From an uncultured Lachnospiraceae bacterium (GTDB lineage Bacteria; Bacillota; Clostridia; Lachnospirales; Lachnospiraceae), in assembly GCA_947164605.1 (NCBI GenBank), contig CAMUXE010000001.1, positions 1 through 64,000 on the forward strand: a stretch of 64,000 bases of DNA. The letters are read 5' to 3'. Position 1 is the stretch's first letter, and each line of letters starts with the position of its first letter. Below the pieces are notes generated by a model. The model had not been told where the DNA came from. It worked only from the letters and a program-made list of their open reading frames with translations, and searched no databases. This document shows, piece by piece, positions 1 through 64,000 of the stretch. Made by a program: the position numbers and the translations under genes.

Positions 1-46
1 GTGTTCGGGACTTGCACCCGTTAGAGCGCGCCCATGGCGCGCAAAC
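1..46 (-). mobile_element. 5' end of a class C group II intron (cut by window edge)
   Basis: Read on the minus strand, the sequence starts GTTTG, forms a 7-bp GC-rich hairpin (arms GCGCGCC and GGCGCGC) and continues with GGGTGCAAGTCCCGAAC. This order of a short GC hairpin followed by a GGGTGNNAGTCCCGAAC-like segment is what I recall for the first domain of bacterial IIC introns such as the Oceanobacillus iheyensis one. It begins two bases after the T-run of an intrinsic terminator, the known target preference of class C introns. The body and any reverse transcriptase would lie left of the window. The boundary at base 46 is inferred by alignment from memory. Confidence 0.65.
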
Positions 47-48
47 TC

Positions 49-83
49 AAAAAAGTCACACCCGCTATGGGTGTGACTTTTTT
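49..83. terminator. Bidirectional intrinsic terminator after the aldolase gene
   Basis: A perfect 9-bp stem (GTCACACCC with GGGTGTGAC) closes a 5-base loop. It is flanked by six A on the left and six T on the right, so it can work on both strands. It lies about 90 bases past the stop of the minus-strand aldolase gene and directly borders the presumed intron end. Confidence 0.9.
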
Positions 84-170
84 ATATGCTTGGATTTTAA
101 AAGGAATTGATAATTATCAACTCGATTTAAAAAAATGAGCAATTATATTTTTGCAATTTTAAATTTAAAA

Positions 171-812
171 TTACTTGTTGCGGATAGCCTTAACAGCCTC
201 AACAGCCTCTTTAGCCATATCCTTAATCTTGTCGAACTCGCCAGCTTCAATCATAGAGCCCTTAACCATCCAAGAGCCACCACAACAGAAGATCTTATCG
301 CACTCAAGGTAATCCTTGATGTTGTTAGCGTTAATTCCACCTGTAGGCATAATTCTTACGTTTGTGTAAGCTGCTGTCATAGCCTTGATCATCTTGAGAC
401 CACCTGCTGCTTCAGCTGGGAAGAACTTAACCTTATCAAGTCCTCTCTTAACAGCCTGAGCCATCTCTGATGGTGTAACAAGACCTGGACATACTTCAAT
501 ATTCTTAGAAAGACAGTAATCAACGATTTCAGGATCGAAACCTGGAGCTACGATCATCTCAGCGCCAGCTGCAACAGCACGGTCAACCTGCTCTGTTGTA
601 AGAACTGTACCAGCGATAAGAAGCATCTCTGGGTAAGCCTCCTTGATAAGCTTGATAGACTCTTCAGCTGCTGCTGTACGGAATGTAACCTCAGCTGCTG
701 GAAGTCCGCCTTCTACAAGTGCCTTAGCAAGAGGTACTGCGTCCTTTGCATCGTTTAATACTACTACTGGGATTACTCCAAGTTCTTCCATCTTGTCTGT
801 GATTTTACTCAT
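171..812 (-). CDS. eda: KDPG / 4-hydroxy-2-oxoglutarate aldolase
   Basis: Cytosolic class I aldolase that splits 2-keto-3-deoxy-6-phosphogluconate into pyruvate and glyceraldehyde 3-phosphate, the last step of Entner-Doudoroff and of galacturonate/pectin breakdown. The 213-residue length is normal for the family. Visible landmarks are EVTFRT with the acid-base Glu near residue 41, IAGTVLT, the Schiff-base Lys at about 129 in VKFFPAEAAGG, and PTGGI near the phosphate site. AAAGGAG lies upstream of the ATG. The gene is monocistronic here, with its own terminator. The pectinesterase gene 47 kb away supports a pectin role, but the substrate cannot be fixed from sequence alone. Confidence 0.93.
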   Translation of the reverse strand: MSKITDKMEELGVIPVVVLNDAKDAVPLAKALVEGGLPAAEVTFRTAAAEESIKLIKEAYPEMLLIAGTVLTTEQVDRAVAAGAEMIVAPGFDPEIVDYCLSKNIEVCPGLVTPSEMAQAVKRGLDKVKFFPAEAAGGLKMIKAMTAAYTNVRIMPTGGINANNIKDYLECDKIFCCGGSWMVKGSMIEAGEFDKIKDMAKEAVEAVKAIRNK

Positions 813-913
813 CTCAACAAAACTCCTTTCGAATTTTAAATTTAAGATATGCAGTTTTTAGTCTGCAACTTTGTTAATTATATCGCTAATGAAAATAAAA
901 TTAAAGACTTTTT

Positions 914-1024
914 TTAATTATTTTTTCCACAGCAATTCTTATACTTCTTACCACTTCCACATGTACAATGCACTTCAGTTTTATTTGTTTTATCTGTTCT
1001 TATAGTTCTTATTGTATTCGGCAT
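914..1024 (-). CDS. Tiny SEC-C motif ORF (possible remnant)
   Basis: A 36-codon ORF ends in a complete SEC-C zinc-binding signature: [15 protein letters not shown], with Cys at 20, 22, 31 and 32. The same ending is found in the full-length SEC-C protein at 6361-6867, but third codon positions differ widely, so this is not a recent duplicate. No clear Shine-Dalgarno precedes the ATG, and the upstream DNA is AT-rich low-complexity repeat (about 1035-1080). It may be a genuine micro-protein or the tail of a decayed SEC-C gene. I cannot tell which. Confidence 0.4.
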   Translation of the reverse strand: MPNTIRTIRTDKTNKTEVHCTCGSGKKYKNCCGKNN

Positions 1025-1091
1025 ATTTTAGGCAAAATTCTTATTGTTCTTATTGTTTTATTTGTTTTTATTGTTCTAATTAAATCTTATT

Positions 1092-1113
1092 TTCCGTTGA
1101 CAAATCGTTGACA
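1092..1113. repeat. Left copy of the 22-bp direct repeat bounding the AT-rich cassette
   Basis: This begins TTCCGTTGACAAATCG and ends GTTGACA. It matches 6297-6318 in the same orientation at 21 of 22 positions, the one difference being at 1104 (A here, T there). The two copies enclose the ZIP/ABC/TetR block. They could be attachment-site or target-duplication remnants; no integrase or transposase gene lies between them. Confidence 0.7.
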
Positions 1114-1216
1114 CTGTCAACATCATTATCTACATTCTTATCTTACATATATTCCATATAAATATCTAATGTGTAATTTTTTTACGAAATATTAAAATCT
1201 TTGTACTTTTAATATA

Positions 1217-1366
1217 TTATTTATTTTCTAAATATTTATTTGCATCATCTTCTGAGATTTCCTTCATAGTTTCATTACAACATTTGATTCCACAATCACT
1301 ACAAGTGCAATCTATTAATACTTTAACCATTGCTCCACATTTTTCACATCTTACGATTTTTTCCAT
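1217..1366 (-). CDS. Desulforedoxin-like cysteine-rich mini-protein
   Basis: A 49-residue ORF is preceded by an excellent ribosome site (AAGGAGGTGATAAT then ATG). It has seven Cys: C7xxC10 followed by GAMVKVL, then C20, C22, C25 and a C29-C30 pair followed by NETM. A CxxC-G-x-V-K-V-L stretch followed by a CC pair is the pattern of the desulforedoxin iron site (the N-terminal domain of desulfoferrodoxin). The extra C20xCxxC cluster is not part of that classic domain. It lies 48 bases downstream of the ZIP gene on the same strand, so it is probably the last gene of that operon. An iron or zinc role is inferred. Confidence 0.7.
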   Translation of the reverse strand: MEKIVRCEKCGAMVKVLIDCTCSDCGIKCCNETMKEISEDDANKYLENK

Positions 1367-1414
1367 ATTATCACCTCCTTTTTTATTAAATATATTATAC
1401 TTTTTATTAAAAAA

Positions 1415-2200
1415 CTACCCTAAAGCAACATCCAATATCATCATTATTACAAATCCTATTGCTAACCCAATTGTACTTATATTTGAGTGTTCTCCCGTTT
1501 GTGCAGAAGGGATTAATTCTTCTACAACAACATAAATCATAGCTCCTGCTGCAAATGATAAAAGATAAGGAAGAATTGGAACAACTAAACTTGTTAAAGC
1601 AATGGTTATAATTGCTCCTATAGGTTCTACAATCCCTGATAAAGTTCCATATAAAAATGCTTTTAATTTAGATGTTCCTTCACTTTTAAGCGGCATTGAA
1701 ATTATTGCACCTTCTGGAAAGTTTTGAATTGCTATACCTATGGCAAGAGCAATTGCTCCTGCCATTGTTATTCCAGAATTTCCTGAAATAGCACCTGCAA
1801 ATACAACACCAATTGCCATACCTTCTGGAATATTGTGTAAAGTTACTGCTAAAACCATCATTGTAGTTTTTTGTAATTTTGCTTTTAGTCCTTCTGGTTT
1901 ATTACTATTTAAGTGTAAATGAGGAATTATACTATCTAATACCAACAAGAATAGTATTCCAAGTAAAAATCCAATCGTTGCAGGTATCCAGGATATAACA
2001 TTTTGCTCTTTTGCCATATCTATTGAAGGTATAATTAAAGACCAAATAGATGCTGCAATCATTACTCCTGAAGCAAAACCTAATAATAATTTTTCAACTT
2101 TATTATTCATTTTATTCTTCATAAAGAAAACCATTGCCGAACCAAGTGTTGTTCCTAAAAACGGAATTAATAATCCCCATGTAACTTCCATATTACTCAT
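1415..2200 (-). CDS. ZIP family divalent metal transporter (GufA/ZupT type)
   Basis: Integral membrane protein of 261 residues expected to import zinc, iron or manganese. Hydrophobic segments run throughout, with a His-rich stretch (IIPHLHLN) in the variable loop. The two metal-site signatures are HNIPEGMAIG and QNFPEGAII. The QNxPEG form in the second is typical of the GufA branch. Its start overlaps the FtsX stop by 8 bases, implying translational coupling. An alternative start three codons later is possible. Strong AT bias sets it apart from the flanking housekeeping genes. The metal cannot be assigned from sequence. Confidence 0.9.
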   Translation of the reverse strand: MSNMEVTWGLLIPFLGTTLGSAMVFFMKNKMNNKVEKLLLGFASGVMIAASIWSLIIPSIDMAKEQNVISWIPATIGFLLGILFLLVLDSIIPHLHLNSNKPEGLKAKLQKTTMMVLAVTLHNIPEGMAIGVVFAGAISGNSGITMAGAIALAIGIAIQNFPEGAIISMPLKSEGTSKLKAFLYGTLSGIVEPIGAIITIALTSLVVPILPYLLSFAAGAMIYVVVEELIPSAQTGEHSNISTIGLAIGFVIMMILDVALG

Positions 2201-4766
2201 TTCCTTTCAAACTTGATACCATATCTATTTTCTTAATTTTTCTTGCTAAAAGTTTATTTATTAAATAAGATACTATAAATGTTCCAACTGCTGATATTAT
2301 ATATGTAAAAGGAGAAATCATTGCATTGAAATCATAAGTATCTCCTATTGCATTAACAAATATATAATCAGTCATAGTATATCCTAATGGTAATGAAACA
2401 GCAATAGCTACAATTGAAATCCATATATTTTGTTTTATAAAAATTTTCTTTATAGCTTTAGAATTAAATCCTAATACTTTTAATGTAGCAAATTGATAAT
2501 TTTTTTCTGAAAAAGAAAGTACACCTAAATTGTAAATAATAACAACTGCAAGGACTGAAGAAACTCCTATTAATAATCCTATAAGCATATACATCATTCC
2601 TAGCATACTATTTATACCATCTTTTAAATTTTGTATTGTTTGAATTGTATTTACTCCATCAATTTCTTTTATATTTGATAAATCTTCATTAGTATAAACA
2701 CTATCTGCCTTATATTCTTCACCAGTAGATTCATAAAATTCTTTTGTGCAATTGAATTGTTGGCTCTGTGGATCTCTATTAAATCCTGTAATTTTTGTTT
2801 TATACCAATTATCTGAACCTATAACATGCCATTCTATTTCATCATCAATTTTTAATCCATAAATAGATGCCATTTTTTCTGTAATATATAATCCATCATC
2901 TTTCATTGTAAAAGGCTCTCTGTTATGATCTGTAACAACTAAAAGTCCTTCTGCATCGTTTATTGTAAGAGGTTTTACAACTATTTCATCATTGTGTTTA
3001 AACTCAACTCCAACAGTCTCACTTGTTTTTGAACCATATTTATTAATTATTTCATCATACTGACTATTAGTATAATCTGAAGCTAAACTTAATTTATATT
3101 CAAATTTGTTTATTACACTAAATTCCCAATCCATATATCCTTTTATTGAATCTGACATTCCAAATGCAGTAACAACAAGCATTGTGCAACCTGCAATTCC
3201 TACTAATGCCATTAATGTTCTTGCTTTTGAACGACCAATATCTCTCAAATTCCATTTCGTTGATAATGATAAATTATTAAAGAATTTCTTCGTTGTTATT
3301 CCATTTTCTCTTACTTTTACTTTTGGTCTTTCTATTCTTAATACTTCTGCTGCTGGTTCTTTTAAAACTTTTCTACAAGATAAGTAAGTAACAAGAGTTA
3401 TAATTGCAATTATTGAAGCTGTAACATAGTAAACAAGAGGAATTGTTGTAATATTGTAATATGGTATTTCATAATATTCCATTTCCATTTCTAAAAATAC
3501 TTTTCCTATTACAATATTGCCAAGTATAATGCCAAGTATTCCAGCAATAATTGCTATAAATAAACCATAACTTACATACATACATGTAATTTTATATCTT
3601 TTTATTCCTAGAGCTTTTAATGTTCCTATTTGTGTTCTCTCTTTTTTTACAAATCTATTCATTGTTGTTACAACAGATAGTATTGCAATAAATACAAATA
3701 ATCCAGAAAATACACCTGAATATGTTTCTCCTTCTTCTGCCTCTCTTTGATATCCTGAATAAGATAAATTATCTTCTCTTGTAGTAACAGTTATTATATC
3801 TTCAATATTATCTTTTATATTTTTCTTTACATCATCAATTTTATCTTCATTTTCAACATCTATAATTGCATATGGATAAATATATGAATCTTTTATATTA
3901 AAGCCTTTATCCATTGCTTCTATAAATTCTTGCTTATTGTTATCATAATCTTCTACTAATTCTAATGCTTTAGCTAAATCAATTTTATCTATTCCATCAA
4001 TACTATTAGTTATCATACTTGGAATAGAGTTATAGTCTGTTATTCCATAATCATTTAATTTATTTTTTAATTCTTTTAGATTGTCTATTGCATCTTTCAT
4101 TTCATCTGATTTAAGTATTTTGTTATAAATATAATTTGATGGAAATTCATCAATTGATAAATATACAAAACCATAATCTGAATGTGTTGGGAAAATTGCA
4201 GTATCATCTTTTATAAAATATACATGATCAGGAACTTCAACTAACCCTATAACTTTTTCTTTAAAGTTACTTCCTTCAATAGAAAGTTCTAATTCATCTC
4301 CAACCCCAATGCCAAGATTCTTTGCTATATAGTAATCTAGCCATAATCCTTTTTTATCTTTTGAAAATTTTTCTCCTTCTAACAAATACATTTTATTTAT
4401 TTCATTTGTTTCTATGAAATTACATTCTAATACTAAATCTGATATTTTTTGATTATTTAATGGATTTATGAATCTCTCTGAATCAATAACACTAGCATTT
4501 ATTGTTATCATTCTTTCAGCATTTTTTACATTATCTAATTTCTTTATTTCTTCTAATTTCTCATCTGTTATATTTTTGGATGTAATCCATAAATCTTGTA
4601 AATTTTGATTTTCATAATATACTCTTGCACTTTCTGTCATACCATCCATGTAGCCATGAATACCTGCAAATGCAAATATTGCTAGGAAAGTCATTAAGAA
4701 TATAGTTATGAATTGAGCTTTATTTTTAAGAATATCTCTTAATATCTTTTTATTTAATGTTCCCAT
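2193..4766 (-). CDS. FtsX-domain ABC transporter permease
   Basis: Permease of 857 residues in the MacB/LolE-like group. An N-terminal membrane segment (about 17-37) is followed by a large extracytoplasmic region. A first FtsX block of three helices lies around 350-470, a second extracellular region at about 510-720, and a second FtsX block at about 725-850. Each FtsX block contains the usual xxTLKxLG coupling sequence (GTLKALG, ATLKVLG). It starts 15 bases after the ATPase gene and overlaps the ZIP gene, so one operon is likely. Such pairs export peptides or lipids or sense antimicrobial stress; the substrate here is unknown. Confidence 0.93.
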   Translation of the reverse strand: MGTLNKKILRDILKNKAQFITIFLMTFLAIFAFAGIHGYMDGMTESARVYYENQNLQDLWITSKNITDEKLEEIKKLDNVKNAERMITINASVIDSERFINPLNNQKISDLVLECNFIETNEINKMYLLEGEKFSKDKKGLWLDYYIAKNLGIGVGDELELSIEGSNFKEKVIGLVEVPDHVYFIKDDTAIFPTHSDYGFVYLSIDEFPSNYIYNKILKSDEMKDAIDNLKELKNKLNDYGITDYNSIPSMITNSIDGIDKIDLAKALELVEDYDNNKQEFIEAMDKGFNIKDSYIYPYAIIDVENEDKIDDVKKNIKDNIEDIITVTTREDNLSYSGYQREAEEGETYSGVFSGLFVFIAILSVVTTMNRFVKKERTQIGTLKALGIKRYKITCMYVSYGLFIAIIAGILGIILGNIVIGKVFLEMEMEYYEIPYYNITTIPLVYYVTASIIAIITLVTYLSCRKVLKEPAAEVLRIERPKVKVRENGITTKKFFNNLSLSTKWNLRDIGRSKARTLMALVGIAGCTMLVVTAFGMSDSIKGYMDWEFSVINKFEYKLSLASDYTNSQYDEIINKYGSKTSETVGVEFKHNDEIVVKPLTINDAEGLLVVTDHNREPFTMKDDGLYITEKMASIYGLKIDDEIEWHVIGSDNWYKTKITGFNRDPQSQQFNCTKEFYESTGEEYKADSVYTNEDLSNIKEIDGVNTIQTIQNLKDGINSMLGMMYMLIGLLIGVSSVLAVVIIYNLGVLSFSEKNYQFATLKVLGFNSKAIKKIFIKQNIWISIVAIAVSLPLGYTMTDYIFVNAIGDTYDFNAMISPFTYIISAVGTFIVSYLINKLLARKIKKIDMVSSLKGNE

Positions 4767-4781
4767 ATTCTTTTTCCTTTC

Positions 4782-5492
4782 TTACCATTTTATATCATCA
4801 ATATTTTTAGGATTTTCATTTTTTACAACACTTTCAATTTTTCCATTTTTAACATTTATAACTGTATCTGCTATATCCGCTATTAAAACATTGTGAGTTA
4901 CTATTATTACAGTATTCGCACCATTATTACCATCACATTGTTTTCTTAAAAGTTTTAATACTTCTACACCAGTTTTAGAATCTAATGCACCTGTTGGTTC
5001 ATCACATAATAATAGTTTTGGATTTTTTGCTATTGCTCTTGCGATTGAAACTCTTTGTTGCTCTCCTCCTGATAATTGATTAGGAAACTTTCTGCTATGT
5101 TTTTCTAATCCGACTCCTTTTAATGCTTCTTCTGTGCTTATTGGATTCTTTACAATATCTTTAACCAGATCAACATTTTCCTTAACAGTTAGACTAGGTA
5201 AAATATTATAAAATTGGAATATAAATCCTACATTTTCTGCTCTGTAATCTGATAGTTTGTTTTCATTATATAACGAAATATTCTCTCCATCTATAATTAC
5301 ATTTCCACTTGTTGGAGTATCCATACCTCCTATTAAATTAAGTAATGTTGATTTTCCTGCTCCTGAAGGTCCAAGAATAACAATCATTTCTCCTTTATTT
5401 AACGATAAGTCTATATTATCTAATGCTTTAAATTCATTTTCTCCTATCTTATAGACTTTACTAACATTTTTTAATTCTACTATCTTTTCCAT
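4782..5492 (-). CDS. ABC transporter ATP-binding protein (MacB/LolD type)
   Basis: Cytosolic ATPase partner of the FtsX permease, 236 residues. It has Walker A GPSGAGKST, a Q-loop in FIFQFYN, signature LSGGEQQR, Walker B LLLCDEPTGALD and switch His in THN. The FQFYNILPSLTV context is typical of the LolD/MacB/BceA branch. It is the first gene of the AT-rich operon. AGGAGG stands just before the ATG, directly next to a palindrome that probably binds the divergent TetR regulator. Confidence 0.95.
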   Translation of the reverse strand: MEKIVELKNVSKVYKIGENEFKALDNIDLSLNKGEMIVILGPSGAGKSTLLNLIGGMDTPTSGNVIIDGENISLYNENKLSDYRAENVGFIFQFYNILPSLTVKENVDLVKDIVKNPISTEEALKGVGLEKHSRKFPNQLSGGEQQRVSIARAIAKNPKLLLCDEPTGALDSKTGVEVLKLLRKQCDGNNGANTVIIVTHNVLIADIADTVINVKNGKIESVVKNENPKNIDDIKW

Positions 5493-5504
5493 AGTTCCTC
5501 CTTT

Positions 5505-5524
5505 ATATGAAATTTATTTCATAT
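5505..5524. promoter_or_regulatory. Palindromic operator 1 for the divergent TetR regulator
   Basis: The site is ATATGAAA, four bases, TTTCATAT. It lies just downstream of the -10 box of the ABC operon and upstream of its ribosome site, a position suited to repression. The same arms and the same spacing recur at 5567-5586. Binding by the TetR protein is inferred. Confidence 0.7.
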
Positions 5525-5533
5525 TTCTACAAT

Positions 5534-5562
5534 ATTATAATCACAACATTTTTAATTGTCAA
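5534..5562 (-). promoter_or_regulatory. Promoter of the ABC-FtsX-ZIP operon
   Basis: On the minus strand there is a perfect TTGACA (5557-5562), 17 bases, and a perfect TATAAT (5534-5539). It is flanked on both sides by the ATATGAAA-N4-TTTCATAT palindromes, so this strong promoter is probably kept off by the neighbouring regulator. Confidence 0.85.
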
Positions 5563-5566
5563 TAGA

Positions 5567-5586
5567 ATATGAAATGTTTTTCATAT
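5567..5586. promoter_or_regulatory. Palindromic operator 2 for the divergent TetR regulator
   Basis: Second copy of ATATGAAA-N4-TTTCATAT. It lies between the back-to-back -35 boxes of the ABC operon and the TetR gene, so one protein could control both, including its own gene. Confidence 0.7.
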
Positions 5587-5589
5587 TTA

Positions 5590-5617
5590 TTGACTTATTT
5601 CTTTTCTATGCTATAAT
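5590..5617 (+). promoter_or_regulatory. Promoter of the TetR gene
   Basis: TTGACT (5590-5595), a 16-base spacer and TATAAT (5612-5617) lie 36 bases before the start codon. The operator 2 palindrome ends just upstream of the -35 box. Confidence 0.7.
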
Positions 5618-5652
5618 ATAAAGTATATAAAACTATTTAAGAGGTAACTTCT

Positions 5653-6267
5653 ATGGCTGATAATATAGTAAGAGAACCCATACAAAAGCGTTCTATTGAA
5701 AAAAAGGAAAAAATAATTAAATATGGTTTTGATCTGATATGTGAAAAAGGATATTATAATACTAATACTGCAGAAATAGCAAAGGCTGCTGGTGTATCTA
5801 CAGGTATTGTTTATAGTTATTTTAATGATAAACATGATATTTTATTAGAAGGTCTTAAACGATATGCAAATAGTATCTTTTACCCTAGTATAGACTTTAT
5901 AAATGATATAGCTATTAACGAGCAAAATCTTAGTGATATTATTAAAAAAGTTATTTCTCAATTTGTAAAAAATCATAAATTGTCTCAATCAGCTCATGAA
6001 GAAATAACTGCTATGACTCACTCTGATAAAGATGTTGCTCAATTTTTCCATAAAAACGAAATAGAGATGACTAATGTAATAGTTGAATTATTAAAAAAGA
6101 ATGGTTTTAATTATAATGATATAGTAGAAAGAGCTCACATTGTTATCGGCTTAATTGATAACATCTGTCATGAAGTTGTATATCACAAACATAAAGACAT
6201 TAATTATTATTCTATGACAGATATTGTTGTAAACGAAATAGTACATATACTAACAAAAACAGACTAG
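5653..6267 (+). CDS. TetR/AcrR family transcriptional regulator
   Basis: DNA-binding repressor of 204 residues. The N-terminal helix-turn-helix (about residues 10-60) contains ICEKGYYNTNTAEIAKAAGV and the characteristic GIVYSYFNDK end of the recognition helix. The C-terminal two thirds is a variable ligand and dimer domain. It is divergent from the ABC/FtsX/ZIP operon, and two identical palindromes lie in the shared intergenic region, so it probably represses that operon and itself until an inducer binds. AT-rich like the operon. The ligand is unknown. Confidence 0.93.
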   Translation: MADNIVREPIQKRSIEKKEKIIKYGFDLICEKGYYNTNTAEIAKAAGVSTGIVYSYFNDKHDILLEGLKRYANSIFYPSIDFINDIAINEQNLSDIIKKVISQFVKNHKLSQSAHEEITAMTHSDKDVAQFFHKNEIEMTNVIVELLKKNGFNYNDIVERAHIVIGLIDNICHEVVYHKHKDINYYSMTDIVVNEIVHILTKTD

Positions 6268-6284
6268 TTTTCTAGTCTGTTTTT
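6256..6284 (+). terminator. Intrinsic terminator overlapping the TetR stop codon
   Basis: Stem ACAGACTAG with CTAGTCTGT around a TTTT loop is followed by TTTTA. The TAG stop codon sits inside the left arm. A poly-A flank lets it function weakly in the other direction too. Confidence 0.8.
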
Positions 6285-6296
6285 AATAATTTTATA

Positions 6297-6318
6297 TTCC
6301 GTTGACAATTCGTTGACA
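6297..6318. repeat. Right copy of the 22-bp direct repeat bounding the cassette
   Basis: It matches 1092-1113 with one mismatch and in direct orientation. A third TTGACA-like echo follows at 6320-6325. Base composition changes abruptly here, from very AT-rich to the left to ordinary in the SEC-C gene on the right. Confidence 0.7.
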
Positions 6319-6360
6319 GTTGACAATTTTAAATTAATTTCAAAGTTTCAAATTCCCTTT

Positions 6361-6867
6361 TTATGCATTTTTACCGCAACAATTTTTGTATTTCTTCCCA
6401 GAACCACATGGACATGGTTCGTTACGGCCAATCTTCTTGCCCTTAACAACTGTACCAGAAAGCTTCTGTTTCTTGTAAAGCTGCTTTCTTGTCTCCTCAT
6501 CAAGGATTGAATCCCACTGAGGAAGCTCATATAACCAATCAGCCTTGCAGCCAACCATGTTGTAGTAAAGCTTCTCTGGATCATAGTCAAGGCTTACTTC
6601 AGTATCCTCTTCCATCTCCTCTATAGGATTGGCAACCTTAAGGCTATCGTTGATACCATCAAGGAAACCAACCATGATAAGTGGCTCTACCTCAAACTTT
6701 TCAGCAAGGGCCTTAACAGTTCCCTTTACAGGCTCATTTGGATTGCTGAGTATCTTTTCGTAGATACCCTTCTCTAAATTAAAATATGTACCCCAAAAAG
6801 TACCAGCCTGCTTCTGGTTCATCTCTGTGTTGTAAGCAAGCTCTCTCCATGTTTCAAGTAAACTCAT
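6361..6867 (-). CDS. SEC-C motif protein of unknown function
   Basis: Protein of 168 residues. Most of it is a helical, acidic region ([13 protein letters not shown] onward), and it ends in a canonical SEC-C zinc motif, [18 protein letters not shown]. The start was chosen at 6867 because AAAGGAG lies 8 bases before that ATG; an in-frame ATG ten codons earlier overlaps this ribosome site. It lies 81 bases after the carrier-protein gene on the same strand and may share its transcript. SEC-C tails bind zinc and often mediate protein or nucleic-acid contacts, as in SecA. The specific role is unknown. Confidence 0.85.
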
Positions 6868-6948
6868 TTTATAAACTCCTTTAAATATATCCGCCAAGTC
6901 AGGCAGAAAGCCTTATATAGACCTGGGGATTGATTAAGTCAATGAAAG

Positions 6949-7173
6949 TTACTCTGATAAATTCTGAATCATAGCCCACATAGCTGCTGCTGAGTTGAAG
7001 TTCTCAGGGATAATATCAGCTGGTGAGATTTCAATATCAAATGTATCATTGAGTTCTCCAACCAATGAAACAATTGCAAATGAATCTAAATATCCATCAT
7101 CAATCAATGTATCACATGTCTCGTAATCAACGTCTGGATTGATTTCCTCTAAAATATCAATTAATTCTTCCAT
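6949..7173 (-). CDS. Stand-alone acyl/peptidyl carrier protein
   Basis: Acidic four-helix carrier protein of 74 residues. The phosphopantetheine attachment site is visible as DDGYLDSFAIVSLV with Ser31. The LDSF context and small size resemble DltC and NRPS carrier proteins more than fatty-acid ACP (DSLDxVEL). It follows the decarboxylase and adenylation genes, so it is probably the acceptor of the aminoacyl group made by the adenylation enzyme. A separate promoter-like sequence in the 152-base gap upstream could also drive it. Confidence 0.88.
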   Translation of the reverse strand: MEELIDILEEINPDVDYETCDTLIDDGYLDSFAIVSLVGELNDTFDIEISPADIIPENFNSAAAMWAMIQNLSE

Positions 7174-7236
7174 AAATAACCTAACCTTCCTTAAGCAATA
7201 TTATTCTTTTGAAGCTCTTTTCAAAGCTCCACAACT

Positions 7237-7265
7237 AAAATATAACATCTATTAAGCTAAGTCAA
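7237..7265 (-). promoter_or_regulatory. Candidate promoter for the carrier protein and SEC-C genes
   Basis: Minus strand TTGACT (7260-7265), 17 bases, TATTTT (7237-7242), about 65 bases before the carrier-protein start. This would allow the carrier and SEC-C genes to be expressed apart from the two enzyme genes upstream. Confidence 0.45.
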
Positions 7266-7325
7266 GCATATTTAGCCTAAACATTTGCCCTGCATATTTT
7301 TAGGCCTTATTTCAAAACTTTGCTT

Positions 7326-8627
7326 TTAGACTTCCTGTCTTGAATTAATCTCATAAGAATTCTTGAAATCTCTGTATATTTCAAGGCCGCCTTCCTCGCT
7401 GTAAGCTGAAATCTTTGGCATCTTTCTGCTCAAGAACAAGTAAATTCCCTCAGTTACTGAGTAAGCTCCAATATTGTAAAAGACAATCATATCATCTTTT
7501 TTTGGAGCTGGAATTGGAAGATTCTTGACAAGAACGTCAGCAACTGTACAGAGTGATCCAACTATAGTGCAGCGCTCAAGGCTGATTCCGTCAAGGCTTA
7601 AATCTTCTGTAAAGTCAAGACCAGCCTTCTTAGCCTCTTTAGCCTTAGCCTCCTGGCCATCTCTTACTGCCAAGAGCTTGCGGCCATTATATACCTTACC
7701 TGAGCCGTCCACATAGTCATAGGCCGGAACCTTCATAGCGAGGGCCTGACCATAGTAGTTAACATGGTTGATACCGCCATCGACAACACAGTACTTAATG
7801 CCTGCATTGGACTTGATATCAGCAATTGAAGTAACATAGATGCCAGAAAGAGCTGCTATGTATCTTCCCATCTCAAAAGTGAGATGGTACTTTTTCTTAA
7901 GTCCCTTTTCCTCTAATAGAGCGGCAAATTCCTTGAGAGAGTCATAATTATTCTCATAGGCAGCATCACCAAAATACTCTATTGAAAGACCTGGGCCATA
8001 TTCAAGCTCCTTAGCCTCAAATGCGTACTTCTCCTTCAAGTCTTTGAGAATAGAATCAAGCCAGTCAAGCTCCTTGGCTATTATGTCCATCTTTTTCTTC
8101 TGAGTTCCTGAATAGCACTGAATTCCGATAATCTCAGTATATGGGTGCTTAGCCCTATCCTTAACTATGTCTTCTATAGTCTCTTGGTCCATGCCAAACT
8201 GGTTTCCACTTGTAACTCTGAGCAAAATTTCAACCTTCTTCTGTCGGCTGCTTGCCACATCATCAATCAAGGCATACTGATCAAGGGACTCAATAGTATA
8301 GATTCCCACACAGCCACAGTCGTCAAATGTGTGCTCAACATCTGCTCTCTCCTTGTTGACACCAGACAGAACTATGTTCTTCATATCTACCTTCTCGCGC
8401 TCGCAGATTGCAAACTCGCCAGGTGAACAAACCTCAAACTTAGTATCTAAGCCCTTCATAGTATCAACCAAGAAAGGATTTGCCTTCATGGCATAGGCTA
8501 TATCTACATCATCTCCAAGGATTTGACGCATTGTCTGAATTCTATTTGCAAGGCCATCCTTATCCCAGATATAGAGGGGAGTTCCCTCTTTTTTAGCAAT
8601 CTCAATAATCTTATCTATGCTAAGCAT
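7326..8627 (-). CDS. PLP-dependent decarboxylase, fold III (DAP/ornithine decarboxylase superfamily)
   Basis: Cytosolic alanine-racemase-fold decarboxylase of 433 residues. The PLP Lys48 lies in YAMKANP. The usual HxGS is changed to CYSGTQ and EPGR to EMGR. LCTVADVL matches the CxxxD active-site motif, and NIGAY lies near the end. True LysA enzymes keep HIGS and EPGR, so free diaminopimelate is not a safe substrate call. The start at 8627 was chosen for MLSIDKII; the longer reading frame only overlaps the adenylation gene, which stops 2 bases upstream. A carrier-protein-bound amino acid, as for BtrK in butirosin synthesis, is plausible from the neighbours but is inference. Confidence 0.87.
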   Translation of the reverse strand: MLSIDKIIEIAKKEGTPLYIWDKDGLANRIQTMRQILGDDVDIAYAMKANPFLVDTMKGLDTKFEVCSPGEFAICEREKVDMKNIVLSGVNKERADVEHTFDDCGCVGIYTIESLDQYALIDDVASSRQKKVEILLRVTSGNQFGMDQETIEDIVKDRAKHPYTEIIGIQCYSGTQKKKMDIIAKELDWLDSILKDLKEKYAFEAKELEYGPGLSIEYFGDAAYENNYDSLKEFAALLEEKGLKKKYHLTFEMGRYIAALSGIYVTSIADIKSNAGIKYCVVDGGINHVNYYGQALAMKVPAYDYVDGSGKVYNGRKLLAVRDGQEAKAKEAKKAGLDFTEDLSLDGISLERCTIVGSLCTVADVLVKNLPIPAPKKDDMIVFYNIGAYSVTEGIYLFLSRKMPKISAYSEEGGLEIYRDFKNSYEINSRQEV

Positions 8628-8628
8628 C

Positions 8629-10170
8629 TTATTCACCTTCCTTAGTTGCAAGATAGTCATCCATAAGCTTCTTTCTGTCAATCTTGCCATTCTTAGTAAC
8701 TGGCATCTGATCCACATCAATAAACTCCTGAGGAATCATAAACTTAGGAAGCTTGAGAGACAATTCATGAGTAATTGTCTTCTTGTCTGAGCTTCCCTCA
8801 AAGAAGCCTAAAATCTTGTTGGCATCCTGATGGAAGATACAGCAAGCTCTGTTGATGCCATCTATAGCATTGATTGCCATCTCGATCTCGCCGAGCTCAA
8901 TTCTATGGCCCATATGCTTAATCTGAAAATCTTTTCTAGATGAGAAGCACATCTCACCGTTTTCATTGTAGTATCCAAGGTCACCTGTTCTATATACAAG
9001 CTCATTGTAAGCCTTGTTTAATGGATTCTGAACAAAGGCCTGGTCTGTCTTCTCTCTATTGTTGAAGTAACCGAGTGTGACGCATGTTCCAGACACTACG
9101 ATCTCACCAGTCTTTCCAGCCTGATTTTGCTCAATAAGCTTGTCATCATCATCAAGGAGCATAACTCTCTCATTAGGGAAGGCCTTGCCCATAGGAAGAA
9201 CGTCATCAAGACCGAATTTTCTGTCAATAATATAATATGTGCAGTTACATGTTATCTCTGTTGGGCCATAAACATTTACAAACATAGCATTAGGGTAGGC
9301 CTCAATCCACTGATTAAGGTGCTTTATAGGCATAACCTCACCAGAGAAGATAACTTTTTTAATAGCTGAAGGAATCTTATATTCAAAGCCCTTTAATGTT
9401 GTAACTATGCAGAGAGCTGAAACCGCCCAAATAAGGCTTGTAACCTTGTTATCATCAAGATAATCAAGGAGCTTTGTTGGGAATGAGAAGAAAGTCTTAG
9501 GAATAATCTGTATAGTTGCTCCCACCTTGAGTGATGAGTAAATATCCTTAACCGATACATCAAAATCAAAAGGTGCCTGATTTCCAATAATATCCTGATC
9601 TGTGATATCAAATATCTGAGTAAAATTCTCAATAAAGTCAATTACTGATCTGTGACATACTATTACTCCCTTAGGTATTCCAGTTGAACCTGATGTAAAG
9701 ATAGAGTAAAGAGGATCTATGTCAAGAGCCTGCTCTCTAATAGCTGCAAGCTTAGCTCTGTCTTCCTCTTTGATCTCATAGCCAAGAACCTCACTGGCGA
9801 GAAGAGCCTTTCCTTCAAATCCAAGCTTTTCCTGTCTCTTAACTGACTTGTCATCGACAACCATCATATCTGCGCCAAGAGTTTCAAGTATGTGATTAAT
9901 TCTCTCAGCTGGCTGAGTTGGATCTAAACATACATAGAAGCAACCTGCCTTCACAGCACCAAGGAAGATTGCGAGTGTCTCACAGCTCTTATCCATAAAT
10001 ACAGGGACAGCCTGTCTTGGACTTGTATATTTAATCAAAGCAGCTGCAACCTGGTCTGAAATCTGACTCAACTCAGTGTAAGTCATACTTGTTTTTGCAT
10101 CGGCAACCGCCTTCTTATCTGGGAATTTACGAGTAGACTCTTCAAGGTACTCAATTACATTTGTTATCAT
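8629..10170 (-). CDS. Stand-alone amino-acid adenylation enzyme (DltA / NRPS A-domain type)
   Basis: AMP-forming ligase of 513 residues that should activate a carboxylic or amino acid and load it on the nearby carrier protein. Core motifs are intact: A3 FTSGSTGIPKG, A4 region FDFDVSVKDIY, A5 NVYGPTEIT, A7 YRTGDLGYY, A8 KHMGHRIELGEIE and the A10 catalytic Lys in NGKIDRKKL. The layout without condensation or thioesterase parts is like DltA, but no dltB or dltD homologue is in the window. It is the first gene of a block with the decarboxylase (2-base gap) and carrier protein. The substrate is not predictable with confidence by eye. Confidence 0.9.
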   Translation of the reverse strand: MITNVIEYLEESTRKFPDKKAVADAKTSMTYTELSQISDQVAAALIKYTSPRQAVPVFMDKSCETLAIFLGAVKAGCFYVCLDPTQPAERINHILETLGADMMVVDDKSVKRQEKLGFEGKALLASEVLGYEIKEEDRAKLAAIREQALDIDPLYSIFTSGSTGIPKGVIVCHRSVIDFIENFTQIFDITDQDIIGNQAPFDFDVSVKDIYSSLKVGATIQIIPKTFFSFPTKLLDYLDDNKVTSLIWAVSALCIVTTLKGFEYKIPSAIKKVIFSGEVMPIKHLNQWIEAYPNAMFVNVYGPTEITCNCTYYIIDRKFGLDDVLPMGKAFPNERVMLLDDDDKLIEQNQAGKTGEIVVSGTCVTLGYFNNREKTDQAFVQNPLNKAYNELVYRTGDLGYYNENGEMCFSSRKDFQIKHMGHRIELGEIEMAINAIDGINRACCIFHQDANKILGFFEGSSDKKTITHELSLKLPKFMIPQEFIDVDQMPVTKNGKIDRKKLMDDYLATKEGE

Positions 10171-10261
10171 GTCTCTTCCTCAACTTTCATAATATTTTGA
10201 CATAAGTCTCTTGATATCCTATTATAAGTACATTCAAATCATTAACTAATAGGAGATTTAT

Positions 10262-10468
10262 ATGAAAAAAATCAAACGCGTACTGGCTCTTACAGCCGTA
10301 GTACTTTGGCTTGCTCTTATTATATTCACATTAATATGTGCAACAAGTTCTAATCCTGCACTAGCAGAAATCTTTCCAGGTCTTATATTCACAGTAATCA
10401 TGCTCCCTATCATAGTATGGGCCATGATGCTGGTTTACAAATTTCTTTCTAAAAGGTCTGGCAGATAA
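10262..10468 (+). CDS. Small two-helix membrane protein
   Basis: A 68-residue ORF with ribosome site AGGAG placed before the ATG. It has two hydrophobic segments (about 8-27 and 40-61), a basic start (MKKIKR) and a basic end (KFLSKRSGR). It is divergent from the adenylation gene and followed by a strong terminator, so it looks like a real single-gene unit. No family recognised. Confidence 0.65.
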   Translation: MKKIKRVLALTAVVLWLALIIFTLICATSSNPALAEIFPGLIFTVIMLPIIVWAMMLVYKFLSKRSGR

Positions 10469-10500
10469 GCCCCCTTTTCAGTCAAAAATCAATATAATTA

Positions 10501-10531
10501 ATGCCCTGTCAATCATGACAGGGCATTTTTA
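10501..10531 (+). terminator. Intrinsic terminator after the small membrane protein gene
   Basis: Perfect 10-bp stem ATGCCCTGTC with GACAGGGCAT, 6-base loop, then TTTTT. It also separates this gene from the convergent purA gene. Confidence 0.9.
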
Positions 10532-10556
10532 TCTCTTTAAACCATACCCTCAGGTT

Positions 10557-11861
10557 TTATTTAAAAAACTTTTCAGCTTCTGGTTTTCTTATTATAATAT
10601 CATGTCTCTTAGGTCCATTAGAAACCATAGTTACAGGAACGCCAAGCTCTTCCTCAATTGCATCGATATAGTTTCTGCACTCAATTGGAAGCTGGTCATA
10701 TTCCTTAATTCCTCTGATATCACACTTCCAACCTGGCATTAACTTAAATACTGGCTTAGCCTTCTTAAGCATTGGAGTAGTAGGGAAATCCTTAACTACC
10801 TTGCCATCGATTTCATAGCCTACGCACATTGGAACTTGGTCAAGATATCCAAGTACATCAAGTACTGTGAGAACAACCTGAGTAGTTCCCTGAGCTCTAA
10901 CACCATATCTAGAAGCGACAGCATCGAACCAACCTACTCTTCTAGGTCTTCCTGTAGTAGCACCAAACTCGCCCTTATCTCCGCCTCTCTTACGAAGTTC
11001 ATCTGCCTCATCGCCGAAGATCTCACTTACGAACTCACCGCCGCCTACTGCTGAAGAATAAGCCTTAACTACTGTCACAACGTCCTTAAGCTCGCTGGCT
11101 GGTACGCCTGCACCGATACAGCCAAAAGCTGCAAGTGTAGATGAAGATGTAACCATAGGATAGATACCGTGATCTGGATCCTTAAGTGAACCTAACTGAC
11201 CCTCAAGAAGAACCTTCTTGCCTTCCTTAAGCGCATTGTTAAGGAATGTTGATGTATCAGCAACATAAGGAGCTATAGCCTCCTTATATTCCATAAGAGT
11301 TGCAAAAACCTCATCTGGATTAAGAGTTGGCTTGTGGTAAAGGTGCTCAAGCAATACATTCTTTAATGTACATACATTCTTAACCTTATCCATAAGATCA
11401 TTCTCATCACCAAAGAGTTCGCAAACCTGGAAACCAATCTTTGCATACTTATCTGAATAGAATGGAGCAATACCTGATTTTGTAGAACCAAATGACTTAC
11501 CTGCAAGTCTCTCCTCTTCATAAGAATCAAGATCAATGTGATAAGGCATTAAAAGCTGCGCTCTGTCTGACACGATAATATGTGGCATAGGTACATTCTG
11601 ATCTGTGATAGCCTTCAACTCCTCAACAAACTTAGGTACATTGAAAGCTACACCATTACCTATAACACTTGTTATATGATTATAGAACACGCCCGATGGG
11701 AGCAGGTGTAAAGCAAATCTGCCATAATCATTGATGATTGTGTGGCCTGCGTTGCTTCCGCCCTGGAATCTGACTACTATATCTGACTTTTCAGCAATCA
11801 TATCAGTGATTTTGCCTTTTCCTTCGTCACCCCAGTTTGCACCAACGATAGCTGTTACCAT
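10557..11861 (-). CDS. purA: Adenylosuccinate synthetase
   Basis: Cytosolic GTP-dependent enzyme joining IMP and aspartate to adenylosuccinate, the first committed AMP step. The 434-residue length is usual. Landmarks are the P-loop-like GANWGDEGKGK with catalytic Asp, RFQGGSNAGHT with catalytic His, the IMP-loop region KSFGSTKSGIAP, TTGRPRRVGWFDA and the guanine-site NGPKRH. The start at 11861 is set by GGAGGATAAAATG and by homology; the longer frame extends into the promoter. Transcribed alone from a promoter that shares its -35 box with the divergent peptidase gene. Confidence 0.97.
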   Translation of the reverse strand: MVTAIVGANWGDEGKGKITDMIAEKSDIVVRFQGGSNAGHTIINDYGRFALHLLPSGVFYNHITSVIGNGVAFNVPKFVEELKAITDQNVPMPHIIVSDRAQLLMPYHIDLDSYEEERLAGKSFGSTKSGIAPFYSDKYAKIGFQVCELFGDENDLMDKVKNVCTLKNVLLEHLYHKPTLNPDEVFATLMEYKEAIAPYVADTSTFLNNALKEGKKVLLEGQLGSLKDPDHGIYPMVTSSSTLAAFGCIGAGVPASELKDVVTVVKAYSSAVGGGEFVSEIFGDEADELRKRGGDKGEFGATTGRPRRVGWFDAVASRYGVRAQGTTQVVLTVLDVLGYLDQVPMCVGYEIDGKVVKDFPTTPMLKKAKPVFKLMPGWKCDIRGIKEYDQLPIECRNYIDAIEEELGVPVTMVSNGPKRHDIIIRKPEAEKFFK

Positions 11862-11910
11862 TTTATCCTCCGTTCCGCCACATTCGTGGCAATACAATCT
11901 GACATACTGT

Positions 11911-11939
11911 ATTATAATAACACATATCCAACTTTGCAA
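11911..11939 (-). promoter_or_regulatory. purA promoter
   Basis: Minus strand TTGCAA (11934-11939), 17 bases, TATAAT (11911-11916). TTGCAA is its own reverse complement and also serves the opposite promoter. Confidence 0.7.
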
Positions 11940-11961
11940 TCAATCCTAAATCTGATATAAT
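11934..11961 (+). promoter_or_regulatory. Promoter of the C39-like peptidase gene
   Basis: TTGCAA (11934-11939), 16 bases, TATAAT (11956-11961). It shares the -35 hexamer with the purA promoter on the other strand, so polymerase cannot occupy both at once. Confidence 0.65.
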
Positions 11962-12035
11962 TGTAACAAATGTGTCAAAACAGCCTAGACACGGCTTTTT
12001 GACTTTCATTAAATTTAAGAAAGGTAGGCTGACAG

Positions 12036-12833
12036 GTGAAAAAAGCGCGTCTTATAATATTATCTATATCAATCTTGGCTTTAATAGTTGTTCTCTACGC
12101 GTACGCCGATTCCACCGGCATGTTGCCCGTCAGCAAGAAAGTATCTGGCAGTAAAGCGTCCAATGTTGAGAACAGCCCCCAGTCTTCCAGCCAGGTGGTC
12201 AACCCCGCTCTTAAATCAGGCGGCATTGACTTTTCTAATATGAAGGCAAGTGTAGCCCTCAATGTTCCCTTTATAGATCAGAACCCAGAACTGCCAACAG
12301 GATGTGAGGTCACAGCTCTCGCCGAGTTGCTCCACTTCTACGGCTTTGAAATCGATAAGGAAGAGCTTGCAAAAAATTATCTTCCTATCAAACAAAACCC
12401 TGAAACCGGGGCCTTTATTGAATTTTATCTAGGATCCCCATGGGAAGTGAACGGCTCGGGTTGTTTCGCTCCAGCCATAAGCATATGTGCTAACTCCTTC
12501 TTAAAAGACCAGGGAAGTAAGCTTGTGGCTAGTTCCATAAGCTACTCTGATCCAGCAGCCATCTTCAATGAGCTAAGCCAAGGTCGCCCAGTTATAGTTT
12601 GGACTTCATACAATTATGCCGAGAGAGAGGTCACCTATAAGGATGTTCCCCTTCTTGACGGCAATTACTTCCCTTGGCCATCAAATGAGCACTGTGTAGT
12701 TCTCTGTGGCTACGACAGCAATAAGGGCACAGTTACATTCGCAGATCCGACCTACGGCATGGTTGAACACAGCATGGAAGACTTCGTCTACTTCTACCAA
12801 ATGTACTTTTACCAGGCAGTAATTATTAAATAA
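12036..12833 (+). CDS. Exported C39-like cysteine peptidase family protein
   Basis: A 265-residue protein starting at GTG. An N-terminal signal or anchor segment (about 5-24) and a Ser/Asn-rich linker precede a C39_2-type domain from about 70. Catalytic candidates are Cys90 in PTGCEVTAL, His219 in NEHCVVLCGYD and Asp237 in FADPTYG, so the triad looks complete. This family cleaves peptides outside the membrane or may process bacteriocin-like leaders; the substrate here is unknown. It is monocistronic, divergent from purA, and followed by two palindromes and a convergent terminator. Confidence 0.85.
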   Translation: MKKARLIILSISILALIVVLYAYADSTGMLPVSKKVSGSKASNVENSPQSSSQVVNPALKSGGIDFSNMKASVALNVPFIDQNPELPTGCEVTALAELLHFYGFEIDKEELAKNYLPIKQNPETGAFIEFYLGSPWEVNGSGCFAPAISICANSFLKDQGSKLVASSISYSDPAAIFNELSQGRPVIVWTSYNYAEREVTYKDVPLLDGNYFPWPSNEHCVVLCGYDSNKGTVTFADPTYGMVEHSMEDFVYFYQMYFYQAVIIK

Positions 12834-12846
12834 GGCTTTAAAGAAG

Positions 12847-12908
12847 CATATTTAATAAGCTATTAAATATGGCTTTAAATAAACATGTTTAATAAGCTAT
12901 TAAATATG
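12847..12908. repeat. Two tandem 25-bp palindromes
   Basis: Unit one (12847-12871) has 11-base arms CATATTTAATA and TATTAAATATG around AGC. Unit two (12884-12908) is the same with one base changed in the left arm. They stand between the peptidase stop codon and the shared terminator. They could be an operator pair, RNA hairpins, or a small repetitive element. Confidence 0.7.
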
Positions 12909-12956
12909 CAATCAAAGAAGAAAAAAAGCTATCTCATATGACAGCAAGCATATAAG

Positions 12957-12997
12957 AAAAGGCTAAGAGAAGTAATTTACTTCTCTTAGCCTTTTTT
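12957..12997. terminator. Bidirectional terminator between convergent genes
   Basis: A 15-bp perfect stem starting GGCTAAGAGAAG is bordered by A4 on the left and T6 on the right. It ends both the peptidase gene (plus) and the cohesin operon (minus). Confidence 0.92.
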
Positions 12998-13025
12998 CAA
13001 CTAAAAATGCATCCTATTGATCAGC

Positions 13026-14711
13026 TTACTTATCTGCCAGATTATCATCATCTAAAGCATCCTCAGTAAGGCTCTCATCTTTAAAATCATCAGCTAAAAT
13101 ATTATCATCAAGTTCATCAGCTTCAAAGATGTCCAAATTATCAGCTGCTTTTTCTTTAAAAATCTTTTCTGCAACCAATCTAGCCCTGACTAGCTTCTTA
13201 TGATTCCTATAAGCTAAAAATGAGGCAAATCCTGCAATTATAAAGAAAATACCAGCCAAAGCCCAAGCTGTGATAAGGGCCATATTCTTTGAAGAAGACT
13301 CCACATCTGCTTTTGTTTCACTTTTTTCAGGGGCTTTTTCCAGAGTGCCACTTGCAAAATATCTCTGAATTGTCTTGTTTTCAAGGTCATATGTAAAAAG
13401 GCCCAAATGCCCCTTCGAATCAGCTCCATAGAAGATACAGTAGTCTTTATTCTTCTCATCCATAAAGACCTTCATATTAAGGCCATCAATGTCAAGGCTC
13501 GTCTCCTTCATGCCAGAAGGCACCTGACTAGCCCCCTCAAGGGGAAGAATTATAAATCTTATATCACCATAGATGAACAATCTGTAAGGAGCAAAAAGCT
13601 CATTTTTTTCATCATATACACAAAGGCCTGCCCATTCTCCGTCACTTCTCACAAGATAGGCAAGAGCCACATTTCCATTAAAGCCTTTAACAAGAGCGAT
13701 TTCCTGTCCCTTATAAGTTCCTTTTTCTGCCGCAAAGCCGTCCGGTATATCAGGCTCAGAAATTTTTCTTGCAATCACATACTCAAGACCGTCAAGAGTA
13801 ACTCTAGCGCTGGTGAAAGTCTGCGCCGCTTCAGTTTCGTTGGCCTTAACTCCTTTATATACATGCAGAGTGTATGTCTTTGAGCTTCCGCTCTCAGCCA
13901 CAACCTTAATGCTAATTGTATTTTCGCCCATCTTTAGATTTCTATCGCTGACAGTGACACTGGCCTTGCTATCTGTAGCTATAGCTGACACTACAAGTCT
14001 GTCAACACTATCATTGACCTCAACATTGTAATCAAGCTGTTTCTCATTAAAGGCCGAAGAGAGCTGTCCAGGTGAGACTGAAAGACTCTTTAAAGTATTT
14101 ACAGTCGAGTACTCCTTACCATCAGCGCCTGTAACAGACTCTGGCTTATTGCTTTCATCCTGCGACTGGTCAGCATTCGCATTATTTTCAGTCTTATCTG
14201 CTCCCTGATTGCTGTCAGGACCTGGCTGCTGATCAGAATCCGATGAAGGCTGATTGCTATCTTCAATCGGACTAACTGTCACATAGCCGTTAGATATGCC
14301 AGCGACCTGGCTCAAAACATCATTTCCTGTAGACATCTGAACTCTTGAAATGCTGATTGAAGTTGAGCCTACGCCCACACACTCAAAATTCAAGCTGTAA
14401 GACGAAGCTCCTGTATTTACTATATTTAAACTTCCATTTCCTCCGCCAACATCGCCGCTTCCGCCCTCATAGCTGATAACAGATGGATCGTAACCTATCA
14501 AAAAGCCTCCGGCAATTATTGTGTCATCGGATGATATGGATATATTGATAGTAATTGTGCTTCCTATCTGTCCGCTTGCACTTGATACATATATGCTGAC
14601 CGGAGCTGCGCTGACTTTATTGTGCCATACACTTGTCCAGCTCAAGCTAAGAATAAGCATTGTGGCAAAAATAAAAGCTAAAAGCTTTTTGTTTTTATTC
14701 TTTTTCATCAT
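13026..14711 (-). CDS. Membrane-anchored cohesin-domain surface protein
   Basis: A 561-residue protein. Order: signal segment (about 10-35); cohesin-type domain (about 37-150, with GGFLIGYDPSVISYEGG and a closing ISNGYVTVS strand); a Ser/Asp/Gln/Pro-rich linker; a cadherin-like beta-sandwich domain (about 205-287); an unrecognised domain (about 295-460); a transmembrane helix near 480-503; then an acidic cytoplasmic tail with DDN(x)LAD repeats. Cohesins bind dockerins, and the gene directly upstream encodes a dockerin. Its start overlaps that stop as ATGA. It is therefore probably the wall-side anchor for the glucosaminidase. Cohesin assignment is by pattern, not profile search. Confidence 0.8.
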   Translation of the reverse strand: MMKKNKNKKLLAFIFATMLILSLSWTSVWHNKVSAAPVSIYVSSASGQIGSTITINISISSDDTIIAGGFLIGYDPSVISYEGGSGDVGGGNGSLNIVNTGASSYSLNFECVGVGSTSISISRVQMSTGNDVLSQVAGISNGYVTVSPIEDSNQPSSDSDQQPGPDSNQGADKTENNANADQSQDESNKPESVTGADGKEYSTVNTLKSLSVSPGQLSSAFNEKQLDYNVEVNDSVDRLVVSAIATDSKASVTVSDRNLKMGENTISIKVVAESGSSKTYTLHVYKGVKANETEAAQTFTSARVTLDGLEYVIARKISEPDIPDGFAAEKGTYKGQEIALVKGFNGNVALAYLVRSDGEWAGLCVYDEKNELFAPYRLFIYGDIRFIILPLEGASQVPSGMKETSLDIDGLNMKVFMDEKNKDYCIFYGADSKGHLGLFTYDLENKTIQRYFASGTLEKAPEKSETKADVESSSKNMALITAWALAGIFFIIAGFASFLAYRNHKKLVRARLVAEKIFKEKAADNLDIFEADELDDNILADDFKDESLTEDALDDDNLADK

Positions 14712-16774
14712 CTTTGATTAATCCTGTCAATTCCTAACAGATCCCTTCTTAGATAGATTAAGTCCATGATATCAATTCCATCAGCTCGGCTTATATCGGC
14801 AGCCTTAGCCCCATTTCCAGAAATAGCTTCGATATTTAGAAGATGTCTTCTCAGATAGATTAAATCCATAATATCCACCTCACCGTCGCCATTGATATCT
14901 CCATAGATAATTACAGTCTTTGAATCGGCAAGATTTCCAGACTCATCTAGTATTCTTACTATGTCGCCAGTTTTCATCAGGCCAGACTTCTCATTTCCAT
15001 CAGAATCAATAACTTCTATGCTTGCATTTTCTGTGCTGAAATTATTCTTAAAGTCTTCTACATCAGTTCCAACTTCAAGGCCTGAGATGTAAGATGCATC
15101 GTAATCATAATTGCTATCCCATCTAGCTTCTGATTCAGGTTCTGGATCAGGCTCGTCTGCTGGCTCTCCTTCTCTCACAATAAGAAGATTGTAGGTCCTC
15201 TCATCGCCATTTTCAGCTCTAACAGTCACACTAAAGTCGTTCTGACCATAATCAAGTCCCACATCGCCCAAGCCGTAAATATCAGCAGAAGATACATAAG
15301 CATTTGCATCTATTGATACGCTGTCCACATCAGATGCGACAATCAATTCATAATCAGAAGTGTAAGGGTCAAAGGATGGTGTAAGGTCATAGTCTGAAAC
15401 TTGAAGAGATTCAAGTATATTGCTAGGGCTTCCATCTCCAACCGGTGCCTCATATGGGCTGTCTGACATATTGTCATAAACTGGTATAGAAAAAACAAGA
15501 GGCGTAGTCTCTTTAATCTCATCTGAGTATGCCTTGGCCGCTGAGTAGGACTCACTTCTAGCTGCCAAAACATTGGTCATGTACTGATGCCAGTATGGTG
15601 AATATGACTTCACGTCAAATTTTTCATAATATATAGTATCCTGGCCACGTCTTATGTACTGAGAACCTATAGTGTAAGCTCCTCCGACAATAGACTTCAT
15701 CCTGTTATTCCAAGGTCTTAGAGTATCGTCATCATACTGGCTTGCATATCTAAGGCCATTTACTACGGCCGAGCCAGATGACGTCTTAACAGCTCCCTGA
15801 TTGTAATAATTATAATAACCTTCATAGCCATAGACATTACCAGATATGCTTGATCCGTATCCGCTGTTGCCCTGTTCCTGGATAATCCTTGATGCCAGGT
15901 GATAAGGGCTGACTCCTGAATACTGTCCCGCATAGAGGAGGGCTGAGGCATAGTTGTAGGACTCTCCATTTAGAGTCAGATTGTGGCTAGAATCCTCCAT
16001 AAAGGATCCAGCTATAACATTCTCAACTCCCTCAAGATTGTGTATATCAGGATCATAAGCCAATTCCTCAAACATAAAAATTCGAGTTTCGTCCAGGAAA
16101 TTCCTTGGGTCAAGAGCATATCTTATAAGGCCTCTTGATGCCTGAACCCAGCCACCACTATCCTGCTCATAGTAAGAATCTGTCTCTGGATTGTAAGCAT
16201 AGGAATCTGTTGACTTCCAAGAAGAGTCTGCACTGCCATATATAAGGCTTCTTCCCTGAACATCCTCATTGTCAACAACTTCCTCAAAGTCAGTTCCAAT
16301 CATATCTGCCACAAAAATCCAGTTTGGATACATTGCATGAAGCTCTCTCAAGGCTGGTCTGTAGGATTCTGGAAAATCCTGACTGTCAAGGTAGGCTTCA
16401 AAGTCCATATTCTCCTCGTATGTAAAAGTCTTCTTCAGTTTTACATAATCTGCATATATATAACCCTCTCTTGTCTGGCCATCATAGTCAAACCTGATAT
16501 GGTACCAGTCGTCCACCTTTTCGATAACATCGAATATGAAACCAGAACTCACGTGAGTTATAACATTGTCTGTGTTGGAAGTATCTGTACTTGTACGGAT
16601 TCTGAGGCCATCAACTCCGGCAATAACATAGCCCTGGCCCAAATCGTCACCATAAACTTTCTTTTGAAAATCCATATTAAAGATTAGACCAAACAGAAGA
16701 ACGCATGAGAGCATTAAAGCTATCATGCGTTTACAAGTCTTATCTACCACCGCGTGTCTGTATACTCTAATCAT
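14708..16774 (-). CDS. Secreted glucosaminidase with SH3 and dockerin domains
   Basis: Exported cell-wall hydrolase of 688 residues. Order: signal segment (about 16-36), bacterial SH3 (about 45-113, ending in GYIYADYVKLKK), long spacer, endo-beta-N-acetylglucosaminidase domain (about 255-420, catalytic Glu likely in RIIQEQGNSGYG), cadherin-like beta domain (about 465-547), and a C-terminal type I dockerin (about 615-683). The first dockerin loop, DINGDGEVDIMD, keeps the five Ca ligands. The second, DISRADGIDIMD, has Ala where Asp/Asn is usual. It overlaps the cohesin gene by 4 bases, so the two proteins are probably made together and joined outside the cell. Confidence 0.88.
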   Translation of the reverse strand: MIRVYRHAVVDKTCKRMIALMLSCVLLFGLIFNMDFQKKVYGDDLGQGYVIAGVDGLRIRTSTDTSNTDNVITHVSSGFIFDVIEKVDDWYHIRFDYDGQTREGYIYADYVKLKKTFTYEENMDFEAYLDSQDFPESYRPALRELHAMYPNWIFVADMIGTDFEEVVDNEDVQGRSLIYGSADSSWKSTDSYAYNPETDSYYEQDSGGWVQASRGLIRYALDPRNFLDETRIFMFEELAYDPDIHNLEGVENVIAGSFMEDSSHNLTLNGESYNYASALLYAGQYSGVSPYHLASRIIQEQGNSGYGSSISGNVYGYEGYYNYYNQGAVKTSSGSAVVNGLRYASQYDDDTLRPWNNRMKSIVGGAYTIGSQYIRRGQDTIYYEKFDVKSYSPYWHQYMTNVLAARSESYSAAKAYSDEIKETTPLVFSIPVYDNMSDSPYEAPVGDGSPSNILESLQVSDYDLTPSFDPYTSDYELIVASDVDSVSIDANAYVSSADIYGLGDVGLDYGQNDFSVTVRAENGDERTYNLLIVREGEPADEPDPEPESEARWDSNYDYDASYISGLEVGTDVEDFKNNFSTENASIEVIDSDGNEKSGLMKTGDIVRILDESGNLADSKTVIIYGDINGDGEVDIMDLIYLRRHLLNIEAISGNGAKAADISRADGIDIMDLIYLRRDLLGIDRINQR

Positions 16775-16828
16775 AAAGCATCCCTCTTTGATAAAATAAA
16801 ACTAATCAATAAACGCCAGTGTTTAAAA

Positions 16829-18424
16829 TTAATTGTTTCTACCGAATTCGGCAAGTTTCAAGCCCTTATTTCTGTCCATTACCATCTGAACACTCCAAGA
16901 GTTAGCAAAAATAAGCAATGGATTTCCCTTAAGGTCTTTAATTTTTTTCATATCAGAAGTTCCGACCAGATTGTCGAGGTCGATCTCTTCAGGATTTTCA
17001 ACCCATCTGATATATTCATATGGGAGTGTCTCGAGTTTAATGTCAACATTGTACTCGCTCTTTAATCTGAACTCCAAAACTTCAAACTGGAGCACACCAA
17101 CAGCGCCTACAATAATTTCCTCCATACCAGTATTATACTCCTGGAAGATCTGAATTGCACCCTCTTGTGCTATCTGACTGATACCTTTTATGAACTGTTT
17201 TCTCTTCATAGTATCCATCTGACGCACACGGGCAAAATGCTCTGGGGCAAATGTTGGAATTCCTGCATACTCAAACTTCTTGTCTGACTTACATAAGGTA
17301 TCACCGATTGAGAAAATACCCGGATCAAATATACCTATGATATCACCTGCGTAAGCCTCTTCCACTATATGTCTCTCATCAGCCATAATCTGCTGAGGCT
17401 GAGTAAGTCTGACCTTTCGGCCTGCCTGGACATGATTAACCTCCATGCCTGCCTCGTACTTACCAGAACAGATACGCATGAAAGCGATTCTATCCCTGTG
17501 GGCCTTATTCATATTGGCCTGAATCTTAAAGACAAATGCTGAGAAGTCCTCTTCGACTGGGTCTATAAGTCCTGTCGATGCCTCTCTTGCAAGTGGTGTG
17601 GTTGTCATCTTCAAGAAATGCTCAAGGAAGGTCTGAACTCCGAAGTTTGTGAGAGCAGATCCAAAGAATACAGGCGTAAGATTACCAGCCTGAATCTCAT
17701 CAAGGTTGTACTCTGCACTTGCTCCGTCGAGAAGTTCAATATCCTCATCGAGCTTCTCATTGTTGAAATCACCAATTTCAGCCTTGAGCTCGTCTGAATC
17801 CCTGTCTAGTATATGTGTTTCAATCTCCTTTTGGCCATTCATGGCAGCCTTAAAAAGTGAAACCTCGTTGGTGTTTCTGTCATAAACACCCTTAAAGCCC
17901 TTACCACAGCCAATAGGCCAGTTTACAGGGCATGTGCTTATGCCAAGCACATTTTCAATATCATCGAGCAATTCAAAAGGATCCTTAGCTTCACGGTCCA
18001 TCTTATTGATGAAGGTAAAAATAGGGATATGTCTCATAACACAAACCTTAAAGAGCTTAATAGTCTGTTTCTCAACACCCTTTGAAGCATCGATAACCAT
18101 GACAGCTGAATCTGCCGCCATGAGAGTTCTATATGTATCCTCTGAGAAGTCCTGATGTCCAGGAGTATCAAGGATATTTACACAGTAGCCATCATAGTTA
18201 AACTGCAATACTGATGAGGTTACCGAGATACCTCTTTCTTTCTCAATTTCCATCCAGTCAGAAACAGCATGTTTAGCTGTCTTTCTTCCCTTAACAGATC
18301 CAGCAAGGTTAATTGCACCTCCGTAAAGAAGGAACTTCTCTGTGAGGGTTGTCTTACCGGCATCAGGATGTGAAATAATTGCAAAGGTTCTTCTCTTCTC
18401 TATCTCTTCTCTAATGGCAGACAT
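16829..18424 (-). CDS. prfC: Peptide chain release factor 3
   Basis: Translational GTPase of 531 residues that recycles RF1/RF2 from the ribosome. The G1 motif is SHPDAGKTTL, the G2/G3 region includes KERGISVTSS and DTPGHQDFS, and G4 is NKMDREA. The C-terminal RF3 domain has the VGAVGVLQFEV stretch. Length is typical. Its start overlaps the stop of the small upstream gene by one base, suggesting coupled translation. Confidence 0.96.
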   Translation of the reverse strand: MSAIREEIEKRRTFAIISHPDAGKTTLTEKFLLYGGAINLAGSVKGRKTAKHAVSDWMEIEKERGISVTSSVLQFNYDGYCVNILDTPGHQDFSEDTYRTLMAADSAVMVIDASKGVEKQTIKLFKVCVMRHIPIFTFINKMDREAKDPFELLDDIENVLGISTCPVNWPIGCGKGFKGVYDRNTNEVSLFKAAMNGQKEIETHILDRDSDELKAEIGDFNNEKLDEDIELLDGASAEYNLDEIQAGNLTPVFFGSALTNFGVQTFLEHFLKMTTTPLAREASTGLIDPVEEDFSAFVFKIQANMNKAHRDRIAFMRICSGKYEAGMEVNHVQAGRKVRLTQPQQIMADERHIVEEAYAGDIIGIFDPGIFSIGDTLCKSDKKFEYAGIPTFAPEHFARVRQMDTMKRKQFIKGISQIAQEGAIQIFQEYNTGMEEIIVGAVGVLQFEVLEFRLKSEYNVDIKLETLPYEYIRWVENPEEIDLDNLVGTSDMKKIKDLKGNPLLIFANSWSVQMVMDRNKGLKLAEFGRNN

Positions 18425-18699
18425 TATGCGTTCACCACTGCATTACAGCCATTGAGTTCAAAACGGTATGTCACCTCAGACTTAGCATCAAGCTTTCTGA
18501 AGATATTTACAACGATTGCCATAACATCTGTTGTGTTCTCATCCTTGAATTCAACAGTAACGATCTGTCCCTCGTCCTCGATTTTAGCAGACTTTGCGCC
18601 AGCTTCCTCAACGATAGACTTCTCTACTTCTTTGATTTTATCAGCATCTTTTATAAGCTTTGACTTACTTGAATAAGTTATACGATAAGTTCTTTTCAT
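18424..18699 (-). CDS. Small protein translationally coupled to prfC
   Basis: A 91-residue mixed alpha/beta protein (MKRTYRITYSS... ending NGCNAVVNA) with no membrane segment. The start at 18699 was chosen because GAGGA lies about ten bases upstream; an ATG 15 codons earlier has no ribosome site. The repeated beta-strand pattern (TYRITYSS, QIVTVEFKD, SEVTYRFEL) suggests a small ACT/ferredoxin-like fold, but no family is recognised. One-base overlap with prfC implies a shared operon. Confidence 0.75.
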   Translation of the reverse strand: MKRTYRITYSSKSKLIKDADKIKEVEKSIVEEAGAKSAKIEDEGQIVTVEFKDENTTDVMAIVVNIFRKLDAKSEVTYRFELNGCNAVVNA

Positions 18700-18847
18700 G
18701 ATAATCATATCCTCCATAATTGCTGAATTTCTAGCAAAAGGCATAGTAATTCAGATTAATAATCAGTGTGTATTATAGAACATAATTTTATATCTTTCAA
18801 GGCATATATTTCTTAAAAAATTCCAATCATTCTATAATTAGCCATAC

Positions 18848-21800
18848 TTATAGCTCAATAGCTCTCCCCAGGGCAAATGAGTAGATAGTCTTCCTATTCA
18901 CCTTAGCCCCCGTAAGCTGACTTATAGCCTTGGCATAGATATCAAGCTGAACCTTGTAGAGAGCCTTCAATTTTTCCTCGCCGTCATCCTTGCTCACACG
19001 ATCTGTCTTATAGTCGACAATCTCAATCTGGCCATTTTCATCCACAAGATAGAGATCAATGACTCCCTGAATAAGCTGATTAAGCCTGACTTGAGCAAGG
19101 TCATCCCTAAAGATAAAGGGCTGTTCTCTCTTTATATACGAATTCTGCCCGCAAGCTATTTCAATTGTTCTCTGACCTATATCTGACATAAGAAATGTGA
19201 CTATATCCACCTTCTTTATAAGACAGGTCTCATCCTCAAGCATTAGACTTCTTTCAGTAATCCTCTCAAACTCCTTATTTACATAATCAAGGTATTGAGC
19301 CTCTGAGAGCCCTGCTTTAAGCCCACTATAATCAAGGCATTCCATAAGTCTGTGGTAGGCTGTTCCTCTCTGGGCTCCACTGGCCTTTTTCTTGAGACTG
19401 TCTTCCTGCTTTTCTTCATCTATCATAAAATCAGGCAGGTCATCCTGACTAAGTTCAGAGCTCTCAGCCTCATCTTCAAGCTGTCTTAAGCCGTCCATAA
19501 GGAATTTGCCCTCGTCAAAGTCAGTGTCATTGATCATTTTTTTGAGTTCAGTCACTGTAACTTTTGTCTTGTAATCTTGTCTCTCATACTGGTATTGTGG
19601 CAATTCATAGCAGTATCTGTCTCTTAAGCCAGGGCCCTCCCCAGAGTCCTGTGACTTAATATTCTCTCCCTCATAGGCAGTATCCAGTCCTATATGAAGG
19701 GCTTTTTCCTTATATTCATAATAGATGTCAGCGACAAGCTGCTCAAAAGCATCCCTGTCCTCAAACTTATCCAGAGCTTCATAAGCCACAGGTATAAGCT
19801 TAAAATTAGAGCTATTGAAAGCAGCTGGAAGGACCATGTCATTGAAGCTGCTCAACTTGACACAGTCTCCATAATTAATACAAGCCTTGTGAGACAAGCC
19901 TTCTGCCTTTTGCATGTAAGAATCCAGTGCATCAGTATATGCCTTTTGAGGGTCAACACTTGACCTGGCTTGCGGACTTTCTATGACTCCTGTAATAATG
20001 AGTTTTTCTCTAGCCCTTGTCATGGCAACATATAAAACTCTCATCTTCTCGGCAATTGTTTCCTGCTTAATCTTAGCCTTCACAGCATCAAAAGAAAAAG
20101 TAGTTTTCTTGATTCTTCTCTTTGCCTCATGTCTGTTTAAGCCTATTCCAAACTCACTGTCAACAAGATATCCGTTCTTGCCCTCCTTGCTCTCAATGCC
20201 CTTTCCAGCCAAAGCCAGAATTACAAGAGGAAATTCCAAGCCCTTACTCTTGTGAATTGTCATAATTCTCACAACATTGTCATTCTCACCAAGAGTAGAA
20301 GCCTCTCCCTTCTCAACATTGCTGTCATTGATTCTCTCTATGTAGCGCTGAAAATTAAAGGCTCCTCTATAGCTTGTCTTCTCAAAATCTCTTGCCGCAG
20401 ACAGGAGCATATCTATGTTTATCTGTCTTCTCTCTCCAGCAGGCATGCTGAGCACGTAATCATAGTATCCTGTGCTGTAGACCATACTCCAGACAAGGTC
20501 ATAAATCGATTCAACCTGGCTGGCCAGTCTGTACGAATCCAGCTTTTCAATAAATAATGATGCCTTATCTAAGGCCACTTCCAGTTTTCTCTCAAATTCT
20601 TCTGACAGCTGAAGCTCATCGTAAGAATCAAGCTTTATAAGCTTTCTCAGCTGATCATAGAGAAAATCCTTCTCATAATTATCATCAAGCTTAAAGGACT
20701 TTATCAAAGCCAGCTCGTCGCTGTCCATACGCCCAAAATATGACATAAGGCAAGCGGCAAATGCTATGTCATTCAGTGGATTCACTATAATTGTCAGATA
20801 ATTTAAAATCAGTTTTACTTCCCTGGCATCATAGAATCCTCCCTTAGTTTCGGAATAGGCAGGAATCCCCATATCCATAAGAGTCTCAATCAGGCAGGTA
20901 TCTATATCCTTAGTTGAAGAGGCAAGTATAGCTATATCCGAGAATTTAATAGGTCTGTAGCCTCCCTGACCGTCATTTTCAGCCTTGTCATAGACCATTC
21001 TTATACCCTTATCCTTAGGATTCATAGCCTCTTTTATAGCAAGACCAATTGTCACAGCTTCATTCCTAAATGAATTCTCTCCTACAAGCCTGTTTTTAGG
21101 CAACATATAGACATCAGTCTGTCCATCTTCGGCATATGTGTGAACCTGCCTGAGCTTTCCATCTTCATCCTCAATGACAGCTTGGGGCTTTTTATCAAGA
21201 TAATAGTCAGCACCAAGATAGAGCTTGGCCCTGTCATCATATTTAAGGCCTGTATAGCTCTCATTCATAAGTCCCTTAAAGACATCATTTACGCTCTCGA
21301 TAAGGCCCTGTCTGCTTCTAAAATTCTTTGCCAAGTCTATCGAAAGACCTTCAGCTAAGCCTTTCTTGTCAGCTACAGCCAAAGCAGATGGGTTGATATT
21401 GTTAAAGTCCTTGTACTTTGTCAAAAAGAGTTCTGGGCAAGCCATTCTAAAGCGATAAATACTCTGCTTCACATCACCAACCATAAACATATTGCCGGCA
21501 ATCTTCTTTTCACTTTCCAAAGGCAAAAGAGGCTCCGCCTCACCAGCGCTGCCTGCTGCATCATTGACTTTGCCCTTGCTTATGGCAGATAGAATGGCCT
21601 CCTGAAGGCGGTTGCTGTCCTGGTACTCGTCAATCATTATCTCCTCATACTTTTCAGACAGTCTCCTGGCGACCTCGGTCTTCTTGCTTATGCCATCAGC
21701 CCTGTTCACAAGAATTCTCAGAGCATAGGCCTCAATATCACTGAAATCAACTATATTCTTATCTTTCTTGGTCTGGCTTACCAAACTTGCATAATCTCTT

Positions 21801-22810
21801 ACAAGTCTTATTATGACATGGACATAAGATCTGAGAGCTGCAATATCCTCAAGCGCCCCCTTTATATCCAAATTCTTAGCCAGCTTTAAAAGCTCAAGAA
21901 ATCTTTCCTTATTTTGGTCTCTTCTCTCCTTAAGGCTGACTCTGGCTTCCTTTTGGTCATCGTTCAAGCCCTTAGTGCTTCTATTATAGGCATCAAAGCT
22001 CAAATCAAGATCCTCAAAATCCAACTTTGTCAGAGCCTGCTTCAACTTGTCACATTTCTCTAAGTCATTTTCAAAAATACTTATATAAACACTAGGAAGT
22101 TGATTTAGTCTGGCCTGCTCAAGGATTTCCAGATCTTCCTTCTCAATCTCTAGGAGCTGTTCTTGAACAGAAGCCAATGTGTACTTAAAGAGTCCTGTCT
22201 TTCTAAATTCTTCTTCACTGCTTATCTCATAAAACTCTTCGCAGGACTCAAGCCACTCTTCCGGCCAAGGGTAGCTAAGTGAAAAGTTGTAAATACCAGA
22301 TATCATCTCTGCCAGCTTAGTGTCATCTTTTCCTTTTGCGTAATTAGCCACAAAATCCTTAAAATCCTGATCTGCATTTTCAAAATTCTCCTCTAAGAGC
22401 TGATCCATACAGTCAGAAAGTATCAAGGCCTTCTCCTCACCATCCATAACTCTGATATCGGGATCGAGGTCTATTTCCTGGAAATGGCTCTTTACAAGCT
22501 TAAAACAGAAGCTGTCAATTGTGCTTATATCAGCATTATTGATCAAAGTCATCTGTCTTTTAATATGCTCATCATCTGGATTCTTATCAAGCTCCTTCTC
22601 AAGGGCTGATCTCAATCTCTCCTTCATCTCAGCTGCCGCAGTTCTAGTAAAGGTAACTACCACTATCCTATCGACATCAATACCTGAGAGTACTTTTTTA
22701 ATGATTCTTTCAACAAGTACCGCAGTCTTTCCTGAGCCCGCTGCCGCTGACACAAGTATATTGTCCTTATCTGTATCGATAGCCAAGATTTGTTCTGCTG
22801 TCCAAGCCAT
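18848..22810 (-). CDS. addA: AddAB helicase-nuclease subunit A
   Basis: Large subunit (1320 residues) of the RecBCD-like complex that processes double-strand breaks. UvrD-type helicase motifs are clear: SAAAGSGKTAVLV (Walker A), MIDEYQDSN (Walker B), MVGDVKQSIYRFR, and TIHKSKGLEFP. The C-terminal RecB-family nuclease has the catalytic VDYKTDRV. Its start abuts the addB stop with a one-base overlap, giving an addB-addA operon as in many Firmicutes. Confidence 0.97.
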   Translation of the reverse strand: MAWTAEQILAIDTDKDNILVSAAAGSGKTAVLVERIIKKVLSGIDVDRIVVVTFTRTAAAEMKERLRSALEKELDKNPDDEHIKRQMTLINNADISTIDSFCFKLVKSHFQEIDLDPDIRVMDGEEKALILSDCMDQLLEENFENADQDFKDFVANYAKGKDDTKLAEMISGIYNFSLSYPWPEEWLESCEEFYEISSEEEFRKTGLFKYTLASVQEQLLEIEKEDLEILEQARLNQLPSVYISIFENDLEKCDKLKQALTKLDFEDLDLSFDAYNRSTKGLNDDQKEARVSLKERRDQNKERFLELLKLAKNLDIKGALEDIAALRSYVHVIIRLVRDYASLVSQTKKDKNIVDFSDIEAYALRILVNRADGISKKTEVARRLSEKYEEIMIDEYQDSNRLQEAILSAISKGKVNDAAGSAGEAEPLLPLESEKKIAGNMFMVGDVKQSIYRFRMACPELFLTKYKDFNNINPSALAVADKKGLAEGLSIDLAKNFRSRQGLIESVNDVFKGLMNESYTGLKYDDRAKLYLGADYYLDKKPQAVIEDEDGKLRQVHTYAEDGQTDVYMLPKNRLVGENSFRNEAVTIGLAIKEAMNPKDKGIRMVYDKAENDGQGGYRPIKFSDIAILASSTKDIDTCLIETLMDMGIPAYSETKGGFYDAREVKLILNYLTIIVNPLNDIAFAACLMSYFGRMDSDELALIKSFKLDDNYEKDFLYDQLRKLIKLDSYDELQLSEEFERKLEVALDKASLFIEKLDSYRLASQVESIYDLVWSMVYSTGYYDYVLSMPAGERRQINIDMLLSAARDFEKTSYRGAFNFQRYIERINDSNVEKGEASTLGENDNVVRIMTIHKSKGLEFPLVILALAGKGIESKEGKNGYLVDSEFGIGLNRHEAKRRIKKTTFSFDAVKAKIKQETIAEKMRVLYVAMTRAREKLIITGVIESPQARSSVDPQKAYTDALDSYMQKAEGLSHKACINYGDCVKLSSFNDMVLPAAFNSSNFKLIPVAYEALDKFEDRDAFEQLVADIYYEYKEKALHIGLDTAYEGENIKSQDSGEGPGLRDRYCYELPQYQYERQDYKTKVTVTELKKMINDTDFDEGKFLMDGLRQLEDEAESSELSQDDLPDFMIDEEKQEDSLKKKASGAQRGTAYHRLMECLDYSGLKAGLSEAQYLDYVNKEFERITERSLMLEDETCLIKKVDIVTFLMSDIGQRTIEIACGQNSYIKREQPFIFRDDLAQVRLNQLIQGVIDLYLVDENGQIEIVDYKTDRVSKDDGEEKLKALYKVQLDIYAKAISQLTGAKVNRKTIYSFALGRAIEL

Positions 22811-25800
22811 TACTTATCCCCCTCTCTCATCTTAGTCAATATCTCCTCCTTATTGCTGGCGGTGAGGTAATTATATCTATAGCCCAAATCCGGTGAAAAG
22901 CCACATACTCCACTGTAAGGGCAGTACTCACAGGCTTCTTTTTTCTTATAGCTGTAGGGTCTAACCTTAACCTGGCCTTGAAGAATTTGACTTGCCGAAT
23001 CCAAATTCTTCTTTAAGGTATAGTCAGTCACCATATTCATCTGCTCGTCTGTTAGTGTATTCCCGCCCTCTTTAAGACTTCCGTCCTTCTTGACTGAGAC
23101 TGGGCTTATATTGCTGTCTATCTTCTTATCTGCCATCTTCTGACTTTCGGTGAGAATTTTTACAACCTCGGCCCTATCATTGGTCAAACCCTTGAGCTTT
23201 AGTTTTTTCAAGAGTTCTCCCTCAACAAGACTGTCAAATTCTTCTCCCTCATCAAATTCTTCAACATCAATAAAAGGATTGTCCGCATTAAAATAATAGA
23301 CGCCTGCTGGTAGGATGTTTTTAGGGTTGTTGAGAGCCCGACACTTAGCCTCCTCAATCTGCATAGCAGCCTTGAGATAGGTCATAAGCTGAAGATCTAT
23401 ACCGTAGTAATTCTTCACAATATCATAATTATGCTCACTGGTCTTATAGTCGACAACTCTGACATAGCGATTGCCCTTGTCATCATCTGCTATGTCGATT
23501 CTATCAATTCTTCCCTTGAGGGTAAGTAGCTTATTCTTCAAGCTATCTTCAACTGTCAGCGTGTAGGGCCTTTCAACCTCATCTATGACAAAGTTTTCCT
23601 CAAGGTTCTGTTTCCCCAAGGCCCAAAGGGTACGGTCTGCCATATCAGCAAGTCTGGTTCTAATATCAGCATTTCTAGCATTATCATCCAGATATGAGTA
23701 CTCTGCCCTCTCAGCTAAGGCTGCTATCTGGCCATCCACGTAGCTCCTTCTTTCCTTGTCGCTAAAGTCTGAGAGCTTAATCTTGCCCTTAATAAAATCG
23801 TCAGAGAAGGCCCTGACTATCTCATGTATGACATTGCCGAAATCAGCCATATTAAAGCTAAAGACATCTCTCTGTCTGAGTTTAAGTCCTCTCTCAAGAA
23901 AATATCTGCACTGGCACTGATTGTAGAGCTCTATCTTAGTCGGACTGACAAGCAGTGAATCTCCATAGAGCCTCTTGGCCAAATTTTCAGACATAGGCTT
24001 AATATAGACCTCATCAGCAAAATCAAGATCAGACTTTGGAATCTTTACGTATCTAACATCCTTATACTCAAAGGCATCTGTCAGCCTTAATCTTGGAAAA
24101 TGCTTCCTTATGACCTTAACAATATAAGAAGGGAGAAGGGATTCGCCCTTACTGTTCTTCCTGCTGTAGCTCAGATAGACTTTCTCAGATGCCTTAGTCA
24201 TAATAAGATAGAGGTAAAATCTCTGAATAAAGGACTTTTCCTTTGCACCGGGAGCAAGAGCTATATCATTCTCTTTTAAGACTTCCTTGTCAGCCTCTCC
24301 GAGCACGCCGTGATCCTCGTTTTTCTTAGGTACCACTCCGTCATTAAGGCCCAAAAAGAAGACAACCTTAACTCTGTCAAGTCTGGTTCTCTCTATATCG
24401 CCCACAATAAGGCAATCTTTTGAAGGTGGTATCAAACCTATGGCAAGGTCATTAAGACCCGAATCAAGAATCTTTGAAAAATCTTTGATATTCATGGTCT
24501 CATGGCCCAGGAGCTGGTTTATCTTGCTCAGCAACTCCACCAGCGTGTCAAATATTTTTAAATACTCCTCGCTCTTGGCAGGGTCGCTGACCTCAAATCT
24601 CTTGGCAAGTCTCTCAATCCCCTCCCTGAGTCCTACTGCCCTTGTGAAATTATAGAGAGCAACACAGTGGTCTTTTACAGTCTTTCCCCTGCCCTTGATC
24701 TCATCCTTATAGGCCAAAAGCGGACTTCCTATTACCTGCCTTAATTCTTCAAGTCTCTCATAGTCATAATTAAAGCTTGTTTTACCCTTCTTATTCCATG
24801 GATTCTTCCACTGTCTAGCCCCCTTGATTCCACAGGCAAGGCAATAATTATCAACAGCATCAATCTCATCTATTGTAAGAGAGGTAAGGCCAGATCTAAG
24901 GTATCTTAGCATAGACTCATAAGTGAAATCTGTCTCAAGGACCTTAATTGCGCTTCTGATAAAGTCTATGGCCGAATTGTCTGTCAGGGCATGCTTCTGA
25001 TCCTCAAAGACAGGCATAGAATTTCTCTTTAAGATATTGATAGCAAGCTGCATATAGGTCTCTGGGTCAGCTGAGACAAGGGCTATATCGCTGTATTTGT
25101 AGCCCTCAAATCTGGTCAGTCTCACAATCTCATCAACTGCATGTTCAATCTCATCCTTAGGCTGAAAAGCAACTGATAATTTAACATTCTCAGGTCCGTC
25201 CTTATAAACCTCATTATCCCTAAAGAGATGCTTCTCAATAAAGGCCAGATCCTTGACCTCCTTGCCATCCTTGCAAAATCGTGGATTTAGTTCATGCTTT
25301 AAGAATAAAGGCTTATCCACCTCAATATGGTTTTTATCTGCAAGGTCCATAAGCTTAAGATACATATCCGAACTCATAAAAAAGAGCTTAGTCATAGGAT
25401 TAGCCACATTGAGCTTAGTAGACTCATCGCAGGTGATTGTCACATACTCATCAATTGCACTTTTAAAGATTCCATCAATAACCTTGTACTGTATAGGTGT
25501 AAAGCCTGTGAAAGCGTCAAAGATAAAAACAGAATTCTTCACAATCTCCGACTGATCTATCACGTCAGAGAGAACATCAAGAATTTCTTCCTTTGCTATA
25601 TATTTCTCCCCCAGGTATTCCTCAAACTTCTCATAGATAAAGCCCAAATCCTTCAGTTTAACCTGAAGCCTCTCATCATCCTCAATCTGGTCTGCCACTT
25701 GACCTATCTGGGCCGGCTTTATACCATACTGCATAAACTCAGATATAACCGATTTTATTTCAGCAACCAAACCGGTATTGGACACAGAATTTGAGTAGAA

Positions 25801-26118
25801 GAGAAGCTTGTCCTTCTGCTTTGAGAGGATATATCTCACAAGCAAGCTTTTGCCAGTCTCATCCATAGGGTGCTTTCTCATACCGCCCAGCTCGGCAAAT
25901 ATATTGAAAGCCAGTCTGTCAAAGCTGATTACATCAATATTGATAAGCCCATGCTTTGGGTGTATCTCTATAAGTCTTTCCTGCACAGCCATTGTGTACT
26001 GCTCAGGTAGTATAAAAATATACTGTCTCTTAGGATGGCTCATAGCCTCCTCTATAATTTTCTTATAGATATACTCCGACTTTCCACTGCCTGAAGAGCC
26101 CTCAATGATATGTAACAT
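22810..26118 (-). CDS. addB: AddAB helicase-nuclease subunit B
   Basis: Subunit of 1102 residues with a working-looking Walker A (EGSSGSGKSEYIY) and a C-terminal nuclease with VDYKTSEH. The four Fe-S cysteines of AddB seem present: one in NQCQCRYFLERG near 730 and three in CEYCPYSGVCGF near 1058. In the family this subunit binds Chi and cuts the 5' strand. Length is close to usual. First gene of the addBA operon. Confidence 0.96.
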   Translation of the reverse strand: MLHIIEGSSGSGKSEYIYKKIIEEAMSHPKRQYIFILPEQYTMAVQERLIEIHPKHGLINIDVISFDRLAFNIFAELGGMRKHPMDETGKSLLVRYILSKQKDKLLFYSNSVSNTGLVAEIKSVISEFMQYGIKPAQIGQVADQIEDDERLQVKLKDLGFIYEKFEEYLGEKYIAKEEILDVLSDVIDQSEIVKNSVFIFDAFTGFTPIQYKVIDGIFKSAIDEYVTITCDESTKLNVANPMTKLFFMSSDMYLKLMDLADKNHIEVDKPLFLKHELNPRFCKDGKEVKDLAFIEKHLFRDNEVYKDGPENVKLSVAFQPKDEIEHAVDEIVRLTRFEGYKYSDIALVSADPETYMQLAINILKRNSMPVFEDQKHALTDNSAIDFIRSAIKVLETDFTYESMLRYLRSGLTSLTIDEIDAVDNYCLACGIKGARQWKNPWNKKGKTSFNYDYERLEELRQVIGSPLLAYKDEIKGRGKTVKDHCVALYNFTRAVGLREGIERLAKRFEVSDPAKSEEYLKIFDTLVELLSKINQLLGHETMNIKDFSKILDSGLNDLAIGLIPPSKDCLIVGDIERTRLDRVKVVFFLGLNDGVVPKKNEDHGVLGEADKEVLKENDIALAPGAKEKSFIQRFYLYLIMTKASEKVYLSYSRKNSKGESLLPSYIVKVIRKHFPRLRLTDAFEYKDVRYVKIPKSDLDFADEVYIKPMSENLAKRLYGDSLLVSPTKIELYNQCQCRYFLERGLKLRQRDVFSFNMADFGNVIHEIVRAFSDDFIKGKIKLSDFSDKERRSYVDGQIAALAERAEYSYLDDNARNADIRTRLADMADRTLWALGKQNLEENFVIDEVERPYTLTVEDSLKNKLLTLKGRIDRIDIADDDKGNRYVRVVDYKTSEHNYDIVKNYYGIDLQLMTYLKAAMQIEEAKCRALNNPKNILPAGVYYFNADNPFIDVEEFDEGEEFDSLVEGELLKKLKLKGLTNDRAEVVKILTESQKMADKKIDSNISPVSVKKDGSLKEGGNTLTDEQMNMVTDYTLKKNLDSASQILQGQVKVRPYSYKKKEACEYCPYSGVCGFSPDLGYRYNYLTASNKEEILTKMREGDK

Positions 26119-26136
26119 ATAAAACCCCCTTTAAAG

Positions 26137-26193
26137 AAAGAGCCAGTTTATGATCCAGCTCTATGGCTTGGTTCTTAAACTGACTCTTTTTCA
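26137..26193. terminator. Probable terminator between hisS and addB
   Basis: A 14-base stem, AAAGAGCCAGTTTA with TAAACTGACTCTTT (one mismatch), encloses 25 bases. T-rich sequence follows on both strands, though more clearly on the plus strand. It separates the purine/hisS operon from addB. Confidence 0.55.
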
Positions 26194-26277
26194 TCTTACC
26201 TAGATCCTAGTCCCTAAATTTGCCCCAAGTTTGAAGGCAAATTATTCAATCTAATAAGTCTTTTGTAAAGACTAGTT

Positions 26278-27534
26278 CTAAAATTCCTTCTCTGTTTCCT
26301 TCTCGACGTCGACAAAACCTGTGTAACCCTCATTTGCGAGTTTATCAAGGAATTTGCCAAGTTTCTTAGGTTTTACAAAGATTGAAGCTGCAATGCCCTT
26401 GGCTCTAACCTTCTCTGCCGCTGCATAAGCGCCCTCAACATTACCCTCTTCGTACATAACAGCCATTCTCTTAGCTCGACATTCAAGCTCTGTGCCATGC
26501 TCCATAAGAATTGTGTAAATTCTCTCAAATCCGATTGAAAATCCAACTGCTGGTATATCCTGATTTAAGAACTTACCAATAAGATTGTCATATCTTCCAC
26601 CACCAGCTATAGCGCCCTTGAAGTCTATACTCTCAACCTCAAAAACTGTACCAGTGTAGTAGCCCTGACCTCTGACAAGTGACAAATCAAAGACAATGTC
26701 ATAATCAATCTTCTTGAGCTTATCCACATGAGCAATTATTGTCTCAACACTCTCAATTGGAGCCTTATCTTCCACAAGAGTCTTAACATAGTCAAGTGAG
26801 TAGTCTCCCTTCTCAAGGAAGGCAACAAACTTCTCAACCGCAGTCTCATCAAAAGACTTAGCCTTCAACTCCTCAGCTACACCACTTGAACCAATCTTGT
26901 CCATCTTATCGAAAGTGATGCAAACACTGTCAAGATCCTCCTCCTTGAAGCCAAAGCCCTTAAGGCAGTTTCTAAGGATTCTTCTATCATTGATCTTAAC
27001 CTTATAGTTCTTCATGCCTATTGCATCAAGAGCCTTGGTTGTTGTGAGTATAAGCTCAACCTCAGAATCGTTGGACTCTGAACCAATTATATCTATATCA
27101 CACTGGACAAACTCTCTGAGTCTGCCTTTCTGTGGTCTCTCAGCTCTGTAAACTCTATCCATCTGGATAAACTTAGCTGGAAGTGTAAGCTTTTCTTTAT
27201 TGTTAGCATAGTATCTTGAAAGTGGAAGTGTGAGATCATATCTGAGTCCAAGATCACAGAGTTCCTTATAGTGAGCTGGTGCATCACCGCTAGCTACTGC
27301 ATTATTGATAGCCTTTGTGAGCTTGTCACCTCTCTTTAAAATTTCAAATATAAGATTAAGGTTTTCGCCTCCATCACTCTTGTCGAGATTTTCCATATCC
27401 TCGATAGCAGGAGTTACTATATGCTCAAAGCCATTCTCCTTATAGATATTAAGGATTGTGCTCTGAAGGTAGTCCCTTAATTCAACCTCACTTGGTAAAT
27501 AATCATTAGTACCCTTTACTGATGTAACTTTCAC
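26278..27534 (-). CDS. hisS: Histidyl-tRNA synthetase
   Basis: Class II aminoacyl-tRNA synthetase of 418 residues. Visible are GTNDYLPSE at the N-terminus, motif 2 around YRAERPQKGRLREF, the histidine-A signature LVRGQGYYTG, and motif 3 GGGRYDNL with GFSIGFER. It begins one base after the purD stop, so it appears to be the last gene of the purine operon, an arrangement worth noting because no T-box leader is present. Confidence 0.95.
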   Translation of the reverse strand: MKVTSVKGTNDYLPSEVELRDYLQSTILNIYKENGFEHIVTPAIEDMENLDKSDGGENLNLIFEILKRGDKLTKAINNAVASGDAPAHYKELCDLGLRYDLTLPLSRYYANNKEKLTLPAKFIQMDRVYRAERPQKGRLREFVQCDIDIIGSESNDSEVELILTTTKALDAIGMKNYKVKINDRRILRNCLKGFGFKEEDLDSVCITFDKMDKIGSSGVAEELKAKSFDETAVEKFVAFLEKGDYSLDYVKTLVEDKAPIESVETIIAHVDKLKKIDYDIVFDLSLVRGQGYYTGTVFEVESIDFKGAIAGGGRYDNLIGKFLNQDIPAVGFSIGFERIYTILMEHGTELECRAKRMAVMYEEGNVEGAYAAAEKVRAKGIAASIFVKPKKLGKFLDKLANEGYTGFVDVEKETEKEF

Positions 27535-27535
27535 T

Positions 27536-28816
27536 TTACTTTACCACCTCATCAATTGATTTACCTATATCTGTTCTCATGTACTTGTTTTCGAAATTAA
27601 CCCACTCTGTTGCCTTATAAGCGTTAGCTCTAGCTTCCTTCAAGTCCTTGCCGAGTGCTGTGACACCGAGAACTCTTCCTCCGTTAGTCACAATCTTACC
27701 CTGATCGTTGAACTTAGTACCTGAGTGGAAGAGGTAGTAGCCTTCCTCCTCGTCAAACTTCTCCATACCAGTGATTTCAAAGCCTTTCTCATAAGCTACT
27801 GGGTAGCCGTCAGATGCAAGAATTACACATACACAGGCCTGGTCTGAGAACTTGAGATCTATCTGATCAAGTGTGCCATCTACGCATGCTTCAAATACAT
27901 CAACGATATCATTCTCTAATCTTGGAAGTACAACCTGAGCCTCAGGATCGCCGAATCTTGCATTGTACTCGAGAACCTTAGGGCCGTCCTCTGTGAGCAT
28001 AAGACCAAAGAAGATTACTCCCTTGAACTCTCTGCCCTCAGCAGCCATAGCATCAACTGTCTTCTGGTAGATATACTTCTTACAGAAGTCATCAACTTCC
28101 TCAGTATAGAATGGACTTGGTGAGAAGTTACCCATACCACCTGTGTTAAGGCCCTGATCTCCGTCCTTAGCTCTCTTGTGGTCCTGAGCTGATGACATAA
28201 GCTTGATTGTCTTTCCATCTACGAAAGAAAGAACAGAAATCTCGCGTCCTGTCATGAACTCCTCAACTACGATTGTGTTGCCTGAAGAGCCAAACTTCTT
28301 ATCAAGCATAAGCTCCTTAACACCTTCCATAGCCTCTTCCTTAGTCTGGCAGATAAGAACGCCCTTGCCAAGTGCAAGGCCGTCAGCCTTGAGAACGATT
28401 GGGTATTTTGAAGTCTCAAGATATGCCTTAGCATCCTCAGCTGATGTGAATGTCTCATAAGCAGCTGTAGGTATACCATACTTTTTCATAAGATCCTTAG
28501 AGAAAGCCTTTGAGCCCTCAAGGATAGCTGCATTCTTTCTTGGTCCAAATACCTTAAGTCCAGCCTTCTCGAACTCATCGACAACCCCGCCAACCAATGG
28601 ATCATCCATACCGATAACTGTTAAGTCTATCTCCTTCTCCTTGGCAAATGCTACGAGCTTATCAAACTCCATGGCCTTGATATCTACACACTCAGCAAGC
28701 TGAGAAATACCAGCATTGCCCGGTGCACAATAAATCTTATCAACTCTCTTGCTCTGTGAGAGCTTATAAACTATAGCGTGCTCTCTTCCGCCACTACCTA
28801 CTACTAAAACTTTCAT
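27536..28816 (-). CDS. purD: Phosphoribosylamine-glycine ligase
   Basis: ATP-grasp enzyme of purine synthesis step 2, making GAR from phosphoribosylamine and glycine. 426 residues, usual length. It begins VLVVGSGGREHAI; the ATP-grasp core has VLKADGLALGKGV, and the metal region is LEYNARFGDPE. It comes 153 bases after purN in the same direction and is followed immediately by hisS. Confidence 0.97.
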   Translation of the reverse strand: MKVLVVGSGGREHAIVYKLSQSKRVDKIYCAPGNAGISQLAECVDIKAMEFDKLVAFAKEKEIDLTVIGMDDPLVGGVVDEFEKAGLKVFGPRKNAAILEGSKAFSKDLMKKYGIPTAAYETFTSAEDAKAYLETSKYPIVLKADGLALGKGVLICQTKEEAMEGVKELMLDKKFGSSGNTIVVEEFMTGREISVLSFVDGKTIKLMSSAQDHKRAKDGDQGLNTGGMGNFSPSPFYTEEVDDFCKKYIYQKTVDAMAAEGREFKGVIFFGLMLTEDGPKVLEYNARFGDPEAQVVLPRLENDIVDVFEACVDGTLDQIDLKFSDQACVCVILASDGYPVAYEKGFEITGMEKFDEEEGYYLFHSGTKFNDQGKIVTNGGRVLGVTALGKDLKEARANAYKATEWVNFENKYMRTDIGKSIDEVVK

Positions 28817-28969
28817 TTTACCTCCTAAGCAAAATCGAGCAGGAGTAAGAATTTACCCCCACTCGACTCAGTGTATGCATTATTAACTTATATCTAAACA
28901 ACATGCCTATTACATTCAAGCAAGTATAAGCACCTATAAAAGACATTTATACTCTCTAAAAATAAGCAT

Positions 28970-29563
28970 TTAGTTTTCCTTATTGGCAATCATATTGATA
29001 GCAGCTGGAAGAAGCTTCCACTCTGCCTGCTCCATAATTCTTCTCTGAAGAATCTCAGGAGTATCTCCGTCCTCAACTTCAATAGCCTTCTGGAATATGA
29101 TTTCTCCTGTATCCATACCCTCATCCACATAGTGAACAGTTGCACCAGATACCTTCACACCCTTTTCCAAGGCAGCCTCATGAACCTTGAGTCCATAATA
29201 GCCCTTTCCGCAGAATGAAGGGATAAGTGATGGGTGAATATTGATAATTCTGTGTGAATACTCATGTACCATCTTTTCAGGAATCTTTACAAGGAAACCT
29301 GCAAGTACGATAAGGTCAACATTAAGAGAATTAACCTTTTCAAGAAGGGCATCATTGAATTCATCTCTTGTCTCATAAGACTTAGGTGAAACTACAACTG
29401 CCTCTATTCCGTTCTGTCTTGCTCTCTCAAGGGCATAAGCATCAGCATTATTGCTGATTACCGCAACGAGTTCTGTATTGGTAACCTCGCCTGCCTTAAT
29501 AGCATCGATTATAGCCTGCAAATTGGTTCCTCCACCGGAAACCATGACAGCTACTCTTAGCAT
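28970..29563 (-). CDS. purN: GAR formyltransferase, folate dependent
   Basis: Purine step 3 enzyme of 197 residues. N-terminal [11 protein letters not shown] binds the phosphate, LAGFLVKI and [10 protein letters not shown] contain the active-site Asn-His, and [11 protein letters not shown] has the catalytic Asp. It overlaps purM by 7 bases. Confidence 0.96.
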
Positions 29564-30582
29564 AGAGTAACTCCCTTCTCGCCAGCTTCAACCTGACCGA
29601 TAACATACGCATCTTCACCAGCAGCTGCGATTGCAGCAAGTGTCTTATCAACATCAGCAGGATCAACAGCAAGTACCATACCGATACCCATGTTAAATGT
29701 ATTGTACATAATCTTCTCTTCGATGTTTCCATCTGTTCTGAGCATTTCAAAAATAGGTGGAACCTTGTAGCTATCCTTCTTGATAACAGCTCTAACGCCG
29801 TCGTGAAGCATACGTGGAACGTTCTCATAGAAACCGCCACCTGTGATATGGCTGCATCCCTTAATTGTGACACCTGATTCTCTAACTGACTTTAAAGCCT
29901 TAACATAAATCTTTGTTGGAGCAATAAGAGCCTCACCGAGTGTTGTTCCAAGTGAATCATAATGTCTAGCTAATGACTCCTCTGTGATTGTAAATACATT
30001 ACGAACAAGTGAGAAACCGTTTGAGTGAACACCGCTTGAAGCGATACCAACTAAAACATCACCAGCCTTGATATCCTTACCTGTTATAAGATCCTTTTCA
30101 TCAACAACGCCTACTGCGAAACCTGCAAGGTCATACTCATCAACTGGGTAGAAACCAGGCATCTCTGCTGTCTCACCACCGATAAGTGCTGCACCAGACT
30201 GAAGACATCCTTCAGCTACGCCCTTAACGATTGTAGCGATCTTCTCTGGCTCATTCTTTCCACATGCGATATAGTCAAGGAAGAAAAGGGGCTCTCCACC
30301 TGCACATGCGATATCATTAACACACATTGCTACACAGTCAATACCAACTGTGTCGTGCTTATTCATTGTGAAAGCAATCTTTAACTTTGTACCTACACCA
30401 TCAGTACCAGATACAAGTGTTGGCTTCTCCATATCCTTGAACTTCTCCATAGAGAATGCTCCTGAGAATCCACCGAGGTTTGTTAAAACCTCTGCTCTAG
30501 CTGTCTTTGCTACGTGCTCTTTCATGAGTTCTACTGATCTGTAACCAGCTTCAATATCTACTCCAGACTTTTTGTAATCCAT
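29557..30582 (-). CDS. purM: AIR synthetase (phosphoribosylformylglycinamidine cyclo-ligase)
   Basis: Purine step 5 enzyme, 341 residues, dimeric ATP-dependent. The family signature appears in [35 protein letters not shown] and [11 protein letters not shown], and the second half has [18 protein letters not shown] stands before the ATG. Second gene after purE, with a short 18-base gap. Confidence 0.97.
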
Positions 30583-30600
30583 CTATAATTCCTCCGTTTT

Positions 30601-31101
30601 TTAATAGTTCTTTACGCCAACTTCATGAAGTCTCTCGTTCTTCTTCTGAACGCTTGCCTTTAAGCCCTCACTGTAATCCTTAAGCTTAGCTAAAAGCTCA
30701 GCATCAGATGTAGCAAGGATCTTTGCTGCAAGAATACCTGCATTTGCTCCACCGTTGATTGCAACTGTGGCAACTGGGATACCTGTTGGCATCTGAACAA
30801 TTGAATACAGAGAATCTCTACCGCCAAGAGATGTTGTATGCATAGGAATTCCAATTACTGGAAGTGGGAATATTGCTGCACACATTCCAGGAAGATGTGC
30901 TGCCATACCTGCTCCTGCAATAATTACCTTAAGACCTCTTTCTTCTGCTGTCTTAGCATACTCAAAGAAATCATCAGGTTCCCTGTGAGCAGAAATAATA
31001 TCCATCTCGTATGATATCCCGAGCTGATCTAAGATATCTGCTGCTTTAGCCATGATCGGCATATCCGAATCAGAGCCCATAACAATACCTACTTTAGCCA
31101 T
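30601..31101 (-). CDS. purE: N5-CAIR mutase, catalytic subunit
   Basis: Class I PurE of 166 residues, moving the carboxyl group in N5-CAIR to give CAIR. Signature stretches are [19 protein letters not shown], and [11 protein letters not shown] with the active-site loop. It is the first gene of the purine block purE-M-N-D-hisS. No purK, purF or purL lies nearby, so they must be elsewhere. No purine riboswitch is evident in the 110-base upstream gap. Confidence 0.96.
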
Positions 31102-31151
31102 AAGTGCATCTCCATTCTGCGACAGACCTGTCGCTAATCATTATCCTATAT

Positions 31152-31180
31152 ATTTTACTTTTTTTTAGACTTATAGTCAA
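31152..31180 (-). promoter_or_regulatory. Candidate promoter of the purE operon
   Basis: Minus strand TTGACT (31175-31180), 17 bases, TAAAAT (31152-31157), about 50 bases before purE in an AT-rich gap. A nearby TATATA offers an alternative -10. Confidence 0.4.
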
Positions 31181-31211
31181 TCATGAGTTTTAAGGCCAGG
31201 TAAATCAAAGC

Positions 31212-33263
31212 TTAAATTTTACTCAAAGCTTCATTAAGTTTTGAGGTTCCCTCCAGGACAAATTTTCCATCTCTGATAAGATCACAAGCCTGTCCATCTT
31301 TATCTATAGCTCTTATATACTCAATCTGCTCATAAGGAATAGTTATATCTGTGTGGCAGTTAAAGTAAGCCTTGTCTGCAGCCTCTTTTCTAAGAATAGA
31401 AATCTCGTTGTCTCTTGAGATTATCTCCTTGCCGTCAGGATTGTAAACCTTAATATCCTCAGCTCTTGAGTAACAGCTGTCTCCAAGAGCAAAGTGAGGT
31501 CCCATCTTCTCAACTATGAGAATTGGAAGCTTGTAAAGTATGTCATACTTCTTAGCCAAGGCATAAGCATATGTGTTTGTTCCTATGGCAAATTCTCCGA
31601 TAGGCAGACTCTTGTGGTTAAAAAGCACATTTTCCATGAAATATTTCTTATTGTCTTCTGGATCCTCAAAGTTGTCACAGCTGTATGATTCTACCATGCC
31701 ATCCTTGAACTCAACCTTAAGGTTCACGAACTTGCAGTCATTCAGATAAACCTCGCTGACATTTAATATTCCTGTGCTTCCCGCAAGAACTGGAGTAGTG
31801 AAAACCTCTCCCAAAGGAATATTCACGTCTGCCAGACAGTTTTCAAACACGGTCTGCTTAGAGTAGTCATCAATATCTTTTATTTTGATCTTAAGATCAG
31901 TCTGATTCTGGCCCTTGCCCTTAACTTCCACATAGTCAGCCCTATCAAGACAGTCTATAATTGACTGCTGAATCTCTTTATAAGTGTCATAATCAAGAGT
32001 GTTTACGACAACTATCTCCTTGAATATCTCCTCAAAGTCCTTACCAATCTGTGGTGTAGGATAGGCAATAATTGTAAAGCTTCTCTCCTCACCCTTTATA
32101 TATTCATTGACTATCAAGGATGCCTCATTCTGATACTTAACGTAGAGCTTTTGCTTCTTCTCGTCAAATCTCAAGGCTGCCTCATTGTTTTTTGGAAGAT
32201 ATGGGTCCTCACCAAATATTTCCATAACAGCCGGTCCTGCCATATATGAGGCAAGCTCCTTATTCTGCTCATAGGCATACTTGAGGGCTCCAATTCTTCT
32301 AGACAAGCAATCCTGATCCATAAAGAGACTGGAATCAAACTTGTGGTCGAAGTCAAGTTGTCTATTTGGTATTGCGCCGTAATAGCCAACTCTGCCACCT
32401 ATACCCTTACTTATAACATGACTTGCAGCCCTGTAAATAACTGGTTCAAGTCCCAAGAGTCTAAACTGTCTTATCTCCTCCTTGACCAATCTCTCAAAGC
32501 CCAGGTTATATCTAATATTTACTGTCTTTTTCTTTTTTAAGTCCTTGCCGGTCAGTTCAAAGCCTTTTCTATAGCCCTCTACAAAGGTATAGGCCATAGA
32601 TTCAATTTCCTCCTTGCTGAGACTTGCTATAAATTCAGCTGTTTTTATCTCCACATCTGTGACATATTCGCCGTATTTAAAGAGATAATTAGCCTTAGTC
32701 AGGTCTGAGTTCTCTATTATCTTAACTGCAAAGTCAAGACTTGGATCTATGCCTTCCCTAACTCTTCTTCCTATAAATTCATCGCTCAAATCACTGTTGT
32801 ACCAGTAAAAAGCATCTGTCACATAGTGATATCTGTCATTAGCGCTCATATCAGAATCAGACAAAAGGCCATACACCTCAAGAAAGAGCTCATAGAGAGC
32901 CAAAAGTTCAACATCTCTCTTTTCGTATATATATACAATAGCTCCTCTGATTTCTACATATATGGCAGCAAGGACTGCTCCAAGCTTATCTCCCTCTAAA
33001 AAAGCCGGGTTTGCAAAACTTTTATCATATTTTTTAGGCAGTATATCCTCATAGAGCGAAGCATTGGCCGCAATCAAGTCATCAAGACTGCTCTTTTCAA
33101 GGCCTCCCTCTTCAAGCCAAGCCCCGTGTTTCTCTATCTTTAAAAGAAAATCTGCCACATGCTTTAAGTATGTGGCATAATTACTAGTATTTTCTTCAGT
33201 TGAAATCTCGCTGATTCGCTCAAGAGCCAGCTCTTTTCTTTCTTCCATGTTATCTGTTAACAT
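31212..33263 (-). CDS. M29-family aminopeptidase-like protein
   Basis: A 683-residue protein, much longer than classic M29 peptidases of about 410. The C-terminal half carries the family features: VEVKGKGQNQTDLKI, PLGEVFTTPVLAGSTG with a metal-ligand Glu, GEFAIGTN and the closing EKMGPHFALGDSCYS with metal-ligand His and Asp. The first 270 or so residues form a helical extension of unknown role. Cytosolic, as no signal segment is seen. GGAAGG precedes the ATG. It follows three small membrane-protein genes on the same strand. Confidence 0.85.
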   Translation of the reverse strand: MLTDNMEERKELALERISEISTEENTSNYATYLKHVADFLLKIEKHGAWLEEGGLEKSSLDDLIAANASLYEDILPKKYDKSFANPAFLEGDKLGAVLAAIYVEIRGAIVYIYEKRDVELLALYELFLEVYGLLSDSDMSANDRYHYVTDAFYWYNSDLSDEFIGRRVREGIDPSLDFAVKIIENSDLTKANYLFKYGEYVTDVEIKTAEFIASLSKEEIESMAYTFVEGYRKGFELTGKDLKKKKTVNIRYNLGFERLVKEEIRQFRLLGLEPVIYRAASHVISKGIGGRVGYYGAIPNRQLDFDHKFDSSLFMDQDCLSRRIGALKYAYEQNKELASYMAGPAVMEIFGEDPYLPKNNEAALRFDEKKQKLYVKYQNEASLIVNEYIKGEERSFTIIAYPTPQIGKDFEEIFKEIVVVNTLDYDTYKEIQQSIIDCLDRADYVEVKGKGQNQTDLKIKIKDIDDYSKQTVFENCLADVNIPLGEVFTTPVLAGSTGILNVSEVYLNDCKFVNLKVEFKDGMVESYSCDNFEDPEDNKKYFMENVLFNHKSLPIGEFAIGTNTYAYALAKKYDILYKLPILIVEKMGPHFALGDSCYSRAEDIKVYNPDGKEIISRDNEISILRKEAADKAYFNCHTDITIPYEQIEYIRAIDKDGQACDLIRDGKFVLEGTSKLNEALSKI

Positions 33264-33284
33264 ACTAAAACCTTCCAGTTTGTC

Positions 33285-33605
33285 TTATATACCTGTTCCC
33301 ATAAGAAAGATAAATATCATAGCAACCGTCATAATGCCGCACATGATTGAACCCACTTTGGAAAAAGTATAAAATTTGTCGGCCTCCTTAAAGCTAAGGA
33401 GCCCTATTATTGTTCCTATAGCAGACAAGATAAGGCTCATAAGTCCCAGTGTTCCAACCTGCATACCTGCATGTCCACTTGCCTTGAATGAGATAAATAT
33501 AGCCCAAAGCAGGCAAGCTATAGAAGCCAGTCCCATGATTGTTGAAATTACTCCGCCAAGAGACTGACTCTTATCCGAAAACTTGTATTTATTAAATATC
33601 TTCAT
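33285..33605 (-). CDS. Small three-helix membrane protein (DUF6142-like)
   Basis: About 106 residues. A short cytosolic start (MKIFNKYKFSDKSQSLGG) is followed by three hydrophobic helices and KEADKFYTFSK between the second and third. The ATG at 33605 is preferred over a TTG four codons upstream. It resembles small Lachnospiraceae proteins annotated as DUF6142; that name is from memory and no function is known. It lies 13 bases after the VanZ-like gene. Confidence 0.7.
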   Translation of the reverse strand: MKIFNKYKFSDKSQSLGGVISTIMGLASIACLLWAIFISFKASGHAGMQVGTLGLMSLILSAIGTIIGLLSFKEADKFYTFSKVGSIMCGIMTVAMIFIFLMGTGI

Positions 33606-33618
33606 AATCCTTAACAAC

Positions 33619-34080
33619 CTAATATCTTATAAGCCAATAAAGCTTAAAAATCGCATAACCTATGATGCCTCCCAATGTATTTAAGACAACGTCGTCCACA
33701 TCACAAGTTCCAATCTTCATAAAGAGCTGCACACTCTCTATCACAGCACTCAAAAAGAAAGACCAGAAAAAGACCTCACAAAAAATAACCTTTTTCTTGG
33801 TAAATATCAGAGGTAAGAGGAAACCAAATGGCATAAAGGCAAGTATATTGCCAAAGAAATTCAGGGAAAATGAAAAATTCTTTGCGACAGCCGGGTTTGC
33901 AATCAATTGTCTCATAGGGCCAAAAAGTTGTAAATTGTAGCGATAGTACTGGGCTGTACTTCTGTCAAACATATCAGAAAAGAATACAAAGTATAAAAGT
34001 ATCCCCATATACACAAGATACAGCAGTCTCTTGATAAACATCTTAAGGCTACTGTACTTTTTACTTTCTCTCCCGCTCAT
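33619..34080 (-). CDS. VanZ-like family membrane protein
   Basis: Four-helix membrane protein of 153 residues. The VanZ pattern is seen in NFFGNILAFMPFGFLLPL and in SAVIESVQLFMKIGTCDVDDVVLNT, the conserved Glu/Gln and Asp cluster of the family. VanZ in enterococci gives low-level teicoplanin resistance, but most homologues have unknown roles. The ATG at 34080 follows the stop of the 50-residue ORF by two bases, so translation is likely coupled; a TTG two codons earlier is possible. Confidence 0.85.
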   Translation of the reverse strand: MSGRESKKYSSLKMFIKRLLYLVYMGILLYFVFFSDMFDRSTAQYYRYNLQLFGPMRQLIANPAVAKNFSFSLNFFGNILAFMPFGFLLPLIFTKKKVIFCEVFFWSFFLSAVIESVQLFMKIGTCDVDDVVLNTLGGIIGYAIFKLYWLIRY

Positions 34081-34082
34081 AA

Positions 34083-34235
34083 TCAAAAGAGTTTATCAGG
34101 CTTATGTGCTAAAAGCTTTGCGCCTGAAACTATGAGAAGCACTCCAGTTGTAATACCTGCAACAACTGCAACTATGCCCATTGCAAGGTTTAAAACTCCT
34201 GTTCTTTTAATCTTCTTAAAAATTACTTCATCCAT
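34083..34235 (-). CDS. 50-residue single-helix membrane protein
   Basis: Short ORF with a strong ribosome site (GAGGAGGATAATC then ATG). A basic N-terminus (FKKIKRTG) leads into one hydrophobic helix (about 14-38), ending AKLLAHKPDKLF. It stands between pyrE and the VanZ-like gene on the same strand and ends two bases before the VanZ ATG. No family recognised. Confidence 0.75.
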   Translation of the reverse strand: MDEVIFKKIKRTGVLNLAMGIVAVVAGITTGVLLIVSGAKLLAHKPDKLF

Positions 34236-34278
34236 GATTATCCTCCTCGATATTATCACTTGGCTTATTTTTTGCCTT

Positions 34279-34956
34279 TTATGCTAATGCTCCGTACACA
34301 TTATAGTACTCATCAAGTGCCTTCTTTATATCATCATTGATAACTACTTTGCCATCAATCTCCTTATTGTAGAGAAGGTCACAAACTTCCTCCATTGTAA
34401 CAATAGCTCTAGCTGGGAAACCGTATTTCTCCTCAATCTCAGAGAGAGCACTCTTCTCGCCTTTTCCCTTCTCCATTCTGTTCAATGAAACCATAAGGCC
34501 CTTGATCTCTACATCTCCCTGAGCCTTAATGATTGGGAATGTCTCCTCAATTGACTTGCCAGAAGTTGTTACATCCTCGATAATCACAACCTTATCTCCA
34601 TCTTTGATTGGGCTGCCAAGCAAGATACCTGCATCGCCGTGATCCTTAGCTTCCTTACGATTTGAGCAGTAACGAATCTCCTTGCCATATAGTCTGTTGT
34701 AAGCTATTACAGTTGCTACACTGAGTGGAATACCCTTGTAGGCTGGTCCAAAGAGAACATCAAAATCATCGCCGAAATTCTCATGAATTGACTTTGCATA
34801 ATACTCTCCAAGTTTCTCCAACTGACTACCTGTAACGTAAAGTCCAGCATTCATAAAGAAAGGTGACTTTCTGCCACTCTTTAAAGTGAACTCGCCAAAC
34901 TTCAACACATTGCAATCTACCATAAACTTAATAAATTCTTCTTTATACTGTTCCAT
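34279..34956 (-). CDS. pyrE: Orotate phosphoribosyltransferase
   Basis: UMP pathway enzyme of 225 residues joining orotate and PRPP. The PRPP-binding signature is VVIIEDVTTSGKS, and FGPAYKGIPLS lies in the orotate region. Last enzyme gene of the pyrimidine block pyrC-F-K-D-E. The PRPP it needs is made by the synthetase encoded at 59552. Confidence 0.96.
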   Translation of the reverse strand: MEQYKEEFIKFMVDCNVLKFGEFTLKSGRKSPFFMNAGLYVTGSQLEKLGEYYAKSIHENFGDDFDVLFGPAYKGIPLSVATVIAYNRLYGKEIRYCSNRKEAKDHGDAGILLGSPIKDGDKVVIIEDVTTSGKSIEETFPIIKAQGDVEIKGLMVSLNRMEKGKGEKSALSEIEEKYGFPARAIVTMEEVCDLLYNKEIDGKVVINDDIKKALDEYYNVYGALA

Positions 34957-35029
34957 CTCAAATCTCCTAAATTTAAAATTTTGCCTAATCTTACCACAAG
35001 AGTCTGTCTTTTTAAATCCCCTAAAATTA

Positions 35030-35929
35030 TCAGCCTACACAGCCTCTAATCTCAGCCAAATCCTTAATACCCTTCTCTTCCATAAATTGACGGATTCCGT
35101 CAATCACCTTAAGTGTAGTGAAAGGATCATTAAAGTTTGCTGTTCCAACCGAAACTGCAGTAGCACCTGCCATGATAAACTCAAGTGCATCATAAGCTGA
35201 AGCAATTCCACCCATTCCAATAATAGGAAGGCTTGTCGCATGAGCCACTTCATAAACCATACGCACTGCAACAGGCTTTACAGCTGGGCCAGACATTCCA
35301 CCAGTCTTGTTTGCAATGGCAAATGTTCTGCGATTTACATCAATCTTCATACCTGTGATTGTATTGATGAGGGAGAGGGCATCTGCACCACCCGCCTCAC
35401 AAGCTCTTGCCATATCAGCAATGCTTGTGACGTTTGGACTCAGCTTCATAATTACAGGCTGTTTAGCAACCTTCTTGACCGCCTCTGTGATTTTTCTGGC
35501 AGCTTCCGGCTGTGTACCAAAAGCGATTCCGCCCTCCTTGACATTAGGGCATGAGATATTGATTTCAAGCATGTCAACATCATCTACAGTGGCAAGTCTC
35601 TCAACTGCCTCAACATACTCTTCCTCACTGTGTCCGCAGACATTTACAATCTTTACTGTATCATAAGCCTTAAGAAAATCGACATCTCTCTCAATAAATG
35701 TATCAAGGCCTGGATTCTGAAGGCCTATAGCATTGAGCATTCCACCTCTAGTCTCTGCCATTCTAGGTGTTGGATTTCCTTCCCAAGGAGTGATAGCCAC
35801 ACCCTTTGTTGTGATTGCTCCGAGTTTAGAAAGGTCAAAGAACTGACTGAACTCCATTCCAGATCCAAATGTTCCGGAAGCGACAGTCACTGGGTTTTTC
35901 CACTCAATACCTGCAATATTAATTTTCAT
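35030..35929 (-). CDS. pyrD: Dihydroorotate dehydrogenase B, catalytic subunit
   Basis: FMN enzyme of 299 residues converting dihydroorotate to orotate with NAD through PyrK (class 1B). Motifs: PVTVASGTFGSG, EINISCPNVKEGG with the catalytic Cys, and the FMN phosphate site GMGGIASAYDALE. The start at 35929 has GAGG five bases ahead, the same layout as pyrK. An ATG five codons upstream overlaps the pyrK stop as ATGA and cannot be excluded. Confidence 0.95.
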   Translation of the reverse strand: MKINIAGIEWKNPVTVASGTFGSGMEFSQFFDLSKLGAITTKGVAITPWEGNPTPRMAETRGGMLNAIGLQNPGLDTFIERDVDFLKAYDTVKIVNVCGHSEEEYVEAVERLATVDDVDMLEINISCPNVKEGGIAFGTQPEAARKITEAVKKVAKQPVIMKLSPNVTSIADMARACEAGGADALSLINTITGMKIDVNRRTFAIANKTGGMSGPAVKPVAVRMVYEVAHATSLPIIGMGGIASAYDALEFIMAGATAVSVGTANFNDPFTTLKVIDGIRQFMEEKGIKDLAEIRGCVG

Positions 35930-35943
35930 ATTTGCCTCAGCCA

Positions 35944-36702
35944 TCAGATCTCTACCTCCCTTGCATCGAAAACAGGACCTTCTGTGCACACTCTCTTATT
36001 CTTCACCTTTGAATGTCCGTCAACTTCCTTTGATTTACAAACACAAGACAGGCAAGCGCCCATTCCGCATGCCATTTTCTCTTCAAGTGAAATATAGGCT
36101 TCCTTGTCATGTGCAATTGCATAATTCTTAATAGCACGGAGCATAGGCATAGGGCCACAAGCGTAGAGCACATCAGCATCAAGGCCGAGCTCATCCACTG
36201 CATTAAGCACATTACCCTTAGTTCCACAAGAGCCATCTTCTGTTGCAATATATACCTGACCGTATTTCTCAAACTCCTCATTCAAGAAGAGCTCATCTCT
36301 GTAGCCTAAAACTATCTGCTTTTCGCAGTCAAGTTCTTTGGCCAAATTAAGCATAGGAGGAATACCAATTCCACCGCCAAAGATAAGAGCTTTTTTCTTG
36401 TTTGAAAGGTCATATCCATGGCCGACAGGTCCCTGAATCTCAACCTTATCCCCAGTCTCAAATTCTGAGAACTCTTTTGTGCCTTCTCCAACTGCTCTAA
36501 AAACAAGTCTAAGTTTATTTCCTTCTGTAAGGCACACACTTATTGGTCTTGGAAGAAGTCTTGCCTTGTCCTTGCTGTAGACTAGCACGAACTGTCCTGG
36601 GACAGCTTCCTGCGCTATTTTTTCTGTTTCAAACCAGATATCATATACATCTCCTGCAATCTTATCCTTGCTGATCACAGTGGCAGTCTCTCTGTATGCC
36701 AT
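35944..36702 (-). CDS. pyrK: Dihydroorotate dehydrogenase B, electron transfer subunit
   Basis: A 252-residue FAD and [2Fe-2S] protein carrying electrons from PyrD to NAD. FAD contact at RPISVC, NAD site in GGGIGIPPML, and a cluster-binding set CGMGACLSCVC with a later Cys in VCTEGPVF. The start at 36702 follows GGAGGCAAAT; the ATG four codons upstream overlaps that ribosome site. Its presence shows the pathway uses NAD rather than fumarate or quinone. Confidence 0.95.
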   Translation of the reverse strand: MAYRETATVISKDKIAGDVYDIWFETEKIAQEAVPGQFVLVYSKDKARLLPRPISVCLTEGNKLRLVFRAVGEGTKEFSEFETGDKVEIQGPVGHGYDLSNKKKALIFGGGIGIPPMLNLAKELDCEKQIVLGYRDELFLNEEFEKYGQVYIATEDGSCGTKGNVLNAVDELGLDADVLYACGPMPMLRAIKNYAIAHDKEAYISLEEKMACGMGACLSCVCKSKEVDGHSKVKNKRVCTEGPVFDAREVEI

Positions 36703-36733
36703 ATTTGCCTCCATCTATTTATTGATTTTCAAA

Positions 36734-37654
36734 TTAAAGAACTCTTCTGATATCCTCAACCATGTCTACTGCTGCCTGGTAAGAAGCCTTAGCATAGTCT
36801 TTTTCGCTAAACTTAGCAGCATACTCTTCTTTCTTGTAAGCTGCAATAATTCCTCTTGAGCTGTTTACAATAGCGCCAAGTCCGTCTGAGTTAAAGAAAC
36901 CAGCGAGATCATCTGCTGTGCCTCCCTGTGCGCCGTAACCAGGAACAAGAATAAGAGCCTTTGGCATAAGCTTACGAAGCTGTGCACCCATCTCTGGATA
37001 TGTTGCTCCAACAACTGCTCCTACATAGCTGTAATTATCTCCCATGGCATCTGCGCCCCACTCATTAACCTTATCTGCAACATGCTCATATAAAGGCTTG
37101 CCATCGATAAGTCTATCCTGGAACTCGCCGCTTGATGGGTTAGATGTCTTAACAAGTATAAAAATACCCTTCTTCTCAGCCTTACATACATCTACAAATG
37201 GCTTGATGCCATCTGTGCCAAGGTAAGGGTTAACTGTAGCAAAATCCTCATTGAAGGCGCTGACACTTGATGAGCCGATCTGAACCTTGCCAAGATGTCC
37301 GACTGCATATGCCTCTGAAGTAGAGCCAATATCGCCTCTCTTAACATCGCCTATTACTATAAGGCCATTCTCGTGACAGTAGTCAACTGTTCTCTGGTAT
37401 GCCTCCATACCAGGAAGTCCAAACTGCTCATACATAGCTACCTGTGGCTTAACAGCTGGAACTACATCCTTAATCTCATCGATAATTCCTTTATTAAACT
37501 GCCAGATTGCCTCAGATGCGCCTTTTAAAGTCTCACCGTATTTGTCAAATGATGCCTGCTTGATGAAATCAGGTACAAAGCCAAGCTTTGGATCTAAGCC
37601 CACAACTACTGGTGCCTTCATATCACTGATTTTTCCCATCAACTTGTTAATCAT
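36734..37654 (-). CDS. pyrF: Orotidine 5'-phosphate decarboxylase (long form)
   Basis: Last step to UMP. 306 residues, so of the long subfamily rather than the 230-residue one. VVGLDPKLGFVP at the start and the catalytic DVKRGDIGST are intact; the phosphate region is LVPGYGAQGG. It comes 48 bases after pyrC. Confidence 0.95.
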   Translation of the reverse strand: MINKLMGKISDMKAPVVVGLDPKLGFVPDFIKQASFDKYGETLKGASEAIWQFNKGIIDEIKDVVPAVKPQVAMYEQFGLPGMEAYQRTVDYCHENGLIVIGDVKRGDIGSTSEAYAVGHLGKVQIGSSSVSAFNEDFATVNPYLGTDGIKPFVDVCKAEKKGIFILVKTSNPSSGEFQDRLIDGKPLYEHVADKVNEWGADAMGDNYSYVGAVVGATYPEMGAQLRKLMPKALILVPGYGAQGGTADDLAGFFNSDGLGAIVNSSRGIIAAYKKEEYAAKFSEKDYAKASYQAAVDMVEDIRRVL

Positions 37655-37701
37655 CTTATATCCTCCTAAATTCCCTTTATCTTTATATGCATTAACCTAC
37701 T

Positions 37702-39024
37702 TTAAAGCTTTGCAATATCCTTGTCAACAATTGTCTCATTTCCATCCTTGTGAGCATATACAACCTTACCTGCCACAATTGTGTACTTGACACTTCCCTT
37801 TACTTCTCTTCCCTCAAATGGGGTGTTCTTTCCAAGTGAAGCAAACTTTGTGCTATCGATTACATACTTGTCATTAGGATCAATTATTGTAATGTCCGCT
37901 ATTCTTCCTGCCTGAAGCACTCCCTTGTCAAGTCTGAGCACTTTAGCCGGATTCAGGCTCATTTTCTCAGCCATCTGAATCGGACTTATCACTCCCTTCT
38001 CAACCAACTCTGACCAAATAAGGCTCACAGTTGTCTCAAGAGCTGAAGCTCCGAAAGGAGCCTCAAGGAAGCCTCTATCTTTTTCTGTCTTATGATGAGG
38101 AGCGTGATCGGTACATATACAATCTATAACACCATCAGCCAAGGCTCTTCTCAGGCCCTCCACATCATCCTTGTCCCTGAGTGGTGGACATATCTTAAAA
38201 TCAGCATCACTTCCATCTATGTCATTATCTGTAAGTATGAGATGATGAGCTGTAACCTCACAGGTCACAGGCAAGCCCTTCTCCTTGGCAAATTTGATAA
38301 GTTCAGCCGAATCCTTAGTTGTCACATGGCAGACATGAAGCCTTGCACCTGTATTTTTAGCCAGTATTAAATCTCTGGCAACCATTGTCTCTTCTGCAGA
38401 ATCAAGAATTCCGTAAAAGCCCAGTTCTTTAGCCCTATTGCCGGCATTCATAACGCCTCTCTTTGCAAGACTTTTATCCTCGCAATGTGCAAATACCGGA
38501 ATATCAACCTCTGCTGCCAATCTCATAGCCTGTCTGGCAACTCTAGAATCCATAACTGTATTGATATCTTCGCTCACAGCCACAGCGCCTGCATCTTTCA
38601 AGGCGTCAAAATCTGTCAGATACTCGCCCTCCTCCGCAGCTGTAACCGCAGCCACAGGAAGCACATTTACGCTTGAGACATCTTCTGCCTTTTCAATAAC
38701 GTACTTAATAATCTCAACATTGTCCATGACAGGTCTTGTGTTAGGCATACAGCATATAGTAGTAAAACCGCCTCTTGCCGCAGCTCTGGTTCCTGTTCTT
38801 ATTGTCTCCTTGTGTTCAAAGCCAGGTTCTCTGAGATGGGCATGCAGATCGACAAATCCAGGCATTACATAGTCGCCAGAAGCATCAATCACACTGTCTG
38901 CATCCTCATCACTGATATTCTCCGCAATTTCCACAACAACATTATCATCAATCATGATATCAGCAATCTTGTCATATCCACTCTCAGGATCAAGTACCCT
39001 TCCACCTCTAATTAATGTTTTCAT
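37702..39024 (-). CDS. pyrC: Dihydroorotase (class I)
   Basis: Zinc amidohydrolase of 440 residues closing carbamoyl-aspartate to dihydroorotate. Metal ligands are seen in DLHAHLREPG, in the HCED and HVCHV stretches, and in CTDHAPHH. It starts 10 bases after the GGDEF/EAL gene with AAGGAG before the ATG. pyrB and carAB are not in the window. Confidence 0.96.
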   Translation of the reverse strand: MKTLIRGGRVLDPESGYDKIADIMIDDNVVVEIAENISDEDADSVIDASGDYVMPGFVDLHAHLREPGFEHKETIRTGTRAAARGGFTTICCMPNTRPVMDNVEIIKYVIEKAEDVSSVNVLPVAAVTAAEEGEYLTDFDALKDAGAVAVSEDINTVMDSRVARQAMRLAAEVDIPVFAHCEDKSLAKRGVMNAGNRAKELGFYGILDSAEETMVARDLILAKNTGARLHVCHVTTKDSAELIKFAKEKGLPVTCEVTAHHLILTDNDIDGSDADFKICPPLRDKDDVEGLRRALADGVIDCICTDHAPHHKTEKDRGFLEAPFGASALETTVSLIWSELVEKGVISPIQMAEKMSLNPAKVLRLDKGVLQAGRIADITIIDPNDKYVIDSTKFASLGKNTPFEGREVKGSVKYTIVAGKVVYAHKDGNETIVDKDIAKL

Positions 39025-39033
39025 ATTTTCTCC

Positions 39034-41211
39034 TTATATGCATAAACGCTCTTTTTTCTCATCCTCTATGACATAGTTTGAGCCCTCAAGCTTTTTGCCT
39101 AAATAATTCCTCTCAAATTCAATTGAAGAAACCGGTCTGCCATAGTAGAAGCCCTGAATAAAGTTTACTCCAAGATTCTTAATCATCTTGCACTGTTCCT
39201 CATTCTCAATACCTTCAACTACAACCTTTGTTCCAATTGTCTTTGACAGTTCAACAATCAGCTTTACAAAAGACTGAGCATACTCATCTGTCAAAATGTC
39301 ATCTATAAATGTCTTATCGACCTTGATTACATCAAGTGGCAATTTTTTAATATAATTGAGCGATGAATATCCAGTACCGAAATCATCCAGAGCTATATTA
39401 AAGCCAGATTCCTTGAATTCTTTGATTATCTTCAAAACCCTGTCCATATCATTGATAGCAAAAGACTCTGTCACCTCAAGAGTTAAGTTCTTAGGATTTA
39501 CCCCTGTCCTCTTGGTCATATTCTTAATATTCTCAACAATATTCATCTGCAAAAGCTGTACAACCGAAAGATTAATATTAATCTTAAAGTCTGGGAATCC
39601 CATATCATTCCACTTTTTGCACTGCAAGCAGGCTTTTTCAAAAACATAATCACCTATATCAGTGATCAGGCCCAGGTACTCAGCCAAAGGAATAAACTCG
39701 CCTGGTCCTATAAAGCCCAAGGCCTTGCTGTCCCATCTCACAAGCGCTTCGCATGAAACGCATTCGTTATTTTCTGTGTTTATAACAGGCTGATAGTAAA
39801 CCAAAAATTCTTCAATTTCAGTAGCTATTGCCTGACGCATATTGTTTTCAATATCATAGCGCCTTGAAGTATTTATGCCCTTCTTGCTGTCATAATATGC
39901 ATATCTGTTTTTACCGCTAATTTTAGCCTCATACATGGCCATATCAGCCATCTTAACAATCTCATTAACATCAAGACTGTTGTCAGGAAAGATAGCCACG
40001 CCCATACTCATGGTACACAGATACTCTGTTCCCATTAAATCCCATGGCTTATTAAAGAGGCTGACGATTGCCTTGATAATTCTATCTATACCGTCATAGC
40101 TATCATGATCCACTATGACTAAGAACTCATCTCCTCCCATCCTGTAGCAGTGCTTCCTAATCATAGGTATATTCTGCAGGTTAGATGCAATTTCCTGCAG
40201 AAGAATATCTCCAAACTGATGGCCCAAGCCATCATTTATATGCTTAAAATCATCGAGATCAAGGAAAAGAACTGCTCCTTTCTCACCTGTCTGTGCAGAT
40301 CTGGCAAGCAGTTTAACCAAGTCTGTCTCTGATTTCATTCTGTTATATATACCTGTCAGGAAGTCATTATTGGCCTGATATTCAATCTTTTGCTGATTTT
40401 TCTTCTGCAGGGTTATATCACTTGCATTGCAAACTATTGCATCGCTGCCATCAATCCAGGTAAGGCCTGAAAACTTTATTGAGAACCAAAGTCCGCTTCT
40501 CGCATCATAGTGTTCAACCGGCTTTAGGTTAAATTGCAAATTATCCAAATCAGGCATCTTGTTCTCAGTCACACTCTTCAATGCTCTTCTGTATTCCTGA
40601 GATGACTTTGCAATATCATTTTCAAAGAGAACATTGCCATTATTCCTGTCAAATACCATGATTCCAGACCCAATTCGGCTCAAAATCTCTCTCAAGACTT
40701 CATAGGATGATATTAAAGAATTATTTGTAACCTTTCTCTGCGCGATACTTTGAACGATCATGGTTACATCTTTAATAAACTGAATCTGTTCCTCACTAAA
40801 TTTTATCTCATTGCGGCTCTCTATGATTGCAAAATACATAGCACAGACGCTATTTATATGAATAGGCACAAAGACGCATGTCTTAAAGCCCAATTTGTCC
40901 ATTATTTTCTTCTGCGACTCTGTCAGGTCTGAATATGTAGTTACCAAAGCCCCCTGATCATCAGCAAGAAAAAAACCGTCAGCCCTGAATGGTCCTTTTT
41001 CCAATTTTCTTGCTTTCTCACTCGAATAGTCAACAGCCAGATTAAGGCTTGAACCATCTGATGAAATCTGATAAATTCCAGCATTGGACGTGAACAGGAA
41101 TCTCTGTGCCTCTTTAATTACATACTTCATTGTGTCATAAAATGTATCAGTAGAATCAAGGGCCGTTATAATATTAGTCAACACATCATCTTTGAGTACA
41201 AACTTGTCCAT
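39034..41211 (-). CDS. GAF-GGDEF-EAL cyclic di-GMP enzyme
   Basis: 725-residue signalling protein, apparently cytosolic. Order: GAF-like domain (about 15-165), a PAS-like stretch (about 185-285), GGDEF (about 300-455) with intact RMGGDEF, and EAL (about 480-720). The EAL catalytic set looks complete: EALVRW, ININLS, LEVTES, DDFGTGYSS, KVDKTF, EGIE and QGFYYGRP. No RxxD inhibitory site stands before GGDEF. Both synthesis and breakdown of c-di-GMP are therefore possible. The start at 41211 follows GAGGAG. It is followed by pyrC after only 9 bases. Confidence 0.92.
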   Translation of the reverse strand: MDKFVLKDDVLTNIITALDSTDTFYDTMKYVIKEAQRFLFTSNAGIYQISSDGSSLNLAVDYSSEKARKLEKGPFRADGFFLADDQGALVTTYSDLTESQKKIMDKLGFKTCVFVPIHINSVCAMYFAIIESRNEIKFSEEQIQFIKDVTMIVQSIAQRKVTNNSLISSYEVLREILSRIGSGIMVFDRNNGNVLFENDIAKSSQEYRRALKSVTENKMPDLDNLQFNLKPVEHYDARSGLWFSIKFSGLTWIDGSDAIVCNASDITLQKKNQQKIEYQANNDFLTGIYNRMKSETDLVKLLARSAQTGEKGAVLFLDLDDFKHINDGLGHQFGDILLQEIASNLQNIPMIRKHCYRMGGDEFLVIVDHDSYDGIDRIIKAIVSLFNKPWDLMGTEYLCTMSMGVAIFPDNSLDVNEIVKMADMAMYEAKISGKNRYAYYDSKKGINTSRRYDIENNMRQAIATEIEEFLVYYQPVINTENNECVSCEALVRWDSKALGFIGPGEFIPLAEYLGLITDIGDYVFEKACLQCKKWNDMGFPDFKININLSVVQLLQMNIVENIKNMTKRTGVNPKNLTLEVTESFAINDMDRVLKIIKEFKESGFNIALDDFGTGYSSLNYIKKLPLDVIKVDKTFIDDILTDEYAQSFVKLIVELSKTIGTKVVVEGIENEEQCKMIKNLGVNFIQGFYYGRPVSSIEFERNYLGKKLEGSNYVIEDEKKERLCI

Positions 41212-41326
41212 ATTTTTGCTCCTCGTCTTCCCCCTCAAATCAAGTAAAATAGGCAAACTTTTTCAAGTATTATTATACATAATTAATGCTTTTTTGGGAA
41301 CTTATTTGAAAAATTTTTGTCTAATC

Positions 41327-41356
41327 TTGATTAATCCCTTTTTTGCATGATATTAT
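41327..41356 (+). promoter_or_regulatory. Promoter of the YcxB-like gene
   Basis: TTGATT (41327-41332), 18 bases, TATTAT (41351-41356), 32 bases before the ATG. Confidence 0.5.
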
Positions 41357-41388
41357 ATGTCCCAGTATAAGTATAAAGAGGTTAAGAT

Positions 41389-41916
41389 ATGGATATTATT
41401 CAGTACCAAACCAAACTAAAAGCTGATGGGGACACTTACAAAAAGATTGTTTTCTGGAATCGTTTTATAAAGAACCCAACTGAGCTGATATTGACTATTG
41501 CCCCAGCTATCATTGCCACAGTCATGCTGGCAATGGGCTATATAAGCACATTTATAGCTGTTATATATGCAGTTTGCTATTTTTACCCAATATATATCTT
41601 TTTTGTTCAGTTCAAATCAGCTGTAAATTACCACTTAAAGAACAGGCCTAAATCAGAAAGCGCACCATGTCTCATGACAATCACCACAGACATGATCACA
41701 GCGCAGATTGACCTTGATAATGAGCAAAGTATTGAAAACTATGATTGGAATGACTTTACTACCATTTATTTCAAGCAGGGTTACTACCTTATGTTTGACA
41801 AGTCCAAAATGCTGGTAATGTTCAACAGTCAGGATATGAGCCAGGAGCAAAGAGAGGCTTTTCCAGATTTGATAAAAAGAAGCATAGATCTAAACAAGTG
41901 CAAATTAGCCTTTTAA
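41389..41916 (+). CDS. YcxB-like membrane protein
   Basis: 175 residues. Two transmembrane helices (about 33-75) are followed by a soluble C-terminal domain resembling the YcxB C-terminal domain: MTAQIDLDNEQSIENYDWN, a pattern of beta strands with a conserved Trp, then FKQGYYLMFDKSKMLVM. AGAGG precedes the ATG. It is a single-gene unit ended by a long hairpin. Function unknown. Confidence 0.75.
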   Translation: MDIIQYQTKLKADGDTYKKIVFWNRFIKNPTELILTIAPAIIATVMLAMGYISTFIAVIYAVCYFYPIYIFFVQFKSAVNYHLKNRPKSESAPCLMTITTDMITAQIDLDNEQSIENYDWNDFTTIYFKQGYYLMFDKSKMLVMFNSQDMSQEQREAFPDLIKRSIDLNKCKLAF

Positions 41917-41942
41917 GTCCAAATAGGCTTTTAAACTTAAAG

Positions 41943-42024
41943 AAATCCCATATGAGTGTGTCAGCCTCAATTTCCAGATTTAAAATCTAGCAATTGCAAG
42001 CTTGCACTCATATGGGATTTTATT
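41943..42024. terminator. Long-range hairpin terminator between convergent genes
   Basis: AAATCCCATATGAGTG (41943-41958) pairs perfectly with CACTCATATGGGATTT (42005-42020). The 46-base interior itself holds a small stem and GCAAGCTTGC. T-rich sequence follows on the plus strand. It ends the YcxB-like gene and probably the glycosyltransferase gene. Confidence 0.7.
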
Positions 42025-43044
42025 TTAATTAAAACCTATTATTTTATTCATTACCTTGTAGCCTATTGCAGAAATCTTTCTGCCTACATGGCCTGACAAA
42101 TTAACAGAATTGCCAAGAATGCTGTATCTGAGTTCCTTATAAAGCTTTGGATTTGTGCCCTTTGCGTATTTCCACAAATCTTCCTTCTTCTTTAAGTTCT
42201 CTTTAGTGCCACTGATTATCAAGAATATTGATGAAACCTCCATCATAATTCTCAAATAATTTCTCATGTATTTTCTACACTTTTCAGTCTCTGGCTCATT
42301 CTCATTGTAGAAATCAATCATTCTCCTTGTCACAAAGAGCTGCTGATCTATTCTAGAAATCATCACAGACTCATTGACAGACTGATCATCTCTTCCGATG
42401 AAATATCTGTATAAATTAGCATTGATATAATACATCTTCTTTACAGCCACAAGAGGTTCAAAGACAAATATATTATCCACATAGAATGTGTGCTTTGGAA
42501 GCTGAAGTCCGCAATCCTTAAGCACCTGAGTGCGATAGATAGCACTGTGCATAAGAATATACTGATCGACCTTAAATCTGCCTATATCCTCCCATCCAAA
42601 GAACTGGCATATCGGAAAGACATTTTCATAATGAATTATCTTCTTTCTCTTGGCTCCGACTTTCTCATATACATAATTAGAGATTACCAAATCTGGCATA
42701 TTGTCGTCTTTAAACTCCCTGAGTGTAGATAAAACCTTTTTGTAGGCCTTTGCATCTATCCAGTCATCGCTGTCAATAACCTTGAAGAATTTGCCGCTGG
42801 CATGCGCAAGGCCTGTATTTACAGCCTGTCCATGTCCGCCATTTTCCTGATGTATAACTTTTACAATATTAGGATACTTTGCTTCATACTCCTTAGCAAT
42901 CTCAAATGTATTATCCTTAGTAGAACCGTCATCTACAATTATTACTTCAACATCCTCATCAGCGTTACCGATAGCCGATTCTATACTATGCCTCATATAC
43001 TCAGCAGAGTTATAGCAAGGAATTGCAAAACTTATTAACTTCAA
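42025..43044 (-). CDS. Family 2 glycosyltransferase
   Basis: 339-residue GT-A enzyme. FAIPCYNSAEYM starts the nucleotide-binding fold, VIIVDDGSTKDN follows, and the metal-binding DXD-like site is VIDSDDWID. No transmembrane segment is evident, so it acts at the cytoplasmic face, adding a sugar to a lipid or polymer. It starts 2 bases before the argS stop in transcription order, an odd partner. The sugar and acceptor are unknown. Confidence 0.9.
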   Translation of the reverse strand: MKLISFAIPCYNSAEYMRHSIESAIGNADEDVEVIIVDDGSTKDNTFEIAKEYEAKYPNIVKVIHQENGGHGQAVNTGLAHASGKFFKVIDSDDWIDAKAYKKVLSTLREFKDDNMPDLVISNYVYEKVGAKRKKIIHYENVFPICQFFGWEDIGRFKVDQYILMHSAIYRTQVLKDCGLQLPKHTFYVDNIFVFEPLVAVKKMYYINANLYRYFIGRDDQSVNESVMISRIDQQLFVTRRMIDFYNENEPETEKCRKYMRNYLRIMMEVSSIFLIISGTKENLKKKEDLWKYAKGTNPKLYKELRYSILGNSVNLSGHVGRKISAIGYKVMNKIIGFN

Positions 43045-43046
43045 AA

Positions 43047-44816
43047 CTACATCCTTTCAGGGCACTCGATACCTAAAAGATCAAGGCTTGCAAGCAAGAT
43101 ATCGCGTGTCAGTGTAATAAGAGCAATATAGCTCTTCTTTTTCTCAGGATCTGTCTCAGCAAGAATCTTAGTGCTGTGATAGAAACCGTTAAATGCATTG
43201 GAAACCTCATAGATATACTGGCATATCTTATGTGGTGCGTACTCCTTATATGCTGACTGAATTACGTCTGCATACTTGATTAAAGAGAGCTCCAAAGCCT
43301 TCATAGAAGCGTTGTCCACTGCATTTATCTTGAGATCCTCTATTTTAGCAGCATCGCTTTCCTCAAGATATCTATTTAATATAGACTTAATTCTTACTAC
43401 TGTGTAAAGAATATATGGTCCTGTATTACCCTCAAATGATGAGAAGGCATCCAAATCAAAGATATAATCCTTTGAGGCCTGATTAGAGAGGTCTCCGTAT
43501 TTCAAAGCGGCAAGTCCTACTATTCTAGCTGTCTCCTGTGCCTCATCCTCACTCATAGAACGGTTCTCAACGATTCTGTCATATACAGCCTTTCTGATAT
43601 CCTCAATGAGGACCTGAAGTCTCATTACACCGCCGTCTCTTGTCTTAAAAGGATGGCCATCCTTGCCATTCATAGTGCCAAAGCCAAGGAACTTGAGCTC
43701 TGCATCTGAATTTACAATGTTAGCCTTTCTGGCTGTTCTAAAGACCTGAATAAAGTGTAATTCCTGTCTCTTGTCTGCTGTATAGATATATCTATCTGGA
43801 TTGTAATCCTTTTCTCTCTCCACAAGTGTGGCAAGATCAGATGTTGCGTAAAGAGCAGCTCCGTCAGACTTACGCACAAGACATGGTGGATATTCCTTAT
43901 TGTCACTTTCCTCTGCTATATCAACTACTACAGCTCCCTCACTCTCGTGAGCGATGCCTTTTTCAATCATGTCTTCAACCATAGTGTCTATATATGGCTG
44001 TGCATCACTCTCTCCCTTCCAGAGTTCAAATGATACATTTAGATTGTCATAATTCCTTTTTAAGTCCTTTTTAGAGACATCCATAATATGGTTCCAAATA
44101 GCTCTGCATGCCTTGTCTCCACTCTGAAGCTTGAGTGTAGCCTGGTGAGCTCTCTCCATAAATGCTGCATCTTCCTTAGACTTCTTGCTAGCTACAGGAT
44201 AAATCTCCTCCAACTCAGATATTGTAAATGGAGCCTCACTTGGATACTCGCCCTGATAAGACTCATCAAAATATACTAATTCTGGCTTTCTATCTCTAAG
44301 TTCCTCAATGATGAGGCCCATCTGAAGGCCCCAATCGCCAAGATGAACATCTCCGATTACCTTATTTCCAGCATATTTCTGAATTCTCTTAATAGATTCT
44401 CCAATTACTGCTGAACGCAAATGGCCTACATGCAATGGTTTTGCGGCATTAGCTCCACCGTAATCCACGATTACAGTCTTCGCATCTTCACTGTTTCTAT
44501 AGCCAAATTTCTCATCTTCCTTCATAGCAGTAACCTGGTCTGCCAAAGCCTGCTTTGAAACCTTAATATTAATAAAACCCGGCTTTACAGAAACTATCTC
44601 CTCAAAGACTGGATTCTCGCTAATCTTTGCAACTACCTCATCAGCAATAATAAAAGGTGCCTTATGGTAAGCTTTTGCGATTGCCATGGCACCATTACAC
44701 TGATACTCGCAAAGATCAGGTCTGTTAGAAAGTGAAATCTTGACATCTGCCTCATATCCGCACTGGGCAAATCCTTCGCTCACTACCTTTGTAATCTGAT
44801 CAATCAAAGTATACAT
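43047..44816 (-). CDS. argS: Arginyl-tRNA synthetase
   Basis: Class I synthetase of 589 residues. The HIGH-type site is PLHVGHLRSAVIGES. The KMSKS region is replaced by FKTRDGGVM, as is common in ArgRS. The N-terminal tRNA-recognition domain and C-terminal anticodon-binding DALR domain (YEVSNAFNGFYH) are present. It precedes the glycosyltransferase gene and follows the lone receiver gene. Confidence 0.96.
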   Translation of the reverse strand: MYTLIDQITKVVSEGFAQCGYEADVKISLSNRPDLCEYQCNGAMAIAKAYHKAPFIIADEVVAKISENPVFEEIVSVKPGFINIKVSKQALADQVTAMKEDEKFGYRNSEDAKTVIVDYGGANAAKPLHVGHLRSAVIGESIKRIQKYAGNKVIGDVHLGDWGLQMGLIIEELRDRKPELVYFDESYQGEYPSEAPFTISELEEIYPVASKKSKEDAAFMERAHQATLKLQSGDKACRAIWNHIMDVSKKDLKRNYDNLNVSFELWKGESDAQPYIDTMVEDMIEKGIAHESEGAVVVDIAEESDNKEYPPCLVRKSDGAALYATSDLATLVEREKDYNPDRYIYTADKRQELHFIQVFRTARKANIVNSDAELKFLGFGTMNGKDGHPFKTRDGGVMRLQVLIEDIRKAVYDRIVENRSMSEDEAQETARIVGLAALKYGDLSNQASKDYIFDLDAFSSFEGNTGPYILYTVVRIKSILNRYLEESDAAKIEDLKINAVDNASMKALELSLIKYADVIQSAYKEYAPHKICQYIYEVSNAFNGFYHSTKILAETDPEKKKSYIALITLTRDILLASLDLLGIECPERM

Positions 44817-44835
44817 CTTATTTTCCCTTTATCAT

Positions 44836-45198
44836 TTAATCATTCATAATCTTATCAATACAGTTGATAATCACATCTGCATCGAAAGGCTTTTCAATAA
44901 AATCGAGAGCGCCTCTCTTAAGAGCTTCAATCATATTGGACTTCTGCGCAGCTGCAGAGACCATAATAATCTTAGCATCTGGATCCTTTTCAATAATCTC
45001 TTTTGTTGCCTGAATTCCATCCATAACTGGCATTGAAATGTCCATTGTAACTAAGTCAGGCTTATATTCCTCGTAAAGTTCAACGCCCTCCTGACCATTC
45101 AAAGCTTCTGCCACAATTTCATGGCCGCTTCCTTCAAGCATATTTTTCAAAAATCTTCTTGATGTCTTAGAATCATCTACTATCAATATTCTAGCCAT
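44836..45198 (-). CDS. CheY-like stand-alone receiver protein
   Basis: 120-residue response regulator made only of a receiver domain. The acidic pocket VDDS, phospho-acceptor Asp53 in VTMDISMP, switch Ser in MVSAAAQ, and Lys in IEKPF are all there. No output domain or kinase gene is next to it. It lies upstream of argS. CheY-type chemotaxis control or sporulation-type phosphorelay are both possible. Confidence 0.93.
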   Translation of the reverse strand: MARILIVDDSKTSRRFLKNMLEGSGHEIVAEALNGQEGVELYEEYKPDLVTMDISMPVMDGIQATKEIIEKDPDAKIIMVSAAAQKSNMIEALKRGALDFIEKPFDADVIINCIDKIMND

Positions 45199-45239
45199 AA
45201 GTCACCTCCAAGAACATAACCTAATATATTTTTAAGTAT

Positions 45240-45279
45240 ACAACATCAATGTTTTCATGACAACATCAATGTTTTCATG
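45240..45279. repeat. Perfect tandem duplication of 20 bp
   Basis: The unit ACAACATCAATGTTTTCATG occurs twice without a gap, just upstream of the receiver gene and downstream of guaB. It could be a duplicated operator in the receiver promoter or recent slippage. Confidence 0.85.
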
Positions 45280-45304
45280 TCTGCCAGGAAGAAAGAATAA
45301 GATA

Positions 45305-45326
45305 GGCCGCATCTTTCGACACGGCC
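45305..45326 (-). terminator. Possible guaB terminator hairpin
   Basis: GGCCG and CGGCC arms enclose 12 bases shortly after the guaB stop; only a modest T-rich tract follows on the minus strand. Confidence 0.4.
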
Positions 45327-45336
45327 CACCAAAAAA

Positions 45337-46839
<1,503 letters not shown>

Positions 46840-46882
46840 TTATAGCCCAATCAAGGAATACGTCCACCATTTAAGTATTTCT

Positions 46883-46915
46883 GACTAGTTTAACAAAAGC
46901 ACTAGTCTAAGTCAA
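46883..46915 (-). promoter_or_regulatory. guaB promoter with an overlapping inverted repeat
   Basis: Minus strand TTGACT (46910-46915), 17 bases, TAAACT (46887-46892). An inverted repeat GACTAGT (46883-46889) and ACTAGTC (46901-46907) covers the -10 box and spacer, a position suited to repression. A second possible -10 (TATAAT) lies nearer the gene. Confidence 0.45.
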
Positions 46916-47009
46916 TATCAAAATTTTGTACAATTTGATATTTAAAATAAATATTTCTAAAGAATTAATCCCTTTAAGAATTATCATAGATAGCTTCCTA
47001 AAAGCTTAT

Positions 47010-47561
47010 TTAAAAATCTGCCTCCTGGCTATCATAGTCATATGCTGCATATGGTTCAAAAGTGTCCTCAACCTGAAAGACACCCCTTTTAGCAACCGAA
47101 GCTATAGCCTCTGCCATTCGCTCATTTGGCTGTATGTAAATTCTAACCATCTCATTCTCACTGTTGTAAGTGTAGATAACAAAGGCGTGCTCAGTTGTCA
47201 CATTGTCCGAGTAGTCATAAGTTCTAAGGTCCTTGCCAGCCATTCTCATCGCAGCCTGGCTTGTAGGCTCAGCTATAAGTTCAGCCTTTCCTATATTATA
47301 TACGCCACATCTTCTCCTCAGATTTTTTGACATTATCTTGTCCACGGTAAGCTCGTCGGCAACCAGGCTATACTCATATTCCACCCTGTAATGCCTAAAA
47401 ACTAAGACGGTAAATGCTATGAGTACAGCGGCAAGTATTAGTCCATAAGCCATAGTCTGCGGTATTGTTGTAATTGCTAGCAGGCAGGCTATAATAAGAA
47501 CCGCTTTATAGAACTTAGCCATCTTAGGCTCCTTGGCTGCAATAATCTGTTCAACTTCCAT
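47010..47561 (-). CDS. Two-helix membrane protein, DUF6106-like
   Basis: 183 residues. Two hydrophobic helices (about 17-55) are followed by a soluble beta-rich domain ending in an acidic tail. It resembles Lachnospiraceae proteins annotated DUF6106; that label is from memory. It lies 62 bases downstream of the pectinesterase gene on the same strand. No function known. Confidence 0.65.
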   Translation of the reverse strand: MEVEQIIAAKEPKMAKFYKAVLIIACLLAITTIPQTMAYGLILAAVLIAFTVLVFRHYRVEYEYSLVADELTVDKIMSKNLRRRCGVYNIGKAELIAEPTSQAAMRMAGKDLRTYDYSDNVTTEHAFVIYTYNSENEMVRIYIQPNERMAEAIASVAKRGVFQVEDTFEPYAAYDYDSQEADF

Positions 47562-47623
47562 CTAGTAAATTTCCTTTTCAATAATAGTATGAGATTAGAC
47601 CCCTTAAGCTGTATATGAGATGC

Positions 47624-50600
47624 TTATTCGTCAAGAAGATCAAATCTCTCTCTTAGTTTAGCACACCATACAGGATCTATAAAGCTTTCAATCTCGAACA
47701 AAACTTTGTCTGGGCTTTCAGGCTCTTTGAAATAGCCCTGACCCCCGGCCGCAAAGGAAGCTCTCTTTGTCAGGTCATCCCCCATCATCTTAGTCATGTA
47801 ATCTCCGACATATGCCGACTCGCCGCCCAAGCTATCCGAAAAGGCCTCAGGGTAGATAAGGGACTGGATCTTCTTTCTGCCATCACATGTATCATGGCCA
47901 TCAGTAGCTTTCTCACCCTCTACCTGATCAAGGCCGCTAGAATCCTCAGCCACTAACCTAGCAGTCAATAAATCGACCTCTGTTTTATAGAATACAGCCT
48001 CAGATGTTTCAGCCTTCCAAGGTCTTGCAAAATATCCCGGCTTAGCTGCCAAAATCGACGCTGTCTCATCTAAAGCCTTTGTGGCCCTGACATGACATCT
48101 GTCAAAGAAGTAGCCTCTCGGTGCATTCTGCTGAGGAGCTGATATATAGAAAACTTCCCTGTCATCGTCACTTGTATTAGAGACTAGCTCACACTTGTAA
48201 AAGACAGCTTTCATGCCGCCAAATATATAGTCAATACTTCCATATATTTTGCACTCCTTAAAGAAGGCACTTGTCTCAATTCCTCCAAACAAGGTATCCT
48301 GCCTACTGACAAAACTGCACTTATCAAAACATATCTCATCAAGTCCATCAACCAGGGCTAAAGCTGCCGCCCTTTCAAGGAAGCTATAATCCTGAACATC
48401 AGTGCTGAATTTTTCTTTCGAAAGTCTCTCTCCAAAAGCTGAGAGACCAGTAGCCATATCATTGACCATGACTATATCCTGACTAAATTTTTCAGACACG
48501 TATTGGTTATATGAGTTCTCAAAAATTACATTGCTGGCTTCAAAACCGCTGGAATGGACAACAACTGTCGCATTCCAATATGAGCCCTGTCCAATTCCCG
48601 AACCAGGATTTTGGATGCCAGGACAAGCATTAGCCTTGTTGATTCTAAGAGCCTCATCGCTGTACTTGCAATCTCTGCCCATAGAGTAATAAGAGTAGCC
48701 ATAGCCATAATATGACGTAATTCTAACCGCTCCGTCCTTTATGTCTACACCTTTATTAATAAGGTCTGTGTTAGGCTTATCACAAGCATTGTAAAGATGG
48801 ACATTATCCTCATCTATAACTAGCATTTCCTCGTAATTACCAGCATCAATCCTTATGCGAACCGGCTCCTTATCAAGCCTAATCATGTGTCTCACGGCGT
48901 CAAGAGCCTGATTTATAGTCCTGTACTCCTTATCCTCTCCAACACTTATTTCCTCCTTATAGCTCAGAGCCAAAGAAGGCCTTTTTATAGCTATCGAATA
49001 AAGATAAGTCTCTGGAATATCAGGATCAGCTATGGTCTCAATTCTAAAGTCTCCATCCTTTTTGACCTCAACATTGAAGGTATTTACCTTTGTTGTACAC
49101 TTCTGACTATCCCTCAATTCAAGGCCTGCATCTGGAAAAGCCAGAGCTGCCCTGTAGGCATATTTTATGCAGACAATATCCCCAACTTTGCAATCACTAA
49201 TTTTTATCATTCCAGTCTGGCCAGCACTTGTCACACATCTCAAATAAGACTTGTTAATCTTAAATCCATCCAGCAAAAGTCCAGCGTAATAAACCTTATC
49301 ATCGATTTCCTCATAAGTATCAAAATGATTCAGCTTCGAGAAATTCCACTGATCCACTTTTTTGATATTAATATTGCACTTTTGTGCTTTAGAATCCACC
49401 CTGAGATGGGCCTCATAATCATGGAAGAGTTTATACGCATTGAGCCCTTTCAGCCCCACTTCATAGACCCCATCTCTGAGCATAACCTCATCTTTTAAAC
49501 CAAATTCATACGTATAAGCTCTATCGTTAAGCATTGTGAAAACAAGCTTGAAATTCTCGTCTTCGAGCAATAAATCCTTATATGACTTATCCAAATTGCA
49601 TGTAATTTCTACAGGCCACTTTGCTTTCGCCTCAAATTCTATATCAAAGTCCCTTTGATCTCCACTCACTTCTATAGTAGTGGTCTTAATATCATAATCA
49701 TCAACGCCCAAGGCCTTTAATTTATATATCCAAGATCTCTCAAAATACGCCTTATATGTCCCATCTTCATCAATGTTTATATAGGCCTTATAGGCTGAAT
49801 CAGACTCAGTGTCTATTTTAAGCTTAGCCAATTCCTTTGCTGCCAGGCCTCTGATATGCCCCTCATAAAGACATACATCATAAGAATTCGCCTCAAATGT
49901 GCTTTTAATGTTCTTATCTTCTGTCACGCTGTCAGCTTCACTTGCGGCTCTTTCTCTATCTCTGTCTCTATCGCTTGTCTTTAGGTCTCCAGCAATTATC
50001 CTAAAATCGTCAAGCTCATCAAAGGATAGCTTATAGTCCATTCCATCTATAAGGTCAACTTCATATTTGTTATCACTTAGCAGGTAGCTCTGTGTATGCT
50101 TTCCTGTATATAGGTTCAAAAAGTCAAGTTTTGCCCCCTCTTTCAAGACCTTGCCAGTTTTATTGACATCTATGTAGTCAATTTTTCCATCTATCTTTAT
50201 AGTACTAGCTCTCTGTCTTACAATTCTTGCGACAACCAGCTTATCATCCATGCTGTAAAGCTTGTAAACTCCGCTTTTTTTCGCATAGAATTTTTTCTTT
50301 TCAAGCTCATGCTTGCCATCAAAATATATCTTAGTGAGCTCCTTATCTTGACTCTCAACAGCATAAGTAGCCGCACCGCCATTTGAGCCAAGTATTATAG
50401 TCACAATATCATCCTCTAAGAGATGAAGCTTAAAGCAAACAGATGGATCCGAAACACTGTTTGAGTATATGTAGCCCTGATACTCTGTGCCATCATCCGA
50501 AGCAAGAACCTTAGAGTCCCATCTGCTAAGTTTTGTGTTTCTTGTTCTCAGTCTATTATTCTCTGTACCACCATCGTCAAATTCTAAGAAGAGCTTATTT

Positions 50601-50755
50601 TCAGAGTCAAGAATAGAAAAGGAAAATATATTTACACCCGCCATTCCAGGCTCAAGTCCTGGATATAAGGCATTTACCCCTTCCTCGTCAAGAAGGTTAT
50701 TAAAACTTTCCTCTTCGAGTAACTCGGCTCCAAAATCCACTATATCTTTTTTCAT
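47624..50755 (-). CDS. Large protein with C-terminal pectin methylesterase domain
   Basis: 1043 residues. The C-terminal part (about 600-1000) is a pectinesterase beta-helix, beginning with the YRTINQALDAV stretch. It keeps the catalytic residues of carbohydrate esterase family 8: Gln819-Asp820 in QDTLFGG, Asp842 in GSIDYIFGG, and Arg911 in ARPWK. Residues 1-600 are not recognised; they are beta-rich and contain an Arg/Asp stretch (RDRDRER). No signal peptide or membrane segment is visible, so it may work inside the cell on imported pectin fragments. It is divergent from an AraC-type regulator. DUF6106-like gene follows. Confidence 0.88.
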   Translation of the reverse strand: MKKDIVDFGAELLEEESFNNLLDEEGVNALYPGLEPGMAGVNIFSFSILDSENKLFLEFDDGGTENNRLRTRNTKLSRWDSKVLASDDGTEYQGYIYSNSVSDPSVCFKLHLLEDDIVTIILGSNGGAATYAVESQDKELTKIYFDGKHELEKKKFYAKKSGVYKLYSMDDKLVVARIVRQRASTIKIDGKIDYIDVNKTGKVLKEGAKLDFLNLYTGKHTQSYLLSDNKYEVDLIDGMDYKLSFDELDDFRIIAGDLKTSDRDRDRERAASEADSVTEDKNIKSTFEANSYDVCLYEGHIRGLAAKELAKLKIDTESDSAYKAYINIDEDGTYKAYFERSWIYKLKALGVDDYDIKTTTIEVSGDQRDFDIEFEAKAKWPVEITCNLDKSYKDLLLEDENFKLVFTMLNDRAYTYEFGLKDEVMLRDGVYEVGLKGLNAYKLFHDYEAHLRVDSKAQKCNINIKKVDQWNFSKLNHFDTYEEIDDKVYYAGLLLDGFKINKSYLRCVTSAGQTGMIKISDCKVGDIVCIKYAYRAALAFPDAGLELRDSQKCTTKVNTFNVEVKKDGDFRIETIADPDIPETYLYSIAIKRPSLALSYKEEISVGEDKEYRTINQALDAVRHMIRLDKEPVRIRIDAGNYEEMLVIDEDNVHLYNACDKPNTDLINKGVDIKDGAVRITSYYGYGYSYYSMGRDCKYSDEALRINKANACPGIQNPGSGIGQGSYWNATVVVHSSGFEASNVIFENSYNQYVSEKFSQDIVMVNDMATGLSAFGERLSKEKFSTDVQDYSFLERAAALALVDGLDEICFDKCSFVSRQDTLFGGIETSAFFKECKIYGSIDYIFGGMKAVFYKCELVSNTSDDDREVFYISAPQQNAPRGYFFDRCHVRATKALDETASILAAKPGYFARPWKAETSEAVFYKTEVDLLTARLVAEDSSGLDQVEGEKATDGHDTCDGRKKIQSLIYPEAFSDSLGGESAYVGDYMTKMMGDDLTKRASFAAGGQGYFKEPESPDKVLFEIESFIDPVWCAKLRERFDLLDE

Positions 50756-51076
50756 CTTTACGCCATTACCTTTTAAAATAATTTTATTGAATTATACCAT
50801 ATTTACAATTTTTTCATATCATTTTTCCCTTAAATATATTACTGTTTTTTTCAGATTCTTATACTATAAGTTGGTTTTATTTATATAAATGCATCATTTT
50901 CTATAGAAAAAATTATTTAGAATCAAAAACTAACATATATACTACAGTTTCCTATAAATGCCTTATTTAAGCCTTTTTATTAAACGCCATGTTTTTACGT
51001 TCTCAAAGTAAATCTTGCTATTATTAATTTTCTATGATATTATGATTACAGATTTTTTAAGAATAAAGGAGATAGC
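50756..51076. other. AT-rich divergent intergenic region (pectinesterase / AraC)
   Basis: 321 bases without a gene. It contains the AraC promoter (51015-51043), a perfect 14-bp palindrome TTTTCTATAGAAAA at 50897-50910, and a TATAAT-like box near the pectinesterase start with no good -35. A sugar-responsive regulator could bind here. Confidence 0.5.
51015..51043 (+). promoter_or_regulatory. Promoter of the AraC-type regulator
   Basis: TTGCTA (51015-51020), 17 bases, TATTAT (51038-51043), 33 bases before the ATG; AAAGGAGA is the ribosome site. Confidence 0.6.
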
Positions 51077-51919
51077 ATGAAAAGCACTTCACATTTTGAA
51101 ATCCATAGTCAGTTGCATTCTAACGATTTTTCTATGCCTTCGATGCACACTCACTCTTTCCATGAATATTTTTTAATGATATCTGGATCCTGTGACTTCT
51201 ATGTTGAAGATCGCATATATCACATAAACAAGGGAACTTGCATAATCATACCTGCCGGTGTTCCTCACAAAACAGTATATACCGGTTCTCCAATCAACGA
51301 GCGCCTCTGTATGGAATTTTCATCTCACTACATTCACAACTTAACTGATGATTTCAGCAGCGATTTTCTCAGTTTAAGGCTGGCACTCAATCCAATTAAA
51401 ATCCCTGATTCGGACTTTCCCAACTTATTGAGGGCCCTATCATCGATTATGGTTGAAAACTCAAACCAGCACATTCTCAGCTCTTACAGCTCTAACTATA
51501 TCAGATTCTTGCTTGAAGCCCTCTTGGTAAAGCTTCTCACCTACAATTCAGATAATGAAATGTCCAATATAAGAAGCAACAACTCTGATGACATCAAGAT
51601 CAAGACAGCTCTAGAATTTATCAACCGACATTTTTCCGAGCCTCTAACTCTCACTCAGGTTGCCTCAGAAATGGGACTAAATTCTTCCTACTTCTCTACC
51701 AAATTCAAGACCTGCAAAGGCACAGGCTTCAAAGAATACTTAACTAATCTGAGACTCAGAAAAGCCGAAAGAATGCTCTTAGAGACCAAGAGAAGCATTA
51801 CCGAAATCGCCTTTGAATGTGGATTTGAGTCCAGCAATTACTTTGGAGATATATTCAAAAAGAAAAACAGCGTGACACCTTCTTATTACAGAAAAATCAA
51901 AGGAAATATTGAGGGTTAA
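51077..51919 (+). CDS. AraC family regulator with cupin sensor domain
   Basis: 280-residue transcription factor. The N-terminal cupin (about 1-90) has HTHSFHEYFLM and PAGVPHKTV, typical of sugar-sensing AraC proteins. The C-terminal pair of helix-turn-helix units (about 175-275) contains VASEMGLNSSYFSTKFK and IAFECGFESSNYFGDIFKK. It is divergent from the pectinesterase-domain gene, so activation of that gene by a pectin-derived sugar is a reasonable inference. Confidence 0.93.
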   Translation: MKSTSHFEIHSQLHSNDFSMPSMHTHSFHEYFLMISGSCDFYVEDRIYHINKGTCIIIPAGVPHKTVYTGSPINERLCMEFSSHYIHNLTDDFSSDFLSLRLALNPIKIPDSDFPNLLRALSSIMVENSNQHILSSYSSNYIRFLLEALLVKLLTYNSDNEMSNIRSNNSDDIKIKTALEFINRHFSEPLTLTQVASEMGLNSSYFSTKFKTCKGTGFKEYLTNLRLRKAERMLLETKRSITEIAFECGFESSNYFGDIFKKKNSVTPSYYRKIKGNIEG

Positions 51920-51946
51920 AACAGTAATAAAATAAGTTTGATGTTC

Positions 51947-51987
51947 AAAAAAGGCTGCGAAGAAATCTAGTCGATTTCTTCACAGCC
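51947..51987. terminator. Terminator of the glg-spoVG operon, also facing the AraC gene
   Basis: GGCTGCGAAGAAATC pairs with GATTTCTTCACAGCC (one mismatch), loop TAGTC. Six A on the left give the T-run needed on the minus strand. Confidence 0.85.
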
Positions 51988-52017
51988 TCTTTGCTTTTTG
52001 ACAATTATCTTTGAAAA

Positions 52018-52284
52018 TTACTCTTCAACATTCTCAACTTTTTCGTAAGCTTCTATAACAATATTCTGAACCTGCTCACGTGTCTGAGTATTGATAGGAT
52101 GAGCTATATCCCTAAACTCACCATCTGCTGATTTTCTGCTTGGCATCGCAATAAAGAGACCTCTGTCTCCCTCAATAACCTTGATGTCATGCACTACGAA
52201 CTCATTATCGATTGTTATTGAAACGACGGCCTTCATCTTGCCCTCTTTATCAATCTTTCTAACTCGTACATCAGTAATATTCAT
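52018..52284 (-). CDS. spoVG: SpoVG family RNA/DNA-binding regulator
   Basis: 88-residue SpoVG homologue. [20 protein letters not shown] opens the protein, followed by [20 protein letters not shown], the family hallmark. In Bacillus it affects septation in sporulation; in other Firmicutes it binds RNA and DNA. The start at 52284 follows AAGGAGGAG. It comes 17 bases after glgD, an unusual operon partner. Confidence 0.95.
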
Positions 52285-52301
52285 AGTGTTACTCCTCCTT
52301 G

Positions 52302-53417
52302 TCAATAATAGATAGGGCTCCGATCTGCAACGATCCTTATCCTGCCCTCGTTCTCATATCTAGAATTGGCCTTGATCGTGCTACCACTTTCTATGATGCA
52401 GTTCTCAATATACGAGTTATCTCCGATATAACTGTCACTTAAGATAATGCAATTTTTGATAACACTATTGTTGCCGATATATATTTTCTTAAACAGAACA
52501 GAATTTTCCACAGTGCCATTAATAATACATCCACTAGAAATAAGGCTGTTCTTGATATTAGAACCGTAATTATACTTTGCCGGTGGCATATCATCCACCT
52601 TTGTGTAGATGTCTGGATACTCTTTAAAGAAGTAATTGCGAACATCTCTCTTTAAGAAATCCATATTGGTTTTAAAGTAAGAATTAACTGTCGATATATT
52701 GCTCCAATATGTCTCAAGTTTGTAACCATAAATTTTCTTGATATTCTTATAACGCATCAATATATCTCTTACGAAATCATGACGGTCTTCCTCAGCTGCC
52801 TTTTCAAGCAACTCAATCAATAATCTTCTTCTGATTACATAAATTCCGGTAGATATAGTGGAAAGATTAGTCTCTAGAGGCTTTTCATCTATCTCTGTAA
52901 TTCTGCCTTCTTCTGTCATAGCTACAAGACCGTATCTGTTGATCTCAGTCCTGTCATCCATCTTTTTAACAACCATTGTAATATCAGCTTTTTTCTCAAT
53001 ATGGTACTCAAGCACTCTATTGTAATCAAGCTTATATACTCCGTCTCCGGATGCTATTACTACATATGGCTCATGACTTGATTTTAAGAAATCAATGTTT
53101 TGATAGAGAGAATCTGCTGTTCCTCTATACCAGTAGCTTGATTCAGCAGTAATTGTAGGAGTGAATACAAATAGTCCTCCCTGCTTTCTTCCAAAGTCCC
53201 ACCATTTTGATGAACTCAAATGTTCATTAAGAGACCTTGCATTGTACTGTGTAATAACTGCTACTTTCTGTATTCTTGAATTTGACATATTGCTAAGTGC
53301 AAAATCAATACATCTATAAGATCCTGCAATTGGCATAGCAGCTATAGCTCTCTTATCAGTAAGCTCTTTCATAAGTTTATTGTTGCCGCCGGCCAAGATT
53401 ATTCCTATTGCTTTCAT
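52302..53417 (-). CDS. glgD: Glucose-1-phosphate adenylyltransferase subunit GlgD
   Basis: 371 residues. The nucleotidyltransferase fold is present ([24 protein letters not shown]) but the GlgC-type GGxGxRL loop is altered, which fits the regulatory GlgD type. The C-terminal part has hexapeptide beta-helix repeats. It overlaps the glgC stop by 4 bases. Together they make ADP-glucose for glycogen. Confidence 0.95.
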
Positions 53418-54688
53418 ACGTTGTCACCTGCCTTAATAATTGCTCCGCCGCTTGCTAACTGTCCATCCTGATAGTCGCTAAGACTCGTCTGACCTGATAT
53501 TGCTGTATTCTTTCCAACTTTGACTCCATCAGGAACGATAGAACATTCGCCGATGGTTACCAATCCAGAATTGTAAATATTAGGTTTTAGAACATTTTCA
53601 GCTTCCTCGCCAACGCCCAACTCAACATTGTCGCCAACTTGTACATCCTCAGCAATAACTGCCTTATACACCTTTGTGCCCTTGCCTATATGCGTATCCT
53701 GCATAATGATTGAATCATAGACTTCAGCCCCCTCATCAATCACAACTCCAGATCCTATAACAGAATTTACAACCTTACCGTAGATTTCAGATCCATCGCC
53801 TATTATGCTCTTTTCAATATAAGCATCAGAAGAGATATACTGTGGAGGAATCGCATCATTCTTGGTGTAAATTCTCCAAAACTCCTCGTAAAGGTTAAAG
53901 ACAGGAATTATATCGATAAGCTCCATGTTAGCTTCCCAATATGAACTAAGTGTGCCTACATCTTTCCAATAACCATTATATTCATAAGCGAAAAGTCTCT
54001 TATTGTTTTCGAAACAGTAAGGAATTACATGCTTACCAAAGTCGCACTCATTCTGATCCTTAAGTGCAATTAAAGCTTCCTTGAGAACCTTCCAACTAAA
54101 GATATAAATACCCATTGAAGCCAGGTTACTCTTTGGCTGTGCAGGTTTTTCCTCAAACTCGGTAATTCTGTTGTCATCGTCTGTAACGACAATTCCAAAT
54201 CTACTTGCTTCCTCTATTGGCACAGGCATTGCAGCTATTGTTATATCTGCATTGTTGGCTTTATGGTAATCAAGCATAATTTTATAATCCATCTTATAAA
54301 TATGATCTCCAGAGAGAATCAAGACATAATCAGGATTATACTGGTCCATATATTCTAGATTTTGATAAATTGCATTAGCAGTTCCTGTATACCACTCACT
54401 ACTTGTGCTCTTCTCGTATGGTGGAAGTACAGTGACACCGCCAACGTTTCGATCCAAATCCCAAGGAATACCAATTCCAATGTGAGTATTAAGCCTTAAT
54501 GGCTGATATTGAGTAAGTACGCCAACTGTATCAATTCCAGAATTAATACAGTTGCTCAATGGAAAGTCAATAATTCTATACTTTCCACCAAACGCTACAG
54601 CAGGCTTTGCGACCTTAGAAGTCAAAACCCCCAACCTGCTGCCCTGACCACCTGCTAGCAACATAGCAATCATTTCTTTTTTAATCAT
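53414..54688 (-). CDS. glgC: Glucose-1-phosphate adenylyltransferase, catalytic
   Basis: 424 residues catalysing ATP + glucose-1-P to ADP-glucose. [16 protein letters not shown] is the substrate loop, [13 protein letters not shown] and [10 protein letters not shown] are family signatures, and left-handed beta-helix repeats are at the C-terminus. First gene of glgC-glgD-spoVG, from a promoter at 54733-54761. Confidence 0.96.
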
Positions 54689-55042
54689 GCAATCACCTCG
54701 ATGTAAAAATTTACTATCTTAAAGTTATTATAATTATAGCATACCTGTTAATACATGTAAAAGTTTTTTTAATATTTTTTACAGTAAGTACGCACATTTA
54801 TGATTACTTTTTACTCATTATATCCAACTTTTGTTAATCGAGATCAATTGCCATACTTTTGCAATATGTATACCATAGTATTTTAATATACATTAAAAAA
54901 TAAATCCAGCACTTATTTAAGTATTATTATGTTTTTTTAACTAGTCTTTACTTTTTAAGTTCAGTGCGTATAATCTATATAAGCAATATTCTTTTTGCTA
55001 AAAAATATCTATCAGGTTTTTACCTATATATATGGAGGAAAA
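54689..55042. other. AT-rich divergent intergenic region (glgC / murC)
   Basis: 354 bases without a gene, very rich in A and T. It holds the glgC promoter, a TATAAT (54969-54974) for murC with a weak -35 (TTTACT), and small hairpins such as AGGT-TTTT-ACCT just before the murC ribosome site. No RNA gene or riboswitch recognised. Confidence 0.5.
54733..54761 (-). promoter_or_regulatory. glgC operon promoter
   Basis: Minus strand TTTACA (54756-54761), 17 bases, TATAAT (54733-54738), about 45 bases before the glgC start. Confidence 0.7.
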
Positions 55043-56437
55043 ATGTACACTATAGATTTCAAGAATCCAGTTCATATCCATTTTATTGGAATCGGCGGCA
55101 TCAGCATGAGTGGAATTGCCCACATCCTTTTAAAAAATGGTTTCACAGTCAGCGGTTCAGACAGAGCCGAATCTGCCTTAACAGACAAACTAGTAGAAGA
55201 AGGCTGTAAAGTCATCTACTCTCAAACTGCGGCAAATATATCAAGCGACATCGACCTTGTTGTCTACACTGCAGCTGTAAAGCCTTCAAATCCTGAGCTT
55301 GCACGTGCTATTGAGCTTGGCATCCCTACACTTACAAGAGCCGAACTCTTAGGCCAGCTGATGAAAAACTACAAGGTAGCCATAAACGTTGCCGGAACAC
55401 ATGGAAAAACTACTACTACATCTATGATAAGTGAAATCCTTATCGAGGGTCAGTGCGATCCAACTATCTCAGTAGGCGGAATTCTTGAGAGTATAGGTGG
55501 CAATGTAAGAATCGGCAAATCTGACATCTTTGTGGCAGAGGCGTGTGAATATACAAACAGCTTCCTCTCATTCAATCCTACAATAAATGTCATTTTGAAC
55601 GTAAAGGCTGACCATCTTGATTTCTTCAAAGACTTAGATGACATTCGTCACTCATTCAAGCTCTTCTGCGAAAGACTACCAGAAGGCGGCACTCTTGTTA
55701 TCAATACTGATATAGAGAATTATGAATACTTCTATCAAGATAAGGATCTCGACATAATCAAGGTCGGCAGCAATCCAAGTGAATGTGACTATGCAGCTGA
55801 CAATATCAGCTATGATGACTTTGGTGCTTGTTCATATGACCTATATGAGAAAGGTGAAAAAGTCGGCAGAGTCTCACTTTCAGTACCTGGAATCCACAAT
55901 GTAAGCAACTCTCTCGCATCAATAGCAGTTGCCAGAAAGTTAGGTTTAGACTTAGATGTAATAATTGATGCTTTGAAGAATTATCACGGAACTGACAGAA
56001 GATTCCAGAAAAAGGGCATGTACGGTAAGCTCACAGTTATCGATGACTATGCCCATCATCCGGATGAGATTAGTGCAACCCTTGAGTCTGCAAAGCATTA
56101 TCCACATGAGAGAATTATCTGTGCTTTCCAGCCTCACACCTACACCAGAACAAAGGCTCTTATGGGAGATTTTGCAAAATCACTCAGTGCCGCTGATATC
56201 GTAATCCTCGCAGACATCTACGCTGCCCGTGAGAAAGATACTCTTGGAATCAGCTCTGAAACCTTGATGAATGAGGTTAAGAAGTTTAATCCAAACTGCT
56301 ACTACTTTGACTCATTTGAAAAAATTGAGGAATTTGTAAAAAATAATTATATAGACAATGATTTGTTGATAACTATGGGTGCCGGCGATATTTACAAAGT
56401 CGGTGAAAGCCTTGTAAATTCTGCAAAGCAAGCCTAA
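55043..56437 (+). CDS. murC: UDP-N-acetylmuramate-L-alanine ligase
   Basis: Cytosolic peptidoglycan enzyme of 464 residues adding L-Ala to UDP-MurNAc. IGIGGISMSGIA binds the nucleotide, NVAGTHGKTTTTSM is the ATP loop, and IDDYAHHPDEI lies at the active site. The start at 55043 follows GGAGGAAAA; the longer frame runs into the leader. Confidence 0.97.
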   Translation: MYTIDFKNPVHIHFIGIGGISMSGIAHILLKNGFTVSGSDRAESALTDKLVEEGCKVIYSQTAANISSDIDLVVYTAAVKPSNPELARAIELGIPTLTRAELLGQLMKNYKVAINVAGTHGKTTTTSMISEILIEGQCDPTISVGGILESIGGNVRIGKSDIFVAEACEYTNSFLSFNPTINVILNVKADHLDFFKDLDDIRHSFKLFCERLPEGGTLVINTDIENYEYFYQDKDLDIIKVGSNPSECDYAADNISYDDFGACSYDLYEKGEKVGRVSLSVPGIHNVSNSLASIAVARKLGLDLDVIIDALKNYHGTDRRFQKKGMYGKLTVIDDYAHHPDEISATLESAKHYPHERIICAFQPHTYTRTKALMGDFAKSLSAADIVILADIYAAREKDTLGISSETLMNEVKKFNPNCYYFDSFEKIEEFVKNNYIDNDLLITMGAGDIYKVGESLVNSAKQA

Positions 56438-56488
56438 TTTTAAAAAATCAGTCTTAATATTTTATACTTATCAACTTTATCCACATTA

Positions 56489-56537
56489 TCCACAATCTTA
56501 TCCCCAAATAGTCTGAGGATAGATTGTGGATTTTTTT
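56489..56537 (+). terminator. murC terminator
   Basis: TCCACAATCTTATCC pairs with GGATAGATTGTGGA (one bulge), followed by seven T. Its left arm overlaps the second and third DnaA-like boxes. Confidence 0.8.
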
Positions 56538-56659
56538 CTTAATAACTATGGGATATATTTTTTGAAGATTGCCTATTTTAAGGCTTTTTATCCAGGTCAA
56601 AAATTCTTTTCCACATTTTCCACATTTTTCACAAAGAATTTTGAAAAACTAATGTTAAT

Positions 56660-56721
56660 TTGAAAAAAAAATAGGCTGTGTTATAATCTTTGAACACAGA
56701 CAGCCAATGCTTGCCATTGGC
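56660..56721 (+). promoter_or_regulatory. Promoter and leader hairpins of the dnaD-dnaC operon
   Basis: TTGAAA (56660-56665), 16 bases, TATAAT (56682-56687). An imperfect inverted repeat (GGCTGTGTT and AACACAGACAGCC) surrounds the -10 box. Then GCCAATG (56703-56709) pairs with CATTGGC (56715-56721) and is followed by a T-rich tract, like a short attenuator. Confidence 0.5.
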
Positions 56722-56742
56722 ATTATTTTTGCGAGGTATCAA

Positions 56743-58407
56743 ATGGACAAGCTAGTTTTTGATTCTAATATAAGAAGACCCTACACTTTTATTTCCAACA
56801 ACTTCATTGACAATTTCATGCCAGAAGCTAGTGGAGAGTACACTAAAGTGTATCTTTGTCTAATAAGATGCCTACAGGATTCTAAATCTGGCATATCTCT
56901 GGACGAGATGGCAACCAAGTTCAATCTCAACAATTCAGATATAATGCGAGCTCTGCATTATTGGGATTCAAAGAAGGTTATAAGTCTGAGAAGCAGTCAA
57001 GACTGTCAAACCAGTATCATTTCACTGTGTGATCTCGATTCTATGGTCGAGGACGCCTCAAAAGCTAGTAGGCTTGATCTTGATTCTGTGACTAATCTTA
57101 ATTCTATGACTGATATTGATTCTATGACTCAATTCGAGACTATGACTGAACTCGAGTCTATGACTGATATTGATTCCCTTAGCAAACTCAACTCAATAGA
57201 GAAGGCACAAGTTGCGAGCAGTATCTCCGCCCCAAGGCAGTTTGATAGAGATAAAGAGCTTCAGAATTTAAATTTCTCAACTGATATTAATGCCTTTCTT
57301 GATAAGGAAGACAGCATTGACACTCAAAGCTCAAGCAAGGTTCGAGTTGCTGGCAAGGCTCAAGTTGCTGGCAAGGCTCAAAACAGCTTAAATTCTCAGG
57401 ACATCACAAGAGCTCAGGAAAGCCTATCAAATGATAAGGATTCCAGCCTAGAACTTGATAAGCCTCATTACACACCTTCTAATATTACTGACAAAACAAT
57501 AGATGATGAAGATTTCTTCATGATCATCAAAACAATTGATAATATGCTTGGACCAAAGCCAAATCTTCACACCTACCATGAGAATGTGGCTTTTTACTAT
57601 GATTTCTTTAAGTTCTCCTCAGAGTTGATTGTAGAACTTTTTGATTATTGCCTTGAACTTGAAAAGCTCTCACCAGCCTATATAGACAAGGTTGCAAGGG
57701 ACTGGCACTCAAAGGGCATACTTAGCGTCACCCAGGCAAAGGAAGAAATTAAGTCCCACAAGCTCCACAGCAAGGCCTACTATACAATCCTAAAAGAGTT
57801 TGGTATCAGAAACAGATCCACTACTCCTAGCGAAGAGACCTTCATCAGCAAATGGCTCATAGACTACCAAATGCCTAACGGACTTATTATCGAAGCCTGC
57901 AAACGCTCCATGAAGAAAACATCTGGTATCAATTGCTTCGAATATGCCGACAGCATAATTGAAGACTGGCACAAAAAGGCCATTACAAGTATGGAAGATG
58001 TTATCAAAAACGATGAGAATCACAAGAAAAACCAGGATGCCGCTTTTTTCAAGGGCAAAAATGCTCATACTCAAAATGATCGCGTTAATACCTATAATCA
58101 AAAGAAAAACTATGCTTCCAAGAACAAAGCCGATTATTTTAATGATTACAAACAAAGAGACTACGATCCTGTGGCTCTCAAGCAACAGATTTTCAGCAGT
58201 GTCTACCTAAATAAGGCAGCTTCAGCCCAAAGCCAATCTGATCAGTCAGGCCTTGATAAGAATGATGTAGATAAGTCAGGCCTTGATACACTAGGCCTTG
58301 ATACACCAGACCTTGATGTTCATGGTCTTAATATTCATGGCGTGGACAATACTGCAATTTCTGATAATCCTAATATTGCAAATAATCTAAATAATTTTGA
58401 CAAGTAG
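56743..58407 (+). CDS. dnaD: DnaD-domain primosome protein with repeat-rich linkers
   Basis: 554 residues, more than twice the length of Bacillus DnaD. An N-terminal winged-helix part (about 1-90, FIDNFMPEASGEYTKVYL, then the SLDEMATKF helix) is followed by a low-complexity linker. Two DnaD-type C-terminal modules come next (about 245-330 and 345-420, the latter with ISKWLIDYQMPNGLIIEAC). A disordered tail closes the protein. The linker has six hexapeptide repeats (type MTDIDS) and the tail has GLD repeats. The start at 56743 follows GAGG. It probably loads the helicase with the next gene's product. Confidence 0.85.
   Translation: MDKLVFDSNIRRPYTFISNNFIDNFMPEASGEYTKVYLCLIRCLQDSKSGISLDEMATKFNLNNSDIMRALHYWDSKKVISLRSSQDCQTSIISLCDLDSMVEDASKASRLDLDSVTNLNSMTDIDSMTQFETMTELESMTDIDSLSKLNSIEKAQVASSISAPRQFDRDKELQNLNFSTDINAFLDKEDSIDTQSSSKVRVAGKAQVAGKAQNSLNSQDITRAQESLSNDKDSSLELDKPHYTPSNITDKTIDDEDFFMIIKTIDNMLGPKPNLHTYHENVAFYYDFFKFSSELIVELFDYCLELEKLSPAYIDKVARDWHSKGILSVTQAKEEIKSHKLHSKAYYTILKEFGIRNRSTTPSEETFISKWLIDYQMPNGLIIEACKRSMKKTSGINCFEYADSIIEDWHKKAITSMEDVIKNDENHKKNQDAAFFKGKNAHTQNDRVNTYNQKKNYASKNKADYFNDYKQRDYDPVALKQQIFSSVYLNKAASAQSQSDQSGLDKNDVDKSGLDTLGLDTPDLDVHGLNIHGVDNTAISDNPNIANNLNNFDK
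57088..57195 (+). repeat. Six 18-bp repeats in the dnaD-like gene
   Basis: They encode VTNLNS, MTDIDS, MTQFET, MTELES, MTDIDS and LSKLNS. The units are degenerate at DNA level, so they are conserved in reading frame rather than recent copies. Confidence 0.8.
57346..57381 (+). repeat. Perfect tandem 18-bp repeat in the dnaD-like gene
   Basis: GTTGCTGGCAAGGCTCAA occurs twice in a row, coding VAGKAQ-VAGKAQ. Exact identity suggests recent slippage that keeps the frame. Confidence 0.9.
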
Positions 58408-58417
58408 AGGTAAAGCT

Positions 58418-59404
58418 ATGGCATTAACTAACTCTCAGTACGACGCAGTAATGCGTTTATATGATGAAGAACGCTCAGCAAACAGACGCGAATTGGACAC
58501 AAGAGAAGATTTTGTCCTTTCACAATGTCCAGACTATCAAAAGATCAAGACCAAAATTATAGATTTATCTTATAATTATGCAAATAGCCGTATTTCTAAT
58601 CACTCCTTTAATGAAGAAGAATCTAAGGCTTACAAAAGCTCTTTAGAAAATTTAAAGGCCCAAATGCAAGCCTGCTTGGCATCTATTGGCAAACCTGCCA
58701 ACTATCTTGACCAAATATATACTTGTCCAAAATGCAAGGATACAGGCTTTATTCAGGGAAAACATTGTGATTGCTTTAAGAAAAAGGCTATTGATTTTGT
58801 CTATCGCGACAGCAACTTAAAGAACATAACCATAAGCGAGAATTTCTCTACCTTCAATCTTAACTACTATGACAATCTACAGATTTACCCTGACAGGGGC
58901 AATATGACAGCCAGACAGATTATGGAGAATAATCTTGCCATCTGCAAAGACTTTGTAAAAGACTTTGATGCCAAGCATCCAAGCCTTCTACTCTATGGCA
59001 ATTCAGGAACCGGAAAAACCTTTATGTCCAACTGCATTGCCAAGGAACTTCTTGAATCTATACACAGTGTCATCTACCTCACCTCTACAGAGTTTTTTGA
59101 TAAATATAAGAAATTTAATTACAACGAAAACGATGATTCTCTTAGCGCAGATTACCTGCTTGAATGCGATTTATTAATAATCGATGATTTGGGCACAGAA
59201 CCAAAAAGTGCTTACAATGAATCAAAACTGTTCTACTGTGTAAATGAAAGAATATTAAGGCAGAAGAGTACTATCATCTCATCCAATATTGATATTATTG
59301 AACTCAGAGATCGTTATTCAGAAAGAACATTTTCAAGACTTATAAGTCACTATACACCGCTAGAATTTCTTGGCAATGATATAAGATTACTTAAAAAAAT
59401 GTAA
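58418..59404 (+). CDS. DnaC/DnaI-like AAA+ helicase loader
   Basis: 328 residues. A Cys-rich zinc site lies near 105-125 (CPKCKDTGF, CDCF), as in Bacillus DnaI. The AAA+ core has Walker A LYGNSGTGKTF, Walker B LLIIDDLGTE, and an arginine-finger region ERTFSRL. The start at 58418 follows AGAGG. It is 10 bases after the DnaD-like gene, the same pairing as dnaD/dnaB-dnaI in Firmicutes. Confidence 0.93.
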   Translation: MALTNSQYDAVMRLYDEERSANRRELDTREDFVLSQCPDYQKIKTKIIDLSYNYANSRISNHSFNEEESKAYKSSLENLKAQMQACLASIGKPANYLDQIYTCPKCKDTGFIQGKHCDCFKKKAIDFVYRDSNLKNITISENFSTFNLNYYDNLQIYPDRGNMTARQIMENNLAICKDFVKDFDAKHPSLLLYGNSGTGKTFMSNCIAKELLESIHSVIYLTSTEFFDKYKKFNYNENDDSLSADYLLECDLLIIDDLGTEPKSAYNESKLFYCVNERILRQKSTIISSNIDIIELRDRYSERTFSRLISHYTPLEFLGNDIRLLKKM

Positions 59405-59435
59405 TTTTATTCATATATTTATCAATTTTGTATCA

Positions 59436-59464
59436 TTGACTTGAGTCTAAATAATAGGTATTAT
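59436..59464 (+). promoter_or_regulatory. Promoter of the PRPP synthetase gene
   Basis: TTGACT (59436-59441), 17 bases, TATTAT (59459-59464), about 88 bases before the ATG. Confidence 0.65.
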
Positions 59465-59551
59465 TACATACGTTGAATTGTACTAATATATATGGTGCAA
59501 TTTTTCAAACAAACAATCTAACAATGAATTTAATTTTATGGAGGATTTATC

Positions 59552-60736
59552 ATGCCACGCGATGAAAGACACACTGCAACTATTCCTTATGGTACACTTG
59601 GAATCATCCCTCTTCAGAGCTGTTCTGACCTCGGAAAAAAGGTTGATGATTATCTTGTTAAATGGAGAGAGCAGAGAGAGCACGAAAACACATCAACACT
59701 TGCTTTTAGCGGCTACAAGAGAGATAGCTACATTCTTAATGCACAGACACCTAGATTTGGTTCTGGTGAAGGCAAGGGTGTAATTAGCGAGTCTGTACGT
59801 GGTTACGACCTCTATTTGATGGTTGATGTATGTAATCACAACCTCACATATTCACTCAATGGTTCTGTTAACCACATGTCACCTGATGATCACTATGCTG
59901 ATCTCAAGCGTATCATCGCTGCTGCAGGTGCTAAGCCTAGAAGAATTTCTGTTATCATGCCTTTCCTTTATGAGAGCAGACAGCACAAGCGTACTGGACG
60001 TGAGTCCCTCGACTGTGCTCTTATGCTTCAGGAGCTCAATGCCATGGGCGTTGATAATATCATAACATTTGACGCACACGATCCAAGAGTTCAGAATGCT
60101 ACACCACTCAGTGGTTTTGAGTCAATCTCTGCAACATATCAGTTTATCAAGTACCTTCTCTTAGGTGTTGACGATCTTCACATCGACAGCGACCATATGA
60201 TGGTAATCAGCCCAGATGAAGGTGGTATGGGACGTGCTGTTTACTTTGCCAACGTTCTCGGTCTCGACATGGGTATGTTCTATAAGAGAAGAGATTACAC
60301 AAAGATTATCAACGGCCGTAATCCTATCGTTGCTCACGAGTTCCTCGGAAGCAATGTTGAGGGTAAGGATGTAATCATCATCGATGATATGATTTCTTCT
60401 GGTGAAAGTATGATTGATGTTGCCAGCGAGTTAAAGAGAAGAAAAGCTAACAGAGTATTCTGTGCTTCTACATTCGGTCTCTTCACAAACGGATTTAAGA
60501 AATTTGACGAAGCACACGAAGCAGGCATTATTGATAAGGTTCTCACAACTAACCTTGTTTACCAGCCAGAGCAGCTTCTTGCAAAGCCATGGTACATAAA
60601 TGTTGATATGAGTAAGTATATTGCCCTCATCATCGATACACTTAACCACGATTCTTCAATCAGCAACCTTCTCAACCCTGTTGAGAGAATTCAGCAGAGA
60701 GTAGCTGATTACAACAAGCTCCACTACGGAAAGTAA
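59552..60736 (+). CDS. prs: Ribose-phosphate pyrophosphokinase (long form)
   Basis: Makes PRPP from ribose-5-P and ATP. 394 residues, about 75 longer than classical Prs, with an N-terminal extension (YGTLGIIPLQSC and a Lys/Glu-rich helix). The catalytic parts are intact: FDAHDPRVQN, and the PRPP loop VIIIDDMISSGESM. Monocistronic with its own promoter and terminator. Strong GC-ending codon use suggests high expression. It supplies the purine and pyrimidine genes in this window. Confidence 0.93.
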   Translation: MPRDERHTATIPYGTLGIIPLQSCSDLGKKVDDYLVKWREQREHENTSTLAFSGYKRDSYILNAQTPRFGSGEGKGVISESVRGYDLYLMVDVCNHNLTYSLNGSVNHMSPDDHYADLKRIIAAAGAKPRRISVIMPFLYESRQHKRTGRESLDCALMLQELNAMGVDNIITFDAHDPRVQNATPLSGFESISATYQFIKYLLLGVDDLHIDSDHMMVISPDEGGMGRAVYFANVLGLDMGMFYKRRDYTKIINGRNPIVAHEFLGSNVEGKDVIIIDDMISSGESMIDVASELKRRKANRVFCASTFGLFTNGFKKFDEAHEAGIIDKVLTTNLVYQPEQLLAKPWYINVDMSKYIALIIDTLNHDSSISNLLNPVERIQQRVADYNKLHYGK

Positions 60737-60783
60737 TTGTGACTTATTGATATCTCTAATTAAATAAATCAATAAATAAAAAT

Positions 60784-60826
60784 CCCAAAGGAAGGCTTTA
60801 ACACTTCTCCCTTTGGGTTTTTTTTT
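60784..60826 (+). terminator. prs terminator
   Basis: CCCAAAGG and CCTTTGGG arms are followed by nine T. Confidence 0.9.
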
Positions 60827-60850
60827 ACAGCAAGCTTTTTTAATAAATAT

Positions 60851-60888
60851 AAAAAACTAGTTGAGGAAATTGGCTTATCCTCAACTAG
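60851..60888 (-). terminator. Terminator of the penicillin-binding protein operon
   Basis: CTAGTTGAGGA pairs perfectly with TCCTCAACTAG; six A at 60851-60856 give the minus-strand T-run. Confidence 0.9.
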
Positions 60889-60921
60889 CTTTCATCTTAA
60901 AATTTGGCCTGTAACTAATAT

Positions 60922-63099
60922 TTATCTATTAGCTGCATCCTTGTCAGGATCTACAAGCTGTCCATCATTATTTCTTACAGTTGGCTCCTGGGCTGCAGTC
61001 TCTGCTGCCTTTGTCGTAGCCGCTGCTGTTGTAGCCTGTCTAGTAGCCTTTGTTGTAGCTGCTGTTGTTGAAGCCGTCGCAGCCTTTGTCGTAGCTGCTG
61101 TTGTTGTCTGAGCCTCTGTAGTTGTCTGATTAGTTTCTGGTGACTTAGTAACCCCGTCAGGAGTAGTATAAGCAGGGAAGGCCTTGTAAGCTAATCCGGC
61201 ATGTATCTTTGTCATATAATCTTTAAAGATGTATGTTGCCGAATTTCTGCCCTTAATCTCTTCTGGATAATCATAGCCTATCCAACAGGCTGTTGTGTAG
61301 TATGGGCTAAATCCACAGAACCACATATCCTTATAAGAGTTTGTGCTTCCTGTCTTTCCTGCAATTGCCACGCCATCAACTCCGCCGCCGTAGCCAGTTC
61401 CACCTGGCTCTACAACTGCTGTCATGCAGTCAGTCATCATTCTTGTGGCGTTGAGATCGTAGACCCTGTCTCCTCTGCTTGACTCATCAACGATAAGCTT
61501 ACCAGAAGAATCTGCTATACCAGTTACACAAGTTGGCTTTCTAAAGATACCATCATTAGCTATGCATGCATAGGCTCCAGCCATCTCCTCAGTTGTGACA
61601 CCGTAGGTGAAGCCGCCAAGTGATGCAGCCACGAAATCCCTGTCTACCCAAACCTTTTTAAAGTCCATATTCATAAGGAAACCACATCCAACCCTAGGAG
61701 TAACTTCCTGATATACCTTCCATGCAACAGTGTTCTTGGAAAGCATTACAGCTCTCTTGACTGTCATACTGCCATAGTAACCACCGTCTGAGTTAACTGG
61801 ACCACCCTCAATGTAATCGTCCCTTACAATTGAATCAGGAGTGTATCCCAATTGGAAATAAGGTGTATATACCGATAAAGGCTTAATAGCTGAACCAGAC
61901 TGTCTATAACTTTGGAAAGCTCTATTCAATCTGTATCCTGTAAGGCCATCTTCGCTTCTACCACCGACTATAGCCACAACATTACCGTTATTGTTATCTA
62001 TGCTGACTGCTGCTCCTTGCATAGCATAGACTCCATCTTTAGATTTGCCTGTGTATGAGGCCAATTCATTGTCCACAGCATCCTGAAGCAACTGCTGTTT
62101 ATCCATATCAATCGAGGTATATATTGTATAACCTCCACCCAGCAACATCTGCTGACATGTAGAATAATACACATCATACTGTTCATTGTACTGGGCTTCA
62201 TCATCCTCATCATTAAAGGAATATCTGAAATTAAAGCCTATATGCTTCATAAGGGACTCTGTCGCACAGTGTCTTACATATGTCACTACGTAATTGTTGA
62301 TTTCAACATCCTCAGATGGATTCAGTACAATCTCCTCGGCCAATGCATCTCTATACTCAGTCTCTGTGATAGAGCCTGCTTCCTTCATCTTGCCAAGGAC
62401 GAGATCCCTACGCCTCAAAGTATTGTCAAAATTCACAAGTGGATCATATCTGCTTGGTCCATTAGGGATTGCAGCGATAAAAGCCTGCTGGGACAAGCTG
62501 AGCTCACTGGCATGTTTGCTGAAATAGCCCTGAGCCGCAGATTCTACTCCATAATAGCCGTTGCTAAAGTAGATATTGTTAAGGTAGAATTCAAGGATTT
62601 GTTTCTTAGTGTACTTTTTTTCAAGTTCATGAGCTATAAACATCTCCTTAACCTTTCTCTCCCAAGTAACCTCTTGAGAGAGGAAAGTGTTTCTTGCAAG
62701 CTGCTGAGTAATAGTACTTGCACCCTGAACCACAGCATTTGACTTCTGATTAGCTATAATAGCTCTAATAATAGCCTTATAATCCACACCTGTGTGGGTA
62801 TAGAAATCAGTATCTTCCACATCAACAAAGGCAAGTCCCAAAGTCTCTGGAATATCCTTGTACTCCACATAATACAAATCCTTGCTGCTCTTGAGCTTTG
62901 TCAGCTCCTCGCCATTTGTATCATATACAAGAGTAGTTTTAGATTCCTTGAATGTAGATACTGTGCTGTTCTCTACCAATCTGATAGCTTCCGACCTATA
63001 CTTCATTGCAAGAACAAACTTAGGCCCGAAATAAACGCCAAGTCCCACTAAGGCTATCAGGAACAAAATCAGAATAGTTCTCTTAATTACTTTTTTCAT
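60922..63099 (-). CDS. Class A penicillin-binding protein (PBP1A family)
   Basis: 725 residues, bifunctional transglycosylase and transpeptidase. N-terminal cytosolic tip and one membrane helix (about 8-29). The GT51 domain (about 60-230) has EDTDFYTHTGVDY and GASTITQQLARN. The penicillin-binding domain (about 320-640) has SxxK in SGSAIKPL, SKN in MLSKNTVAW and the KTG in AGKTGST. A Thr/Ala/Lys-rich tail of about 70 residues (TTTEAQTTTAATTKAA type) follows, probably crossing the wall. Followed in the operon by no gene; preceded by the partial ORF. Confidence 0.95.
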   Translation of the reverse strand: MKKVIKRTILILFLIALVGLGVYFGPKFVLAMKYRSEAIRLVENSTVSTFKESKTTLVYDTNGEELTKLKSSKDLYYVEYKDIPETLGLAFVDVEDTDFYTHTGVDYKAIIRAIIANQKSNAVVQGASTITQQLARNTFLSQEVTWERKVKEMFIAHELEKKYTKKQILEFYLNNIYFSNGYYGVESAAQGYFSKHASELSLSQQAFIAAIPNGPSRYDPLVNFDNTLRRRDLVLGKMKEAGSITETEYRDALAEEIVLNPSEDVEINNYVVTYVRHCATESLMKHIGFNFRYSFNDEDDEAQYNEQYDVYYSTCQQMLLGGGYTIYTSIDMDKQQLLQDAVDNELASYTGKSKDGVYAMQGAAVSIDNNNGNVVAIVGGRSEDGLTGYRLNRAFQSYRQSGSAIKPLSVYTPYFQLGYTPDSIVRDDYIEGGPVNSDGGYYGSMTVKRAVMLSKNTVAWKVYQEVTPRVGCGFLMNMDFKKVWVDRDFVAASLGGFTYGVTTEEMAGAYACIANDGIFRKPTCVTGIADSSGKLIVDESSRGDRVYDLNATRMMTDCMTAVVEPGGTGYGGGVDGVAIAGKTGSTNSYKDMWFCGFSPYYTTACWIGYDYPEEIKGRNSATYIFKDYMTKIHAGLAYKAFPAYTTPDGVTKSPETNQTTTEAQTTTAATTKAATASTTAATTKATRQATTAAATTKAAETAAQEPTVRNNDGQLVDPDKDAANR

Positions 63100-63119
63100 T
63101 TAATCATACCTTCTAACTT

Positions 63120-64000
63120 TTAATAATATGTAACGAATGTATTGCCACCCTGTGAAAAATACTTGCTGACATTTTTCATGCTATCAGTTTTCTTTACGCC
63201 CTTGCTATCAATATAAGTCACATTATTAGAGTCATAGGCCAAAACCTGTGCATAGCCATCAAGAGTCTTTCCTATCAAAGGCTTTCCTTCGCTCACATAC
63301 CAGAGAATCATGCTCACATTGCTTCCGCTTATAGTAATCCTCTTGGCTGAATTAGCAGCTACTTTTGCATCGGCACTATTTATGCTATCACCAATATCGC
63401 CAGCCATAGATATTTCACTAGCTTGAGCGCTTGAAGGCTTAACACTGTGATATGCCAGCTTTCCATCAGCATCTATCACATATCCATTATTGTCCGCTGC
63501 AGATATAATAGCCTTTTCAAGCTCAATATAAGCTGCTACAAAACGCCCATTTCCATAGACATAGTAAAGATTAGATTCCTTAATCTCCTTGGCTATATCA
63601 GGTATTTTGTCATCATTAAATCTCACTGCATTGGCTCTGCTTATTTTTATAGCTGATGCATCTTCTATAGCCTGAGGCAGGACAATTATCAGCTCTGTCT
63701 CCTTGAGAGAAGAAAAAGTACTTGTAAGATATGCGACAGCTTTCTTATCATTCTCATCCTTGTTTATGAGCTGATCTATAGAAGTTGATGTATAGGTATC
63801 TCCAGACTTTGTCACTCTTGACATATTGAATCTTAAGCCGTCAACCTCTGTATCTGTCACATAAATTCCGTCTTGCTCATATTTCTTTATATTTTCATAA
63901 TTCTCATTCAGGATATTGATAGAGTACATAGGAAAAACCTGGTTTGACAGTTCATCTACTAAAATATCGTCCTCATGGGCAATACCATATATAAAATCAG
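63120..64000 (-). CDS. Partial gene: possible C39-like or degenerate peptidase
   Basis: The frame stays open to the window edge, so the true start lies outside. At least 293 residues are visible, beginning FIYGIAHEDDILVDEL. The last 60 or so residues have the strand pattern of a C39-type half (SMILWYVSEGKPLIGKTLDG then AYDSNNVTYIDS). Where His is expected the residue is Gln, in GYAQVLAYD. It is upstream of the PBP gene and probably in its operon. The function is not known and could involve the wall. Confidence 0.5.
   Translation of the reverse strand, partial: DFIYGIAHEDDILVDELSNQVFPMYSINILNENYENIKKYEQDGIYVTDTEVDGLRFNMSRVTKSGDTYTSTSIDQLINKDENDKKAVAYLTSTFSSLKETELIIVLPQAIEDASAIKISRANAVRFNDDKIPDIAKEIKESNLYYVYGNGRFVAAYIELEKAIISAADNNGYVIDADGKLAYHSVKPSSAQASEISMAGDIGDSINSADAKVAANSAKRITISGSNVSMILWYVSEGKPLIGKTLDGYAQVLAYDSNNVTYIDSKGVKKTDSMKNVSKYFSQGGNTFVTYY

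Follow-up and report, generated by a model that had tools for sequence, protein, structure and literature searches.

A candidate private cohesin-dockerin tether for a cell-wall glucosaminidase in Lachnospiraceae

Comparison with described systems

To our knowledge, nearly all known cases of cohesin-dockerin binding come from cellulosomes, with a few isolated non-cellulosomal exceptions. It is useful to compare these systems with a pair of genes from an uncultured Lachnospiraceae bacterium (GenBank assembly GCA_947164605.1), found in a 64,000-nucleotide stretch of contig CAMUXE010000001.1 (positions 1 to 64,000 of the forward strand; hereafter the window). The pair encodes a secreted glucosaminidase-cadherin-like-dockerin enzyme (P0002) and a membrane-anchored cohesin protein (P0001). 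With the type I cohesin-dockerin system of cellulosomes (Clostridium thermocellum CipA, C. cellulolyticum; 1ohz, 2vn6) it shares the fold, the Pfam type I dockerin and the dual-repeat symmetry. The differences are, firstly, that there is one cohesin per transmembrane anchor, secondly, that the cargo is a peptidoglycan enzyme and, thirdly, that there is often one dockerin per genome. Where a cellulosome has a multi-cohesin scaffoldin, P0001 carries one cohesin; a carbohydrate-binding module was not found in the pair, and the cargo is an Atl-type glucosaminidase rather than an enzyme for plant polysaccharides, with GH5 represented among the other dockerin proteins of the genome.

In C. perfringens and Archaeoglobus fulgidus the cohesins belong to a secreted glycosidase or to some other protein. 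Both (GH84C, 2w1n/2jh2, and 2xdh, respectively) are also found outside cellulose degradation, and both match the P0001 model in Foldseek; the P0001 cohesin differs from them in being part of a membrane anchor whose gene forms an operon-like pair with that of its single cargo. As regards the cargo, the staphylococcal Atl/AtlE and GH73-type glucosaminidases have a catalytic domain homologous to that of P0002. Staphylococcal autolysins localise via wall-binding repeats or membrane partners, whereas the localisation that we propose for P0002 is by its dockerin.

Two further systems have few cohesins per protein or per genome. Ruminococcus albus has one genomic cohesin, which was proposed to anchor dockerin enzymes at the surface (PMC4081043, PMC6118326); the Hungate1000 paper, which groups Clostridiales by cohesin and dockerin number, also suggests that this single cohesin anchors enzymes (PMC6118326). 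There, however, dozens of dockerins share a cohesin that is carried by a cohesin-dockerin adaptor, whereas in the present system many genomes have a 1:1 ratio, and the cohesin protein has its own transmembrane helix. Lachnoclostridium sp. MSJ-17 has cell-associated single-cohesin proteins with a C-terminal transmembrane helix, but these serve as general docking sites, for as many as 39 dockerin proteins, and a paired wall enzyme is not described (PMC11557425). A description of the present pair was not found among the listed results of searches of the openly accessible literature on cohesins and dockerins with peptidoglycan enzymes, in non-cellulosomal use, in Roseburia or R. bicirculans, or as single dockerins. 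The explanation that we favour, and consider quite likely, is that P0002 and P0001 are a private cohesin-dockerin pair in which each anchor holds a single wall enzyme at the membrane.

The two genes and their products

Both genes lie on the minus strand. P0002 (688 aa, 14708..16774), whose gene is conserved in 80 GTDB loci, precedes P0001 (561 aa, 13026..14711; supported by an orthologue alignment), and the stop codon of the former and the start codon of the latter share the 4 bp ATGA at 14708..14711 (minus strand). The overlapping genes for a dockerin-ended glucosaminidase and a transmembrane cohesin protein, described in an earlier sequence-only reading of the window, are indeed present as open reading frames at the positions given there. 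The overlap is operon-like, and the pair is closed by a strong intrinsic terminator 3' of P0001 (12961..12991, minus strand; hairpin of -26.1 kcal/mol with a z of -7.9, then TTTTC). An Rfam search of the window gave zero matches, and the promoter scan no clear excess compared with shuffled sequence. All features of the two proteins given below are on the minus strand.

The enzyme begins with a signal peptide (residues ~1-43, 16646..16774; hydrophobic segment 13-37) and an SH3-like region (48-116, 16427..16633), where the match to PF06347 is weak in P0002 itself (15.2 bits, below the cut-off) and SH3_3 passes the cut-off in orthologues. The catalytic domain (122-436, 15467..16411) was identified by phmmer and a profile search; phmmer matches are Staphylococcus Atl/AtlE structures (6fxo at 4e-10, 4pi7 at 8e-7), and the profile search leads to the Atl/AtlE type with an E value of 2e-20. 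E300 (codon at 15875..15877), the putative catalytic Glu, is invariant across 14 orthologues. Judged by this homology to solved members and by the conserved Glu, the domain is an Atl/AtlE-type, GH73-like glucosaminidase, even though Pfam scans of P0002 gave no match to Glucosaminidase PF01832; of 11 orthologues, one matches this model (E 0.008). It is followed by a cadherin-like domain (455-535, 15170..15412) and by an unnamed module (560-620, 14915..15097) that had no match in a Pfam scan; tblastn over residues 560-688 finds this module in several other dockerin proteins of the same genome.

The C-terminal type I dockerin (624-680, 14735..14905) covers the entire PF00404 model (1-57 of 57; 33.2 bits, cut-off 22.9) with two F-hand repeats, DIMDLIYLRR and DIMDLIYLRR. 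Calcium loop 1 is canonical (DINGDGEVDIMD), and loop 2 (DISRADGIDIMD) is degenerate, with the usual residue missing at position 5. The earlier reading depended on its dockerin and cohesin calls, and profile searches, which could have rejected them, retained both. In the case of the anchor this is a close matter: the cohesin domain of P0001 (36-150, 14262..14606), which follows a signal peptide (1-35, 14607..14711; hydrophobic segment starting at residue 9), is borderline by sequence, since PF00963 scores 24.5 against 24.1 bits, as a partial match and with the domain alone, and was not detected by a plain hmmscan of full-length P0001. PF00963 matches 48 of 55 orthologous cohesin domains (E<=0.01), and the fold predicted by AlphaFold2 from 55 sequences (mean pLDDT 93.5) agrees with the call: all top Foldseek matches in the PDB are cohesins (TM 0.8-0.88, best E 6e-8), with a query TM of 0.88 for the C. 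cellulolyticum cohesin 1g1k. The beta-sandwich of the model is clear, and we assign the domain as a cohesin on that ground.

The anchor also has a cadherin-like domain (207-286, 13854..14093), and the claim that the two proteins carry the same type of domain is borne out by PF12733, which exceeds the cut-off of 24.2 bits in both (45.6 bits in P0001, 35.5 bits in P0002). These are the only two copies found in the genome. Next to the membrane lies an unnamed all-beta domain (300-451, 13359..13814; AlphaFold2 pLDDT 94.7), apparently built of two repeats of ~75 aa. The sequence from the window has no Pfam match, and Foldseek against the PDB gave zero matches at E<=0.001; the best VIA-align Z is 4.1, with single propeller blades (e.g. 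TolB) and EF-P, which does not make a convincing fold assignment. The domain is conserved. A transmembrane helix (~475-502, 13206..13289) was located by hydropathy, and the basic residues that follow it predict a cytosolic C-terminus, which consists of an acidic tail of 56 residues (506-561, 13029..13196) with 19 D/E and 8 K/R.

The pair in relatives and the specificity of the dockerin

A scan of GTDB species for the enzyme yielded 80 loci. The cohesin anchor is encoded immediately downstream in 69 of them, mostly after a gap of <60 bp, and the check that the sequence-only reading proposed, for a conserved operon in Lachnospiraceae, finds a conserved gene pair; 44 of these enzymes have a detected dockerin and 25 were counted as undocked. 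Among the latter, the dockerin of Roseburia inulinivorans L142 is interrupted by what looks like a frameshift, so that truly undocked loci number ~24, not 25. Eight docked enzymes are without the anchor. Five of them (R. bicirculans and relatives) have an adjacent, divergent cohesin-like gene with a C-terminal transmembrane segment, one is preceded by a gene for a cohesin-dockerin protein, another locus is cut off by the contig end, and R. albus has none. The R. bicirculans neighbour reached 53 bits as a cohesin in a whole-genome scan; a stand-alone Pfam scan of three of the divergent neighbours, R. bicirculans included, gave zero matches, and the cohesin call for its relatives therefore leans on sequence resemblance.

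A sample of 150 genomes, one per genus of the family to which the window belongs, contains the enzyme in 72, an anchor-type cohesin in 89, and both side by side in 55. Exactly one dockerin was counted in 34 of the 150 at a threshold of E<=1e-4, below which degenerate modules could escape. The position of this sole dockerin is listed for 29 genomes: it is on the enzyme in 21 and beside the anchor cohesin in 20. In 11 genomes (G002, G008, G016, G017, G019, G079, G080, G083, G085, G091 and G092) the sole dockerin and the sole PF00963 match are the enzyme and anchor neighbours. As the two are often the only dockerin and the only cohesin of a genome, the arrangement looks like a one-to-one leash and not like part of a cellulose-digesting complex.

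In the genome of the window the pair is not alone. A PF00404 search finds 12 dockerins, i.e. 11 beyond that of P0002, with a cargo that includes GH25 lysozyme, transglutaminase-like, CAP, GH5, DUF4832 and LRR proteins; contig 2 encodes a second cohesin according to the PF00963 search, and three more proteins on contig 21 read as cohesin-like, without Pfam support. The pair had been called self-contained, which applies to those relatives where the sole dockerin and cohesin are adjacent, and not to this genome, in which the 11 additional dockerins and the one or more additional cohesins make cross-binding possible. The claim of a one-to-one tether for a peptidoglycan enzyme divides in the same way: comparative genomics supports it well, and here it is not the sole set. 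One could then regard the P0001 cohesin as a general surface docking site for several dockerin proteins, a small cellulosome-like system, which would suit the varied cargo, the at least two Pfam cohesins, and the module that P0002 shares with other dockerin proteins. We consider this unlikely, since the enzyme carries the sole dockerin in many relatives and the remaining dockerins of this genome may be served by other cohesins. Moreover, the contact residues point the other way. At positions 10, 11, 17 and 18, which are the recognition residues of R. albus dockerins (PMC4081043), P0002 has IMRR in both repeats, and the other 11 dockerins of the genome differ from it (e.g. V-QK or --KR types).

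The same positions are informative across the family. Agreement between the two repeats is 82% at positions 10, 11, 17 and 18, as opposed to 21% between genera, and a permutation on positions 10, 11, 17, 18 and 22 gave p 1e-4. Identical residues of the two repeats use the same codon at a frequency of 0.56, near the 0.46 expected by chance, so the symmetry is mostly not due to recent duplication. Contacts that are symmetric within a dockerin and differ between genera are as expected of private pairs, and the symmetry is the trace to be expected if selection maintains binding in both orientations to a single partner that drifts. A mirror-tree comparison of cohesin and dockerin, controlled for the catalytic domain, gave a weak, non-significant signal (0.13, p 0.10).

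Dockerin loss, the anchor tail and the proposed role

A tree built from 81 catalytic domains requires three changes between the docked and undocked states, and the simplest reading of these is that the dockerin was lost about three times. Undocked enzymes mostly end at the cadherin-like domain. Their N-terminal regions are enlarged and contain SH3 arrays: the catalytic domain is preceded by 491 residues (median), compared with 126 in docked enzymes. L158 instead ends in choline-binding-like repeats (match below the Pfam cut-off), and L084, which lies outside the tree, has neither a dockerin nor such a gain of wall-binding modules. The replacement of the dockerin by wall-binding modules supports a role in retention, with only about three events behind the correlation.

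The undocked genomes mostly lack any dockerin and yet keep the cohesin anchor, meaning that in two to three clades the cohesin must do something else. The enzyme might be held mainly by contacts other than cohesin-dockerin, such as the pair of cadherin-like domains, with the dockerin as an accessory strengthening that varies between lineages. Besides the 25 loci in which the anchor gene adjoins an enzyme without a detected dockerin, mostly in dockerin-free genomes, the co-variation test fits such a contact, as the highest partial correlation between the two proteins (0.40) is that of their cadherin-like domains. However, these domains are hardly more alike within the same pair (0.33) than between different pairs (0.32), and the symmetry of the dockerin implies a binding that is under selection; we find this alternative improbable. 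The comparison of 0.33 and 0.32 also gives no support to gene conversion between the two domains.

The tail of the anchor differs between docked and undocked relatives. In most of the docked ones it is long and acidic, with a median length of 83 aa and a net charge of -21, and many of these tails end in a motif similar to FEFIDLD; in most undocked ones it is ~15 aa (median) and neutral. A long acidic tail fits a cytosolic partner of the anchor, and one could go further and see the anchor as primarily a signalling or regulatory protein that senses the state of the enzyme or the wall, a view to which the conservation of the unnamed membrane-proximal domain also lends itself. We give it little credence, because the anchor is without a known signalling domain, its sequence is poorly conserved between genera, and the tail is so short in most undocked relatives. 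The idea that the tail signals inward, raised by the sequence-only reading, is thus right about the acidity and speculative about the signalling, the tail being near-absent in those relatives.

Lastly, one might take the cohesin and dockerin for cellulosome relics that no longer bind, given the degenerate second calcium loop of P0002 and the loss of the dockerin in some orthologues, but this is highly improbable since the contact residues are symmetric yet differ between genera and the pair is kept across many genera; on the data of conservation and symmetry we reject a pure relic, as well as a chance adjacency of enzyme and anchor.

We prefer the private tether because the pair is conserved, the sole modules are adjacent in many genomes, the contacts are symmetric and genus-specific, and loss of the dockerin goes with larger wall-binding arrays. 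P0002 would be secreted and would act on the peptidoglycan of the cell that makes it, cutting the glycan strands. With the dockerin at its C-terminus plugged into the cohesin of P0001, a single-pass membrane protein, the enzyme would be retained on the outside of the membrane. The cadherin-like domains may serve as spacers, perhaps as a second contact, and through the unnamed domain and the acidic tail the anchor may contact a partner in the cytosol or the membrane. The purpose could be the control of wall turnover or of cell separation.

The gene pair is conserved and probably tethers a wall glucosaminidase to the membrane, one to one, which would be a new form of non-cellulosomal cohesin-dockerin use. 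It occurs widely in a major gut family, in many genomes without a second pair of the kind, and with a wall enzyme as cargo; one dockerin plus one cohesin per genome need not mean a decayed cellulosome. Drift in cohesin-dockerin specificity could be studied in this simple and natural 1:1 system, which offers many new candidate orthogonal pairs. More tentatively, and as a speculation that we think has a smaller chance of being right than of being wrong, it may be an ancestral, family-wide minimal wall module, a private and drifting lock-and-key whose transmembrane anchor couples cutting to the cytosol, and from which the larger Lachnospiraceae systems may derive. For the biology of the family, the pair suggests a way in which these bacteria may confine an autolysin to the surface of the membrane.

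Unnamed modules of the anchor and the enzyme

The membrane-proximal part of the cohesin-bearing anchor P0001 (residues 300-451, window 13359-13814) is an unnamed all-beta domain, apparently made up of two repeats of about 75 amino acids. This domain is kept across the anchor family; most of the relatives in which no dockerin was detected in the enzyme orthologue align to just half of it. The glucosaminidase P0002 has an unnamed module of about 60 amino acids that is positioned N-terminal to its dockerin (window 14915-15097) and is common to other dockerin proteins of the same genome. An acidic motif similar to DDxFEFIDLD recurs at the C-terminus of the cytosolic tail in anchor orthologues, e.g. 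at loci L085, L092, L125 and L153.

Variants of the gene pair in relatives

An apparent frameshift in the draft genome of Roseburia inulinivorans DSM 16841 cuts the dockerin of the orthologous enzyme (L142 5440-7797), and at another locus an additional dockerin gene, encoding 460 amino acids, lies between enzyme and anchor (L178 7808-9190). In several genera clpC-like or purD-like genes are found near the anchor or the enzyme (L089, L096, L098, L100, L101, L102), even where the partner of either one is absent.

Other dockerin and cohesin-like genes of the genome

A dockerin protein of 944 amino acids (L018 4578-7412) carries about a dozen DDSSLETI repeats close to its N-terminus. Contig 21 holds a cluster of an LRR-dockerin protein, a cohesin-like-dockerin protein and two cohesin-like transmembrane proteins (L014 2401-9455); this cluster may be a hub for the genome's remaining dockerins. 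Further wall-related dockerin cargo may possibly include the dockerin-bearing GH25 lysozyme (L013 3711-4760), transglutaminase-like (L012 4211-5449) and CAP (L017 3676-5178) proteins.
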